Source: a virus
IMG/VR virus record: IMGVR_UViG_3300021197_000753
Location: 1-43,720 of that record
DNA: 43,720 nucleotides
Reading direction: 5' to 3' (one strand)
Every line of letters begins with the position of its first letter. Position 1 is the stretch's first letter. Under the pieces are notes generated by a model. The model saw nothing but the letters and a program-made list of their open reading frames with translations. It had not been told where the DNA came from and ran no database searches. Shown here piece by piece: positions 1 to 43,720 of the stretch. A program made the translations under genes and the position numbers.

Positions 1-12
1 GAAGGTGGCTTA

Positions 13-198
13 ATGGGCGGGCCAAAGAAAGCGTATATCCTCTGCCCTGAATGTGGAGGCAATGGCTATCATACGCCTGAAATAGATAAGTACGAAGATA
101 ACGAAAAACTGTTAAACGTATGTAAATATTGCGAAGGGACGGGTCATGTTGGTTGGCAGCGTACTTTTGAAGGATCTTATGGTGATTGTAATGAGTGA
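13..198 (+). CDS. Small DnaJ-type zinc-finger protein
   Basis: Encodes 61 aa with two CxxCxGxG motifs (CPECGGNG near residue 11, CKYCEGTG near residue 37), the pattern of half of a DnaJ cysteine-rich zinc-binding domain. Without J or substrate domains it is not a chaperone by itself; small proteins of this kind probably bind one zinc and act in RNA or protein contacts, but the role is unknown. The ATG follows AAGGTGG at a good spacing. The frame is open upstream to the window edge, so a longer protein cannot be excluded. Its end overlaps the next gene. Confidence 0.7.
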   Translation: MGGPKKAYILCPECGGNGYHTPEIDKYEDNEKLLNVCKYCEGTGHVGWQRTFEGSYGDCNE

Positions 199-466
199 TT
201 TAAAGTATTTATTGATGTTTTTAAGTGTCACCAGTAAGAATCAAAAAGAATATTTAGTTTTTGTTAATACAATAGCTAAACTTTTGATGGGTGATAAATT
301 TGGTTATGATGCTGGTTCAGAGTATTCTGACATTGTTGCTTTTAAAGCAAATGCAAAAAAAGTGTATAAAGAAACTGTAAAAAACCCTGACACAACATTA
401 AAACCTTTAAAGAAACAAAATTTAAGAGTTTTAAAAGGTGGTAAGAACAATATAGACCAAGAGTAA
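191..466 (+). CDS. Hypothetical protein, 91 aa
   Basis: I place the start at the ATG giving MSDLKYLLMF, which overlaps the stop region of the preceding gene; the longer frame from 146 would overlap that gene by 53 bases without a clear ribosome site. The protein is lysine-rich in its C-terminal half (KPLKKQNLRVLKGGKNN) with a hydrophobic N-terminal helix. No family is recognised. Overlap suggests translational coupling with the zinc-finger gene. Confidence 0.6.
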   Translation: MSDLKYLLMFLSVTSKNQKEYLVFVNTIAKLLMGDKFGYDAGSEYSDIVAFKANAKKVYKETVKNPDTTLKPLKKQNLRVLKGGKNNIDQE

Positions 467-475
467 TTTTACCCA

Positions 476-481
476 TACAAT
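476..481 (+). promoter_or_regulatory. Putative -10 box 6 nt before an ATG
   Basis: TACAAT ends exactly six bases before the ATG at 488. The same spacing is seen at 3191-3196 and 6474-6479, which would place the transcription start at the initiation codon (leaderless mRNA). No convincing -35 box is visible. Weak as a single site because a hexamer of this kind is common in AT-rich DNA. Confidence 0.3.
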
Positions 482-487
482 TAAGGT

Positions 488-718
488 ATGGGTATTAAAT
501 TAGAAAAAGTAGATTTAAGCTGGGAAGAAATCTTAGATATGGATTTTGCAAGATTTTCTTTAGCCGATGTCGATAAGATGTCAAGTGAAGATAAACATGA
601 GTTTATTGCTGGTATTGTTGGAGATTATAACTTTCAAAAAGAAATAGATTGTGATAAAAGTGTTCTCAAGGTATACGAAAAAATTATAGGTTACTTAATT
701 AGGGCATACGGACATTAG
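488..718 (+). CDS. Hypothetical protein, 76 aa
   Basis: Small acidic, mostly helical protein (EEILDMDFARFSLADVDKMS). Not recognised. The start has only a weak AAGG three bases upstream, too close to be a normal Shine-Dalgarno site, and a TACAAT hexamer six bases before that ATG. Its TAG stop overlaps by one base the GTG start of the next gene, so the two are probably translationally coupled. Confidence 0.65.
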   Translation: MGIKLEKVDLSWEEILDMDFARFSLADVDKMSSEDKHEFIAGIVGDYNFQKEIDCDKSVLKVYEKIIGYLIRAYGH

Positions 719-1188
719 TGAAAGCATCAACAGATCTATTAAGAGCCATTGGTATTAACCTGGCTCGTAACATCCTAGAACAGGACGAATTGTCCCCTGA
801 AGCTAAACTTTGGCGCTGTGTTATTCTCAATGCTTTTGAAGATACCTTTGTTACTCATTCGGATCGTAAAAACTCACTTAAAAAATTAACAGCACACAAT
901 TGGATTATCTCGATGTGTGATGACTTTACCAATGTTTGTATCTGCGCAGAACTCGAACCAGACATAGTTAAAGAAGCTTATGTCAAAGCGTTAAAAGAAA
1001 AAAATGTACGTTTTACCAAGCGTCAGTTGATGTGGTTAAAATATGACAAGCTGTATACTCGTATGAAAGAGCTATCGGATAAAGAAAAACAACGCATGAC
1101 TAGGAAAAGAGTAAATTTATTAAGGGAAGAAGTTTTTATGACATCAACGGAATATGTTAGCACTGTTTTTTTGTCGGTGTTGGCATAG
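718..1188 (+). CDS. Phage protein of unknown function, 156 aa
   Basis: Starts at GTG 718, sharing a base with the preceding TAG. The central pattern EAKLWRCVILNAFED ... HNWIISMCDDFTNVCICAELEPD resembles a widespread unnamed phage family in which a W-I-x-S-x-D-D-F-x-x-V-C-x-x-A-x-L-x-P motif follows an N-terminal helix, often found near regulatory or replication genes. The C-terminal third is basic (KEKQRMTRKRVNLLREE). Function unknown; a nucleic-acid role is only inferred from charge. Confidence 0.65.
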   Translation: MKASTDLLRAIGINLARNILEQDELSPEAKLWRCVILNAFEDTFVTHSDRKNSLKKLTAHNWIISMCDDFTNVCICAELEPDIVKEAYVKALKEKNVRFTKRQLMWLKYDKLYTRMKELSDKEKQRMTRKRVNLLREEVFMTSTEYVSTVFLSVLA

Positions 1189-1294
1189 GGTGTATAAACT
1201 GTTTTTTATTAACATGAATGAAAGTACAGGCAGTTTTGCACCTTGTTGATTTTATTACATATGTGATATAGCTTAGTAGTAAGGAGAACGTGTT

Positions 1295-1927
1295 ATGGTT
1301 CGAAAAACTACTAAAGATTTGACTGTTTTAGTGACGGAAGAATTTTTAAAAAATTGGCAACCTGATTTTCTTAAAGTAAAGTATATTTATGTTCGTGATG
1401 CTTTGCAGAAAAATTTATTGGTATCTGCATCAAAAAAAGGCACACATAGTTTTATATTTGATTATGGTTATAATAGGGTGCATAAATCAAAGGTCATAGG
1501 CTACTGGCCTATTATGTCGATTAATGAAGCACGGACCAGGGTGCAGGAGTGTAATGTTTTAGTGAAAGAAGGTAAAAGCTACGAAGAACTGTTTGAAGTG
1601 GAAAGAACACCGGCAACCATATATTTCCTAGAAAATGAACAAGGGTACATAAAGATTGGTAGGAGCAAGGAATGGGTACATCGGATCAAGGACCAGGTGC
1701 TATCGGTTAAAGGTGTACGGCTCATAGGCATAAGACCAGAAACAAAAGAGATATCTGAAACAAAGCTACATAACCTGTATGCACAGTATAGACAGCCTAA
1801 TACAGAATATTTTGAAGACAAAAAGGGATTGATAAAACAATTGATTACTCAAGCCATTGTATATAATGTTAGCGATGAACAATTAATTAATATGATGAAA
1901 AGACAAAAGGATCTAATTTACACATAA
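1295..1927 (+). CDS. Integrase-type arm DNA-binding domain fused to T5orf172 nuclease domain
   Basis: 210 aa with a strong ribosome site (AAGGAG, eight bases upstream). Residues about 31-95 look like the DUF4102 arm-binding N-domain of tyrosine recombinases: VRDALQKNLLVSASKKGTHS, then IGYWPIMSINEAR, the counterpart of the usual G-Y/R-P-x-x-S-L-x-E-A-R. Residues about 108-185 look like T5orf172/MUG113, a GIY-YIG-related domain: IYFLENEQGYIKIGRS, R130, ETKLH (E155, H159), YRQPNTEYF. The recombinase catalytic R...HxxR...Y region is absent. It could be a homing-type nuclease aimed at attachment-like sites, or a DNA-binding regulator. Family assignment of both halves is by motif only. Confidence 0.75.
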   Translation: MVRKTTKDLTVLVTEEFLKNWQPDFLKVKYIYVRDALQKNLLVSASKKGTHSFIFDYGYNRVHKSKVIGYWPIMSINEARTRVQECNVLVKEGKSYEELFEVERTPATIYFLENEQGYIKIGRSKEWVHRIKDQVLSVKGVRLIGIRPETKEISETKLHNLYAQYRQPNTEYFEDKKGLIKQLITQAIVYNVSDEQLINMMKRQKDLIYT

Positions 1928-1931
1928 GCAC

Positions 1932-1970
1932 CTCTATACAAAAAAAATAAAAAATATTATTTGTATAGAG
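1932..1970. repeat. 11-bp perfect inverted repeat
   Basis: CTCTATACAAA (1932-1942) and TTTGTATAGAG (1960-1970) form a perfect dyad with a 17-base A-rich spacer, five bases after the stop of the arm-domain/nuclease gene. No T-run follows, so it is not a standard intrinsic terminator. It could protect the mRNA 3' end or be a binding or cleavage site for the upstream protein. Confidence 0.7.
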
Positions 1971-1977
1971 CTAGGAA

Positions 1978-2046
1978 TTAAGGAAAGTATGGAAAAGACT
2001 GTACTAATAGGATTATAGGCAACAGTCTACTAGGAATATTCCTTAA
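1978..2046 (+). ncRNA. Candidate structured leader RNA upstream of terS
   Basis: Nested complementary arms: TTAAGGAA (1978-1985) with TTCCTTAA (2039-2046), and inside it AGACTGT (1996-2002) with ACAGTCT (2022-2028). A competing local palindrome AGGAATATTCCT (2032-2043) shares bases with the outer stem, so two exclusive folds are possible. The stretch lies just before a leader peptide and the small terminase gene. No known riboswitch class is recognised. TATGGAAAA recurs at 1988, 2051 and 2073. Confidence 0.4.
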
Positions 2047-2073
2047 TAACTATGGAAAACAGAGGAGGCGAGT

Positions 2074-2127
2074 ATGGAAAATTTATTTAAAATATTATTT
2101 GTAAGGAGGTGCATAGGTGCCAAGTAA
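2074..2127 (+). CDS. Putative 17-aa leader peptide
   Basis: ATG at 2074 preceded by GAGGAGG at an ideal distance, encoding MENLFKILFVRRCIGAK. It overlaps the start of the terminase small subunit gene by 11 bases, and the ribosome site of that gene (AAGGAGG, 2102-2108) lies inside it. Translation of the peptide would therefore control access to the terS start. It is too short to judge coding potential by composition. Confidence 0.4.
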   Translation: MENLFKILFVRRCIGAK

Positions 2128-2611
2128 ACCTAAAACAATGAAAACATTTGATGATCTTACTGACAAGCAAGTGGCATTTGTAAATGCTTTGGTTGCTGAT
2201 TGGGGTACTATATCTAAAAAAGATGCGGTAATTAAAGCTGGTTATAGTTCAAAAAGTGATAATTCAGCAATGGTACTGGGTAGCAGATTAACTAATCCTG
2301 AAATTAATCCACATGTGTGTAGATTCCTGGAAAGAAGATTAAGTGAGGAACAAGCTATTTATGAAAAAGACAAACTTAGAAGATATAAAACACTTGAAAG
2401 ATTAAGAGATGGCAGTGAAAAGAAAGGACAGTACACTGCAGCAATTAATGCTGAATTTAGGTCGGGACAACTAGCTGGACAATACGTTGATAAAAAAGAA
2501 ATAACTCATAACACTTTGGAAGGTATGAGTAGAGAACAGCTTGAAAGTAGATTAAAAGAATTGGAAGATAAAATTGGTGCTAATACAATAATAGTTCAGG
2601 GTAAAGGTTAA
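2117..2611 (+). CDS. terS: Terminase small subunit
   Basis: 164 aa, GTG start with an AAGGAGG site. The N-terminal part, LTDKQVAFVNALVADWG...KKDAVIKAGYSS, is the classic small-terminase helix-turn-helix pattern (LTxKQxxFVxxY...AAIxAGYS) that recognises the packaging site. A central helical region follows, and a C-terminal EGMSREQLESRLKELEDK helix likely mediates oligomerisation or contact with TerL. Unusually, the large subunit is about 3.9 kb away rather than adjacent. Its stop overlaps by four bases the 3' end of a convergent minus-strand gene. Confidence 0.8.
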   Translation: MPSKPKTMKTFDDLTDKQVAFVNALVADWGTISKKDAVIKAGYSSKSDNSAMVLGSRLTNPEINPHVCRFLERRLSEEQAIYEKDKLRRYKTLERLRDGSEKKGQYTAAINAEFRSGQLAGQYVDKKEITHNTLEGMSREQLESRLKELEDKIGANTIIVQGKG

Positions 2612-2877
2612 TCTAGTATTTCTAATTCATACATCTCAACAATACAAGATTTTAAGATAAGATCTAATCCACCCCAACCACCATCTGAGGTGTAGGTATT
2701 ACATAGTTTTACAGATTCTTTATCTTGGTGAAGTAAATAACCTATACTATAAGCTAATACATGTTTTTCTTTACTCACCTCTTCAAGACTCTTCCAAGAA
2801 CTGTCACCAGTGTGATCCTTCCAAACTACAATATATAAAGGTTGAACAGGTTTACTCGTTTTCGTTTTCATAAACAT
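2608..2877 (-). CDS. Phage protein of unknown function, 89 aa
   Basis: Minus-strand gene converging on terS. The sequence YIVVWKDHTGDSSWKSLEEVSKEKHVL...SIGYLLHQDKESVKL resembles a widespread unnamed small phage family with a V-x-W-x-D-x-x-x-D-S-S-W-x-x-x-E pattern, followed by V-G-Y-L-x-x-x-D-K-E-x-x. No function is known. It starts inside the end of the upstream minus-strand gene (26-base overlap), so the two form a small operon. Confidence 0.65.
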   Translation of the reverse strand: MFMKTKTSKPVQPLYIVVWKDHTGDSSWKSLEEVSKEKHVLAYSIGYLLHQDKESVKLCNTYTSDGGWGGLDLILKSCIVEMYELEILD

Positions 2878-3157
2878 CAGTGACCATAATTTTTTTAATT
2901 ATTTCTATATTTCTAATTATATCTTTAGGGTGTACTTCAATATGAGTTAAACCGTTTTCTTCATGGTGTATTATTTCAGGATGTTCTTTGTCTAGTAATT
3001 TTTTGGTGTAAGCTGTGTAAAAAGCATTTTCAATAATTTTTTTTACACGTCTATCTAACCCTAAATAAAAATAAATAAATTTAGCGTCATCTTGTTGGTC
3101 TAAAATATCAAAAAGTGATATAGTTAGATTGCCATATTTGTCGATTTTTTGTTCCAT
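2852..3157 (-). CDS. Hypothetical protein, 101 aa
   Basis: First gene of a two-gene minus-strand unit. Predicted largely helical; no recognised family. On the minus strand a TACGAT hexamer ends six bases before its ATG, the same spacing seen for three plus-strand genes. It is divergent from the VRR-NUC gene with only 45 bases between the two start codons. Orientation against the rest of the phage suggests an early or separately controlled moron-type unit. Confidence 0.6.
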   Translation of the reverse strand: MEQKIDKYGNLTISLFDILDQQDDAKFIYFYLGLDRRVKKIIENAFYTAYTKKLLDKEHPEIIHHEENGLTHIEVHPKDIIRNIEIIKKIMVTDVYENENE

Positions 3158-3202
3158 GTTATAATCGTATAATAAATTAACCTCAAAAGATATACTGACT
3201 AA
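3158..3202. promoter_or_regulatory. Divergent promoter region with two -10 boxes
   Basis: This 45-base region separates the starts of two divergent genes. On the plus strand TATACT (3191-3196) ends six bases before the ATG at 3203. On the minus strand TACGAT (complement of 3164-3169) ends six bases before the ATG at 3157. Neither gene has a Shine-Dalgarno site, so both may be transcribed as leaderless mRNAs. No consensus -35 boxes are visible. Confidence 0.45.
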
Positions 3203-3601
3203 ATGTCAACTAAAGAATCCAAATTATGGAAAAAAATTAACCTACTTCAGAAAGGTAGGAAAGACTGGCATTTAACTCGTATAGAATCCTCTACAATCAA
3301 CGGAATACCTGATGTTTATGGCTGTATTGAAGGTCGTTCTTTTTGGCTTGAATTAAAGGCAACAGATGCTAAGAATTGTGGACTGTCTAAGTTTCAGGTT
3401 AACTGGCATTTAAGCCATCAACAGGCTGGTGGTACCGTTCGTATTCTTAATGCACATGCCTCGGAGACCGAGCTGGAACTTCTCGAGATCCGTGAGCCAG
3501 GCGTCGCAGTATCGCTGTCCCGTCCCGTCCCGTCCCGTTCATTCTCGGATAACTTATATCATTTATTGATCCTGGGATCGGAACCAGTTCCCTGGTCCTG
3601 A
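3203..3601 (+). CDS. VRR-NUC type PD-(D/E)XK nuclease, C-terminus extended by repeats
   Basis: 132 aa. Residues 1 to about 95 match VRR-NUC nucleases: E28, GIPDVYG (D37), WLELKA (E50, K52), and SKFQVNWHLSHQQAGG (Q65), the metal-binding and catalytic set of this fold. These enzymes act as structure-specific or resolvase-like nucleases in phage DNA processing. From about residue 96 the frame runs through GC-rich repeat DNA (REPGVAVSLSRPVPSRSF... to GSEPVPWS), so the last third looks like readthrough of an inserted repeat rather than native protein. Native domain confidence is high; the exact functional C-terminus is uncertain. Confidence 0.8.
   Translation: MSTKESKLWKKINLLQKGRKDWHLTRIESSTINGIPDVYGCIEGRSFWLELKATDAKNCGLSKFQVNWHLSHQQAGGTVRILNAHASETELELLEIREPGVAVSLSRPVPSRSFSDNLYHLLILGSEPVPWS
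3517..3540. repeat. C-rich tandem GTCCC block / G-quadruplex motif
   Basis: Four tandem GTCCC units followed by GTTC. On the minus strand it reads GGG-AC-GGG-AC-GGG-AC-GGG, which satisfies the canonical G-quadruplex pattern with 2-base loops. It lies within the C-terminal coding part of the VRR-NUC gene. Confidence 0.8.
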
Positions 3602-3662
3602 AGCCCGTCCCGTCCCGTCCCCGTTTGGCTAGGATCGTGAGTCATGTATATATTTCAACAGG
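3577..3662. repeat. Composite GC-rich repeat, unit 1
   Basis: Order of modules: core ATCGGAACCAGTTCCCT with imperfect hairpin arm, then GAAGCC, then a C-rich block with four CCC runs (3604-3622, a second minus-strand G-quadruplex motif), then about 25 bases to TATATAT (3647-3653). The next unit starts 86 bases after this one. Composition is strikingly GC-rich for this genome. Confidence 0.75.
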
Positions 3663-3750
3663 ATCGGAACCAGTTCCCTGGTTCCGAAGCCTCCCGTCCC
3701 GCCGCTACAACGCTGTCCTGATCGTGATCTGCTATATAAATAAAGCGTCA
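3663..3750. repeat. Composite GC-rich repeat, unit 2
   Basis: Same module order as the previous unit. The hairpin is perfect: TCGGAACCAG (3664-3673) pairs with CTGGTTCCGA (3678-3687) around loop TTCC. It is followed by GAAGCC, TCCCGTCCCGCCG, a GATCGTGA stretch and TATATAAATAAAGCG. Unit length is 88 bases. Confidence 0.75.
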
Positions 3751-3805
3751 GGTTCCGGGCTGGATCCTGAAATGGTCTGAAGCGTTGATATATGTGGGTA
3801 TATAT
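3751..3805. repeat. Composite GC-rich repeat, degenerate unit 3
   Basis: GGTTCCGGGCTGGATCC corresponds to the hairpin module and GAAGCG to the GAAGCC module; the C-rich block is missing and TATATAT follows. It ends where a promoter-like sequence precedes the micro-ORF pair. Confidence 0.5.
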
Positions 3806-3813
3806 GGGATACT
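3785..3813 (+). promoter_or_regulatory. Putative promoter for the micro-ORF pair
   Basis: TTGATA (3785-3790) and GATACT (3808-3813) are separated by 17 bases, near-consensus for a sigma-70 promoter, about 30 bases before the ATG at 3843. A TATATAT alternative -10 overlaps at 3799-3805. Confidence 0.4.
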
Positions 3814-3842
3814 GGGGGTGTGAATAACGAAGGAGAAGACAG

Positions 3843-4022
3843 ATGAAAGTTAAAGATAAACCAGAAGCAGACAAGATATACGCCTTAACTGCTGGAAAAG
3901 GCAAACCCAGCATAGCAAACGGAAACACTTGGGCACAATCAGAAGTAATAGAGATGCCGGATCATCAGGATCCCGGCGCCGATGAGGCTGATCAACAAAA
4001 GGAGGTAAACAAATGTCGTTAA
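3843..4022 (+). CDS. Micro-ORF A, 59 aa, with IEMPDHQDP tail
   Basis: ATG 3843 follows AAGGAG at a good distance. The protein starts MKVKDKPEADKIYALTAGKG and ends with EVIEMPDHQDPGADEAD plus a short basic tail. The acidic tail segment is shared with the downstream micro-ORF, in the same reading frame. Stop overlaps the next start by ten bases. Codon choice is more GC-rich than in neighbouring genes, as expected inside the GC-rich island. No family recognised. Confidence 0.5.
   Translation: MKVKDKPEADKIYALTAGKGKPSIANGNTWAQSEVIEMPDHQDPGADEADQQKEVNKCR
3945..3992. repeat. Duplicated in-frame block, copy 1
   Basis: 48 bases encoding VIEMPDHQDPGADEAD, similar to 4082-4132 with one three-base difference in length. 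The block is in coding phase in both copies, which supports both micro-ORFs being translated. Confidence 0.7.
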
Positions 4023-4144
4023 TTGATACATTGCTACAGCTGAACCCCGATGCCGTGGTGACTGAACAAGAAGGGTTTGTGGTCATAGAGATACCGGACC
4101 ATCCGGATCCCGACGACGTAGATGAGGCTGATGGAGCTGAATGA
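4013..4144 (+). CDS. Micro-ORF B, 43 aa, with IEIPDHPDP tail
   Basis: ATG 4013 follows GGAGG (4000-4004) at an ideal spacing. Encodes MSLIDTLLQLNPDAVVTEQE then GFVVIEIPDHPDPDDVDEAD, ending GAE. It shares its acidic C-terminal half with micro-ORF A but not its N-terminus. A small acidic protein paired with a mildly basic one could form a regulatory or inhibitor pair, but this is speculation. A longer frame starting at 4122 in another phase is rejected. Confidence 0.5.
   Translation: MSLIDTLLQLNPDAVVTEQEGFVVIEIPDHPDPDDVDEADGAE
4082..4132. repeat. Duplicated in-frame block, copy 2
   Basis: 51 bases encoding VIEIPDHPDPDDVDEAD, the partner of 3945-3992. Confidence 0.7.
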
Positions 4145-4253
4145 TATCTTACATTCTTTTACTTGGGATCCTGGTTCTGTGCTTCGCCGCTCGGTACCCG
4201 CACGCTACCTTAGCCTTTCTGTGGGGCACGATGCTATGGGCCAACTGGTAGCA

Positions 4254-4332
4254 TCCCGCCGTCCCGCCGTCGTTGGTCCTTTTTACATGACAGCATATAT
4301 AAAACTACTGGGATCCCTGGTTCCGGGGATCC
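4254..4332. repeat. Composite GC-rich repeat, C-block to hairpin
   Basis: TCCCGCCGTCCCGCCGT (4254-4270), then about 25 bases to TATATA (4296), then the hairpin GGATCCC (4311-4317) with GGGATCC (4326-4332) around a loop containing TGGTTCC. Same module order as at 3577-3750, counted from the C-block. Confidence 0.65.
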
Positions 4333-4392
4333 GTCTTCACGGAAGTACATAACTCATCTTTTCAGAGGTAGTCTAGTAAGGGGTAAACTCAA

Positions 4393-4443
4393 ATATCGCA
4401 AATGAGGAGCTTAAAAATTTGCAATTCCTGCCTTATTTGATAT
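4393..4443 (+). promoter_or_regulatory. Imperfect leader hairpin
   Basis: ATAT plus CAAATGAGG (4393-4407) pairs with CCTTATTTG plus ATAT (4431-4443), with a two-base bulge and one G-T pair, and AG/CT pairs continuing inward. It is 41 bases upstream of the gene at 4485. It could be a regulatory leader or the end of an upstream transcript; no T-run follows. Confidence 0.35.
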
Positions 4444-4484
4444 CATGGGAGATGTAAGTAAACTAAAAAAGAGAGGATATAATT

Positions 4485-5084
4485 ATGGGTTTTGATGTAT
4501 ATGGTTTGAATCCAACAATACAAGAGGGCAGTGTTAAGCCTGAAATTGATTGGAATACTAATCCGTCAGGCGAAGAAAGAAAAACATACTTTGAGCAATC
4601 TGAGAAATATCAAGATGACAACATAGGTGTCTACTTTCGTAATAATGTTTGGTGGTGGAGAAGATTAGCTGCATATGTGTATGAGAATACAGATGAGATT
4701 TCTGAAGATGATTATGGTATTTGGCATGAGAATAGTGGTCATCAAGTTGATGAAGATACAGCTATTAAAATAGCCGACAAGTTAGAAGAACTTATCAAGC
4801 AAGGGCACACTGCTGAATATCAGTTGCAAGTTGAAGAAGCTATGGCACACGCTGAGGAAGATAACAAAGGCATTGAAGAAAAAATGAGTGCTTTGCGTGA
4901 AAGTGTAATCAAGCTGACTGGTGACAAAGATATAACTCCAGCTAATTATCCAGAAATACAAAATAAAGAGTGGGATAAGCTTTATAGTCAAAAGTCGTGG
5001 GACGACAGCTATCCGTTCAGTGTTGAGAATGTTCAAGACTTTGCAGATTTTTGTAGACACTCTGGGGGGTTTGAGATATGTTAA
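4485..5084 (+). CDS. Conserved phage protein of unknown function, 199 aa
   Basis: Starts MGFDVYGLNP after AGAGG. The N-terminal MGFDxYGxxP, a middle YFRNNVWWWRRLAAYV segment, GHQVDEDTAIKIADKLEELI, and the ending PYPFSVENVQDFADFCRHSGGF-like block resemble an unnamed family I associate with marine phages and some bacteria. The glycine/tryptophan-rich core suggests a compact soluble domain. It stands alone inside the GC-rich island with normal AT-rich codon use, so it is a native-looking gene flanked by repeat DNA. A structured RNA and terminator follow. Confidence 0.7.
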   Translation: MGFDVYGLNPTIQEGSVKPEIDWNTNPSGEERKTYFEQSEKYQDDNIGVYFRNNVWWWRRLAAYVYENTDEISEDDYGIWHENSGHQVDEDTAIKIADKLEELIKQGHTAEYQLQVEEAMAHAEEDNKGIEEKMSALRESVIKLTGDKDITPANYPEIQNKEWDKLYSQKSWDDSYPFSVENVQDFADFCRHSGGFEIC

Positions 5085-5115
5085 AGGTAAGTTAGGACTG
5101 AAAAGGATTTCATTG

Positions 5116-5173
5116 GGGAGACTTTCGTCTCCCGTCTCGAAGGGGTTGGTTATCGGTTAAGTTAATGCAACCC
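5116..5173 (+). ncRNA. Candidate structured RNA (two stem-loops before a terminator)
   Basis: GGGAGAC (5116-5122) and GTCTCCC (5127-5133) form a perfect 7-bp stem with a TTTC loop. GGGTTG (5143-5148) and CAACCC (5168-5173) form a second stem with a 19-base loop. Together with the terminator hairpin immediately after, this gives a compact three-stem RNA of about 100 bases. It may be the processed 3' end of the upstream mRNA or a separate small RNA. No known RNA family is recognised. Confidence 0.4.
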
Positions 5174-5181
5174 TACTTTTT

Positions 5182-5211
5182 CCCCTGGGCTTCGGTCCAG
5201 GGGTTTTTTTT
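5182..5211 (+). terminator. Strong intrinsic terminator with UUCG loop
   Basis: CCCCTGG (5182-5188) pairs with CCAGGGG (5197-5203), extended inward by G-T and C-G to a C(TTCG)G tetraloop, followed by eight T. It is a textbook rho-independent terminator ending the transcript of the gene at 4485. Confidence 0.9.
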
Positions 5212-5215
5212 GTCT

Positions 5216-5392
5216 GCTCCCGCCGTCCCGTCGGCATTACTGCAAAAATTTGATCTTCATATAATAAAGCGTACCGGGTTCCGATCCAGCTTCCTTCTAC
5301 ATCTCTATCTGAAGCCTGCTCCCGCCGTCCCGCCGTTGCTTGGTTGTGCGTGTGTCATACATACATATAGAGAAAATCGGAACCAGTTCCCT
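5216..5392. repeat. Composite GC-rich repeats, second cluster
   Basis: C-rich block (5218-5231), TATAAT/TATATA (5258-5265), GGGTTCCGATCC hairpin remnant (5274-5285), GAAGCC (5311), C-rich block CTCCCGCCGTCCCGCCG (5319-5335), CATACATATAG (5360-5370), and the exact 17-base core ATCGGAACCAGTTCCCT (5376-5392). The order and spacing match the units at 3577-3750. Confidence 0.7.
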
Positions 5393-5490
5393 AAAAATCC
5401 TGCCAAAAAAAATAAGCTCTTATTTGCGATTTAAGCGATTCGGGTATAGTAGAGTACCTCTAAATTAATACATATATATGCAAATATAAG

Positions 5491-5518
5491 TGGACATGGG
5501 ATGTAATAAGACTATACT
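5491..5518 (+). promoter_or_regulatory. Putative sigma-70 promoter for 5560-6209
   Basis: TGGACA (5491-5496), 16-base spacer, TATACT (5513-5518). A dyad ATACTA (5514-5519) / TAGTAT (5526-5531) overlaps the -10 and expected start site and could be an operator. Confidence 0.5.
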
Positions 5519-5559
5519 AAAAGGGTAGTATTTTATTAATAACCAATAGGAATAAAAAT

Positions 5560-5937
5560 ATGATAACTAAAAATCTTAACCAAAAAATGGTAGTCTCAAA
5601 GACTGCCTTATTAAAGAAAGCAGAAAGAGAATACCTTGAATCTTTCTATTCTTTTAAACTTTCACATGATAGTGATAAAACATTAATGAAAGATAGTAGA
5701 AAAAATGTTTTAGCTATTATTGAAAAATCAAAGGGAAGTGCAATTGCAATTAATGTTGATGATGTTGCAGTTAATTTTTACCTTACACCTAAATGCAGAA
5801 ATACTGTTAATTATAAAAATGTAATTGAGACCATAAAAAGCATGGGTGTTATTGCTAATAGTACATTAGATGAATTGCTAATAGGTAATACTACTATTAC
5901 ATCTTATGATGAATTAACTATTAAAGGGGGTGAATAA
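5560..5937 (+). CDS. Hypothetical protein, 125 aa
   Basis: ATG follows AGGA at a moderate distance. Lysine-rich N-terminal helix (KTALLKKAEREYLESFYSF), then a mixed region (GSAIAINVDDVAVNFYLTPKCRNTVNYKNVIETIKSMG). No family recognised. Its TAA overlaps the ATG of the next gene (TAATG), so the two are coupled and form a two-gene operon between a promoter and a terminator. Confidence 0.6.
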   Translation: MITKNLNQKMVVSKTALLKKAEREYLESFYSFKLSHDSDKTLMKDSRKNVLAIIEKSKGSAIAINVDDVAVNFYLTPKCRNTVNYKNVIETIKSMGVIANSTLDELLIGNTTITSYDELTIKGGE

Positions 5938-6209
5938 TGCCAAATAATAATGATGATAATTTTAACCTTGCTGAATACATCAATAGCACATTAGATAGGA
6001 ATGATACGAATGAAGTATCACTTACAGTAGATGAAAGCACTAATCAAATAATTGATTATAGAATATATGCTACTGTATTAGATAGTCTTTATGCAGATAT
6101 GCTTTCTAAATACCCTAACACTAATCAAAGTGCATGGTTTAGACAGCAATTTATGCAAGTGTGTGAGCCATTGATTAGACACATACATAATATTCAAGAT
6201 GAAGAATAA
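5937..6209 (+). CDS. Hypothetical protein, 90 aa
   Basis: Preceded by a GGGGGTG purine run. Acidic, asparagine-rich N-terminus (MPNNNDDNFNLAEYINSTLDR) followed by a helical part ending MQVCEPLIRHIHNIQDEE. Not recognised. Cotranscribed with the preceding gene; a terminator lies 23 bases after the stop. Confidence 0.6.
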   Translation: MPNNNDDNFNLAEYINSTLDRNDTNEVSLTVDESTNQIIDYRIYATVLDSLYADMLSKYPNTNQSAWFRQQFMQVCEPLIRHIHNIQDEE

Positions 6210-6232
6210 TATCTAAACTTGCTAAACCTTTA

Positions 6233-6258
6233 AGGCACAGGGAAGTGCCTTTTTTTTT
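6233..6258 (+). terminator. Intrinsic terminator
   Basis: AGGCAC (6233-6238) pairs with GTGCCT (6245-6250) around AGGGAA, followed by eight more T. It ends the operon 5560-6209 and isolates it from terL. A C-rich repeat block follows directly. Confidence 0.85.
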
Positions 6259-6279
6259 GTCCCACCGTCCCACCGTCCA
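6259..6279. repeat. C-rich block after terminator
   Basis: CCCACCGTCCCACCGTCC, a variant of the CCCGCCG block in the composite repeats, placed immediately after a terminator T-run, as is the block near 5216. A TATATG element lies about 10 bases further on. The rest of the gap to 6485 is AT-rich with a TTTTTGCAAAAA palindrome (6406-6417) and no gene. Confidence 0.6.
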
Positions 6280-6473
6280 TACTAATTTTATATGTAACTA
6301 TTCATAGCTACTGGTTTTTTTTGGACCCAGACAATTTACAAGGCTCATTGAAGAATTGAAAATGCTTTTCCAAAACTGTTTTTTTGCCACGCTAAAGCCC
6401 CCGACTTTTTGCAAAAAAGCCTAGCAAAGCCTATTAGAGACATGCACATACTAGCAAAAACTCTAGATATAGT

Positions 6474-6479
6474 TATAAT
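6474..6479 (+). promoter_or_regulatory. -10 box for terL with leaderless spacing
   Basis: Perfect TATAAT ending six bases before the terL ATG at 6486. No Shine-Dalgarno sequence precedes the gene, so transcription would begin at or next to the start codon. No strong -35 box is visible. Confidence 0.55.
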
Positions 6480-6485
6480 TGTGCT

Positions 6486-7961
6486 ATGCAGACTGACCTA
6501 ATGACTACGGAAAAATTGAGGCTCGAAGTAGAAAGGCTTTGGATAGAGCATGTAAAGCTTTGTCAGGATAATTTTTTAGCTTTCGTCCAAGAAGTTTGGC
6601 CAGATTTTATTTGTAGAAAATCTACAGATCCGGAAAAGTGGGGCCATCATCAGATTATAGCTAAAGAGTTTACGGATATAGCTAATCAAAGAAAAGGGAG
6701 GCTCTTAATCAATATGCCACCCAGACATACTAAATCTGAATTTGCATCCGTTTACTACCCTGCTTGGATTATTGGTAAGTATCCAAAATTAAAAATTATG
6801 CAGGTGTCACATAACACGGAGCTAGCAGCAAGGTTCGGAGCTAAGGTTCGTAACATTATTGATTCTCCAGAGTACAAACAAATCTTTGGTGATGTAAAAC
6901 TGCGTGAAGACTCCAAAGCCAAAGGTAGATGGGAAACTAATCAAGGTGGTGAGTATTATGCTGCTGGAGTTGGTTCGTCCATCACGGGCCGTGGTGCGGA
7001 TTTATTGATTATTGATGACCCTCACACGGAGCAAGATTCTATGTCGGACACTGCCATGGAGCGTGCTTACGACTGGTACACTTCTGGCCCAAGACAGCGT
7101 CTTCAACCAGGAGGCTCGATCCTAGTAGTCATGACCCGTTGGGCCGAGGACGATTTAACGGGGAGACTCTTGAAGGCTCAAACCGAACCTAAAGCAGACA
7201 CATGGAAACAAGTTTCATTTCCAGCGATTCTCGACTCAGGGAACCCAGTGTGGCCTGAGTATTGGGAGCTGGATGAACTCGAAAAAATTAAAGCTTCTAT
7301 TCCAATCAGAAACTGGTCAGCGCAGTATATGCAGAATCCCACCTCAGAAGAAGGTGCGATTCTCAAACGTGACTGGTGGCAACCGTGGGACGAGGACCAT
7401 CTACCTAATTTACAACATGTCATACAAAGTTACGACACAGCGTTTTCGAAAAAAGAAACGGCTGACTACAGCGCCATCACAACTTGGGGCGTGTTCTTTC
7501 CAGAAGAAGGGGGAGCCCCTAATTTAATTTTACTCGATGCCATACGGGGTAAATATGATTTTCCTGAACTTAAAGCCGTGGCTCTCGACGCACAGAAGTA
7601 TTGGGAACCCGAAACGATTATTGTTGAGCAGAAAGCGAGTGGTGAACCGTTGACCCAAGAGCTAAGACGCATGGGTATTCCAGTGGTACCATTTACTCCA
7701 ACTCGTGGGAATGACAAACACACCAGAGTAAACAGTTGTGCCCCAATCTTTGAAAGTGGAGCCGTCTGGTATCCGTTTGGTGAAAAATTTGCCGAAGATG
7801 TTATTGACGAATGTGCTTCTTTTCCTAATGGTGCTAATGATGACTATGTAGATTCCACGACTCAGGCAATACTACGATACAGACAAGGAAACTTTGTTGA
7901 GTTATACTCAGATTATAAAGATGATGAAGATCGTCCGGAGAAAACCTATAACTACTACTAG
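6486..7961 (+). CDS. terL: Terminase large subunit
   Basis: 491 aa, full length for the family. ATPase: Walker A-like MPPRHTKSE (about 77-85), Walker B LLIIDDPH (D177, D178). The C-terminal RNase H-like nuclease has D317 (SYDTAFS), E381 (IVEQKASG) and D456 (DDYVDST). It drives ATP-dependent packaging of concatemeric DNA through the portal and cuts the DNA; partner is the small subunit at 2117. The start is chosen at the ATG six bases after TATAAT; a second ATG (6501) is possible. Begins the late structural gene series. Confidence 0.95.
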   Translation: MQTDLMTTEKLRLEVERLWIEHVKLCQDNFLAFVQEVWPDFICRKSTDPEKWGHHQIIAKEFTDIANQRKGRLLINMPPRHTKSEFASVYYPAWIIGKYPKLKIMQVSHNTELAARFGAKVRNIIDSPEYKQIFGDVKLREDSKAKGRWETNQGGEYYAAGVGSSITGRGADLLIIDDPHTEQDSMSDTAMERAYDWYTSGPRQRLQPGGSILVVMTRWAEDDLTGRLLKAQTEPKADTWKQVSFPAILDSGNPVWPEYWELDELEKIKASIPIRNWSAQYMQNPTSEEGAILKRDWWQPWDEDHLPNLQHVIQSYDTAFSKKETADYSAITTWGVFFPEEGGAPNLILLDAIRGKYDFPELKAVALDAQKYWEPETIIVEQKASGEPLTQELRRMGIPVVPFTPTRGNDKHTRVNSCAPIFESGAVWYPFGEKFAEDVIDECASFPNGANDDYVDSTTQAILRYRQGNFVELYSDYKDDEDRPEKTYNYY

Positions 7962-7969
7962 GCTTAAAC

Positions 7970-10642
7970 ATGGTTGATAAGTATCAAGAAAGACAAGAAG
8001 AAAGAGTTGATGACCTTAAAAATTTAGGTATTTTAGCAGGCCTTGGCGCTGCTGTGGTAGGTACCGTACCTGCACTTAAAAAAGGTAAACAGCTTTTTCA
8101 ATTAGGCAAAAAACTTTATCAAGGTATTGGTAGAAAAGTAGAGAACGGCGCATTAGACACACCTCCACCTAAAACAGATATATCTATTATTAATGATCAA
8201 GCTGACTTTTTAAGTAAAAATGTAAAGACTGATGAATTAGCTGTCTTAGGTCCAAATCAAATTGCAAAAACTTTTGAAAGCGACCCTGCGATAGCAAGAA
8301 TTGCAAAAGCTAATCAAGAATCTAAAATATTAAATAAAACAATTTATGAACAAGTAAACCAAAACCCGTTAAGCTATGGCGGTCAATTGAACAATCCAAA
8401 CGCAGAGCGTTGGAATCAGTATACTCCTCCAGGGGGTTCGTCTTTTTATGATTTTGTTGCTCTACATCCATCCGGTATGGGTAGAAAAGCAAAGACAGCC
8501 ATAGATCCAAATATTTGGGTTAATGATATTAAAGCAGGGCTGCGAGGTGATTTTGGTGGTGCTAGATATTCTGGTTCAAAATTTAATGGACAAAAAATTA
8601 AATTAAGTACAGACGAACTGGCCGATGCCAATATTGCAATTTTTGATAAAGATAAAAAATTAGTAGGTGGATTTTTAAACAATGCGGTTAAAGCTAACTT
8701 TCCGGTGTCTAAAGAAACATTACGTCGTTTAATTGAAAATAGTCCTGCTGGTAGAACAACTTCAAGAAGGTTCGGTCACATCATGGAAGGACCTTTGCAA
8801 GATGCAGAAGATTATGTTGATTTACATGATAATTTAATAACTAAGGTTCGTAGAAAATTGCAAAGTCCATTTGTTGAAGATCAGATTAAAGGTTTTGATT
8901 CATTAACAGAACAAACAGATTTATCAAGAACTTTTAATAATTTAAATCGTCTGATAAACGGAGAAGGTTATACAGTTTTTAAAAATGATAGATTGAAATT
9001 TTTAGAATTTGCACAAGGAGATCCAAGGGGACACAACGTCTTTCAAAGAACTGCATTTAATCTATTAAAAACAACTGATGCAGGCACACCCAAAGATATG
9101 AATTATCATCCAGCAAAATTTTTACAAGCAGTAGAAAAATTTGAAGAAAAATTTAATGTTAATCTTTTAAGTACAGCTGAAAGAAAAAATTTAGCTAGGC
9201 TTAGAAAAACAGCAGATGAAAGTTTAGCAAACGCTACTAAAGCCGGTGCGCCAGACAATTATGACGCGCCATTGGATTATGCAAAAACTGACCATAGTCA
9301 ATATGACCAATACCGTATGTTAGGTGCAGAAAGATATTATGAACAACCTGTATTTTTTACGGATAAAGATTTTTTAAACAGAGATGGCTTTTTTGACGCA
9401 AATACATTAGTAACAGGTAGAGGTGCGAACGATCATTTTATTCAATATAAGTTAGGACCTAACCTTGAAAATGGAGAACAGTTGTACCATATGCGTTACA
9501 GCATGAGAACAAAGGGCGCTGATGATTTGGCTAGCACTCCAGACGAAAATATTAAAGTTTTTACAATTGATGAAATACAATCTGACATACAACAATCAAA
9601 TAGAGCTTTACTTCAAGCTGACAAAAACAAAAAAAGAATTAATCCAGTAAATTTAGGGGCATCAAAAAATATTGAAAAAGATTATTTATCAAATCAATAT
9701 GAAAAAATAAATGAAATGATTAGTAAACAACGCATCGGTATAAAACAATCGGAAATGCTTAAAATAAATACAGAAATTAAAAAATTTAAAAACGCACTTA
9801 AAGTTCCAGCAGAAGTAAAAAGTTTGCGAGGGTCAGGTAAGTTTCAAGAACTTAATCCAAATGCACCATCACGACAAATAAGTGAGCTTTATGAGAAAAA
9901 TTCAAGAGTTCAGATTGGCAGAGATGGGAGAGGTACGTCTAATGCAGTTGAAAATATTACCTTTCAACCATTTTTTAATAGACAAGAAATGGCAAACCAT
10001 AACGTAAAAGAATTAATTAATATGGTTGCCAATAGAAAGTACAAAAAAGACACTTGGGTTGCAGTCAATCCGGTCGAAAGAATTCATGCTTTAAAAAGAA
10101 ATCCTATGATAGGCAACTATGAATATTATGGCACAGCTCAAGGTAAAGCTGGCTTTAAAGGTGGTAAAGCTATGTCAAAAATAAGGGTAGAAGGTGAGGG
10201 TTCTTTGTTAAGAGATTTTACAAAAGACGATTACAACAAAATGGCTGCATTACCAAAAGCTATGAAACAATTAGCTGAAAAATATGGTACAGAGGCTAAA
10301 ACTATAAAAATTGCTAAATCAGATCCAAAAAAACCATATAAAATAATTAAAACTATAGAACCAGAAGGTAGTACTAACTATAACAGCACCTTTGGCGAAG
10401 GTAAATTACCAGAGGATGATGTTGTTTCAGAACATTTAATGGCTTTTAAAAATGAACAAGACGCAATAGATTATAAAAACCTAGCAGGTAGCAACTTCGG
10501 CATTGAAAAAATAGAGGCAGATGATCCTAGCTTATACTACGAGGCCTATGCTATTAAGGTTACCCCAAACATGAAAGATAAAAACTTTAAATTGTACGGC
10601 TATCATAAGGGTGGTATGGTGGTTGACATATTTGCATGGTAA
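7970..10642 (+). CDS. Large polyvalent-like protein, 890 aa
   Basis: Follows terL by eight bases. A hydrophobic segment lies near residues 20-33 (GILAGLGAAVVGTV). Around residue 525-535 there is FTIDEIQSDIQQSNR, and about 130 residues later a stretch ending YKKDTWVAVNPVERI; EIQSD followed by a W-V/I-A block is a pattern of domains in phage polyvalent proteins that are ejected with DNA. The catalytic function, if any, is unknown. The C-terminus GYHKGGMVVDIFAW carries the KGG motif seen in other virion-region proteins here. I infer a virion-associated or ejected protein; direct evidence is lacking. Confidence 0.6.
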   Translation: MVDKYQERQEERVDDLKNLGILAGLGAAVVGTVPALKKGKQLFQLGKKLYQGIGRKVENGALDTPPPKTDISIINDQADFLSKNVKTDELAVLGPNQIAKTFESDPAIARIAKANQESKILNKTIYEQVNQNPLSYGGQLNNPNAERWNQYTPPGGSSFYDFVALHPSGMGRKAKTAIDPNIWVNDIKAGLRGDFGGARYSGSKFNGQKIKLSTDELADANIAIFDKDKKLVGGFLNNAVKANFPVSKETLRRLIENSPAGRTTSRRFGHIMEGPLQDAEDYVDLHDNLITKVRRKLQSPFVEDQIKGFDSLTEQTDLSRTFNNLNRLINGEGYTVFKNDRLKFLEFAQGDPRGHNVFQRTAFNLLKTTDAGTPKDMNYHPAKFLQAVEKFEEKFNVNLLSTAERKNLARLRKTADESLANATKAGAPDNYDAPLDYAKTDHSQYDQYRMLGAERYYEQPVFFTDKDFLNRDGFFDANTLVTGRGANDHFIQYKLGPNLENGEQLYHMRYSMRTKGADDLASTPDENIKVFTIDEIQSDIQQSNRALLQADKNKKRINPVNLGASKNIEKDYLSNQYEKINEMISKQRIGIKQSEMLKINTEIKKFKNALKVPAEVKSLRGSGKFQELNPNAPSRQISELYEKNSRVQIGRDGRGTSNAVENITFQPFFNRQEMANHNVKELINMVANRKYKKDTWVAVNPVERIHALKRNPMIGNYEYYGTAQGKAGFKGGKAMSKIRVEGEGSLLRDFTKDDYNKMAALPKAMKQLAEKYGTEAKTIKIAKSDPKKPYKIIKTIEPEGSTNYNSTFGEGKLPEDDVVSEHLMAFKNEQDAIDYKNLAGSNFGIEKIEADDPSLYYEAYAIKVTPNMKDKNFKLYGYHKGGMVVDIFAW

Positions 10643-10651
10643 AATTTTAAT

Positions 10652-10951
10652 ATGGACAAAAAACCTAAAAAAACTATTGATGCTGATTTAATGGAAAAAC
10701 TTGAAGTTTTTCAAGATCTAATGAAAAGAAAAAAAAGTAAAATTAAACCGCCAGATTTAATTAAATTAACAAAAGATAGAAATTCAGCAACAAGAAAACT
10801 TTTAGCAAAAACTAATGATAAATATAATGTTTTAAAAAATGTTGGACGTGTGCCTTCATCTATGCCTTTTCAAAAAATTAAAGCAAAAAAAGGTACTTAT
10901 GTAAAAGCTAAATGTAAACTAGGTAGAACAAAAAAAACTAAGGTAATGTAA
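10652..10951 (+). CDS. Small basic protein with VKAKCKLGR C-terminal tag
   Basis: 99 aa, strongly basic (KKPKKTIDADLMEKLEVFQD start, many K). Ends GTYVKAKCKLGRTKKTKV, a tag shared almost letter for letter with proteins at 23073 and 23451, although the bodies differ. No clear ribosome site. It lies directly upstream of the portal gene with a one-base gap. Function unknown; the tag suggests common targeting into the virion. Confidence 0.65.
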   Translation: MDKKPKKTIDADLMEKLEVFQDLMKRKKSKIKPPDLIKLTKDRNSATRKLLAKTNDKYNVLKNVGRVPSSMPFQKIKAKKGTYVKAKCKLGRTKKTKVM

Positions 10952-10952
10952 T

Positions 10953-13301
10953 ATGGCTGTCGAAAACAATATTGAAGTAACTCAAGAAGAAATAGATGCA
11001 GTTGAGCCTGTTGATGTAGAAATTACTGACGAGGATGCTGTTGAACAAGAACAAGTGCAAGAACAAGAAGAAGACTTTTATGCAAATCTTGCTGAAAATA
11101 TGGATGAAAGGGTATTGAATGGAATAGCTAATGAATTACTTGGTGATTATAAAAAAGATAAAGAATCTAGAAGTGATTGGGAAAAATCGTACATATCTGG
11201 ATTAGATTTATTAGGTTTTAAATACAATAATGAAAGCGGACCTTTTCAAGGCGCTAGTTCAGTAACACATCCAATGTTAGCTGAATCAGTGACACAGTTT
11301 CAAGCACAAGCATACAAAGAACTGCTACCTTCTGATGGGCCTGTTAGTTCAAAAGTTGTGGGTGCTTTAACACCAGAAAAAGAAGAACAAGCACAACGTG
11401 TAGAAGAATTTATGAACTACATGATTACTGAGGAGATGGAAGAATACACTCCTGAGTTTGATCAATTATTATTTTATTTACCACTTGCTGGGTCTGCATT
11501 TAAAAAAGTTTATTTTGATGATGTGATGCAAAGAGCAGTCTCAAAATTTGTACCAGCAGAAGATTTAGTAGTGCCTTATTACGCAACAGATTTAAAAGAC
11601 TGTGAACGTATTACACACTTGGTTCGCATGAGTGAAAACGATATCTTAAAAAAACAACAGATAGGTTTTTATCGTGATGTTGATATTTTACCAAGCCGTA
11701 TGGACGACAGCGACATAAAAGATAAATATAGTGAATTAAGTGGTGTTAACCGTTCTGGCGATGCTGATGGCGATTATCAATTTAATGTTTTAGAAATGCA
11801 CGTTGACCTAGATCTAGAAGATCCCGAAAATCAAAGTGATGAAAAAAATATTAAGATACCTTATGTTGTTACATTAGACGAAGGTTCAAGAGAAATACTA
11901 TCTATTTATAGAAACTATGAACCAAAAGATCCATTATTAAAACGTAAAGAGTTTTTTGTACACTACAAGTTTTTACCAGGTCTAGGCTTCTATGGCTTTG
12001 GTTTGATACACATGATTGGTGGTTTAAGTAAGACTGCAACTGCATCACTTAGACAATTACTAGATGCGGGCACATTAGCTAACTTACCAGCCGGTTTTAA
12101 AACTCGTGGTATGCGTATTCGTGATGACGATCAACCGTTTCAACCAGGTGAGTTTAGAGATGTAGATATTGTAGGTGGTAGAATACAAGATTCTTTCATG
12201 CAATTGCCGTTTAAAGAGCCAAGTCAGACATTATTTCAACTTTTAGGCTTTGTAGTACAAGCTGGACAGCGTTTTGCTGCTATTGCGGACATGCAAGTAG
12301 GTGATGGTAATCAAAATGCAGCTGTCGGTACGACGGTTGCTCTCTTGGAACGTGGTTCTAGAGTTATGAGTGCTATACATAAGCGTTGTTACTACGCAAT
12401 GCGACAAGAATTTAGACTTATGAACAATGTTTTTGCTTCATATTTGCCTCCAGTGTACCCATATGCGGTTTACGGTGGTGATCGTATGGTAAAACAAGCT
12501 GATTTTAGTCCAGAAGTCGATGTTATACCGGTTGCAGACCCAAATATCTTCTCAATGTCACAAAGAGTGACTTTAGCACAGACACAGTTGCAAATTGCCC
12601 AGTCAAATCCGCAAATGCACAACGTACATGAAGCATATCGTCGTGTTTATGCAGCATTAGGTACAAAAGACATTAATACTTTGTTAAAAAAACCAGAAGA
12701 ACCTGAACCAAAAGACCCAGCTATGGAAAACGCAGCTGCATTGCGTATGGAAATACCACAAGCTTTTGAAGATCAGAATCATGATGCACATATCTTTTCA
12801 CACATGGCGTTTATGAGGACTAGAATGGTACAAATGAATCCAGCAGTGTACGCTTTACTACAAGCACATGTAAGTGAACACATATCTTTTAAAGCAAGAG
12901 CTCAAGCTGTTATATTAGTACAACAAGAACAGCCAGAACTTATGCAATTACAGGATACCGACCCTGAAGCATTTCAACAATTGTTTGAAGGTATTGTCGC
13001 AGAGCGTATTCAAGTATTAACTGAAGAATTAGTTGCTCAAGAACAACCATCGGATGACCCATTGGTTAGATTAAAACAACAAGAACTTGATCTACGAGCT
13101 ATGGACATGCAGCGCAGAGGTGAAGAGTTTGTTGCACAAGAACAAAGAAAAGTAGACGAATTTGACCAACGCCTAGATTTAGATAGAATGGAACGAGAGG
13201 ATAATGAAGAAGCTGGTAAGGAAAGAATACGAGTAGCTGACGACAAACTAGATATTATGCGTGATAAGTTAAAACAAGATACTAGTAAAGGAGATAAATA
13301 A
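10953..13301 (+). CDS. Portal protein (P22-type)
   Basis: 782 aa. An acidic N-terminal extension (about 45 residues) precedes the core: WEKSYISGLDLLGFKY, PFQGASSVTHPMLAESVTQF, then KELLPSDGPV, a portal pattern found in P22-like and marine podoviruses. It forms the dodecameric DNA channel at one capsid vertex, the docking site for TerL and later the tail adaptors. The C-terminal 180 residues are glutamine- and acid-rich, likely a helical barrel or coiled coil. Its TAA overlaps the next ATG. Confidence 0.9.
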   Translation: MAVENNIEVTQEEIDAVEPVDVEITDEDAVEQEQVQEQEEDFYANLAENMDERVLNGIANELLGDYKKDKESRSDWEKSYISGLDLLGFKYNNESGPFQGASSVTHPMLAESVTQFQAQAYKELLPSDGPVSSKVVGALTPEKEEQAQRVEEFMNYMITEEMEEYTPEFDQLLFYLPLAGSAFKKVYFDDVMQRAVSKFVPAEDLVVPYYATDLKDCERITHLVRMSENDILKKQQIGFYRDVDILPSRMDDSDIKDKYSELSGVNRSGDADGDYQFNVLEMHVDLDLEDPENQSDEKNIKIPYVVTLDEGSREILSIYRNYEPKDPLLKRKEFFVHYKFLPGLGFYGFGLIHMIGGLSKTATASLRQLLDAGTLANLPAGFKTRGMRIRDDDQPFQPGEFRDVDIVGGRIQDSFMQLPFKEPSQTLFQLLGFVVQAGQRFAAIADMQVGDGNQNAAVGTTVALLERGSRVMSAIHKRCYYAMRQEFRLMNNVFASYLPPVYPYAVYGGDRMVKQADFSPEVDVIPVADPNIFSMSQRVTLAQTQLQIAQSNPQMHNVHEAYRRVYAALGTKDINTLLKKPEEPEPKDPAMENAAALRMEIPQAFEDQNHDAHIFSHMAFMRTRMVQMNPAVYALLQAHVSEHISFKARAQAVILVQQEQPELMQLQDTDPEAFQQLFEGIVAERIQVLTEELVAQEQPSDDPLVRLKQQELDLRAMDMQRRGEEFVAQEQRKVDEFDQRLDLDRMEREDNEEAGKERIRVADDKLDIMRDKLKQDTSKGDK

Positions 13302-13936
13302 TGGCACAAAATATCGGTAAAAGACGTGGTAAGTCTCCAATCAAAACAAGAATAGAAATGGAGCGTAGGGCGGAAAATAAAAATCCTGGAAGTAGAAAAG
13401 CATTGGCAGAAGGTCTTGGCACTATTGCAGAAACAGCTTTAAATTTGTCAGGTTTGGGTCTTTTAACAAAAACAGGAAAAGTTGTTAAAGGAGCAAGTAA
13501 AGCTTTTAAAAAACTCACAAAAACTAAGCCACCTAAAAGAGGACCGGTGCCACAAGGTTTAAAAGGTGGCGGTGACTTTGATCCAGAAGGCAAAGGTTAT
13601 GATTATAAAACTTTTGATAAGTTGGGCGGTAAAAGAGATGCAAAAGGTCATGGGTTTAGTCGTGATCCAAAAACAGGTAAGTTATTAAAAGGCCGTAAGC
13701 ACAAAACGTTTAATCTTGGTGTAAGTGTAGATGAAAATTTAGGTTATGGTCTTAAAAAGAAAGGTAAAAGATATTACACTGAAAAATTAAAACGAGGAGT
13801 GCCTGCTGGAAAGTACAAAGATATGAGTAAATTCTCAAAAGGTGGTTGTCCACATCGTGAAGCAGGTGTAAGAAGTCCTTATCAAGGTGTTAGTGGTATT
13901 CAAGTCAAAGGTCAAAAATTTACAGGAGTCAAATAA
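13301..13936 (+). CDS. Basic virion-region protein, 211 aa
   Basis: Starts on the portal stop (TAATG) with an AAAGGAG site. An N-terminal basic helix, then GHGFSRDPKTGKLLKGRKHKTF and later KKGKRYYTE, which match a recurring phage motif (G-H-x-x-S-R-x-P-x-T-G-x-x-L-K-G-R-x-H-x-T-F) of unknown function. The C-terminal part has FSKGGCPHREAG, another KGG occurrence. Possibly a virion or ejection protein; uncertain. Confidence 0.65.
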   Translation: MAQNIGKRRGKSPIKTRIEMERRAENKNPGSRKALAEGLGTIAETALNLSGLGLLTKTGKVVKGASKAFKKLTKTKPPKRGPVPQGLKGGGDFDPEGKGYDYKTFDKLGGKRDAKGHGFSRDPKTGKLLKGRKHKTFNLGVSVDENLGYGLKKKGKRYYTEKLKRGVPAGKYKDMSKFSKGGCPHREAGVRSPYQGVSGIQVKGQKFTGVK

Positions 13937-14313
13937 TGGTAGGTTTAATTGTATCTGGATTATCTAAGGCTGTAGGAGGCTATTTCGAACACAAAAGTAA
14001 AGAATCGGTTGCTAAAAGTAATTTAAAAATTGCAGAGATAGATGCTAAAGTTGCAGTGCAAAAGAAAGTAGCAGAGGGCAAGGTAGAATGGGAAACCGCT
14101 ATGGCAAAGGCAAGTGATGATTCTTGGAAAGATGAAGCCTGGACAATTTGTTTTATTGCAATTATAATTTTTAGCTTTATACCTTATTTTCAACCATTTG
14201 TTGCAAGAGGTATAGAGTTTTTAGCTACATTTCCAGAATGGTTACAATGGTCAATTATGGCTTCCATTGGAGCTAGTTTTGGATTAAAATCAATCGGTAA
14301 ATTCACTAAATAG
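13936..14313 (+). CDS. Holin-like membrane protein (GTA/3TM holin type)
   Basis: 125 aa. A soluble N-terminal helical half, then SWKDEAWTICFIAIIIFSFIPYF (first membrane segment about 67-85) and EWLQWSIMASIGASFGLKS (second, about 102-118). SWKDE followed by a membrane helix, a P-x-W loop and ASFG is the pattern of the GTA_holin_3TM group. Such proteins permeabilise the inner membrane to trigger lysis. It is far from the M15 peptidase at 20562, which has its own small membrane partner. Confidence 0.7.
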   Translation: MVGLIVSGLSKAVGGYFEHKSKESVAKSNLKIAEIDAKVAVQKKVAEGKVEWETAMAKASDDSWKDEAWTICFIAIIIFSFIPYFQPFVARGIEFLATFPEWLQWSIMASIGASFGLKSIGKFTK

Positions 14314-14322
14314 GGGTAGGAC

Positions 14323-14625
14323 ATGGGAAGAGAAACAGGAAAACCAGGTAGACCAAGTAGACCTAAAGCAATGATATCAGATAAACCAGCTAAACCTAGT
14401 AAAGGCATGAGACCAAGTAAGCCATCAAAACCTAAAGCACGTGCGCAATTATTAAAAGCTAAAGGCGGTAAGATGGCCAAAGGTTATTCTAAAGGCGGAC
14501 CTAAAATGATGAAAGCTATGGGTGGTAAGATGGCTAAAGGTTACGCTAAAGGCGGAGCTAAAATGTCAGTTGCTGGTTTAAGATCAGCTGCTAAACAAAT
14601 GGGATATAAAATAACCAAGGGTTAA
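14323..14625 (+). CDS. Basic KGG-repeat protein, 100 aa
   Basis: Very basic: a proline/lysine-rich N-half (KPGRPSRPKAMISDKPAKPSK) and two 19-residue tandem repeats GGKMAKGYSKGGPKM... from residue 48. Charge suggests DNA binding, perhaps packaged with the genome, but this is inferred only from composition. Preceded by a GGGGTAGG run. Part of the portal-to-scaffold gene string. Confidence 0.6.
   Translation: MGRETGKPGRPSRPKAMISDKPAKPSKGMRPSKPSKPKARAQLLKAKGGKMAKGYSKGGPKMMKAMGGKMAKGYAKGGAKMSVAGLRSAAKQMGYKITKG
14464..14577 (+). repeat. 57-bp in-frame tandem duplication
   Basis: Two 57-base units (14464-14520, 14521-14577) encode GGKMAKGYSKGGPKMMKAM and GGKMAKGYAKGGAKMSVAG, diverged mainly toward their ends. 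Confidence 0.8.
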
Positions 14626-14627
14626 AC

Positions 14628-15308
14628 TTGTCACATTTAATATCGAACATACCTTTAGTTTTAAAGGCATGGGTCAGAAAAGAATTTACACACAACCATC
14701 GTGCTTATCACGGTGAGTTCCTACATTGTTATATCATTGCAGTTAACTGCATCCCAGATCGTTGTTTAAGTTTTCAAGTTATGTTTACTGGATGCGAAGA
14801 TGAAGAAAACCGCACCGAAAATCCTCACGGGGGCGCGATGTGGGCGCGTATGCCAATTACTGCATTAGTTGAAGATGAACCTCTGGATGAAATGCCACCA
14901 CCTATGCCAACACATATTGCTCAACCTTGGGATGTATCTTCCAGGGATCATTCTATTATTGTATTTGACAGAACAAGCTCTAGTCCTTGGCTAGCTCGTA
15001 TTGAAGGTGAGTTTTATACGGCTAAATACTACTTTACGGTTGATTATACAAATAACGAGATAGCTGATGATCCAGCACAGCACAAACAATCGCATGTATT
15101 AGCTTTAACCGAAGGTCCGTGGAAAGGATGCTTTGTTGCATTGCCTAATAACCGAGTAAGAGTTACATCTCCAGCATTATGGGTAACCGGTAATGGTCCG
15201 CCAGACTTTATTCCATCACAGTGGACTCATAAAGCTGAAGCACACGACAGCTACATGGATTGGGAATATACGTTTAACAATTTATACGCACCAGAGAAGA
15301 AAAAATAA
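14628..15308 (+). CDS. Conserved phage protein of unknown function, 226 aa
   Basis: Assigned a TTG start because the frame has no upstream ATG before a stop and the next ATG is about 50 residues in. Rich in aromatic residues and conserved-looking blocks: VRKEFTHNHRAYHGEF, PHGGAMWARMPITALV, QPWDVSSRDHSIIVFDR, ALWVTGNGPPDFIPSQWTHK. It looks like a mostly beta virion protein; I recall similar unnamed proteins near capsid genes of marine phages. No catalytic motif is recognised. Confidence 0.65.
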   Translation: MSHLISNIPLVLKAWVRKEFTHNHRAYHGEFLHCYIIAVNCIPDRCLSFQVMFTGCEDEENRTENPHGGAMWARMPITALVEDEPLDEMPPPMPTHIAQPWDVSSRDHSIIVFDRTSSSPWLARIEGEFYTAKYYFTVDYTNNEIADDPAQHKQSHVLALTEGPWKGCFVALPNNRVRVTSPALWVTGNGPPDFIPSQWTHKAEAHDSYMDWEYTFNNLYAPEKKK

Positions 15309-15497
15309 ATGCACGATCCAGATACTATTCAAAGTGTAATACACTTTATAAGAAAAAGAGTTGATGAAACTAAAGATCATATTGTTTATGGTGTAGACAA
15401 CTTAGAACAATTACATTATGCTAAGGGCAAGATCGGTGCATATGAAGCACTGCTTCAGGATTTAAAAGACCTGCAAAAAAATGAGGAGAACGCATGA
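15309..15497 (+). CDS. Small hypothetical protein, 62 aa
   Basis: Helical, ending YEALLQDLKDLQKNEENA, a likely coiled coil. Starts directly after the preceding stop and overlaps the next start by four bases (ATGA). Possible assembly factor by position, but unrecognised. Confidence 0.6.
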   Translation: MHDPDTIQSVIHFIRKRVDETKDHIVYGVDNLEQLHYAKGKIGAYEALLQDLKDLQKNEENA

Positions 15498-15931
15498 CAA
15501 GTAAGTCAAGTATTATAAAACCAGATTACATTAAGGATGAAGCAACTTCATTACCAGAACAAGACGCTCCTAAATTAACACAAAACTACATAGACGAAAT
15601 AGATCGCTTACCTAACCCTGTTGGTTACCGTATTTTAATTAAAATGTGGAAAATGTCAGAAAGAACTAAAGGTGGTATTGCTTTGTCAGAACAAACTTTA
15701 GAAACTTCTGAAATAACATCAGTAGTTGGTTATGTCGTAAAAATGGGAGAAATGTGTTACAAAGACACAGAAAAATTTTTAACACCATGGTGCAAAGAAG
15801 GTCAGTTTGTAGTTATTGGTCGTTATGCAGGCGCTAGATTTAAAACAAAATTTGGTGAACATAGAATCATTAACGATGATGAAATTATTGGTACGATTGA
15901 AAAACCCGAGTATATACTCGCACTATTTTAG
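15494..15931 (+). CDS. GroES-like co-chaperonin
   Basis: 145 aa. After a 40-residue extension, the Cpn10 pattern appears: PVGYRILIKMWKMSERTKGGIALSE (first strands and mobile loop, about 42-66), VVGYVVKMGEMCYKD, WCKEGQFVVIGRYAGARFK, GEHRIINDDEIIGTIE. Phage co-chaperonins (such as T4 gp31) replace host GroES so that GroEL can fold large capsid subunits. Its place two genes before the capsid gene fits that role. The mobile-loop tip lacks the standard GGIVLP (here GGIALS), so chaperonin contact may be altered. Confidence 0.75.
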   Translation: MTSKSSIIKPDYIKDEATSLPEQDAPKLTQNYIDEIDRLPNPVGYRILIKMWKMSERTKGGIALSEQTLETSEITSVVGYVVKMGEMCYKDTEKFLTPWCKEGQFVVIGRYAGARFKTKFGEHRIINDDEIIGTIEKPEYILALF

Positions 15932-15940
15932 GAGTAAAAT

Positions 15941-16837
15941 ATGTCAGAAGTACAAGCACAAGACGTTGAATTAGATACTGATGGTATCGAAGAAGCATCT
16001 ATTGATGTAGAGCAACCCTCTACCGTTGCAGAAGCTACCGCAACCCCAGAAGTTGATTTAGGTTATACCGATCCAGTTAACAATGACAAAGCTGAAGTTA
16101 TCGAAGAGCCGAAAGGTACAGATAATTTACAAGATGTGTCAGAAAAAACGCAAAAAAGAATTGATAAGTTAACTCGTAAAATGAGAGAAGCAGAAAGAAG
16201 AGAAGCTGCAGCCCTTGATTACGCTAAAGGCTTACAAGATAAATACAATACAGCTAAATCAAGTTTAAATTCTGTTGAAGATAATCATTTAAAAGAGTTT
16301 GATGCAAGAGTTGATTCTCAAAGAGAACAAGTCAAAGCTAAACTAGCGACTGCAACAGCAGATGGGGACATTGATAAAATAGTTGAAGCTAATGATGAGT
16401 TAACAAGATTAGCAGTTGAGAAAGAAAAAGCTAAAGTTAGGTTAGCTCAAAGAGAGCAAGAAATAAAAGAACCTGAAGCAGAAGAAGCTGTTCCGCAAGC
16501 TGCAGCAGTAGATCCAAAAGCAGAAGACTGGATAAGTAAGAACACTTGGTTTAATAAGGATACTGTTATGACTGGTGCTGCTGTTGAAAAACATAAAGAA
16601 CTTGTTCAACAGGGTATTGACCCAACCTCTGATGAATATTATGATGAAATAGATAAGACTATGAGAGATTATTTCCCTCATAAATTTGTCGAAGATAAAA
16701 AACCCGTTCAAACTGTTGCCTCGGCGGGGCGTAAACAGCAAGGACGCAGAACCGTGAAACTCACCCGTTCACAAGTAGCGATAGCTAAAAAATTAGGGGT
16801 GCCACTAGAAGAATACGCGAAATTCGTGAAGGAGTAG
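15941..16837 (+). CDS. Capsid scaffolding protein
   Basis: 298 aa, highly charged and helical, with an acidic N-third (EVQAQDVELDTDGIEEAS), a long coiled coil (KTQKRIDKLTRKMREAERRE) and a basic C-terminal segment (RKQQGRRTVKLTRSQVAIAKK) typical of the capsid-binding end of scaffolds. Position between portal and major capsid genes supports the role: internal scaffold for procapsid assembly, released before maturation. GGAG ribosome site upstream. Confidence 0.8.
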   Translation: MSEVQAQDVELDTDGIEEASIDVEQPSTVAEATATPEVDLGYTDPVNNDKAEVIEEPKGTDNLQDVSEKTQKRIDKLTRKMREAERREAAALDYAKGLQDKYNTAKSSLNSVEDNHLKEFDARVDSQREQVKAKLATATADGDIDKIVEANDELTRLAVEKEKAKVRLAQREQEIKEPEAEEAVPQAAAVDPKAEDWISKNTWFNKDTVMTGAAVEKHKELVQQGIDPTSDEYYDEIDKTMRDYFPHKFVEDKKPVQTVASAGRKQQGRRTVKLTRSQVAIAKKLGVPLEEYAKFVKE

Positions 16838-17314
16838 ATGATGACTAAAAATATAGTAAAGAAAACCTCACGCGCGAGCCAAGAGAAAAAGGATATTCGT
16901 AATAAACCTTGGTCGCCACCATCAAGTCTAGATGCACCACCTGCACCGCAAGGTTATTGTCATAGGTGGATTAGGGTAGAAAGTGTTGGTTTTATGGATT
17001 CAGGTAATGTTTCCAAAAAACTAAGAGAAGGTTGGGAATTTGTTCGAGCTGAAGAAGTTACGAATGAAATCGGTGACCATGACTATCCAGTAATCCATGA
17101 AGGCAAACATCAGGGGTTAATCGGGGTTGGAGGCCTTGTGTTGGCAAGGATACCAGAAGAAATTGTCGAACAACGCAAGCAGTATTTTAAAGGAATTACT
17201 GCTGACCAAGTTAAAGCAGTTGATAACGACATTCTAAAGGAACAACGACCAGAGATGCCTGTTAATATTGACAGACAGTCTCGTGTAACTTTTGGTGGTA
17301 ACAGAAAGTCTTAA
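16838..17314 (+). CDS. Conserved head-region protein, 158 aa
   Basis: Starts ATGATG just after the scaffold stop with a GAAGGAG site. A proline-rich region is followed by a basic, glutamate-rich domain: GYCHRWIRVESVGFMDSGNVSKK, LREGWEFVRAEE, IGVGGLVLARIPEEI. The block of W, R and G residues resembles an unnamed protein often found between scaffold and capsid genes in marine phages. A minor head role is inferred. Confidence 0.65.
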   Translation: MMTKNIVKKTSRASQEKKDIRNKPWSPPSSLDAPPAPQGYCHRWIRVESVGFMDSGNVSKKLREGWEFVRAEEVTNEIGDHDYPVIHEGKHQGLIGVGGLVLARIPEEIVEQRKQYFKGITADQVKAVDNDILKEQRPEMPVNIDRQSRVTFGGNRKS

Positions 17315-17365
17315 TTTTTTAGCTTTTGTAACCACATTTGTTTAACTATTTAACGGAGTTTAATT

Positions 17366-17950
17366 ATGGCAAACCAAGATGCTGCATTTGGGATGCGTCC
17401 GGTAGCCAGAGTAGGTGGAACACCCTTCACTGGTGGACAAACTCGTTATAGAATAGCTGCGAATTATGGAACAGCAATCTTCCAAGGTGACATGGTAATG
17501 CAAGTCACTGGTGGCGGTGTAGAAGTACACGCCGATGGCGGTACAGTTCCTATCGTAGGTGTTTTTAACGGATGTCGCTACACAGACCCATCCACTGGAA
17601 AAGAAACTTTTTCCAATTTTTATCCTGCAAGTACAAATGCTTCAGATATTGAAGCGTTTATTATTGATGACCCAATGGTTATTTTCGAAATTCAAGCAGA
17701 TGCTGCTTTCCCTATAGCTGACCTACTCGGTAACTTTGATATCGTGTATACATCAGCTGGAAGCACAACAACTGGTTTATCCGGTGCTGAATTAGATGTA
17801 ACTACTGGTGCAACAACCGCTGGCTTACCACTAAAGGCGATCGATATTTCAAGAGACCCTAACAATAGTGATGTCGGTAGTGATGCAACCAATGTACTCG
17901 TAGTAATTCAAAACCACATATTCGGCCAAAAAGGTGCCGGTCTAGCTTAG
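17366..17950 (+). CDS. Putative capsid decoration/structural protein
   Basis: 194 aa, begins MANQDAAFGMRPVARVGGTPF; predicted beta-rich with many G, T, V and few charged residues. This DAAFG-x-RP start is common in marine phage structural proteins next to the capsid gene. Likely decorates or stabilises the head. The preceding 51 bases carry a GGAG site and no clear promoter. Confidence 0.65.
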   Translation: MANQDAAFGMRPVARVGGTPFTGGQTRYRIAANYGTAIFQGDMVMQVTGGGVEVHADGGTVPIVGVFNGCRYTDPSTGKETFSNFYPASTNASDIEAFIIDDPMVIFEIQADAAFPIADLLGNFDIVYTSAGSTTTGLSGAELDVTTGATTAGLPLKAIDISRDPNNSDVGSDATNVLVVIQNHIFGQKGAGLA

Positions 17951-17960
17951 GAGGTTAATT

Positions 17961-18872
17961 ATGGCTATTTCAAGATCCCAACTAGTCAAAGAGTTAGAGC
18001 CTGGCTTGAACGCTCTTTTTGGACTAGAATACAACCGATATGAAAACGAGCATAGTGAGATCTTTGACTCAGAAAGTTCTGATAGAGCTTTTGAAGAAGA
18101 AGTAATCCTATCCGGTTTCGGTTCGGCTCCTGTAAAATCTGAGGGCGAGGGTGTATCATTTGATACTGCGAACGAAGGTTATACAGCAAGATATACACAC
18201 GAAACTATCGCAATGGCTTTTGCTATTACAGAAGAAGCAATTGAGGATAATTTATACGACAGATTAGCAGGTCGTTACACAAGAGCATTGGCTCGTTCAA
18301 TGGCTAACACTAAACAAGTGAAAGCTGCAAACGTGCTTAACAATGCTTTTAACTCAAGTTTCACAGGCGGTGACGGAGTTGAACTATGTTCAGCTGTACA
18401 CCCTCTAACAAACGGCGGTACATTTGCTAACGAGTTGTCAACAGCTGCTGACCTTTCAGAAACATCAATGGAGCAAGCGTTAATTGACATTGCTGCATTT
18501 GTTGATGAAAGAGGTCTTAAAGTTGCTTTACAAGGTGCTAAATTAATCATTCCAAAAGAACTTCAGTTCACAGCGGAAAGAATATTGAAAACACCTCAGC
18601 GTGTCGGTACATCAGATAACGATATTAATGCTATGGCTTCAATGGGTATGATCCCACAAGGCTACAGAGTTAATCATTACTTAACTGATACTGATGCTTT
18701 CTTCATTATGACTGATGCACCTAACGGAATGAAACAATTCGTTAGAGCACCAATCAAAACTGCTATGGAAGGTGACTTCGATACAGGTAATGTAAGATTT
18801 AAAGCAAGAGAAAGATATTCATTTGGGTTCTCTGATCCTAGAGGAATATTCGGCTCTCCTGGTGCTGCGTAA
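17961..18872 (+). CDS. Major capsid protein (HK97 fold, gpT-like)
   Basis: 303 aa with AGGAGG upstream. Features: GFGSAPVKSEGEGVSFDTANEGYTA region, then ITEEAIEDNLYD, LARSMANTKQVKAANVLNNAF, CSAVHPLTNGGTFANEL (the HP-L-x-N-G-G-x-x-x-N motif of Mu gpT-type capsids), IIPKELQFTAERIL and a GFSDPRGIFGS ending. It forms the icosahedral shell. A terminator follows, as expected for the most highly expressed gene. Confidence 0.9.
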   Translation: MAISRSQLVKELEPGLNALFGLEYNRYENEHSEIFDSESSDRAFEEEVILSGFGSAPVKSEGEGVSFDTANEGYTARYTHETIAMAFAITEEAIEDNLYDRLAGRYTRALARSMANTKQVKAANVLNNAFNSSFTGGDGVELCSAVHPLTNGGTFANELSTAADLSETSMEQALIDIAAFVDERGLKVALQGAKLIIPKELQFTAERILKTPQRVGTSDNDINAMASMGMIPQGYRVNHYLTDTDAFFIMTDAPNGMKQFVRAPIKTAMEGDFDTGNVRFKARERYSFGFSDPRGIFGSPGAA

Positions 18873-18894
18873 GTAGCAATTTGGAGGAAAGATT

Positions 18895-18922
18895 AAGGGG
18901 ACTTCCGAGTCCCCTTTTTTTT
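18895..18922 (+). terminator. Intrinsic terminator after the capsid gene
   Basis: GGGGACT (18897-18903) pairs with AGTCCCC (18908-18914) around TCCG, flanked by AA/TT and followed by eight T in all. Confidence 0.9.
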
Positions 18923-18925
18923 GGG

Positions 18926-18931
18926 TATAAT
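18926..18931 (+). promoter_or_regulatory. -10 box downstream of the capsid terminator
   Basis: TATAAT four bases after the terminator T-run, in the 143-base gap before the gene at 19016. The -35 position falls in the terminator and is poor (TTCCGA at 17-base spacing). A GTATAGT element at 18966-18972 followed by TTACCT resembles GTATAGT...TACCT at 5444-5459 and may be an alternative phage promoter. Confidence 0.3.
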
Positions 18932-19015
18932 TAAGCTACTATACAAATAACTTGAGTACAGACGCGTATAGTCGATTTACCTAATAAACTGTATTCAATA
19001 ATTTAGGAGATAGAT

Positions 19016-19633
19016 ATGAGTAATTCAACATTTAGTGGTCCAGTCAGATCAGTAGGCGGCTTTACAGTCGTAACTGCTAAAGATGACGGAACAACACAAG
19101 CAAGTATTAGCTCAACTGGTGTAGCATCATTAGATGCCAACACAATGTCAGTAGAAGCTGGTACTGGTATTACTACTGGATCTGGAACTGTTTACAGAAG
19201 TTCTGTAATTAGATCAGGTGGTATTATCACTACACAAATTTTAATTGATTTAACAGGTTTGAGATCAACAGGTTCTGGCGACATCATTGGTGTCAATGGA
19301 ACAGCATTAGTTTGTCACATTGGTCAGATCGTAGCTGCAACAAACGGTACTATCTTAACAGGTAGTATGGAATGTTTTGAAGCACCAACTGGCGGTGATC
19401 CAGATATCAATGTACATTCTGCGACAGAAGGTACAGGGGTTGAAGACGGAGCTATTGGTGACTTAACTGAAACACTATTAGTAAATGCTGGTGATGCAAC
19501 ATTGGGTAGTAAAGTTTACTTTACTGCTGTTCCTGCTGCTGATCAGTTTTTATATTTAACAACTGGTGCTGCTACAGATGCAGACTACACAGCTGGTAAA
19601 TTACTAATTGAATTAAAAGGTTACGCAGCGTAA
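19016..19633 (+). CDS. Putative virion structural protein, 205 aa
   Basis: Glycine/threonine-rich, beta-type protein starting MSNSTFSGPVRSVGGF, with TTQASISSTGVASL and later AADQFLYLTTGAATDADYTAGKL. It follows the capsid gene after its own terminator/promoter region and has a TAGGAGA site. Likely head decoration or fibre; a small hairpin terminator follows. Unnamed but similar proteins occur after the capsid gene in many marine phages, from memory. Confidence 0.6.
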   Translation: MSNSTFSGPVRSVGGFTVVTAKDDGTTQASISSTGVASLDANTMSVEAGTGITTGSGTVYRSSVIRSGGIITTQILIDLTGLRSTGSGDIIGVNGTALVCHIGQIVAATNGTILTGSMECFEAPTGGDPDINVHSATEGTGVEDGAIGDLTETLLVNAGDATLGSKVYFTAVPAADQFLYLTTGAATDADYTAGKLLIELKGYAA

Positions 19634-19642
19634 CATGATTTA

Positions 19643-19667
19643 AGTGCCTCTTCGGAGGCACTATTTT
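19643..19667 (+). terminator. Hairpin with UUCG loop, weak terminator
   Basis: AGTGCCTC (19643-19650) pairs with GAGGCACT (19655-19662) around TTCG, followed by ATTTT. Short U-run, so termination may be partial. Confidence 0.65.
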
Positions 19668-19691
19668 AGTTTCTTAATTAAGGAGGGAAAC

Positions 19692-20111
19692 ATGGCAGAT
19701 ACAGTAACAGGACCTACAATCTTGCAACAAAATGACAAGAGAGTAGTTATCAAAATAGTCAATCAATCAGACGGTAATGGTGGTACAACAGTCTTTGCAG
19801 ATGTTTCAGCATTAGCGGCAAACAAAAACGGTCAATCAGTCACAACAGTAAGCTTACAAAGAGTATGGTGGTCTTGTGCAAATGGTGATGGCGGTGATTC
19901 TTTTGCTAGATTAGATTACGAAGATTCGGATGGTGATATTCCTATCGCAACATTAGTCGATTCAGGGTATTGGGATCTAAGAGAATTTGGTGGAATACCT
20001 GCTAACACTTCATCTAACTCAAACCAAAACGATGTTAACTTTGTAGTTCCAGGTGCAGCTGATTCAGGAAATACATATACAGTCATTGCAGAGTTTATCA
20101 AAAACTATTAA
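19692..20111 (+). CDS. Putative virion protein, 139 aa
   Basis: I choose the ATG at 19692, directly after AGGAGGG; an upstream in-frame start at 19644 lies inside a terminator hairpin and is rejected. Beta-rich: TVTGPTILQQNDKRVVIKIV, LQRVWWSCANGDGGDSFARL. No catalytic motif. Probably part of the head or neck by position. Confidence 0.65.
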   Translation: MADTVTGPTILQQNDKRVVIKIVNQSDGNGGTTVFADVSALAANKNGQSVTTVSLQRVWWSCANGDGGDSFARLDYEDSDGDIPIATLVDSGYWDLREFGGIPANTSSNSNQNDVNFVVPGAADSGNTYTVIAEFIKNY

Positions 20112-20119
20112 GGCTAACT

Positions 20120-20443
20120 ATGGAATTTAGTGTTGAGCAATATACAAATGAATTGGTAGGTTTTTCTAAAGGCGGTATGCCTTCTCGTAATAAAAAAAAT
20201 TACAGATCTACTAAGTCTGGCGCAGGCATGACCCAAGCCGGTGTCAAAGCTTATCGTCGTATGAATCCAGGTAGTAAATTAAAAACTGCTGTTACAGGCG
20301 AGGTTAAGAAAGGCAGTAAGTCAGCAAAAAGACGTAAGTCTTATTGTTCAAGAAGTGCAGGTCAAGCTAAAATGCACAATATTAATTGCAGTAAAACGCC
20401 TAAAAAACGTATATGTCAGGCGAGGAGAAGATGGAAATGTTAA
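20120..20443 (+). CDS. DUF6321-like basic protein
   Basis: 107 aa. FSKGGMPSR near the N-terminus, then SGAGMTQAGVKAYRRMNPGSKLKTAVTG, GSKSAKRRKSYCSRSAGQ and a terminal ICQARRRWKC: the G-L/M-T-x-A-G-V-x-A-Y-R-R-x-N-P-G-S-x-L-x-T-A-V pattern that I know as DUF6321 in cyanophages and related phages. Four cysteines and high positive charge suggest nucleic-acid or metal binding; function unknown. Confidence 0.7.
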   Translation: MEFSVEQYTNELVGFSKGGMPSRNKKNYRSTKSGAGMTQAGVKAYRRMNPGSKLKTAVTGEVKKGSKSAKRRKSYCSRSAGQAKMHNINCSKTPKKRICQARRRWKC

Positions 20444-20565
20444 CAAAATTATATAAAGCTACAAACAAGTTATGGACTAAATATAAAAACAGTTGGACTT
20501 GTGAAAGTTGTAAAATAAGAGATGTTATTATAATTGTTTTAATACTTTTAATTATTTTTGTATGA
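20437..20565 (+). CDS. 42-aa single-pass membrane protein, holin/antiholin candidate
   Basis: Overlaps the preceding stop (ATGTTAA) and the M15 peptidase start (ATGA). It follows a GGAGAAG site. Encodes MLTKLYKATNKLWTKYKN, then CESC and a C-terminal hydrophobic run VIIIVLILLIIFV of about 16 residues, i.e. one membrane helix with a basic, probably cytoplasmic N-terminus. Direct coupling to a peptidoglycan peptidase suggests a lysis role (pinholin, antiholin or membrane anchor). No sequence family recognised. Confidence 0.55.
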   Translation: MLTKLYKATNKLWTKYKNSWTCESCKIRDVIIIVLILLIIFV

Positions 20566-21023
20566 GATTAACTGACAATTTTACTTTAGCTGAATTAACT
20601 AAATCGCAAACAGCTGAACGATGTAATATAGACAATAATCCCGACAAGGAACACATCGATAATTTGCAAAAACTTTGCGATAATATTTTACAACCAGTAA
20701 GAGATTACTTTCAAAAAGCCGTTGTAATTACTTCTGGTTATAGATCTCCTGAGCTAAGTCAAAAAATAGGTTCTTCATCTCGATCACAACATTGTAAAGG
20801 TGAGGCAGCAGATATGGAAATACCTGGTGTTTCAAACAAAGAATTAGCAGATTTTATTAATGATAACTTAGATTTTGATCAAGTTATTCTGGAATTTCAT
20901 AATCCTGATGAAATAAATTCTGGTTGGGTACATGTATCGTATGTAGGTGATAAAAACAGAAGTGAATATTTATTAGCTGAAAAAGATGAAAACGGCAAAG
21001 TGAGGTACAGCAGATGCCTATAA
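20562..21023 (+). CDS. M15 family peptidase (endolysin candidate)
   Basis: 153 aa. Starts LTDNFTLAELTKSQTA, typical of Peptidase_M15_3, with zinc ligands H77 and D84 in SQHCKGEAADM and H124 in GWVHVSY; GYRSPELSQKIG precedes. These enzymes cleave D-Ala- or L-Ala/D-Glu-type peptide bonds in peptidoglycan and serve as phage endolysins or virion peptidases. No signal peptide, so release would need a holin (candidates at 20437 and 13936). C-terminal about 25 residues are charged. Confidence 0.85.
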   Translation: MRLTDNFTLAELTKSQTAERCNIDNNPDKEHIDNLQKLCDNILQPVRDYFQKAVVITSGYRSPELSQKIGSSSRSQHCKGEAADMEIPGVSNKELADFINDNLDFDQVILEFHNPDEINSGWVHVSYVGDKNRSEYLLAEKDENGKVRYSRCL

Positions 21024-21112
21024 CCAGAGGACAGATGGCTAAACAAATATCTAAGCCACCAATGAAGAAAAAGAAAAAGAAGAAAAAGAAGAAACAAGTA
21101 AGGTCTAGATAG
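21014..21112 (+). CDS. 32-aa polylysine microprotein
   Basis: Overlaps the end of the M15 gene by ten bases. MPITRGQMAKQISKPPM followed by ten consecutive lysines and QVRSR. The opening TRGQMAKQISKPP looks like a non-random conserved start; I recall similar short basic proteins in marine phages. Could bind DNA or ribosomes. Ribosome site poor (GAGG at distance). Moderate confidence because of length. Confidence 0.45.
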   Translation: MPITRGQMAKQISKPPMKKKKKKKKKKQVRSR

Positions 21113-21140
21113 TTAGAATTTAAACTGATAAACTCATATT

Positions 21141-21317
21141 ATGGCTAAGAAAGGAAGAAAAATTTGTCCAAAAGGTAAAGCAGCGGCTAAACGTAAGTTT
21201 GATGTTTACCCATCAGCATACGCTAATATGTATGCAAGTAAGGTCTGTAAAGGTCAAATTAAAAGTGCAAAAAATGGTGCTTTTATATCTGACTATTACG
21301 GAGATCTGATTAAGTAA
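21141..21317 (+). CDS. Small basic protein, KRKFDVYPSAYAN family
   Basis: 58 aa: MAKKGRKICPKGKAAAKRKF, DVYPSAYANMYASKVCKGQI. This C-P-K-G-K-A-A-A-K-R-K-F-D-V-Y-P-S-A-Y-A-N pattern is familiar from cyanophages and other marine phages; function unknown. Two cysteines and many lysines. TAATG overlap with the following gene, which belongs to another family often beside it. Confidence 0.7.
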   Translation: MAKKGRKICPKGKAAAKRKFDVYPSAYANMYASKVCKGQIKSAKNGAFISDYYGDLIK

Positions 21318-22372
21318 TGGGTGATTTAAAAGATTGGGCTAATGAGAACTGGGTAGATATTGGTGCTCCTAAAAAGGACGGCAAATATCAACCTTGTGGT
21401 CGTAAAAACGCAAAAACTTCGAAACGTAAATATCCGAAGTGTGTGCCAGCTGCTAAAGCTGCGGGAATGAGCAAAAGTCAAAAAGCTTCTGCTGTTTCAA
21501 GAAAACGAGCAAAAGCTCAAGGGGTTGGCGGTAAGCCAACAATGGTTAAAACTAAAGGAGGCGGTATGGCTAAGAAAAAATTCCCAGATTTATCAGGTGA
21601 CGGCAAAGTAACACAAAAAGATGTGTTAATGGGTCGAGGTGTTGTTCAAAAAGCATTGGCAGGAAAACTAATTACAGGTGCTGCTAAAACAATTGCTAAA
21701 AAAAATAAAAAAGGATTTAGCGAAGCTGATTTGCGTAGATTTGAAAAGGAAACAAAAGCTGATATGAAGAAATTCAATATAAAACCTAAGGCGCAAACAC
21801 TAACTAAGAAAGAAAAAATAATTTTACCAGCAGCAAAAATAACAGCTCCAATAGGTATTGCCGCAGGAGTATATGGTTTAAATGAAACTTATAAAGGGAT
21901 GAAATCAACTATTAAAGGAGCTGATAAAGCTAGAAACCCTACAAAACCTACAAAACCTTCAAAAACAAAACGAAAAGAGAAAAAAAATATATCTCAAGCT
22001 GACATTATTGGTAAAGGTTCTAAAAAAGGTAGACGTGCAGGTGGTATCATGGGTGATGTAGCGGGTAGTGTAGCTTCTAAAATGAAAGCAAAAAAAATGG
22101 CTGGTGAAGATAGAGTAACACTCCAGGATATCGAAGAGGCCTTTAAAAGGTCCCATGACAAGTCTTCTCTTAATAAGAGAGCAGCAAAAGCACTTAAACA
22201 ACTATCCAAAGGTATAGGCAAAGGTGCAAAAAAAGCAGGCAAAGCTATACCAGTTGAAAAAGTAAAAAAGAAAATGGGTGGTGGTATGGCCAATAAATAT
22301 GATCATGGTGGCACTAACACTAAAGGACAAGGTGCTGCAGTTAGAGGTACAAAATTTAAAGGTACATTTTAG
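21317..22372 (+). CDS. DUF5872-like domain plus EF-hand-like loop and basic tail
   Basis: 351 aa. Residues 1-70 match the phage DUF5872 pattern: DWANENWVDIGAPKKDGKYQ, PCGRKNAKTSKRKYPKCVPAAKA, SAVSRKRAKAQG. Then FPDLSGDGKVTQKDVLMGRG (about 89-108), an EF-hand/dockerin-like calcium loop (D91, S93, D95, K97, D102). The remainder is very basic, with a possible membrane stretch IILPAAKITAPIGIAAGVYG, and ends HGGTNTKGQGAAVRGTKFKG. GGGMA occurs twice. Calcium binding and function are inferred from motif only. Confidence 0.7.
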   Translation: MGDLKDWANENWVDIGAPKKDGKYQPCGRKNAKTSKRKYPKCVPAAKAAGMSKSQKASAVSRKRAKAQGVGGKPTMVKTKGGGMAKKKFPDLSGDGKVTQKDVLMGRGVVQKALAGKLITGAAKTIAKKNKKGFSEADLRRFEKETKADMKKFNIKPKAQTLTKKEKIILPAAKITAPIGIAAGVYGLNETYKGMKSTIKGADKARNPTKPTKPSKTKRKEKKNISQADIIGKGSKKGRRAGGIMGDVAGSVASKMKAKKMAGEDRVTLQDIEEAFKRSHDKSSLNKRAAKALKQLSKGIGKGAKKAGKAIPVEKVKKKMGGGMANKYDHGGTNTKGQGAAVRGTKFKGTF

Positions 22373-22380
22373 GAGGCTAG

Positions 22381-23070
22381 ATGGCAACCTCAGGCACAAC
22401 CACATTCGATCTTGATATCGATGACATCATTGAAGAAGCTTACGAACGTTGTGCTGTCAGGACTAATAGTGGCCGTGATCTCAAGTCTGCTCGTCGTAGC
22501 CTTAATATTTTGTTTTCTGAGTGGGGCAATCGTGGCGTGCACTTGTGGAAAGTGGCGTTGCAAACACAAGAGTTAACTTCAGGCACAGCAACTTATACTG
22601 CACCCTCAAACACCAGTGATATTCTTGAAGCATATATCAGTAGTTCAAGTGGCACTACTAGTTCAACTAGTGATATATCTTTGACTAAAATATCAAGAAG
22701 TGATTATGCGTCAAAAAATAATAAAGGCGCTACTGGTCAACCGTCTGAATATTATGTTGATCGTCAAACCACACCAACCATTACTTTGTATCAAACACCT
22801 AATGCCAGTACATATACTCATTTAAAATATTATTTTATGGAACGTATTGAAGATGCTGGTGCTTATACTAATCAAGCAGATATAGCATTTAGGTTTATAC
22901 CTTGTATGGTAGCGGGACTTGCTTATTATTTAAGTATGAAAGTAAATCCAAGGATTACTCAACAGAATAAAATGATTTACGAAGATGAACTTAAACGTGC
23001 GTTAGATGAAGATGGGCAAAGAACTTCAACTTACATCACACCGCAAAGTTACTATCCATCAGGGAGTTAA
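22381..23070 (+). CDS. Head-tail adaptor (P22 gp4-like) candidate
   Basis: 229 aa with AGGAGG site. LDIDDIIEEAYERCAVRTNSG, LKSARRSLNILFSEWGNRGVHLW and the ending EDELKRALDEDGQ resemble the tail-accessory/adaptor proteins that bind below the portal in P22-like phages. Middle part is beta-rich. Works with the portal and the second adaptor at 24178. Assigned by pattern and position. Confidence 0.7.
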   Translation: MATSGTTTFDLDIDDIIEEAYERCAVRTNSGRDLKSARRSLNILFSEWGNRGVHLWKVALQTQELTSGTATYTAPSNTSDILEAYISSSSGTTSSTSDISLTKISRSDYASKNNKGATGQPSEYYVDRQTTPTITLYQTPNASTYTHLKYYFMERIEDAGAYTNQADIAFRFIPCMVAGLAYYLSMKVNPRITQQNKMIYEDELKRALDEDGQRTSTYITPQSYYPSGS

Positions 23071-23072
23071 TT

Positions 23073-23441
23073 ATGACTATTAGTTTAGCAGCTATGATTT
23101 TAAAATTAGCTAAAAAAGATGTTAAGCGTCGATTAAAAAAAGGTTTTACTGACAAGAGACAACGTGAAATTGAAAAAGATTATAAAGACTTAACAGGTAG
23201 TAGAAAAGAAAATGCTGATTCAATTTATGATGCTGGTGCACAAAAAAGTAAAGCGTACTCGCATGAAAAAGGTGTAAAAAAAGTAGATAAAAAATTAAAA
23301 GAAAGAGAAGACTCGGGTAGAAAACCAAGAGGTTATATAAAAAATAAATTAGAAAAAGGCGAATTATCAAAGTTTAAAAAGGGCGGAAGTGTAAAAGCTA
23401 AATGTAAATTAGGTCGTAATAGACCAACTAAATTATATTAG
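23073..23441 (+). CDS. Basic protein with VKAKCKLGR tag, copy 1
   Basis: 122 aa, lysine/arginine-rich helical body, with RKPRGYIKNKLEKGE then FKKGGSVKAKCKLGRNRPTK at the C-terminus. The next gene ends the same way and has a matching RGYIEKKLE, so the two are diverged paralogues; the N-terminal halves are not obviously alike. Located between two adaptor genes. Function unknown; virion packaging signal suspected. Confidence 0.65.
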   Translation: MTISLAAMILKLAKKDVKRRLKKGFTDKRQREIEKDYKDLTGSRKENADSIYDAGAQKSKAYSHEKGVKKVDKKLKEREDSGRKPRGYIKNKLEKGELSKFKKGGSVKAKCKLGRNRPTKLY

Positions 23442-23450
23442 AGAATAAAT

Positions 23451-23825
23451 ATGTCATTAAAACTTTTAAAAACAGCAATTAACAGAACTTTAAGAATTAA
23501 AAAAGGCATGAAACATTCTATAGAACTTAGAAATGCTATCGATAGTGGAAAGCTTGAAGAGTTTAGTAAAGCTCGAGCAAAAAAAAAGCGACAAGATGTT
23601 GAGAAAATGATAGATCAGAATATGAAAGATAAAGGTGTAGGCGATGTAATGCTTAAAAGAAGAGACAGAAATTTAAGAGGGCGAAAAAAAAGAGGCTACA
23701 TTGAAAAAAAACTTGAAAGTAATGAAGAATACCTTGGTCCTAATTCATCGAAATATTTTAAAAAAGGTGGTAGTGTTAAAGCTAAATGTAAATTAGGGCG
23801 CAACAAATCGACTAAACTGTACTAG
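23451..23825 (+). CDS. Basic protein with VKAKCKLGR tag, copy 2
   Basis: 124 aa. Basic helical body (RTLRIKKGMKHSIELRNAID), RKKRGYIEKKLES, and C-terminal FKKGGSVKAKCKLGRNKSTK. The tag is nearly identical in protein and DNA to that of the preceding gene, and similar to that at 10901. See the separate finding on the tag. Confidence 0.65.
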   Translation: MSLKLLKTAINRTLRIKKGMKHSIELRNAIDSGKLEEFSKARAKKKRQDVEKMIDQNMKDKGVGDVMLKRRDRNLRGRKKRGYIEKKLESNEEYLGPNSSKYFKKGGSVKAKCKLGRNKSTKLY

Positions 23826-23833
23826 AGAAATTT

Positions 23834-24181
23834 ATGGCATACGCAAAAGGAAAATACGCAAAAGCAATATCTGATAGATCAGGTATGGAATTTCCTTACA
23901 AAGAAATGGTGAAAGAGTGGAATGGTTCGTTTGTTCATAAATCTGAACACGAATCTAAACATCCACAAATTAGAAGAAAACATCATAAAACAGATGCGGT
24001 GGCTTTACAAAACCCAAGACCAAGACCGAAAGATGATAATGATGATTTTGTTATTTATGTAAACAATGGTTTTAATAATTCAAGTATGCAACCTAGCGCA
24101 AGTAATAACATATTAGGAACAGCTTTAGAATCTTTTGAAATGACAAGTAGCACTGGAGAGGTAACCATTACAATATCATGA
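23834..24181 (+). CDS. MAYAKGKYAKAI family phage protein
   Basis: 115 aa. N-terminal MAYAKGKYAKAISDRSGMEF, PYKEMVKEWNGSFVHKSEHE, HPQIRRKHHKTDAVALQNPR: a pattern common in marine phages of several morphotypes, next to neck or tail genes. The His/Asp/Lys-rich middle part suggests metal binding. The C-terminal half is polar. Probably a neck or tail structural component; its stop overlaps the next start (ATGA). Confidence 0.7.
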   Translation: MAYAKGKYAKAISDRSGMEFPYKEMVKEWNGSFVHKSEHESKHPQIRRKHHKTDAVALQNPRPRPKDDNDDFVIYVNNGFNNSSMQPSASNNILGTALESFEMTSSTGEVTITIS

Positions 24182-24846
24182 GTATTACACACGCTAATTT
24201 TTTAACACAGGTTAGAAACTACACAGAAGTAGATTCTAATGTATTGTCTGATACTTTATTAGATCAGTTTATTCGTAATACTGAATTAGATATTGCTGGT
24301 AAAATTGACTATGACGATTTAAGAGCCTACAAAACATCTTCATGTGTGCAATCACAACGATTTTTAACCATGCCTGAAGAATTAATGTACATACGATCTA
24401 TTCAGGTAACTAGTGGTAGCACTCGTATTTTTTTAGAAAAAAGAGATACCAGTTTTATATCAGAATTTAATTCAACAGATGCAACAGGTGTACCAAAGTA
24501 TTATGCTAATTGGGATGATAGCACTGTTGTATTAGCACCTGTGCCATCCAGTGCTTTGACTGTACAGATTAATTATGTGATAGATCCACCGCATTTTAAC
24601 AGCTCAACCACTACCTTTTTGTCAACCAATCAAGAATCGTTGCTTTTGCATGGTGTGCTAACTGAATGTTTTAGCTACTTAAAAGGGCCTGCTGATATGT
24701 ACAACTTATACAAAGGTAAGTACAATGAAGAGGTACAGCAGTTTGCTATGCAACAGATGGGACACAGAAAACGTGGACAATATACAGATGGTGAACCAAG
24801 AATACCCGTTCCATCAATTTCACCTAATGTTAAGGGAGCAGAATAA
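24178..24846 (+). CDS. Phage adaptor protein
   Basis: 222 aa. NFLTQVRNYTEVDSNVLSDT, LLDQFIRNTELDIAGKIDYD, LTMPEELMYIRSIQV, GVPKYYANWDDSTVVLAPVP: the typical order (helical start, D-L-R, L-P-x-D-x-L-x-x-R, P-x-Y-Y-A) of phage adaptor proteins joining portal and tail in podovirus-like virions. Coupled by ATGA to the previous gene and by TAATG to the next. Confidence 0.75.
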   Translation: MSITHANFLTQVRNYTEVDSNVLSDTLLDQFIRNTELDIAGKIDYDDLRAYKTSSCVQSQRFLTMPEELMYIRSIQVTSGSTRIFLEKRDTSFISEFNSTDATGVPKYYANWDDSTVVLAPVPSSALTVQINYVIDPPHFNSSTTTFLSTNQESLLLHGVLTECFSYLKGPADMYNLYKGKYNEEVQQFAMQQMGHRKRGQYTDGEPRIPVPSISPNVKGAE

Positions 24847-25283
24847 TGGCAATAACAACCAATGCAATATGTAATTCATTTAAAAAAGAATTATTAGAAG
24901 GCACACACAATTTTAAACAAAGTGGTGGTAATAGTTTTAAATTATCACTTTACACCAGTAGTGCAACATTAGGCAAATCAACTACATCGTTTACTACAGA
25001 TAACCAGGTATCGGCCACTGGTCAATACGCATCTGGTGGTAGTGCACTAACCAATGGAGGTACTTCAATATCTTCAGATACTGCCTTAGTCGACTTTGCT
25101 GATTTATCTTTTACAGGTGTTACTTTAACTGCAAGAGGAGCTTTAATTTACAATGATACTCAGTCAGGTGATCCAGCAGTATGTGTATTAAATTTTGGTG
25201 GTGATAAGACTGCGACTGCGGGAACTTTTACTGTTCAATTTCCAGCTTTTTCATCCTCTGCAGCAATTATACGAATAGCATAG
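24846..25283 (+). CDS. Putative tail structural protein, 145 aa
   Basis: ITTNAICNSFKKELLEGTHN then a beta-rich body (FKLSLYTSSATL, TARGALIYNDTQSG, FTVQFPAF). Begins N-x-F-K-x-E-L-x-x-G, a common start of small phage tail proteins beside fibre genes. Might be the connector between tail hub and fibre. Not further identified. Confidence 0.65.
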   Translation: MAITTNAICNSFKKELLEGTHNFKQSGGNSFKLSLYTSSATLGKSTTSFTTDNQVSATGQYASGGSALTNGGTSISSDTALVDFADLSFTGVTLTARGALIYNDTQSGDPAVCVLNFGGDKTATAGTFTVQFPAFSSSAAIIRIA

Positions 25284-25292
25284 GAGTAATAC

Positions 25293-27737
25293 ATGGCCTT
25301 AGTAATCAACGACCGTGTAAAAGAATCAACCACGACAACAGGTACTGGTACAGTCACATTAGGCGGTGCTGTTTCTGGATTTGAAACATTCGCAGCAGGT
25401 ATTGGTAACAGTAACACAACATATTACTGTATTGTTTTAAATGCTGAATTTGAAGTTGGATTAGGTACTTTAGCATCGGATAGCTCAACATTAGCTCGTA
25501 CCACAATTATATCAAGTTCTAACAGCGACAGTGCTGTAGATTTTTCAGCAGGAGCTAAAGAAGTATTTTGTTGTTTACCAGCTAGTAAATCTACAGTATT
25601 AGATGCTAGTAACAATTTAACATTACCCGCTAAATTTATTATGCCTGATGTTACTTCTGCTAAAATATTAGTAGCCGATGGCACAAGTTATGAAGAAGTA
25701 GCAGTAAGTGGAGATGTAACTATTGCTTCAAGTGGTGCTATAACAATTGCTAATAATGCTGTAGAAACAGCTATGATTAATGCGGATGCTGTAACAGGAG
25801 CTAAAATAGCAGATGACGCTATTAACTCAGAGCATTATACAGATGGTTCAATAGATACAGCTCATATCGCAGATTTACAAGTAACCACAGCTAAAATAGC
25901 TGCCGATGCAATTACAGGTGCTAAAATAGCAGATAACGCTATTAATTCAGAACACTATACCGATGGCAGTATAGATACAGCTCACATTGCTAATGACCAA
26001 ATAACAATTGATTTAATGGCAGACGATGCTATAGGGGCTGACCAATTAGCTGCTAATGCTGTAGTTAACGCAAGTGTAGCGTCAAGTGCTGCAATTGTTG
26101 ATACTAAGTTAGCGACAATATCTACAGCAAACAAAGTAGATATAGGTGCGTTAGATATAGACGGTGCTTCAGATATAGGAGCTGATTTAGTAGATGCTGA
26201 TCTTATTATTGTTGATGATGGAGCAAATGGTACTGAGAAAAAATCTGCAATGTCTAGAGTCAAAACATATATTGCAGATGTTACCTTAACTACCGCAGCT
26301 CAAACTAATATAACGTCATTAGGCACTCTTACTACACTTACTGTAGATAATATAATTATCAATGGCACCAATATTGGACATACTAGTGATACTGATTCAT
26401 TAGCGATAGCGGCAGACGGAGTAGTAACTTTTAGTCAAAGAGATGTACATTCAGCGGGCATTACTGTAGCAGATGGTGGACAAATTGGTTCAGCCTCTGA
26501 TGTGGATGCGATAGCGATAGGATCAGATGGAGATGTAACTCTTACACAAGACCTAGAACTACAACACGATGGTGCGATACTATCTTTTGGTGCGAATGAT
26601 GAAATAGCTTTGACTCATGTACATGATACTGGGTTACTATTAACAGATTCTGGTGGCACACCAACATTACAGTTACACGATGCAAACGAGAGTATTGCAT
26701 CAGACGGTAGTAAAATAATCATGAAGTCTGGTGGCACAACATTTAATATGCCAACTGCTGATGGAAGTGATGGACAGTTTTTAAAAACTGACGGTAGTGG
26801 AACATTAGCTTTTGCCGCAGCTTCAGCTGATTCATTAGCTTGTGATAATTTAACTGTTGGTGATGCCGCAGTTACTATATCAACATCGTCTGGTGATATT
26901 ACGATCGATGCTACAGCAAACGATTCAGACATTATTTTAAAAGGTACTGATGGTGGTGCAGATACTACATTTTTAACAATTGACGGTTCTGCTGCTGGAG
27001 CAGCAACCTTTAACGATAAGATTATTGCAACAGAATTAGATATTTCTGGAAATATAGATGTTGATGGTACTACCAATTTAGATGTGGTTGACATTGACGG
27101 TGCTGTAGATATGGCATCAACTCTCGGAGTTGCTGGAGTTGTAACTGCAAACGCTGGTGTAGTCGTAGATGAAATGACTATTGATGGTGATACAATCACA
27201 GCAACAGATGACTTTATTATTGACGCTGTAGGAGATATTATTTTAGACGCTGATGGTGCTGATATTTTATTTAAAGACGCTGGAACATTGATTGGCAAAA
27301 TAGCTAACAACGATAACTCAAACTTCAGAATGGATTGTTCTGTGCAAGACAAAGATTTTATACTGGGTGGAAATGATGGGGGAAGTATTATTTCAGCTAT
27401 GGTGTTAGATATGAGTGCTGCTGGAGCTGCTACATTTAACAATGATGTTACTGCGTTCTCCGATGAAAGATTAAAAAGAGATATAGAAACAATTCCGAAT
27501 GCTTTAGATAAAGTATGTCAAATGCGTGGTGTTACATTTGAAAGAATAGATGACGAAGGTCATAAAAGTATGGGTGTTATAGCTCAAGAAGTTGAAAAAA
27601 TAATACCAGAAGTTGTAAGAGAGGATAAGTCAGAAGATAAGATTAAATCAGTTGCTTACGGCAATATGGTCGGACTTCTTATAGAAGCGATAAAAGATTT
27701 AAAAGCCGAAGTTGATGAATTAAAAAATAGGAGCTAA
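25293..27737 (+). CDS. Tail fibre with S74 intramolecular chaperone, 814 aa
   Basis: N-terminal attachment domain VINDRVKESTTTTGTGTVTL (typical marine-phage fibre start), a repeat region (two 40-residue copies with GAKIADDAINSEHYTDGSID), a long beta-rich shaft, and the C-terminal Peptidase_S74 domain beginning SDERLKRDIETI (catalytic S723, K728) with GVIAQEVEKIIPEVV and the VAYGNMVGLLIEAIKDLKAE coiled coil. The S74 domain drives trimerisation and is then cut off by itself. Likely recognises the host surface. A second fibre at 28136 shares the last about 170 residues. Confidence 0.85.
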   Translation: MALVINDRVKESTTTTGTGTVTLGGAVSGFETFAAGIGNSNTTYYCIVLNAEFEVGLGTLASDSSTLARTTIISSSNSDSAVDFSAGAKEVFCCLPASKSTVLDASNNLTLPAKFIMPDVTSAKILVADGTSYEEVAVSGDVTIASSGAITIANNAVETAMINADAVTGAKIADDAINSEHYTDGSIDTAHIADLQVTTAKIAADAITGAKIADNAINSEHYTDGSIDTAHIANDQITIDLMADDAIGADQLAANAVVNASVASSAAIVDTKLATISTANKVDIGALDIDGASDIGADLVDADLIIVDDGANGTEKKSAMSRVKTYIADVTLTTAAQTNITSLGTLTTLTVDNIIINGTNIGHTSDTDSLAIAADGVVTFSQRDVHSAGITVADGGQIGSASDVDAIAIGSDGDVTLTQDLELQHDGAILSFGANDEIALTHVHDTGLLLTDSGGTPTLQLHDANESIASDGSKIIMKSGGTTFNMPTADGSDGQFLKTDGSGTLAFAAASADSLACDNLTVGDAAVTISTSSGDITIDATANDSDIILKGTDGGADTTFLTIDGSAAGAATFNDKIIATELDISGNIDVDGTTNLDVVDIDGAVDMASTLGVAGVVTANAGVVVDEMTIDGDTITATDDFIIDAVGDIILDADGADILFKDAGTLIGKIANNDNSNFRMDCSVQDKDFILGGNDGGSIISAMVLDMSAAGAATFNNDVTAFSDERLKRDIETIPNALDKVCQMRGVTFERIDDEGHKSMGVIAQEVEKIIPEVVREDKSEDKIKSVAYGNMVGLLIEAIKDLKAEVDELKNRS
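25782..26010 (+). repeat. Two 120-bp in-frame repeats in the fibre gene
   Basis: Copies start near 25782 and 25902 and encode ADAVTGAKIADDAINSEHYT... and ADAITGAKIADNAINSEHYT..., a 40-residue period typical of fibre shaft repeats. Confidence 0.75.
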
Positions 27738-27739
27738 CT

Positions 27740-28096
27740 ATGAGTTTTGGTATCGTTGCTTTTTCACAAGCTCCTTTTTCTACTCAACAGTTTGAAGTAT
27801 TAGATGTTGCCGTAACAGGTACAGCCTTAGCTTTAAATCAAACTGCTGTAGTTACTGTGGCGGATGCTAACGTTAGTCTTACAGGTAGTGCTTTGGCTTT
27901 TTCTATTAACAGCGTTGTTACCGTTGCTGATGCTAATGTAATTCCAACCGCAGCTGGATTGACCAGTAGTATTGGTATAGCCAATGGTATTGGTTGGGCA
28001 ACCGTCAGCACAGGCACAGGTCAGACATGGACTGCTGTTAGTACAGGCACAAGTCAAACGTGGGTTCCTGTTGATGAGGTTGAAAAGGTCGCATAA
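27740..28096 (+). CDS. Small repeat-rich tail protein, 118 aa
   Basis: SFGIVAFSQAPFSTQQ start, then two copies of ALALNQTAVVTVADANVSLTG-type repeats and two of WATVSTGTGQTW. Beta-rich, non-charged, between the two fibre genes, so probably a fibre or tail accessory. The stop codon lies in a hairpin (28085-28103). Confidence 0.6.
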   Translation: MSFGIVAFSQAPFSTQQFEVLDVAVTGTALALNQTAVVTVADANVSLTGSALAFSINSVVTVADANVIPTAAGLTSSIGIANGIGWATVSTGTGQTWTAVSTGTSQTWVPVDEVEKVA

Positions 28097-28108
28097 CGAC
28101 CTTATAAT
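28080..28108 (+). promoter_or_regulatory. Sigma-70 promoter before the second fibre gene
   Basis: TTGAAA (28080-28085), 17 bases, TATAAT (28103-28108), 27 bases before the ATG at 28136. The spacer is occupied by a perfect stem-loop AAGGTCG/CGACCTT (28085-28091, 28097-28103) with no T-run. Confidence 0.55.
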
Positions 28109-28135
28109 GAATATAAACATACAAAGTAGGTAATT

Positions 28136-29341
28136 ATGGCATCAACATTTTCAAGTGATTTAAAATTAGAATTAATGGCAACAGGAGAAAACCCTGGAAC
28201 ATGGGGTGATAAAAGTAATAATAACCTTAATGTTGTACAACAAGCTGTTGCGGGGTATGAAGAAATTAATGTTGCCTCTGGTGATGTTACTTTAGCAATG
28301 TCAAATGCTACAATATCTAATGCAAGAAACATGAGCATTAAATTTACAGGTACTTTAGCAGCTAACCGAACCGTTAATATGCCTGCAAGTATTGAAAAGT
28401 TTTTTAATATTATTGATGGTACTGATCATGCAGGTTACACACTTACTTTTAAAGTAACCAGTCAAACAGGTTTTTTACTATGTGAAGGACATCATTACAT
28501 ATGTCATTCTAACGGCACTGATATTGTTAAAGATCAAGAAACTAGATATTGGCGTGTTATTGCAGCAGCCGAAACAGTACAAGCTGGAGCACAAATATTA
28601 GTTGATACTTCTGGTGCAGCTAGAACGATTACTCTACCCGCATCACCTGCCACAGGTGATGAAGTAACTTTCATGGATTCAGAAAATACCTTTGATTCTA
28701 ACAATCTTACAGTTGGTAGAAACAGTTCAAATATAAATGGAGCTGGTTCTGATTTAGTAGTAGCAAATGAAAGAGCAGCATTTACATTAGTTTATTCAGG
28801 AGATAGCACAGTCGGTTGGCAATTTAAAAACAGAGATCAATCTTTATTTAGTGGTCAAGATATAGTTTTAGATGCGGATGGAGCAGATATAATTTTAAAA
28901 GATGGTGGCACCGAGTTTGGTCGTTTTACTAATAGTTCAACTGATTTTGTAATGCAATCAGCTACCAGCGATAAAGATATTATTTTTAAAGGTAATGATG
29001 GTGGTGCAGTTATAACAGCACTTACCTTAGACATGTCAGCAGCAGGTGCTGCAACCTTTAACAATGATGTTACAGCTTTTTCTGACGAAAGGTTAAAAGA
29101 TGATATTGAAACAATAGAAAACGCTTTAGGCAGAGTTAAAGAAATGCGTGGTGTTACTTTTACTAGAGATGGTAGAGAAGGCACAGGTGTTATAGCTCAA
29201 GAAATGCAAAAAGTTATGCCACAAGTAGTACACGATGAAGGCGAATATATGTCAGTTGCTTACGGCAACCTCGTTGGTGTTCTTATTGAAGCAATTAAAG
29301 AACTAGAAAAGAAAGTGGAGAAACTAGAAAATGGCAGTTAA
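28136..29341 (+). CDS. Second tail fibre with S74 domain, 401 aa
   Basis: N-terminus ASTFSSDLKLELMATGENPG, TWGDKSNNNLNVVQQAVAGY, a common phage fibre attachment domain; beta shaft; from about residue 245, IVLDADGADIILKDGGTEF, then LDMSAAGAATFNNDVTAFSD and S74 motif SDERLKDDIETIENAL (S316, K321), GVIAQEMQKVMPQVV and coiled-coil end. The C-terminal about 155 residues parallel the first fibre. Overlaps the next gene by 11 bases. Confidence 0.85.
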   Translation: MASTFSSDLKLELMATGENPGTWGDKSNNNLNVVQQAVAGYEEINVASGDVTLAMSNATISNARNMSIKFTGTLAANRTVNMPASIEKFFNIIDGTDHAGYTLTFKVTSQTGFLLCEGHHYICHSNGTDIVKDQETRYWRVIAAAETVQAGAQILVDTSGAARTITLPASPATGDEVTFMDSENTFDSNNLTVGRNSSNINGAGSDLVVANERAAFTLVYSGDSTVGWQFKNRDQSLFSGQDIVLDADGADIILKDGGTEFGRFTNSSTDFVMQSATSDKDIIFKGNDGGAVITALTLDMSAAGAATFNNDVTAFSDERLKDDIETIENALGRVKEMRGVTFTRDGREGTGVIAQEMQKVMPQVVHDEGEYMSVAYGNLVGVLIEAIKELEKKVEKLENGS

Positions 29342-30314
29342 AGATAGTGGTTCATCCTTAGCAATATCAGAAATCGTAACAGAGTTCGGTGACAACGCTG
29401 GTGGAGCTGATTCTTTATCAGAGTATTATGCTGGTGGTGATAATGTTCCTTCAGGTGCAGCGGGTGAGTCTGGTAATATCCCAACTAGTGGCACTATTTC
29501 AATGTCTCAATTTTACGGTAGTACAAACCGTATAGCCATTGCACTTCAAATATCAAGCACAACACAAAACTACAATATTTATTCCAACAAAGGTGGTACT
29601 TATTCTGCTGGTATTTCAGATGTAACTCTTACTGTACAAGCAGTCGTTGGTAGTTCTAGCACAGGTGGATATGGTATTGATACTGGTAACCAATGGACTT
29701 CTGGAGACACCGTAAAAATTATAAATAATAGTCAAATTACTGGTGCTGGTGGTGAAGGTGGTAATGGTGGTGCAGCTGATGCTGCACATGCTGGACAAGC
29801 TGGTGCATCTGCTGGTGCCGCTCTTAATTTAGGCTTTGACACAACTATCCAAAACAACGGTGGGAACATCAAAGGTGGTGGCGGTGGTGGCGGTGGTGGC
29901 GGCGGTGGTCGTGGCGTTTATCAAATTGATAAAAACCAATCACAAACTATTGCTAGTGCTGGTGGCGGTGGCGGTGGTGGAGCTGGTCAAACTGGTGGCC
30001 CTGGTGGAGCTGTTGGTATGAACACAACACAGACTACTAATTTAGCCGCAGGTCAAGCTGGAAATATAACAGGTGCTGGTTCTGGTGGAGCTGGTGCAAC
30101 TCCACAATCTCAACGAGGAGAGGGTGGTAATGGTGGTGCAGGCGGTGGTGCTGGTCAAGCTGGATCAGCTGGACAAGCTCATACACAAGGTGCTAACGGT
30201 GGACAATCAGGAGCTGGTGGAGCTGGTGGAGCAGCAGGTAAAGCTATTAATTTAAACGGTAATTCGGTAACATACGAAGATGGAAGTGGAAATGTCCAAG
30301 GAGCAGTATCATAA
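29331..30314 (+). CDS. Glycine-rich adhesin (gp38-like) candidate
   Basis: 327 aa. N-terminal domain with LAISEIVTEFGDN, SLSEYYAGGDNVP and IPTSGTISMSQFYGS, a fibre-tip attachment pattern. After about residue 140 a glycine-rich part contains a run of 12 glycines and many GGX, GGAG and GQAGSAG stretches, as in polyglycine-helix receptor-binding adhesins of T-even-like phages (S16 gp38). Likely distal host-recognition protein. Other long frames on either strand here are by-products of the repetitive composition. Confidence 0.75.
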   Translation: MAVKDSGSSLAISEIVTEFGDNAGGADSLSEYYAGGDNVPSGAAGESGNIPTSGTISMSQFYGSTNRIAIALQISSTTQNYNIYSNKGGTYSAGISDVTLTVQAVVGSSSTGGYGIDTGNQWTSGDTVKIINNSQITGAGGEGGNGGAADAAHAGQAGASAGAALNLGFDTTIQNNGGNIKGGGGGGGGGGGGRGVYQIDKNQSQTIASAGGGGGGGAGQTGGPGGAVGMNTTQTTNLAAGQAGNITGAGSGGAGATPQSQRGEGGNGGAGGGAGQAGSAGQAHTQGANGGQSGAGGAGGAAGKAINLNGNSVTYEDGSGNVQGAVS

Positions 30315-31141
30315 TGAGTAACCCAGTTTTATATAGAGCATGGATTCAAAACAAAGCAGTAGTACATCGTACTTATTGGGCAGGAACTGATGACGATGAA
30401 GTTAAAAAAATTAAAGCTGAAATAGCAAAAAAATTTCCTGATGAAACATGGCCACACGAACCGAACGTGTGGGGTGTAAAAATGGGAGCAAATAAGTACA
30501 GTTTACATGGTTGTAGTTGTGCTCCTGATTATAAAGATAGTAGTAAAATACAAAACAGTATTTTGTTAAACCATGACTTTATAAAATATTTTTATGACCT
30601 AGATAGCTCAACAAAAACAATGGAAGTAGTTTATAAAAAAGGAGCTGTTATGCCTGTAGTAACAGTCCCTAGCAACCTTACAGTAGAATATGTGACCGAT
30701 ATGTGTAATGCTTCTTTTCAAATGCAGGCTACACAAGCTGTATATGTTACTGGCACTAATGACAATGTTTGGGCGTGGGCTGAATCACTTAAATCAGATA
30801 TAGTCATGCCTATTTCAAAAAATAAAAAATTAGCACATACAGATGACATGTATAAATTTCAATTTAATAATGCAAAAGAATTAACTGAAGTGATATTACT
30901 TGCACATCTTGAAAGATATATGGTTTATGGAGAAGGCACTAAATTGTATGAAGAATACACTGCTGATTATGCAGACGAGCTCACTAACTTAGCTGATACT
31001 GAAATTGTAGTTCCAAAACTTGATAATCATGGCAATCGTATTGCACAAACACAAAGTAAAGAAAACATAAAGGAATATGTAAAAGTACCTAAATCTGATG
31101 GAAGTGGTGGCTATGACACAGTTCTTCTCAAAGATCTCTAA
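30314..31141 (+). CDS. Hypothetical protein in fibre cluster, 275 aa
   Basis: Overlaps the adhesin stop (TAATG). NPVLYRAWIQNKAVVHRTYW, FPDETWPHEPNVWGVKMGAN, YSLHGCSCAPDYKDSSK. No family recognised; the position suggests a fibre-associated or fibre-assembly protein. Charged C-terminus. Overlaps the cupin gene start. Confidence 0.55.
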   Translation: MSNPVLYRAWIQNKAVVHRTYWAGTDDDEVKKIKAEIAKKFPDETWPHEPNVWGVKMGANKYSLHGCSCAPDYKDSSKIQNSILLNHDFIKYFYDLDSSTKTMEVVYKKGAVMPVVTVPSNLTVEYVTDMCNASFQMQATQAVYVTGTNDNVWAWAESLKSDIVMPISKNKKLAHTDDMYKFQFNNAKELTEVILLAHLERYMVYGEGTKLYEEYTADYADELTNLADTEIVVPKLDNHGNRIAQTQSKENIKEYVKVPKSDGSGGYDTVLLKDL

Positions 31142-31577
31142 AAAATTAAAAATAGGGTACGGCAGTTGTCATGTAACTGGAGTAAATGGAATAAGGTATA
31201 TTTCAAGATGGGGCCTTTGGTCAACACCCTTGACTATATTGTTTTCTAAGATACACCCTGTTTCCTCTACTGTAGAAGCTATACCTGATACTAGAGAAAA
31301 CGCTAGTGTTATTTACCACAGTCACCCATTTAGTTTTTTATCTGTAATATTAAAAGGAACTTACACAGAAGAGATTAATGATAATGGTAATATTATTTTT
31401 AAAAAAAGAAAATGGTTTAATTTTGTAAGTAGAGACACATTTCACAAAATAAATTGTGATGAAGATGTTTGGACAATACAAGCTGGTTTTGTCAAAACTA
31501 ACAAAGTTCGTATCAAGATAGATAATAAAACCTATGCTCACAAAAGAATATTTACTACTGGAGGTATAGACGATTAA
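31113..31577 (+). CDS. Cupin-fold protein
   Basis: 154 aa from the ATG at 31113 (another in-frame ATG is at 31098). Core YHSHPFSFLSVILKGTYTEE (H69, H71) and later DTFHKI (H111) with VWTIQAGFV, a cupin metal-site order (HxH...E...H) like that of phage-encoded cupins with H-x-H-P-x-x-F-x-S-x-I-L-x-G-x-Y-x-E. Substrate unknown. Adjacent to an oxygenase and close to glycosyltransferases, it may modify sugars or structural proteins. Confidence 0.65.
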   Translation: MTQFFSKISKKLKIGYGSCHVTGVNGIRYISRWGLWSTPLTILFSKIHPVSSTVEAIPDTRENASVIYHSHPFSFLSVILKGTYTEEINDNGNIIFKKRKWFNFVSRDTFHKINCDEDVWTIQAGFVKTNKVRIKIDNKTYAHKRIFTTGGIDD

Positions 31578-31579
31578 CC

Positions 31580-32242
31580 ATGACAAACATAGTAAAAGAA
31601 ATAAAACAAGACTGGGATATAAAAATAAACAACCAAAGAAAAGAAGTTCCTTATTTGGTTATTGATAATTGGTATACTCAAGAAGAAGTAAATGCTGTAT
31701 GGCATGAGCTTGATATGTATGCAACACAACCAATCGTACAAAAAGCTGACGACGAAGATAGCCCTGTTGCGAAGACTGTTAAGGGTAAAGCAAAATCTAA
31801 TGCTTTTAGATTTCATGTATGGGACTATTACACAGGAAAAGGTAGACTTATTTCACCAATATTAAGAACCATGTACAAACAACAAAGTAAAGATTTTCAC
31901 AATATTGTTTTAGATGCTATGCCATTACACCACAATAATTTTATAAATACTAATACAGATGCAACTTTTATTAGTTATTATGATAAGTCTAAATATTATA
32001 AACCTCATTGTGATAGTGTGCAATTTACTTGTCTTATATGGATGTATAAAGAACCAAAACAATTTTTTGGTGGTAATTTAAAATTAAGTGCAGCAAATTC
32101 TACAATAGAGTGTGTCAACAATAGAATGTTGTTTTTTCCAAGTTATTTAGAACACGAAGTAACAGAGGTCAAGTCTAAAGATGATATAAAATTTGGGCAT
32201 GGTAGATACTGTATTACTCATTTTTACAACTGGGTATCTTAA
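31580..32242 (+). CDS. 2-oxoglutarate/Fe(II)-dependent oxygenase
   Basis: 220 aa. The iron triad H143-x-D145 (YYKPHCDSVQFT) and H192 (LEHEV), with R209 (HGRYCITHF) as the 2-oxoglutarate ligand, and FFPSYLEHEVTEV typical of prolyl-hydroxylase-like phage enzymes. Common in marine phages; targets unknown, possibly tail proteins, nucleotides or glycans. Starts three bases after the cupin gene, so the pair is one unit. Confidence 0.85.
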   Translation: MTNIVKEIKQDWDIKINNQRKEVPYLVIDNWYTQEEVNAVWHELDMYATQPIVQKADDEDSPVAKTVKGKAKSNAFRFHVWDYYTGKGRLISPILRTMYKQQSKDFHNIVLDAMPLHHNNFINTNTDATFISYYDKSKYYKPHCDSVQFTCLIWMYKEPKQFFGGNLKLSAANSTIECVNNRMLFFPSYLEHEVTEVKSKDDIKFGHGRYCITHFYNWVS

Positions 32243-32253
32243 AAATGCTCTGG

Positions 32254-32283
32254 TTGTCAACAAGTAGTGTATTGAATTATACT
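32254..32283 (+). promoter_or_regulatory. Sigma-70 promoter before the gp10-like gene
   Basis: TTGTCA (32254-32259), 18-base spacer, TATACT (32278-32283), 22 bases before the ATG at 32306. Confidence 0.6.
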
Positions 32284-32305
32284 TATTTAAAATAGGATAT
32301 TAATT

Positions 32306-34474
32306 ATGCCATTAGTAAAAGTACCATTTAAACCAGGTTTTAATAAACAGATGACACAATCATCTGCTGAATACACATGGACTGACGGCGATTTTGTACG
32401 TTTTCGTTATGGCGAACCAGAGAAAGTAGGGGGTTGGCAACAGCTTACATCAAATACTTTAGCTGGAGCTACTAGAGATTTACACAATTGGTCAGATATA
32501 AATGGTAATAAATATTTAGCGGTAGCTACTAATAAAATACTAGCGTTATATTATGGCGATGCTTTTTATGACATTACACCTCTTGATACAGCTATAACCT
32601 CTTGTACTTACACAACTACTAATAATTCAGCTACTTTAACAGTCAACAAAGCGGCTCATGGATTAGTAGTAGGTGATTTATTTACATTTAGTAATATGAC
32701 TATACCAGGAAGTGGCACTGGTTTTGTTGCTGCTGACTTTACGACTAATACTTTTGAAGTTGTCACTAGAACATCTGATACTTTTACTGTAACTATGGGC
32801 AAGGTTGAATCGGGTGCTGGCGTAACTGGTGCGACAGGTTGTAACTTAAATCCCTATGTTAAATTTGGACCAGCACAAGCAACAGCTGGTTATGGTTGGG
32901 GTGTTGCTCAATGGGGCGGTGAGTCCGCTTCGTTAACTAAAAATGACCTTAATGGTGCCTTAGGCGATAACACCGCAGGTACAGGTGGGTCTGGTACAGC
33001 CGTAACGCTTACTTCCGTTTCTGGTTTTAGTACAGCAGGTCATATATTGGTTGGGTCAGAATTAATTACTTACACAGGTATATCAAGTCAAAACTTAACA
33101 GGTATTACAAGAGGTGCTTTGGGTTCAACTAGAGCAGCACATGACGATGAAGCAGTCGTAACTGATGCTACTAATTTTGTTGCTTGGGGCAATGCTGCTC
33201 CTACTACTAGCGTAACTATAGAACCTGCAAACTGGGCTTTAGATAATTTTGGTTCTATTTTAATTGCTACCGTACACGACGGTAAAACATTTGAATGGAA
33301 TCCGACTAGTGGTGTAGAAACTCGAGCCACTGTGTCTACTACAAATCCTACAGCAAGTGTAATGACTTTAGTGTCAGGTCGAGATAGACACCTTATTCAT
33401 TTAGGCACAGAAACAACAGTAGGCAGCACAGGCAGTCAAGACAAAATGTTTATTCGTTTCAGTGATCAAGAAGATCGAACAGACTATGCTCCAGTATCTA
33501 CTAATACTGCGGGTACTTTTAGATTAGACTCTGGTAGTAAAATAGTAGGAGCTTTACGAGCAAAAGATTATATTTTTATATTAACAGATACTTCTGCTTA
33601 TACAATGCAATTTGTCGGTCCACCTTTTACTTTTAACATACAACAGGTAGGCTCTAACTGTGGTTTAATTGGTCAACACGCACTTGTCTATGTAGATGGT
33701 GCGGTATATTGGATGGGTGAATCAGGTGGTTTTTTTGTCTTTGATGGTACAGTTAAACGACTACCTTGTTCGGTGGAAGACTTTGTATTTACTAATGTTG
33801 ATAGTGATGATTTAGGTATTAATTATGATTCTGGTGAAGTTGTCTATTGTAATTACAATTCATTGTTTACAGAAATTAATTGGTTTTATCCTAAAGCGGG
33901 TTCTACTGGTATTGATAGATGTGTAACATTAAATTATCGTGAAGGTGCATGGACAACCAGTTCTTTATCAAGAACTGCTTACATTGACCAATATTTATTT
34001 GATAGCCCAATAGCTACAGAATTTACTACTTCAAGTACACCTACTTTTCCTACAATTCAAGGAGCCAGTACAAATTTAGGTAAGACAACTGTTTACGAAC
34101 ATGAGAAAGGTGTTAATGAATCTGATCAAAATGGAAACTTTGTGCAAAGTATTAATGCTTTTATAGAATCAGGTGATTTTACTTTAGACTCTGAAGGTGC
34201 TCAAGGAGAAAACTTTATTAAGATTAGGCGTTTCTTACCAGACTTTAAGGTGTTAAGTGGTAATGCGACAGTCACTATACAGCTCAAAGACTTTCCATCT
34301 GAAACAGAATCAAGTTCATCATTAGGGCCGTTTACCGTAACCTCATCAACTAAAAAAATAGACACTAGAGCAAGAGGTCGATTTGCTTCACTTAAAATAC
34401 AAAACAGTGCTCAAGATGAGAACTGGCGTTTTGGTTCATTTAGAGCAGATGTACAACCAGATGGAAAAAGATAA
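32306..34474 (+). CDS. Large tail protein, P22 gp10-like nozzle/stabilisation candidate
   Basis: 722 aa. MPLVKVPFKPGFNKQMTQSS, FVRFRYGEPEKVGGWQQLTS, LHNWSDINGNKYLAVATNKI mirror the opening of packaged-DNA stabilisation/tail nozzle proteins (D-x-V-R-F-x-x-G-x-P-E-K-x-G-G-W), followed by beta-propeller-like blocks (NFGSILIATVHDGKTFEWNP, ALVYVDGAVYWMGESGGFFVFDG). It likely caps the adaptor ring and seals DNA. Has its own promoter. TAA overlaps the next ATG. Confidence 0.7.
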   Translation: MPLVKVPFKPGFNKQMTQSSAEYTWTDGDFVRFRYGEPEKVGGWQQLTSNTLAGATRDLHNWSDINGNKYLAVATNKILALYYGDAFYDITPLDTAITSCTYTTTNNSATLTVNKAAHGLVVGDLFTFSNMTIPGSGTGFVAADFTTNTFEVVTRTSDTFTVTMGKVESGAGVTGATGCNLNPYVKFGPAQATAGYGWGVAQWGGESASLTKNDLNGALGDNTAGTGGSGTAVTLTSVSGFSTAGHILVGSELITYTGISSQNLTGITRGALGSTRAAHDDEAVVTDATNFVAWGNAAPTTSVTIEPANWALDNFGSILIATVHDGKTFEWNPTSGVETRATVSTTNPTASVMTLVSGRDRHLIHLGTETTVGSTGSQDKMFIRFSDQEDRTDYAPVSTNTAGTFRLDSGSKIVGALRAKDYIFILTDTSAYTMQFVGPPFTFNIQQVGSNCGLIGQHALVYVDGAVYWMGESGGFFVFDGTVKRLPCSVEDFVFTNVDSDDLGINYDSGEVVYCNYNSLFTEINWFYPKAGSTGIDRCVTLNYREGAWTTSSLSRTAYIDQYLFDSPIATEFTTSSTPTFPTIQGASTNLGKTTVYEHEKGVNESDQNGNFVQSINAFIESGDFTLDSEGAQGENFIKIRRFLPDFKVLSGNATVTIQLKDFPSETESSSSLGPFTVTSSTKKIDTRARGRFASLKIQNSAQDENWRFGSFRADVQPDGKR

Positions 34475-34638
34475 TGGCTAAAATTACTGTTAATATACCA
34501 GAGCCTAAATCTGAATATGATGCGTCAAATCAAAGACAGATTATGGATGCTTTGACCACATTAAAAAATCAACTTAACTTTTCGTTTCAAACAGATTTTA
34601 AAAACGAACAAGACACTTTTAACTGGTTTATTTCATGA
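34474..34638 (+). CDS. Small tail protein, 54 aa
   Basis: TAATG overlap with the previous gene and ATGA overlap with the next. MAKITVNIPEPKSEYDASNQ then RQIMDALTTLKNQLNF, a proline-rich start and helical second half resembling small trimeric tail proteins. Good coupling supports it as a gene. Confidence 0.6.
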   Translation: MAKITVNIPEPKSEYDASNQRQIMDALTTLKNQLNFSFQTDFKNEQDTFNWFIS

Positions 34639-34976
34639 CAATACAATATAAAAACCAAGGTTTTACTTTAGCGAATACTGACGAGACTTCTGTATTAACT
34701 GCCCCTAGTGATGCAAGATTGTTAATTAAACAAATTCAAGCAGTCAATATACATAGTAGTGCTGTTACATTAACAACTAAATTAACAGACACTTCAGCGT
34801 CAGCTACGCATACATTTGGTAATCAAGATATTGCAGCCGTTAGCACAGTTGACATTATAACGAACACATTAGTATTAGAAGAAGGTGATATTCTTAAAAT
34901 GACCGCAGAAACAGGTGCTAAAATATCAGGTGTTATCTCGTACGCTCAATTGGACAGATCTCAAGAAAATGGTTAA
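34635..34976 (+). CDS. Putative tail structural protein, 113 aa
   Basis: MTIQYKNQGFTLANTDETSV, LLIKQIQAVNIHSSAVTLTT, LEEGDILKMTAETG. Beta-sandwich-like, a pattern common in marine phage tail regions. Coupled to the preceding small gene. Confidence 0.6.
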   Translation: MTIQYKNQGFTLANTDETSVLTAPSDARLLIKQIQAVNIHSSAVTLTTKLTDTSASATHTFGNQDIAAVSTVDIITNTLVLEEGDILKMTAETGAKISGVISYAQLDRSQENG

Positions 34977-34984
34977 AATACAGC

Positions 34985-35176
34985 ATGACAATTACTATTG
35001 ATTGCGAATCACAAACAAAGATATCTAATAAGAAGACGGGTGTTGAGTACGAGTCTGAAGAAGTAGCACAAGCTGATGTAGCTGATGCAGGCACTGCTAC
35101 TAAAGAAGAAGATATCCAACGTGATGTAACCATTATTGTTCCTAAACTTGATCTCTTTGGGGAGACAAATGAGTGA
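34985..35176 (+). CDS. Hypothetical protein, 63 aa
   Basis: Small acidic protein: TITIDCESQTKISNKKTGVE, QADVADAGTATKEEDIQRDV. Not recognised. Its end overlaps the start of the glycosyltransferase gene (8 bases). Confidence 0.55.
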   Translation: MTITIDCESQTKISNKKTGVEYESEEVAQADVADAGTATKEEDIQRDVTIIVPKLDLFGETNE

Positions 35177-36104
35177 GCCTAAAGGCGGCACAGAACTACA
35201 ACACGATTTTTTAACCGCACGAGTAGATGAATATTTACTAAGTCACTTTCAAATCTGCACTTCTATACCAGGTAAAGTACCCATTGATGAAAGCAAGATC
35301 AACATCTTGTGGCAAAAAAATAGCTACGACCAACCTAATATAAAACCTTTTTTTGCAGATAAAACTAACCATCGTTTATATGATTGGTATGTCTTTAACT
35401 CACATTGGAACTACGAGAAGTTTCGTATGATGTACGACATACCAACAGAAAAGTGTCATGTAATAAAAAATGGGGTTACGCATTTCCCAGAAAGAAAACC
35501 GTACAAGCAAGGGGATACGTTAAGATTAGTCTTTCAACCAACACCTTGGCGTGGTTTAAACGTACTGTTATTAACGATGCAACATTTGCAAGATGAGGAT
35601 ATAATATTAGATGTCTATAGTAATTGTGAGGTATATGGTGAAGAATTTGCGCTTTATAATGATTCGGATTGGAAGGCTTTATACGACCAAGCAAGAGCGT
35701 TACCTAATGTTAATTATATTGGTTATCAGTCTAACGATTTTATTTTAAATAAGATGAAAGACTATCACATGTTTGCTTACCCTTGTATTTGGGAAGAGAC
35801 TTCATGTATCTCGGCTCTTGAAGCAATGGCTGCCGGACTGTACTGTGTAACTACCAACTATGGCGCTTTATATGAGACTTGTGCTGAGTTTCCAATTTAT
35901 GTGAACTATACGGACAATTACAAGAAACTAGCCGAAAACTTTGCTTATGCGATTAAAACAGGCAAACAACATTTACATGAAAGTAATATTTATGAACATC
36001 TTTTATTTCAACAAGATTACACCAAACGTTTTTACAATTGGACAAAAAAATCTATCGAGTGGACTAGATTCTTAGAAGGAGCACTACATGCCAGATCCAG
36101 GTAG
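35169..36104 (+). CDS. GT4-type glycosyltransferase
   Basis: 311 aa from ATG 35169 with GGGGAG upstream; an in-frame start at 35136 lies deep in the previous gene. GT-B pattern: GGTELQ, VFNSHWNYEKF, VIKNGV, VFQPTPWRGLNVLL, and the EX7E motif EETSCISALEAMAAG (E210, E218), followed by VTTNYGALYET. It transfers a sugar from a nucleotide sugar. In phages such enzymes modify virion proteins, DNA or host envelope glycans; which applies here is unknown. Confidence 0.85.
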   Translation: MSEPKGGTELQHDFLTARVDEYLLSHFQICTSIPGKVPIDESKINILWQKNSYDQPNIKPFFADKTNHRLYDWYVFNSHWNYEKFRMMYDIPTEKCHVIKNGVTHFPERKPYKQGDTLRLVFQPTPWRGLNVLLLTMQHLQDEDIILDVYSNCEVYGEEFALYNDSDWKALYDQARALPNVNYIGYQSNDFILNKMKDYHMFAYPCIWEETSCISALEAMAAGLYCVTTNYGALYETCAEFPIYVNYTDNYKKLAENFAYAIKTGKQHLHESNIYEHLLFQQDYTKRFYNWTKKSIEWTRFLEGALHARSR

Positions 36105-36900
36105 ACCATTATGGCTTAACAAAGAAAGAGAATTAGGTATTTATGTAGCAACACCAGTACACTCGGATGTATCTATTCATTACACACAAAGCTTATTAGA
36201 GTTTCAAAAAGCTTGTATGGAGAAAGGTGTAAAAGTTATGTTTGAGATGATAAAATCATCTTTGGTAACACAAGGTAGAAACTTATGTACTGCTTCTTTT
36301 TTAAATAGTGAGATGTCACATATGCTTTTTATCGATTCAGATATAGCCTTTTCTTCTGACAGCATATGGAGTATGCTTGAGGCCGACAAGGACGTCATTT
36401 CTGTACCCTACCCTTTAAAAGATATTAAGTTCGATCGACTCATTCAGAAGATACTACACGGTGAAGTGACCACGGCTCACGAAGCACATGTTAATTGCAA
36501 TACTTACCCCTTGAGGCTAGAAGATAGTGAAGCAATAGAGGTAGAGGGCGAGGGTGTTATTGAAGTTACACATGCACCCACTGGATGTATGCTCATCAAA
36601 CGAGAAGTGTTTGATACTTTGATTAAATCTTATCCAGATATGGAAATACACCAAGAGAACCTAATTGATGGCAAACTACAGAAAAAACCTTATCTGTATA
36701 ATTTCTTTGACACCTATTACGATAAAGAAAACAAACGTTTTCTTGGTGAAGACTTTGCTTTTTGTAAGTTGTGGCGTGATATAGGTGGTAAGTGTTATTG
36801 CTATATAATGGACTATATAACTCATGTAGGTGAATTTCAATACACAGGACGTTTGTGGGACGAAATGAAGCCTAGTAGTGTTGATAGCACTGAAGAATAA
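36088..36900 (+). CDS. GT-A type glycosyltransferase-like protein
   Basis: 270 aa, overlapping the GT4 gene by 17 bases. GIYVATPVHSDVS start, LTQGRN-like SLVTQGRNLCTASFL, MLFIDSDIAFSSD (DxD at 83-85), PTGCMLIKREVFDTL, and FFDTYYD...FLGEDFAFCKLWRDIGGKC: a family of phage glycosyltransferase-like proteins. Very likely acts with the preceding enzyme on one glycan. Confidence 0.8.
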   Translation: MPDPGRPLWLNKERELGIYVATPVHSDVSIHYTQSLLEFQKACMEKGVKVMFEMIKSSLVTQGRNLCTASFLNSEMSHMLFIDSDIAFSSDSIWSMLEADKDVISVPYPLKDIKFDRLIQKILHGEVTTAHEAHVNCNTYPLRLEDSEAIEVEGEGVIEVTHAPTGCMLIKREVFDTLIKSYPDMEIHQENLIDGKLQKKPYLYNFFDTYYDKENKRFLGEDFAFCKLWRDIGGKCYCYIMDYITHVGEFQYTGRLWDEMKPSSVDSTEE

Positions 36901-36910
36901 GGGTAAACTT

Positions 36911-36923
36911 ATCTTAATAAGAT
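36911..36923. repeat. Palindrome ATCTTA-A-TAAGAT
   Basis: Six-base arms around one A, in the 37-base gap between the second glycosyltransferase gene and the next gene; possible operator. A GGAG ribosome site follows. Confidence 0.4.
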
Positions 36924-36937
36924 TAGGAGATTTATAA

Positions 36938-37915
36938 ATGGCAGCTTGGTGGACAATTCCTTTAATTGCCGGTGGCGTAAGTTTCGCAGCCTCTAAAATG
37001 TCCGGCGCATCAACTAGTGATTCATTAAAATCAGGCATACTTGGTTTTGCTACTTCGTATGGTGTAGGTGCTTTAGGAAAAGGTCTTACAGCTGCTGGTC
37101 AAGATTTAGTTTTAGGAGAGGCTGTTAAATCTGGCGCAGGAGAAGCAGTAAGAACAGGTATAGAAGCAGGAACTGTAGCTACCGGATCACCTATCGCACA
37201 AGATATTGCTTTGGGTGGTGGAAAATTTTTAAATCCTGGCACATATTCAGCTGCAGCCAACATACCTTCACAAATGATTAATCCTGACAGTGTAGGAGCT
37301 GTTTTTGGAAGAGGCATGCAAAATGTTGGTAATTATTTAAACACTCCAGGTAAACAATTAGGGTTGGGTGCAACACTAGGATCTTCTTATGCTTTAGGTA
37401 GGCTACAACCACCAAAAGTAAATAAACCTTATAATCCGTACGAAAGCACTCCTGAAGAAAGGACAGCTTTATTACAAAGAGAGACTGATAAACTTTCAGG
37501 TTTGACACAAAGGTATGATTATTCAAATGAGCCCACTCAAATGGATCCTTATAATTTTTCAAATATGCTTTATGCTAAAGACGGTGCCTTTGTTGAAGGT
37601 ATAGCTCAATATGCTACGGGTGGGGTAAACTATTTACCCAGTAAGATTGAAAATGACGAGAATGATGTAAATAATTATGTCAGAGCAGCTGGATACGTTG
37701 AAGACGGGTCTGGTGTTGGTGACAAAGATGAAGATACCATGTTAGCACAACTTGCCGATGGTGAGTTTGTGTCTCGTGCAGATGCCATCCTCGGAGCAGG
37801 CATCATGGCAGGTGCAAATCCTGAGGACTTTAAAGATATGCGTAAAAAGGGAGCTGCATTTTTTTACAATCAACAAGATCGATTGAAGAGAGTATACGAT
37901 CTAGTAAACGCATAA
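36938..37915 (+). CDS. Virion-associated protein with DTMLAQLADGEFV motif
   Basis: 325 aa. An alanine/glycine-rich N-half (AAWWTIPLIAGGVSFAASKM) is possibly membrane-active. The C-half has YATGGVNYLP, NDVNNYVRAAGYVEDGSG, then DTMLAQLADGEFVSRADAIL and GAAFFYNQQDRLKRVYDLV, a block widely found in marine podovirus proteins near ejection genes. Likely internal or ejected. Starts after the glycosyltransferase genes with GGAG upstream. Confidence 0.7.
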   Translation: MAAWWTIPLIAGGVSFAASKMSGASTSDSLKSGILGFATSYGVGALGKGLTAAGQDLVLGEAVKSGAGEAVRTGIEAGTVATGSPIAQDIALGGGKFLNPGTYSAAANIPSQMINPDSVGAVFGRGMQNVGNYLNTPGKQLGLGATLGSSYALGRLQPPKVNKPYNPYESTPEERTALLQRETDKLSGLTQRYDYSNEPTQMDPYNFSNMLYAKDGAFVEGIAQYATGGVNYLPSKIENDENDVNNYVRAAGYVEDGSGVGDKDEDTMLAQLADGEFVSRADAILGAGIMAGANPEDFKDMRKKGAAFFYNQQDRLKRVYDLVNA

Positions 37916-38329
37916 ATGCAAACAAAATTTATTAAGTTTACAAAGTTTGAAGTAGAAAAAGTTTGGCCTTTAGCAAAAGATTTAGTCCAACTGGCTTGTG
38001 AGACAAACGGAGCGTTTGATGTAGATGACATCAAAGACATGTGCAAACAAGGAGCCATGCAACTTTGGTTAGTGATTGACGAAACCGATGAAGTTCTTGC
38101 AACAGTTGTAACTGAAATAAGAAGCTACCCTAATTATAAAGTTTGTGATGCACGAATCGTGACTGGCAAACAAATGAAAAGGTGGCATCACCATGTAAAA
38201 GATTTAGAAGCATGGGCTAAAGAACAAGGTTGTAAAAAAATGGAGTTATTTGCAAGACCAGGATGGGAAAAAATTATGAAACCAAAGGGATATGTGAAAA
38301 CACATGTACAAATAGAGAAAGACTTATGA
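37916..38329 (+). CDS. GNAT-like acetyltransferase
   Basis: 137 aa. VWPLAKDLVQLACE, DIKDMCKQGAMQLWLVIDE, VLATVVTEIRSYPNYKVCD, LEAWAKEQGCKKMELFARPG, WEKIMKPKGYVKTHVQIEK: the order of a short GNAT-type fold as found in phage genomes near tail genes. The acetyl-CoA loop is not clearly typical. Target unknown. Stop overlaps the next start (ATGA). Confidence 0.55.
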   Translation: MQTKFIKFTKFEVEKVWPLAKDLVQLACETNGAFDVDDIKDMCKQGAMQLWLVIDETDEVLATVVTEIRSYPNYKVCDARIVTGKQMKRWHHHVKDLEAWAKEQGCKKMELFARPGWEKIMKPKGYVKTHVQIEKDL

Positions 38330-39384
38330 GTATAAATATAAATAATTTAAACGTTCAACAAAAAATAAAGTTATTTAAAGAACTTTATGCTGACATTGCA
38401 AAGCATGGGAAAAACGGAGATACCCATCTTGCTCACATTAATGATTATGAACGTGAACTATTAATACAACACGGTGGCTGTGGCACGGTAAACGATGAAA
38501 CAGGTTTAAGACAATACTTTGGTGGTGGTGGTAGCGGTGGATCAACACCTGCTGAAACACAAACTACCTTTAGTCGTGAAGCACCTGAAATAGAAGCTCG
38601 TAAATTAGCTTTGTACGACACAGCTTCTGAAGTTACTCAAAGACCTATTAATATTCCTGAATATCAAGTTGCAGGACCCTCGGCTCTTGAACAACAAGGT
38701 TATCAGACTGCAGCAAATACTGGCACAGGCACAGCGGCTGTCAATCAAGGAATTACTACTGCACTAGGAACACAGGCTCAAGCTCAAGCTTTACCTAATG
38801 TTAATGCTTTTTTAAATCCATACAATCAATATGTTATTGATGAGATCAATAGACAATCAGGTATGCAGGCTAATCAAATAAGTGCGGATGCTGTTGGTGC
38901 TGGAGCTTTTGGTGGTGGTCGTGAAGGTGTGCAACAAGCAGAACTTATGGGTGCAACACAACGAGCTGTTGGTCAAGCACAAGCTGCAAATTATGGTCAA
39001 GCTTTACAGGCGGCACAACAACAACAAGGTTTAGGTATACAAACCGATATGGCTTTATCAAAACAATTAGGTGCATTTGGTGCTCAACAACAAGCCATGC
39101 AGACTCAAGATCTTCAAACACAAATGGCTGTGGGTCAATCACAAAGAAATTTAGCACAACAAGCTTTATCAGCGCAACGTCAAACCGATGTAGCTCGAGC
39201 TTACGAGCCGTATCAACGTTTAGAATTCCAAAAAGGTATTATGACAGCACTACCAACTGCCGCGAGTCAGGTGACATCAACCACGGCTCCTGGAACCAAT
39301 CCATTAGCACAAGCTGCAGGTTTAGGTGCAGTGGCTTACGGTGGCTATAACATGCTTGCAGGTACTGGTATAGGAGGTAAATAG
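38326..39384 (+). CDS. Alanine/glutamine-rich ejection protein candidate, 352 aa
   Basis: I use ATG 38326 rather than an earlier in-frame ATG inside the GNAT gene. A 70-residue N-domain (GDTHLAHINDYERELLIQHG, GCGTVNDETGLRQYFGGG) is joined by a Gly/Ser linker to a helical A/Q-rich part with GAFGGGREGVQQAELMG, LGAFGAQQQAMQTQDLQ. Similar proteins sit with internal virion genes in marine podoviruses and are thought to be ejected with DNA. The C-terminal segment AAGLGAVAYGGYNMLAG may contact membrane. Confidence 0.7.
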   Translation: MSININNLNVQQKIKLFKELYADIAKHGKNGDTHLAHINDYERELLIQHGGCGTVNDETGLRQYFGGGGSGGSTPAETQTTFSREAPEIEARKLALYDTASEVTQRPINIPEYQVAGPSALEQQGYQTAANTGTGTAAVNQGITTALGTQAQAQALPNVNAFLNPYNQYVIDEINRQSGMQANQISADAVGAGAFGGGREGVQQAELMGATQRAVGQAQAANYGQALQAAQQQQGLGIQTDMALSKQLGAFGAQQQAMQTQDLQTQMAVGQSQRNLAQQALSAQRQTDVARAYEPYQRLEFQKGIMTALPTAASQVTSTTAPGTNPLAQAAGLGAVAYGGYNMLAGTGIGGK

Positions 39385-42062
39385 TGGCAGCTAAATATAT
39401 ATTAGAGGGATTACTTAAATACTCTCCACAAATTTATAAAGCTCTTCAAAGTGGTAAAAAAGTTGCGAAAACAACAGCAGATTACGGATCTAAACCTTTT
39501 AAAGGTTTAGGCAGAGCCTATGATTATGTAGAAAAAAGTAAAATTGGAGGTCCGCTTATTGCCACTGGTGAAGGCATTATTGGGGGACTTGGTGTTAAAA
39601 ATGTGTACGAAGGTATTCGTGATGAAGATTATTCAAAAGCAGCTATGGGTATTCTTGAAGCAGGTGTGCCCATTTTACAAGCTCCAAGGACTTTAATGAA
39701 TATCTCAAAAGCTTATACAAGAAACAAAAGAACACCCGATCTATCTGATAAACTGGCAGGTAGAAGTGCCTCAAAAAATTTCCTTGAAAGATCATCTGAA
39801 GGTATTGCTGGATTTACAAAACCAGGTAGATATGTGCCAGAAAAAGTTGCTACTGGCGTTGCGCTTGCTACTCCAGAAGCTGTAAATATTTTTGATGAAG
39901 CCATGAATCCACCTTTAGATGTAGGTTCAGGAGATGGTAAAAATGTTGAAAACGCTGTTGCCAAATACACTAGTGAACTTAATCAATTTGCAAGTGAAGG
40001 TATAGAACCAACTGAAACAAAACTAAATGCAATAAGAGACGGGCTGATAAAAGCAAAAAATCAAGATAGAAACTCAACCATAGTTTCTTTAGAAGAAGAG
40101 CAGGATTTAAATCGAGACGAGGCTACACAATTTGTAGATGAAGTAGGAAGCTCTGACAATGTCATTGCAGCAGCTAAAGAAATAGATGCTATAAAAGGAC
40201 AAGGCCCAATATCTATAACAGGTGAAGAGGTGCCATATACACCAATTGATCCACAAAATGACATTAAAAGTAATTTTAATAATAGTGTTACAAATATTAA
40301 CAAATCCAATAATAGTATTAATAAACAATTAAATAACAAAGAAGAACCTGATACAAATAATTACAACGAGCCTAGTGACATTATAGAACTTTTTACAGCT
40401 CGTCGAAATGCTTATAAAGAATACGATAAAGCCGTAGAAAAAATAAAATCTAAAATGGCTAATAGAGAAAAACAAACATTTGAGCAGTTTTACCAACAAT
40501 TTAGAGAAAGAGCGGGCATGGATGTGCCACAAAATGATATTAACTATATTATTATGAAGATGGGTTTAGCTATGATGTCAGCAAAAACTTACAATAATGG
40601 TGCATCAGGATTTTTAGAAATTCTTGGTCAAGCTGGCGGTCAAGCAGTAGAAGAAGCTTTTCAATTGTATCAACAAGAAAGAGAACTACAACAAAATCTT
40701 GTGGGCAATTTTATGAAATATGAACGAGAACTTGATATGTATTATGATGAACAAGAAAAAGATTTGGCTTTACAACAAGCGCAGTTAGGCATCACTGAGG
40801 CTGAAGGCGATCTTGATTACATGTATAAATTACGAGAACTTGACCAAAAACATCAAGAAAAACTTCGTTTAGGGGACAGAGAAAAAATAGGTGATAATAG
40901 GGTTTATAGATTTGAAGGAACAAAAAAAATTATTGGTAAAGACCCAGTAACTGGTGAACCTAATCAAGAAATAACAGTACCAGATGTGTTTTTTGCCAAA
41001 GGTTATCAAACTAAAACCGGCATAGATATGATTACTTACGATTTTGTAGATAAGGATAAAAATTCAAAAACATATGGTCAAAGACTTTCTATAACACAGC
41101 CTCTAAATGAGTTTAGAGCGCAAAAAAAAGCGATGGATTATACATATGATTATGAATCTGTTCCTAAAGGTAGCGTTTTAGATTCAAAAAAATTAAAACT
41201 AAAATATGGAGGCAGAACACTTGAAGCTATAGAAATGGCTTTTGAACCACAAGCTGCTTTTGGTGGTAAATCTTTATTAGACATTGCTGGTACTGAGTTG
41301 TTTTTATTAGATAGTTTTGAAACTTTAAAAGGTTCTGTAGAAGGGATAAAAAGTTTTATAGATGGTCAAGATGATAATTATGCAGCAGGAACTAACATTA
41401 TAGGTGCTAATAGTGCAGAGGAAGTGTTTAGTGCTGTCAATACAGATACATTTTTAAGTGAGTTTGCAAGTGGTGGAAAAGATGGAGCAATCAAGATAGA
41501 TGTTAATGATGATGGAGTAAGAAGCACAAATTCTGAGGTTTTTGGTATTAAGTACAAAACAGGTGAACAAGGAAAATACGATGATTTTATAGAAGATGAG
41601 AGAAAATTAATAAATAAAAAATTAAAAAAGGCTAAAAATTATTATGAAAAACATAAAAATAAAGTACCCGCAGATCAAAGACTTGCTTTAGCAAAAGCAT
41701 TAGGTGCAGCTGTATTTATTGAAAACCAATTAAAGTATGCTGTAGCTAACATGAATAAAACTGAAGATAGAATTACAGTGCAAGATATATTAAATGCACA
41801 AGAACTTACTCAAATTAAAAAACTTTTTGCATCGCAAGCTGTTATAAAAGAAAAATATAAAGCTTACAGAACACAAATCTATCAAACTGTTTTACAAGAA
41901 GTAAATGATTATCAAGCTGTTACGGGTAAAGATCGAGCGGCAATTTTAGAGACATTTGGAATGGGTAAATTTTCTGAGAAAATATTAGGTAAATCTGGTT
42001 ATTCAGACAGACTTGCAGGTAAATCAACTGAAGAAGTTCTAAACCTTATAAAGAAAAAGTGA
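39384..42062 (+). CDS. Large internal virion protein candidate, 892 aa
   Basis: GTG start shares a base with the previous TAG. Long, mostly helical: a possible membrane segment near the N-terminus (GGPLIATGEGIIGGLGVKNV), asparagine-rich linker, coiled coil near 445-500 (YERELDMYYDEQEKDLALQQ), and a DVNDDGVRST calcium-loop-like motif near 713-721. Length and position suggest a core/ejection protein. No lysozyme or peptidase motif is seen. Confidence 0.6.
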   Translation: MAAKYILEGLLKYSPQIYKALQSGKKVAKTTADYGSKPFKGLGRAYDYVEKSKIGGPLIATGEGIIGGLGVKNVYEGIRDEDYSKAAMGILEAGVPILQAPRTLMNISKAYTRNKRTPDLSDKLAGRSASKNFLERSSEGIAGFTKPGRYVPEKVATGVALATPEAVNIFDEAMNPPLDVGSGDGKNVENAVAKYTSELNQFASEGIEPTETKLNAIRDGLIKAKNQDRNSTIVSLEEEQDLNRDEATQFVDEVGSSDNVIAAAKEIDAIKGQGPISITGEEVPYTPIDPQNDIKSNFNNSVTNINKSNNSINKQLNNKEEPDTNNYNEPSDIIELFTARRNAYKEYDKAVEKIKSKMANREKQTFEQFYQQFRERAGMDVPQNDINYIIMKMGLAMMSAKTYNNGASGFLEILGQAGGQAVEEAFQLYQQERELQQNLVGNFMKYERELDMYYDEQEKDLALQQAQLGITEAEGDLDYMYKLRELDQKHQEKLRLGDREKIGDNRVYRFEGTKKIIGKDPVTGEPNQEITVPDVFFAKGYQTKTGIDMITYDFVDKDKNSKTYGQRLSITQPLNEFRAQKKAMDYTYDYESVPKGSVLDSKKLKLKYGGRTLEAIEMAFEPQAAFGGKSLLDIAGTELFLLDSFETLKGSVEGIKSFIDGQDDNYAAGTNIIGANSAEEVFSAVNTDTFLSEFASGGKDGAIKIDVNDDGVRSTNSEVFGIKYKTGEQGKYDDFIEDERKLINKKLKKAKNYYEKHKNKVPADQRLALAKALGAAVFIENQLKYAVANMNKTEDRITVQDILNAQELTQIKKLFASQAVIKEKYKAYRTQIYQTVLQEVNDYQAVTGKDRAAILETFGMGKFSEKILGKSGYSDRLAGKSTEEVLNLIKKK

Positions 42063-42069
42063 GTAAACT

Positions 42070-43554
42070 ATGGATTTAAAAACTTTACAAAAAGAAATTG
42101 ATAACAATGAATTTAATCCTGCTGATTACGATCAAGAAAGTTTAGTCGCTATAGATACCCTTTTTCGTAGGGGAGATTTGACTGGATATAGCGGTGTAAA
42201 TGAAATTGCTAAAGAGAGGTTTCAAGCTAAACTTGACATAGGTTTAAGATCTATGACATCAGAACAGCCAACAGATCCAAAAAAAGGTGATGGTTTTTAT
42301 GGATTTAGCATGTCTGATCGTGATAAATTTTCTCTTACTGGGGAAGTTGCTATTGGGCTAACCCCCTATTTGCCAAATTCACCTATTCTTGGTGTAGATC
42401 GAAGTCAATTTAAAACTGAAGATGTAGACAAAGCTTTTAGAAGAGATCCTAAAAATTTAAAAAAAACAGCTTACGCAGATACAACTCGTAAAATTGCAAA
42501 CGTTGCGGGTAAACTGCCTGTGGTTGGTAAAATAGCAAGGCCAATATTAAATATAGGCGCAAATTTTGTAAGCTTATTTGAACAAGGTGCAAGATATTTA
42601 ACACTTAGTAATCGTGGTAGACAATTAACAAGCTCTTGGCTACGATCTGGAGCTGGTGCAGCTGGTGGTAGCGTTATATACGATGTATATAATAATATGA
42701 AAAAAGAAGAATTTGCTGCTTTGAACAAAGATGTCATACCTTTTGAGCAATTAGCAGGTAGCTCATTTGATCAATTAAGCACAAAAGAACAAATGTTTCA
42801 ATTAGCTTTAGAAAAAGGTAAAGATTCTTTGTTTTGGAATGGAGGTTTTATTGCTGGAATACCTTTAGCAAGTAAAGTTGGAGGTAACTTTGCAAAATTT
42901 TTAACTGGTACAGGCTCTCAAAAAAGTGTTGAATTAGGAAGAAGAGCTGAAAAACTAGGTCTGCCTTTAGATATTGCAGCTTTAGCTCGCACGGATAAAG
43001 GTTTAGGAGCTTTTACAAAAACTTATTTCCAAACTGTAGGTATTCTACCGTTTGTATCTAGGGCTCAAAAAAGCAGATTACGTCAATTTGGTTCACAAGC
43101 AAAGTCTGTATACAAAGACAAGTTTATGGGATATAAAAAGTCTGTATACAAAGACAGGTTTGTTGAACAATATGCGCCTATTATGCACTCTGAACTTTTG
43201 GGTGCGGTAACACCTTCAGTTTTACGACAAAATTATGCCAGCAAAAAAAACTTAATAGATGCTTCATATGACAGTGCAGAATTAGCAGCTCAAAAAATGG
43301 GTAATCCTGCTTATATACCTACTAATAATATATCAGCACAAGCATCAAAACTACTTAGTGATGACGGCATTAAACCAATTCAAGATTATTTAGCTATGAA
43401 TAATATTGGTTCTGAACAAATTAATAGGTTATTTAATATTATAGGAGATACTCAAGGTTCTGGGTTTCCGAAAAATATAACACCTTTGCAGTATAAAGGC
43501 TTACTTGAATCTTTGAATGAGGTTATGGATTTACTAAAGGAGTTGAATGATTGA
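42070..43554 (+). CDS. Internal virion protein candidate, 494 aa (possibly truncated)
   Basis: Helical, with IAGIPLASKVGGNFAKFL as a hydrophobic stretch. A 12-residue tandem repeat KSVYKDKFMGYK / KSVYKDRFVEQY lies near residue 345-368. It ends LLKELND with TGA; stops exist in all frames just after, and an open frame resumes, so the C-terminus could be a frameshift product. Follows the 892-aa protein by seven bases. Confidence 0.6.
   Translation: MDLKTLQKEIDNNEFNPADYDQESLVAIDTLFRRGDLTGYSGVNEIAKERFQAKLDIGLRSMTSEQPTDPKKGDGFYGFSMSDRDKFSLTGEVAIGLTPYLPNSPILGVDRSQFKTEDVDKAFRRDPKNLKKTAYADTTRKIANVAGKLPVVGKIARPILNIGANFVSLFEQGARYLTLSNRGRQLTSSWLRSGAGAAGGSVIYDVYNNMKKEEFAALNKDVIPFEQLAGSSFDQLSTKEQMFQLALEKGKDSLFWNGGFIAGIPLASKVGGNFAKFLTGTGSQKSVELGRRAEKLGLPLDIAALARTDKGLGAFTKTYFQTVGILPFVSRAQKSRLRQFGSQAKSVYKDKFMGYKKSVYKDRFVEQYAPIMHSELLGAVTPSVLRQNYASKKNLIDASYDSAELAAQKMGNPAYIPTNNISAQASKLLSDDGIKPIQDYLAMNNIGSEQINRLFNIIGDTQGSGFPKNITPLQYKGLLESLNEVMDLLKELND
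43102..43173 (+). repeat. 36-bp tandem duplication in the internal protein gene
   Basis: AAGTCTGTATACAAAGACA occurs at 43102-43120 and 43138-43156, an in-frame 36-base period. Confidence 0.85.
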
Positions 43555-43720
43555 GATAAAAACCAAATGGTGATGATAGTCGCCCTAAGATAGAAGATTA
43601 CCTAAAAGAAACAGGTAATGTAGAGCAGGCTGAATCCTACAAGCGTAGTGCATACGCATGGAATCCTAGTCTACTAGATGGCTCTATTGTAAGAGAAACT
43701 AAGTCAAATAGAGGTACATT
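43547..43720 (+). pseudogene. Partial gene at window end, apparently frameshifted
   Basis: ATG 43547 overlaps the previous stop (ATGATTGA) and reads MIEIKTKW before TGA. Removing one A from the run at 43558-43562 yields MIEIKPNGDDSRPKIEDYLK, then ETGNVEQAESYKRSAYAWNP, open to the window end. So either a sequencing or biological one-base insertion broke the gene, or the second part is the C-terminus of the preceding 494-aa protein. Not recognised as a family. Confidence 0.5.

Follow-up and report, generated by a model that had tools for sequence, protein, structure and literature searches.

The window analysed here, the whole 43,720-nucleotide stretch of viral DNA, belongs to an HTVC023P-type pelagiphage, a member of the most abundant known virus group infecting the ocean bacterium SAR11. 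Between its genes for the small (TerS) and large (TerL) terminase subunits lies a composite repeat, and the locus raises the question of what such a repeat does there. An earlier note had placed the repeat family at 3517–5392 and had proposed origin iterons, a packaging region, a miniature mobile element or an RNA family. The repeats were found to be the punctuation marks of a plastic terS–terL gene-cassette island in HTVC023P-type pelagiphages. No description of this repeat family was found in the literature searched.

Confinement and architecture of the repeat

The repeat units were confined to the terS–terL interval and to a single strand, as seven blocks within 3519–6275 (Table 1). The C-block pattern was matched 10 times in 3201–6480, where dinucleotide shuffles averaged 0.01; on neither strand did the remainder of the 43.7 kb contain a match. 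The count of GGWWCC hexamers was 15, against 2.3 expected. The module order, GAAGC, C-block, spacer, TATATA, approximately 10 nt and a GGWWCC inverted repeat, was observed in 43 units from eight related genomes. The composite family was confirmed and its architecture is well supported. The array is present as first described, but it extends further, the last block starting at 6260. The 17-mer ATCGGAACCAGTTCCCT was found at 3577, 3663 and 5376 with a first spacing of 86, as claimed.

Table 1. Features of the terS–terL island of the window, 5' to 3'.
Feature	Position	Strand	Remark
TerS	2117..2611	+	Pfam Terminase_2, phrog_51; island left border
VRR-Nuc / Holliday-junction-resolvase-type PD-(D/E)xK nuclease gene (predicted)	3203..3601	+	first of island
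C-block 1 CCCGTCCCGTCCCGTCCCG	3519..3537	+	within nuclease coding sequence; G4 motif on opposite strand
Unit 1 GGWWCC inverted-repeat module, 17-mer copy 1	3577..3598	.	
C-block 2	3604..3623	+	2 nt past nuclease stop TGA (3599–3601); G4 motif on opposite strand
Unit 2 TATATA	3647..3652	.	block start + 43 nt
Unit 2 GGWWCC hairpin, 17-mer copy 2	3661..3690	.	10-bp stem TCGGAACCAG/CTGGTTCCGA
C-block 3 CCCGTCCCGCCG	3693..3704	+	tandem follow-on unit, block 2 + 89 nt
Unit 3 TATATA	3733..3738	.	block start + 40 nt
Unit 3 GGTTCC...GGATCC module	3751..3767	.	
Cassette 1	3843..4251	+	small ORFs 3843–4022, 4013–4144; 36-aa membrane peptide 4141–4251
C-block 4	4255..4269	+	3 nt past membrane-peptide stop codon
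Unit 4 TATATA	4296..4301	.	block start + 41 nt
Unit 4 inverted repeat GGATCCctGGTTCCggGGATCC	4311..4332	.	
Cassette 2: conserved 199-aa gene g2	4485..5084	+	position varies among relatives
Cassette 2 intrinsic terminator	5182..5211	+	
C-block 5	5219..5230	+	7 nt past terminator T-run
Unit 5 GGTTCC module	5275..5290	.	
C-block 6	5321..5335	+	tandem follow-on unit
17-mer copy 3	5376..5392	.	
Cassette 3	5560..6209	+	two ORFs: 5560–5937, 5937–6209
Cassette 3 intrinsic terminator	6232..6258	+	
C-block 7, CCCACCGTCCCACCG variant	6260..6275	+	immediately past terminator T-run
TerL	6486..7961	+	island right border; 74% identity with HTVC023P

The blocks were short (9–32 nt), and the distance from block start to TATATA was fixed at 36–47 nt (38.4 ± 2.4 nt) while the spacer sequence had drifted, a regularity that recombination alone leaves unexplained. 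The GGAACC hairpin core proposed earlier held only in part: the 12-mer GGAACCAGTTCC leaves a loop of just 2 nt and is hence not itself a hairpin, but the second unit forms a 10-bp stem as TCGGAACCAG-TTCC-CTGGTTCCGA. The RNA-family reading was not supported, as no excess folding stability was detected over 57 units (mean z of −0.03 sense and −0.31 antisense) and an Rfam search of the repeats gave nothing above the gathering score.

The same confinement was observed in near-complete records of relatives, where 28 of 29 (G016), 10 of 10 (G019) and 16 of 17 (G010) plus-strand motif matches fell inside the island, with few on the minus strand. In G002, for which the broad pattern was unspecific, the strict CCCGTCCCG was found in the island only. 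Unbiased 9-mer enrichment placed the top motifs on one strand only in nearly every island, and motif orientation was 131 versus 15 across 24 islands. An assembly chimera was refuted by the many independent contigs and isolate genomes with this architecture. As to origin iterons, of five near-complete genomes only G010 had an extremum of cumulative GC skew at the island, a minimum that coincides with a switch of gene strand.

Private motifs at conserved positions

Among relatives the positions were kept while the letters changed, to CCCGTCCCG, CCCGTT, CCCGTTT, ATAATCAT or ATAACC, and to GCTTGAAGCTTG in the isolate HTVC027P. Every genome carried its own oriented motif, nearly missing from the rest of that genome, and a CCCG core was common to relatives down to 53–60% TerL identity. 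Because the letters are private, an exact IMG/VR search with the 17-mer, which is private to the window genome, and a distant blastn search against isolate phages were both empty; it was the architecture that relatives shared. The C-block plus TATATA pattern also matched unrelated IMG/VR contigs, mostly by chance, and among the matches listed outside the phage group, many AT-rich ones were repeats inside coding sequence. A search for hosts among bacterial genomes yielded only two contigs, both from one Maricaulis MAG and probably stray phage. The suggestion of a miniature mobile element was not sustained: the searches recognised window-type units only within this phage group, and no terminal structure was seen.

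Most CCCG islands carried one to three canonical three-tier G-quadruplex motifs, nearly all on the minus strand, and the only two in the window coincided with blocks 1 and 2. In pilE of Neisseria, a G-quadruplex starts recombination, and minus-strand quadruplexes that stall polymerases and start recombination could be imagined here. This is highly improbable, however, as a single block usually contains just two G-runs and AT-rich motifs such as ATAATCAT have no such motif.

Position of the blocks and cassette turnover

In the window, a block was located directly behind every transcription-unit end of the island; the remaining blocks were the first and two tandem follow-on units. The repeats had been said to interrupt normal genes, but they trail gene or terminator ends, except for the first, which encodes the C-terminus of ORF 3203–3601. 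Among non-coding blocks, 26 of 70 started at most 10 nt from a stop codon or T-run, compared with 9% of non-coding positions (p=7e-11). CCCG-bearing relatives with TerL identity of at least 83% tend to carry a block of their own motif closely following a gene end or an intrinsic terminator.

Such positions would suit transcription boundary elements, in which C-rich, G-poor RNA behind each unit would load Rho in a rut-like manner as a back-up terminator, while the TATATATAA box, at its fixed spacing, would contribute to the promoter of the unit that follows. Consistent with this, the block formed the left arm of an intrinsic terminator in L062, L075 and L080, G-free repeats lay behind terminators in the AT-rich relatives L018 and L040, and the distance to TATATA is constant. 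Against it, the C-minus-G excess of the blocks was only modestly special genome-wide, the C-block was on average 44% unpaired, and the CCCGTT clade had no TATATA module (0/56). In psg01 and L321 the blocks were found upstream of divergent genes or between them, and their C-rich strand was not the sense strand. As rut sites, the blocks fit in position and only weakly in composition and accessibility, and a composition scan was unconvincing; a literature search found no paper on phage rut repeats. A transcriptional role of this kind is considered unlikely.

The cassettes between blocks were gained, lost and permuted across relatives: the g5 unit follows g2 in L001, L002, L006 and L151 and precedes it in L014, and L007 has no g2. 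In the window clade, homology breakpoints were 2.5–3 times commoner at blocks than at random non-coding positions, a comparison in which BLAST end points can be biased by shared blocks. In the CCCGTT clade, where non-coding positions only were compared, no enrichment at blocks was found. Cassette exchange is inferred from these differences.

The repeats might also be passive, as short tandem sequences slipping and spreading through intergenic DNA free of constraint, their location behind stops marking where insertions are tolerated. They are indeed short, tandem and lineage-specific, their copy number varies, and the nuclease linker accepts them in frame. However, such repeats would not be expected to be nearly missing from a genome's remaining intergenic DNA, to keep so strong a single orientation or a fixed spacing to TATATA beside a drifted spacer, or to share the CCCG core over such TerL divergence. 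This explanation is distinctly unlikely.

The predicted nuclease gene and its repeat-bearing tail

The first island gene is predicted to encode a VRR-Nuc / Holliday-junction-resolvase-type nuclease. All 14 homologues were assigned to phrog_93 and phrog_2165, and by profile the protein matched PDB 4QBO, a VRR_NUC (E=0.011), with no Pfam match past the cut-off. Its AlphaFold model (pLDDT 87) had Hjc, RecU and VRR_NUC as top Foldseek matches with a probability of about 1, and E28, GIPD37 and E50-x-K52 were invariant. Standalone VRR-Nucs (4QBN, 4QBO) resolve four-way junctions (PMC4103454) and share the fold and PD-(D/E)xK motif with the island nuclease, which differs in its C-terminal tail containing the genome's repeat.

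In the window, the 3' end of the gene, from about 3500, holds the first repeat unit. Of 34 genomes, 28 carried their own repeat in the nuclease 3' end on the same strand, and 2 carried it reversed. K-mer recurrence proved too noisy as a test, since blocks are also found at other gene borders. In the scheme used instead, motifs were defined without the nuclease gene and then sought in its tail. The window tail gave 10 matches, against none in 543 outside segments, and that of HTVC027P gave 16, with none as high in 186. This automatic test found no match in L012, L013, L034, L040, HTVC023P or psg01; the tails of L034 and L040 are repeat-like by eye, as (NHI)n. In L321 and L319, whose blocks lie between divergent genes and are oriented opposite to TerL, no nuclease was detectable in the sequence examined. 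The linker tolerates repeats in frame, and, as regards the mobile-element reading, repeats do lie in frame within this tail.

Co-variation with the terminase genes

The motif co-varied with the nuclease beyond TerL (partial Mantel r 0.19, p=0.006) and most strongly with TerS (partial r 0.27–0.30, p=0.001). The latter bears on a packaging recognition array, in which the oriented repeats would be pac-like TerS binding sites and the resolvase would debranch concatemers for packaging. The repeats do lie between terS and terL in one orientation, and the private motif follows TerS divergence best while TerL stays 83–98% identical among CCCG-bearing relatives. TerS was also frequent in metaviromic islands of marine phages (PMC3909814). 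Yet the repeat sites follow cassette ends, and those of L321 are oriented opposite to TerL. Known pac and cos sites are compact, whereas here at least seven sites are spread over 3 kb, one of them in coding sequence. A packaging array is judged improbable.

Proposed role of the boundary repeats

The explanation preferred here, tentatively and at somewhat less than an even chance, is that boundary repeats allow the cassettes to stay separable and to be exchanged through recombination, in connection with the predicted resolvase. As short direct homologies in a single orientation, they may be where cassettes are swapped in co-infection, the resident resolvase then resolving the resulting junctions. 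Through recurrent exchange and unequal crossing-over, the copies in one genome would become homogenised, which would account for private sequences at conserved positions. A unit ending at a boundary may also insulate its transcription. Weighing against exchange at the repeats are the shortness of the blocks, the fixed distance to TATATA, the absence of breakpoint enrichment in the CCCGTT clade, the stronger co-variation with TerS, and the islands in which the nuclease or its tail repeat was not detected. Should the repeats serve as exchange sites, genes in these phages could turn over by a concrete route, and a testable specificity rule would follow, namely that the nuclease-tail repeat equals the boundary repeat. 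HTVC027P grows in culture on HTCC1062, a SAR11 strain, and transcription during its infection has been examined (PMC12753301).

Comparison with known systems

As far as they are described in the citing source, the promoter early stem-loops (PeSLs) of T4-type phages (Arbiol 2010, Comeau 2014, cited in PMC4503421) are likewise repeated intergenic elements between shufflable cassettes. Unlike PeSLs as described there, the island repeats do not combine a conserved early promoter and a terminator stem-loop in one unit, and they are genome-private, limited to one island and linked to a nuclease gene. In the sequences examined, no excess structure was found and canonical promoters were located farther downstream. 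An association with cassette shuffling was seen in the permuted cassettes and, in the window clade only, in the breakpoints.

Mycobacteriophage stoperators (PMC9283540) resemble the island motif in being asymmetric and intergenic with an orientation bias. The island motif differs in its confinement to one island, its tandem blocks and its lack of a known repressor; its orientation follows transcription in CCCG clades but not in psg01 or L321.

REP sequences and their RAYTs (PMC2817692) are similar in that genome-specific extragenic repeats co-vary with a fast-evolving nuclease-type gene bordered by the same repeat, although in the island co-variation with TerS was stronger than that with the nuclease. 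The island repeats are unlike REPs in being non-palindromic, single in orientation, phage-borne and few. The RAYT gene is flanked by two inverted copies, whereas the island nuclease has copies on its 3' side and in its coding tail, on the same strand only. The enzymes also differ, a predicted PD-(D/E)xK resolvase versus an HUH/Y1 (IS200/IS605-like) transposase. A rather doubtful but specific extension is a cognate resolvase–repeat pair, in which the fast-evolving VRR-Nuc would recognise the private repeat carried by its own 3' end, or be directed to it, and would act at the dispersed oriented copies, yielding the terS–terL cassette-exchange island as a phage analogue of RAYT/REP built on another enzyme class.

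Repeat blocks in the terS–terL island

The window is a contig of a tailed phage, and its closest isolates are the Pelagibacter phages HTVC023P (TerL 74%) and HTVC027P (TerL 62%); thus, judging from sequence, SAR11 is most likely its host. Two contigs of a Maricaulis MAG (L322 and L323; L-numbers denote related or matching loci) carried TerL 87% and 73% identical to that of the window and were probably phage contigs binned into this MAG.

The exact 17-mer, the C-rich blocks (C-blocks) and the module order reported in the earlier note were all present in the window. The C-block pattern occurred 10 times in 3201-6480, compared with 0.01 in shuffled sequence, and was absent from the rest of the window; all blocks lay within the terS–terL interval (the island). 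One block lay 2 nt after the stop codon of the nuclease gene and another 3 nt after that of a 36-aa membrane peptide, while two intrinsic terminators each had a block ≤7 nt behind them. Blocks 3 and 6 were tandem follow-on units, and block 1 was located inside the nuclease coding sequence. Ordinary gene calling misses the membrane-peptide ORFs that end cassettes.

Coordinates of features in the window and in other records
Feature	Record	Position	Remark
ORF just upstream of terS	window	1295-1927	weak matches to integrase-type Arm DNA-binding and T5orf172 GIY-YIG nuclease domains
TerS, terminase small subunit	window	2117-2611	
Nuclease, first island gene	window	3203-3601 (+)	predicted VRR-Nuc/Holliday-junction-resolvase type
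TTGACA...CATGGGAYACTG, promoter/operator-like	window	3785-3830	CATGGGA direct repeats; precedes cassette genes; recurs in L001, L002, L007
Tiny membrane-peptide ORF	window	4141-4251	closes cassette immediately 5' of C-block; similar in L006, L007, L070
TerL, terminase large subunit	window	6486-7961	
Portal	window	10953-13301	
Probable GroES-like co-chaperonin	window	15494-15931	from position and comparison with HTVC023P gp36
VRR-Nuc nuclease ORF	HTVC027P (MN698241)	~16216-16587 (+); L184 ~4638-5009	unannotated
gp32 as annotated	HTVC027P	16499-16747 (minus)	overlaps nuclease ORF; may be spurious
Same nuclease ORF	023Pt_psg01 (L183)	within 5837-6310 (+)	lacks annotation
Array of >30 CCCGTW hexamers	L242, AT-rich, unrelated	~139-330	within ORF region

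Private motifs and cassette order in relatives

TerL relatives, 80 in number, were drawn from IMG/VR. L001, L002, L006, L007, L014, L092 and L151 showed the architecture of the window with different cassettes, and remoter relatives carried different private motifs at comparable sites (CCCGTT, CCCGTTT, CCCACTT, ATAACC, ATAATCAT and CTCTACTCTATCCC). Unbiased 9-mer enrichment detected motifs on one strand only in almost all islands, and the near-complete records showed the motif nearly restricted to the island. The motif tracks the divergence of TerS most closely, which makes TerS recognition of the repeats the leading rival interpretation. A near-identical element, ATAACATTCGTTCGTGATCTGGCAGTGCCCCCGTCCCGTTGCGTTCGGGG...TTATATAAAAACC, recurred in nine viral contigs (L103, L105, L108, L112, L113, L119, L122, L128 and L129), all AT-rich and none with a TerL match.

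Block starts lay ≤10 nt from a stop codon or T-run in 37% of 70 non-coding blocks versus 9% of non-coding positions, although the underlying gene calls were approximate and missed short peptides lower the count. Service as terminators would agree with the CCCG clades; however, in psg01 and L321 the blocks lie near divergent or oppositely directed genes, which does not match this role.

The cassettes between blocks changed order across relatives: the g5 unit stood 3' of g2, a conserved 199-aa gene, in L001, L002, L006 and L151 and ahead of it in L014, and L007 was without g2. In the window clade, homology breakpoints fell preferentially at blocks; in the CCCGTT clade, no such enrichment was observed relative to non-coding positions.

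Fine structure of the repeat unit

In the window clade, the TATATA-like box followed the start of the C-block by 38.4 ± 2.4 nt (36–45) independently of block length (9–32), and the spacer between block and box was almost without consensus. TATATA occurred 30–46 nt downstream of 31 of 57 blocks versus 5.6% of random non-coding positions, and wherever an exact TATATA lay within 90 nt 3' of the start of a block, it fell at 36–47 nt. No TATATA was found at that spacing in the CCCGTT clade. Recombination alone does not account for the fixed spacing, which suggests a candidate two-part protein site. The repeat units showed no excess RNA structure, and the proposal that they form an RNA family was accordingly not upheld. 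Canonical G4 motifs of the CCCG islands were almost all on the minus strand.

Nuclease gene and its tail

The nuclease and its homologues share an invariant GIPD...ELK core and match phrog endonuclease families and VRR_NUC 4QBO (E=0.011), and the nuclease structure model (pLDDT 87) matched Hjc, RecU and VRR_NUC structures. Standalone VRR-Nucs cut four-way junctions (PMC4103454).

The C-terminal tail contained the genome's own repeat: RPVPSR was encoded by CCCGTCCCG, PVPAIGMPVPV by CCCGTT, (NHIRNHTD)n by AATCAT and, in HTVC027P, KLDACGLKLEPCCLGLEACGL by GCTTGTGGCTTGAAGCTTG. With motifs defined from sequence outside the nuclease gene, the tail matched its own motif on the same strand in 28 of 34 genomes and on the opposite strand in two; among genomes with outside sequence, most had few or no outside segments that matched as well. 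L013, a relative without a clear repeat, likewise had a repeat-free tail. Since the tail of the window protein is predicted to be folded, coding constraint, and not repeat spread alone, may have shaped it.

Interpretation and comparison with known systems

The position, orientation, privacy and confinement of the repeats were observed, as were the permuted cassettes and the nuclease-tail link. Most likely, the repeats mark boundaries in a cassette island, allowing exchange while holding units apart, and are associated with a resolvase. Cassettes would be exchanged by recombination, in which the nuclease may take part, and the repeats would insulate the units.

Such repeats are unmentioned in the open-access papers searched on this phage group, an absence that is no proof of novelty. 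Although they lack defining features of both PeSL and REP/RAYT systems, they resemble PeSL-mediated shuffling in how they would work and REP/RAYT in tying a private repeat to a nuclease-type gene.
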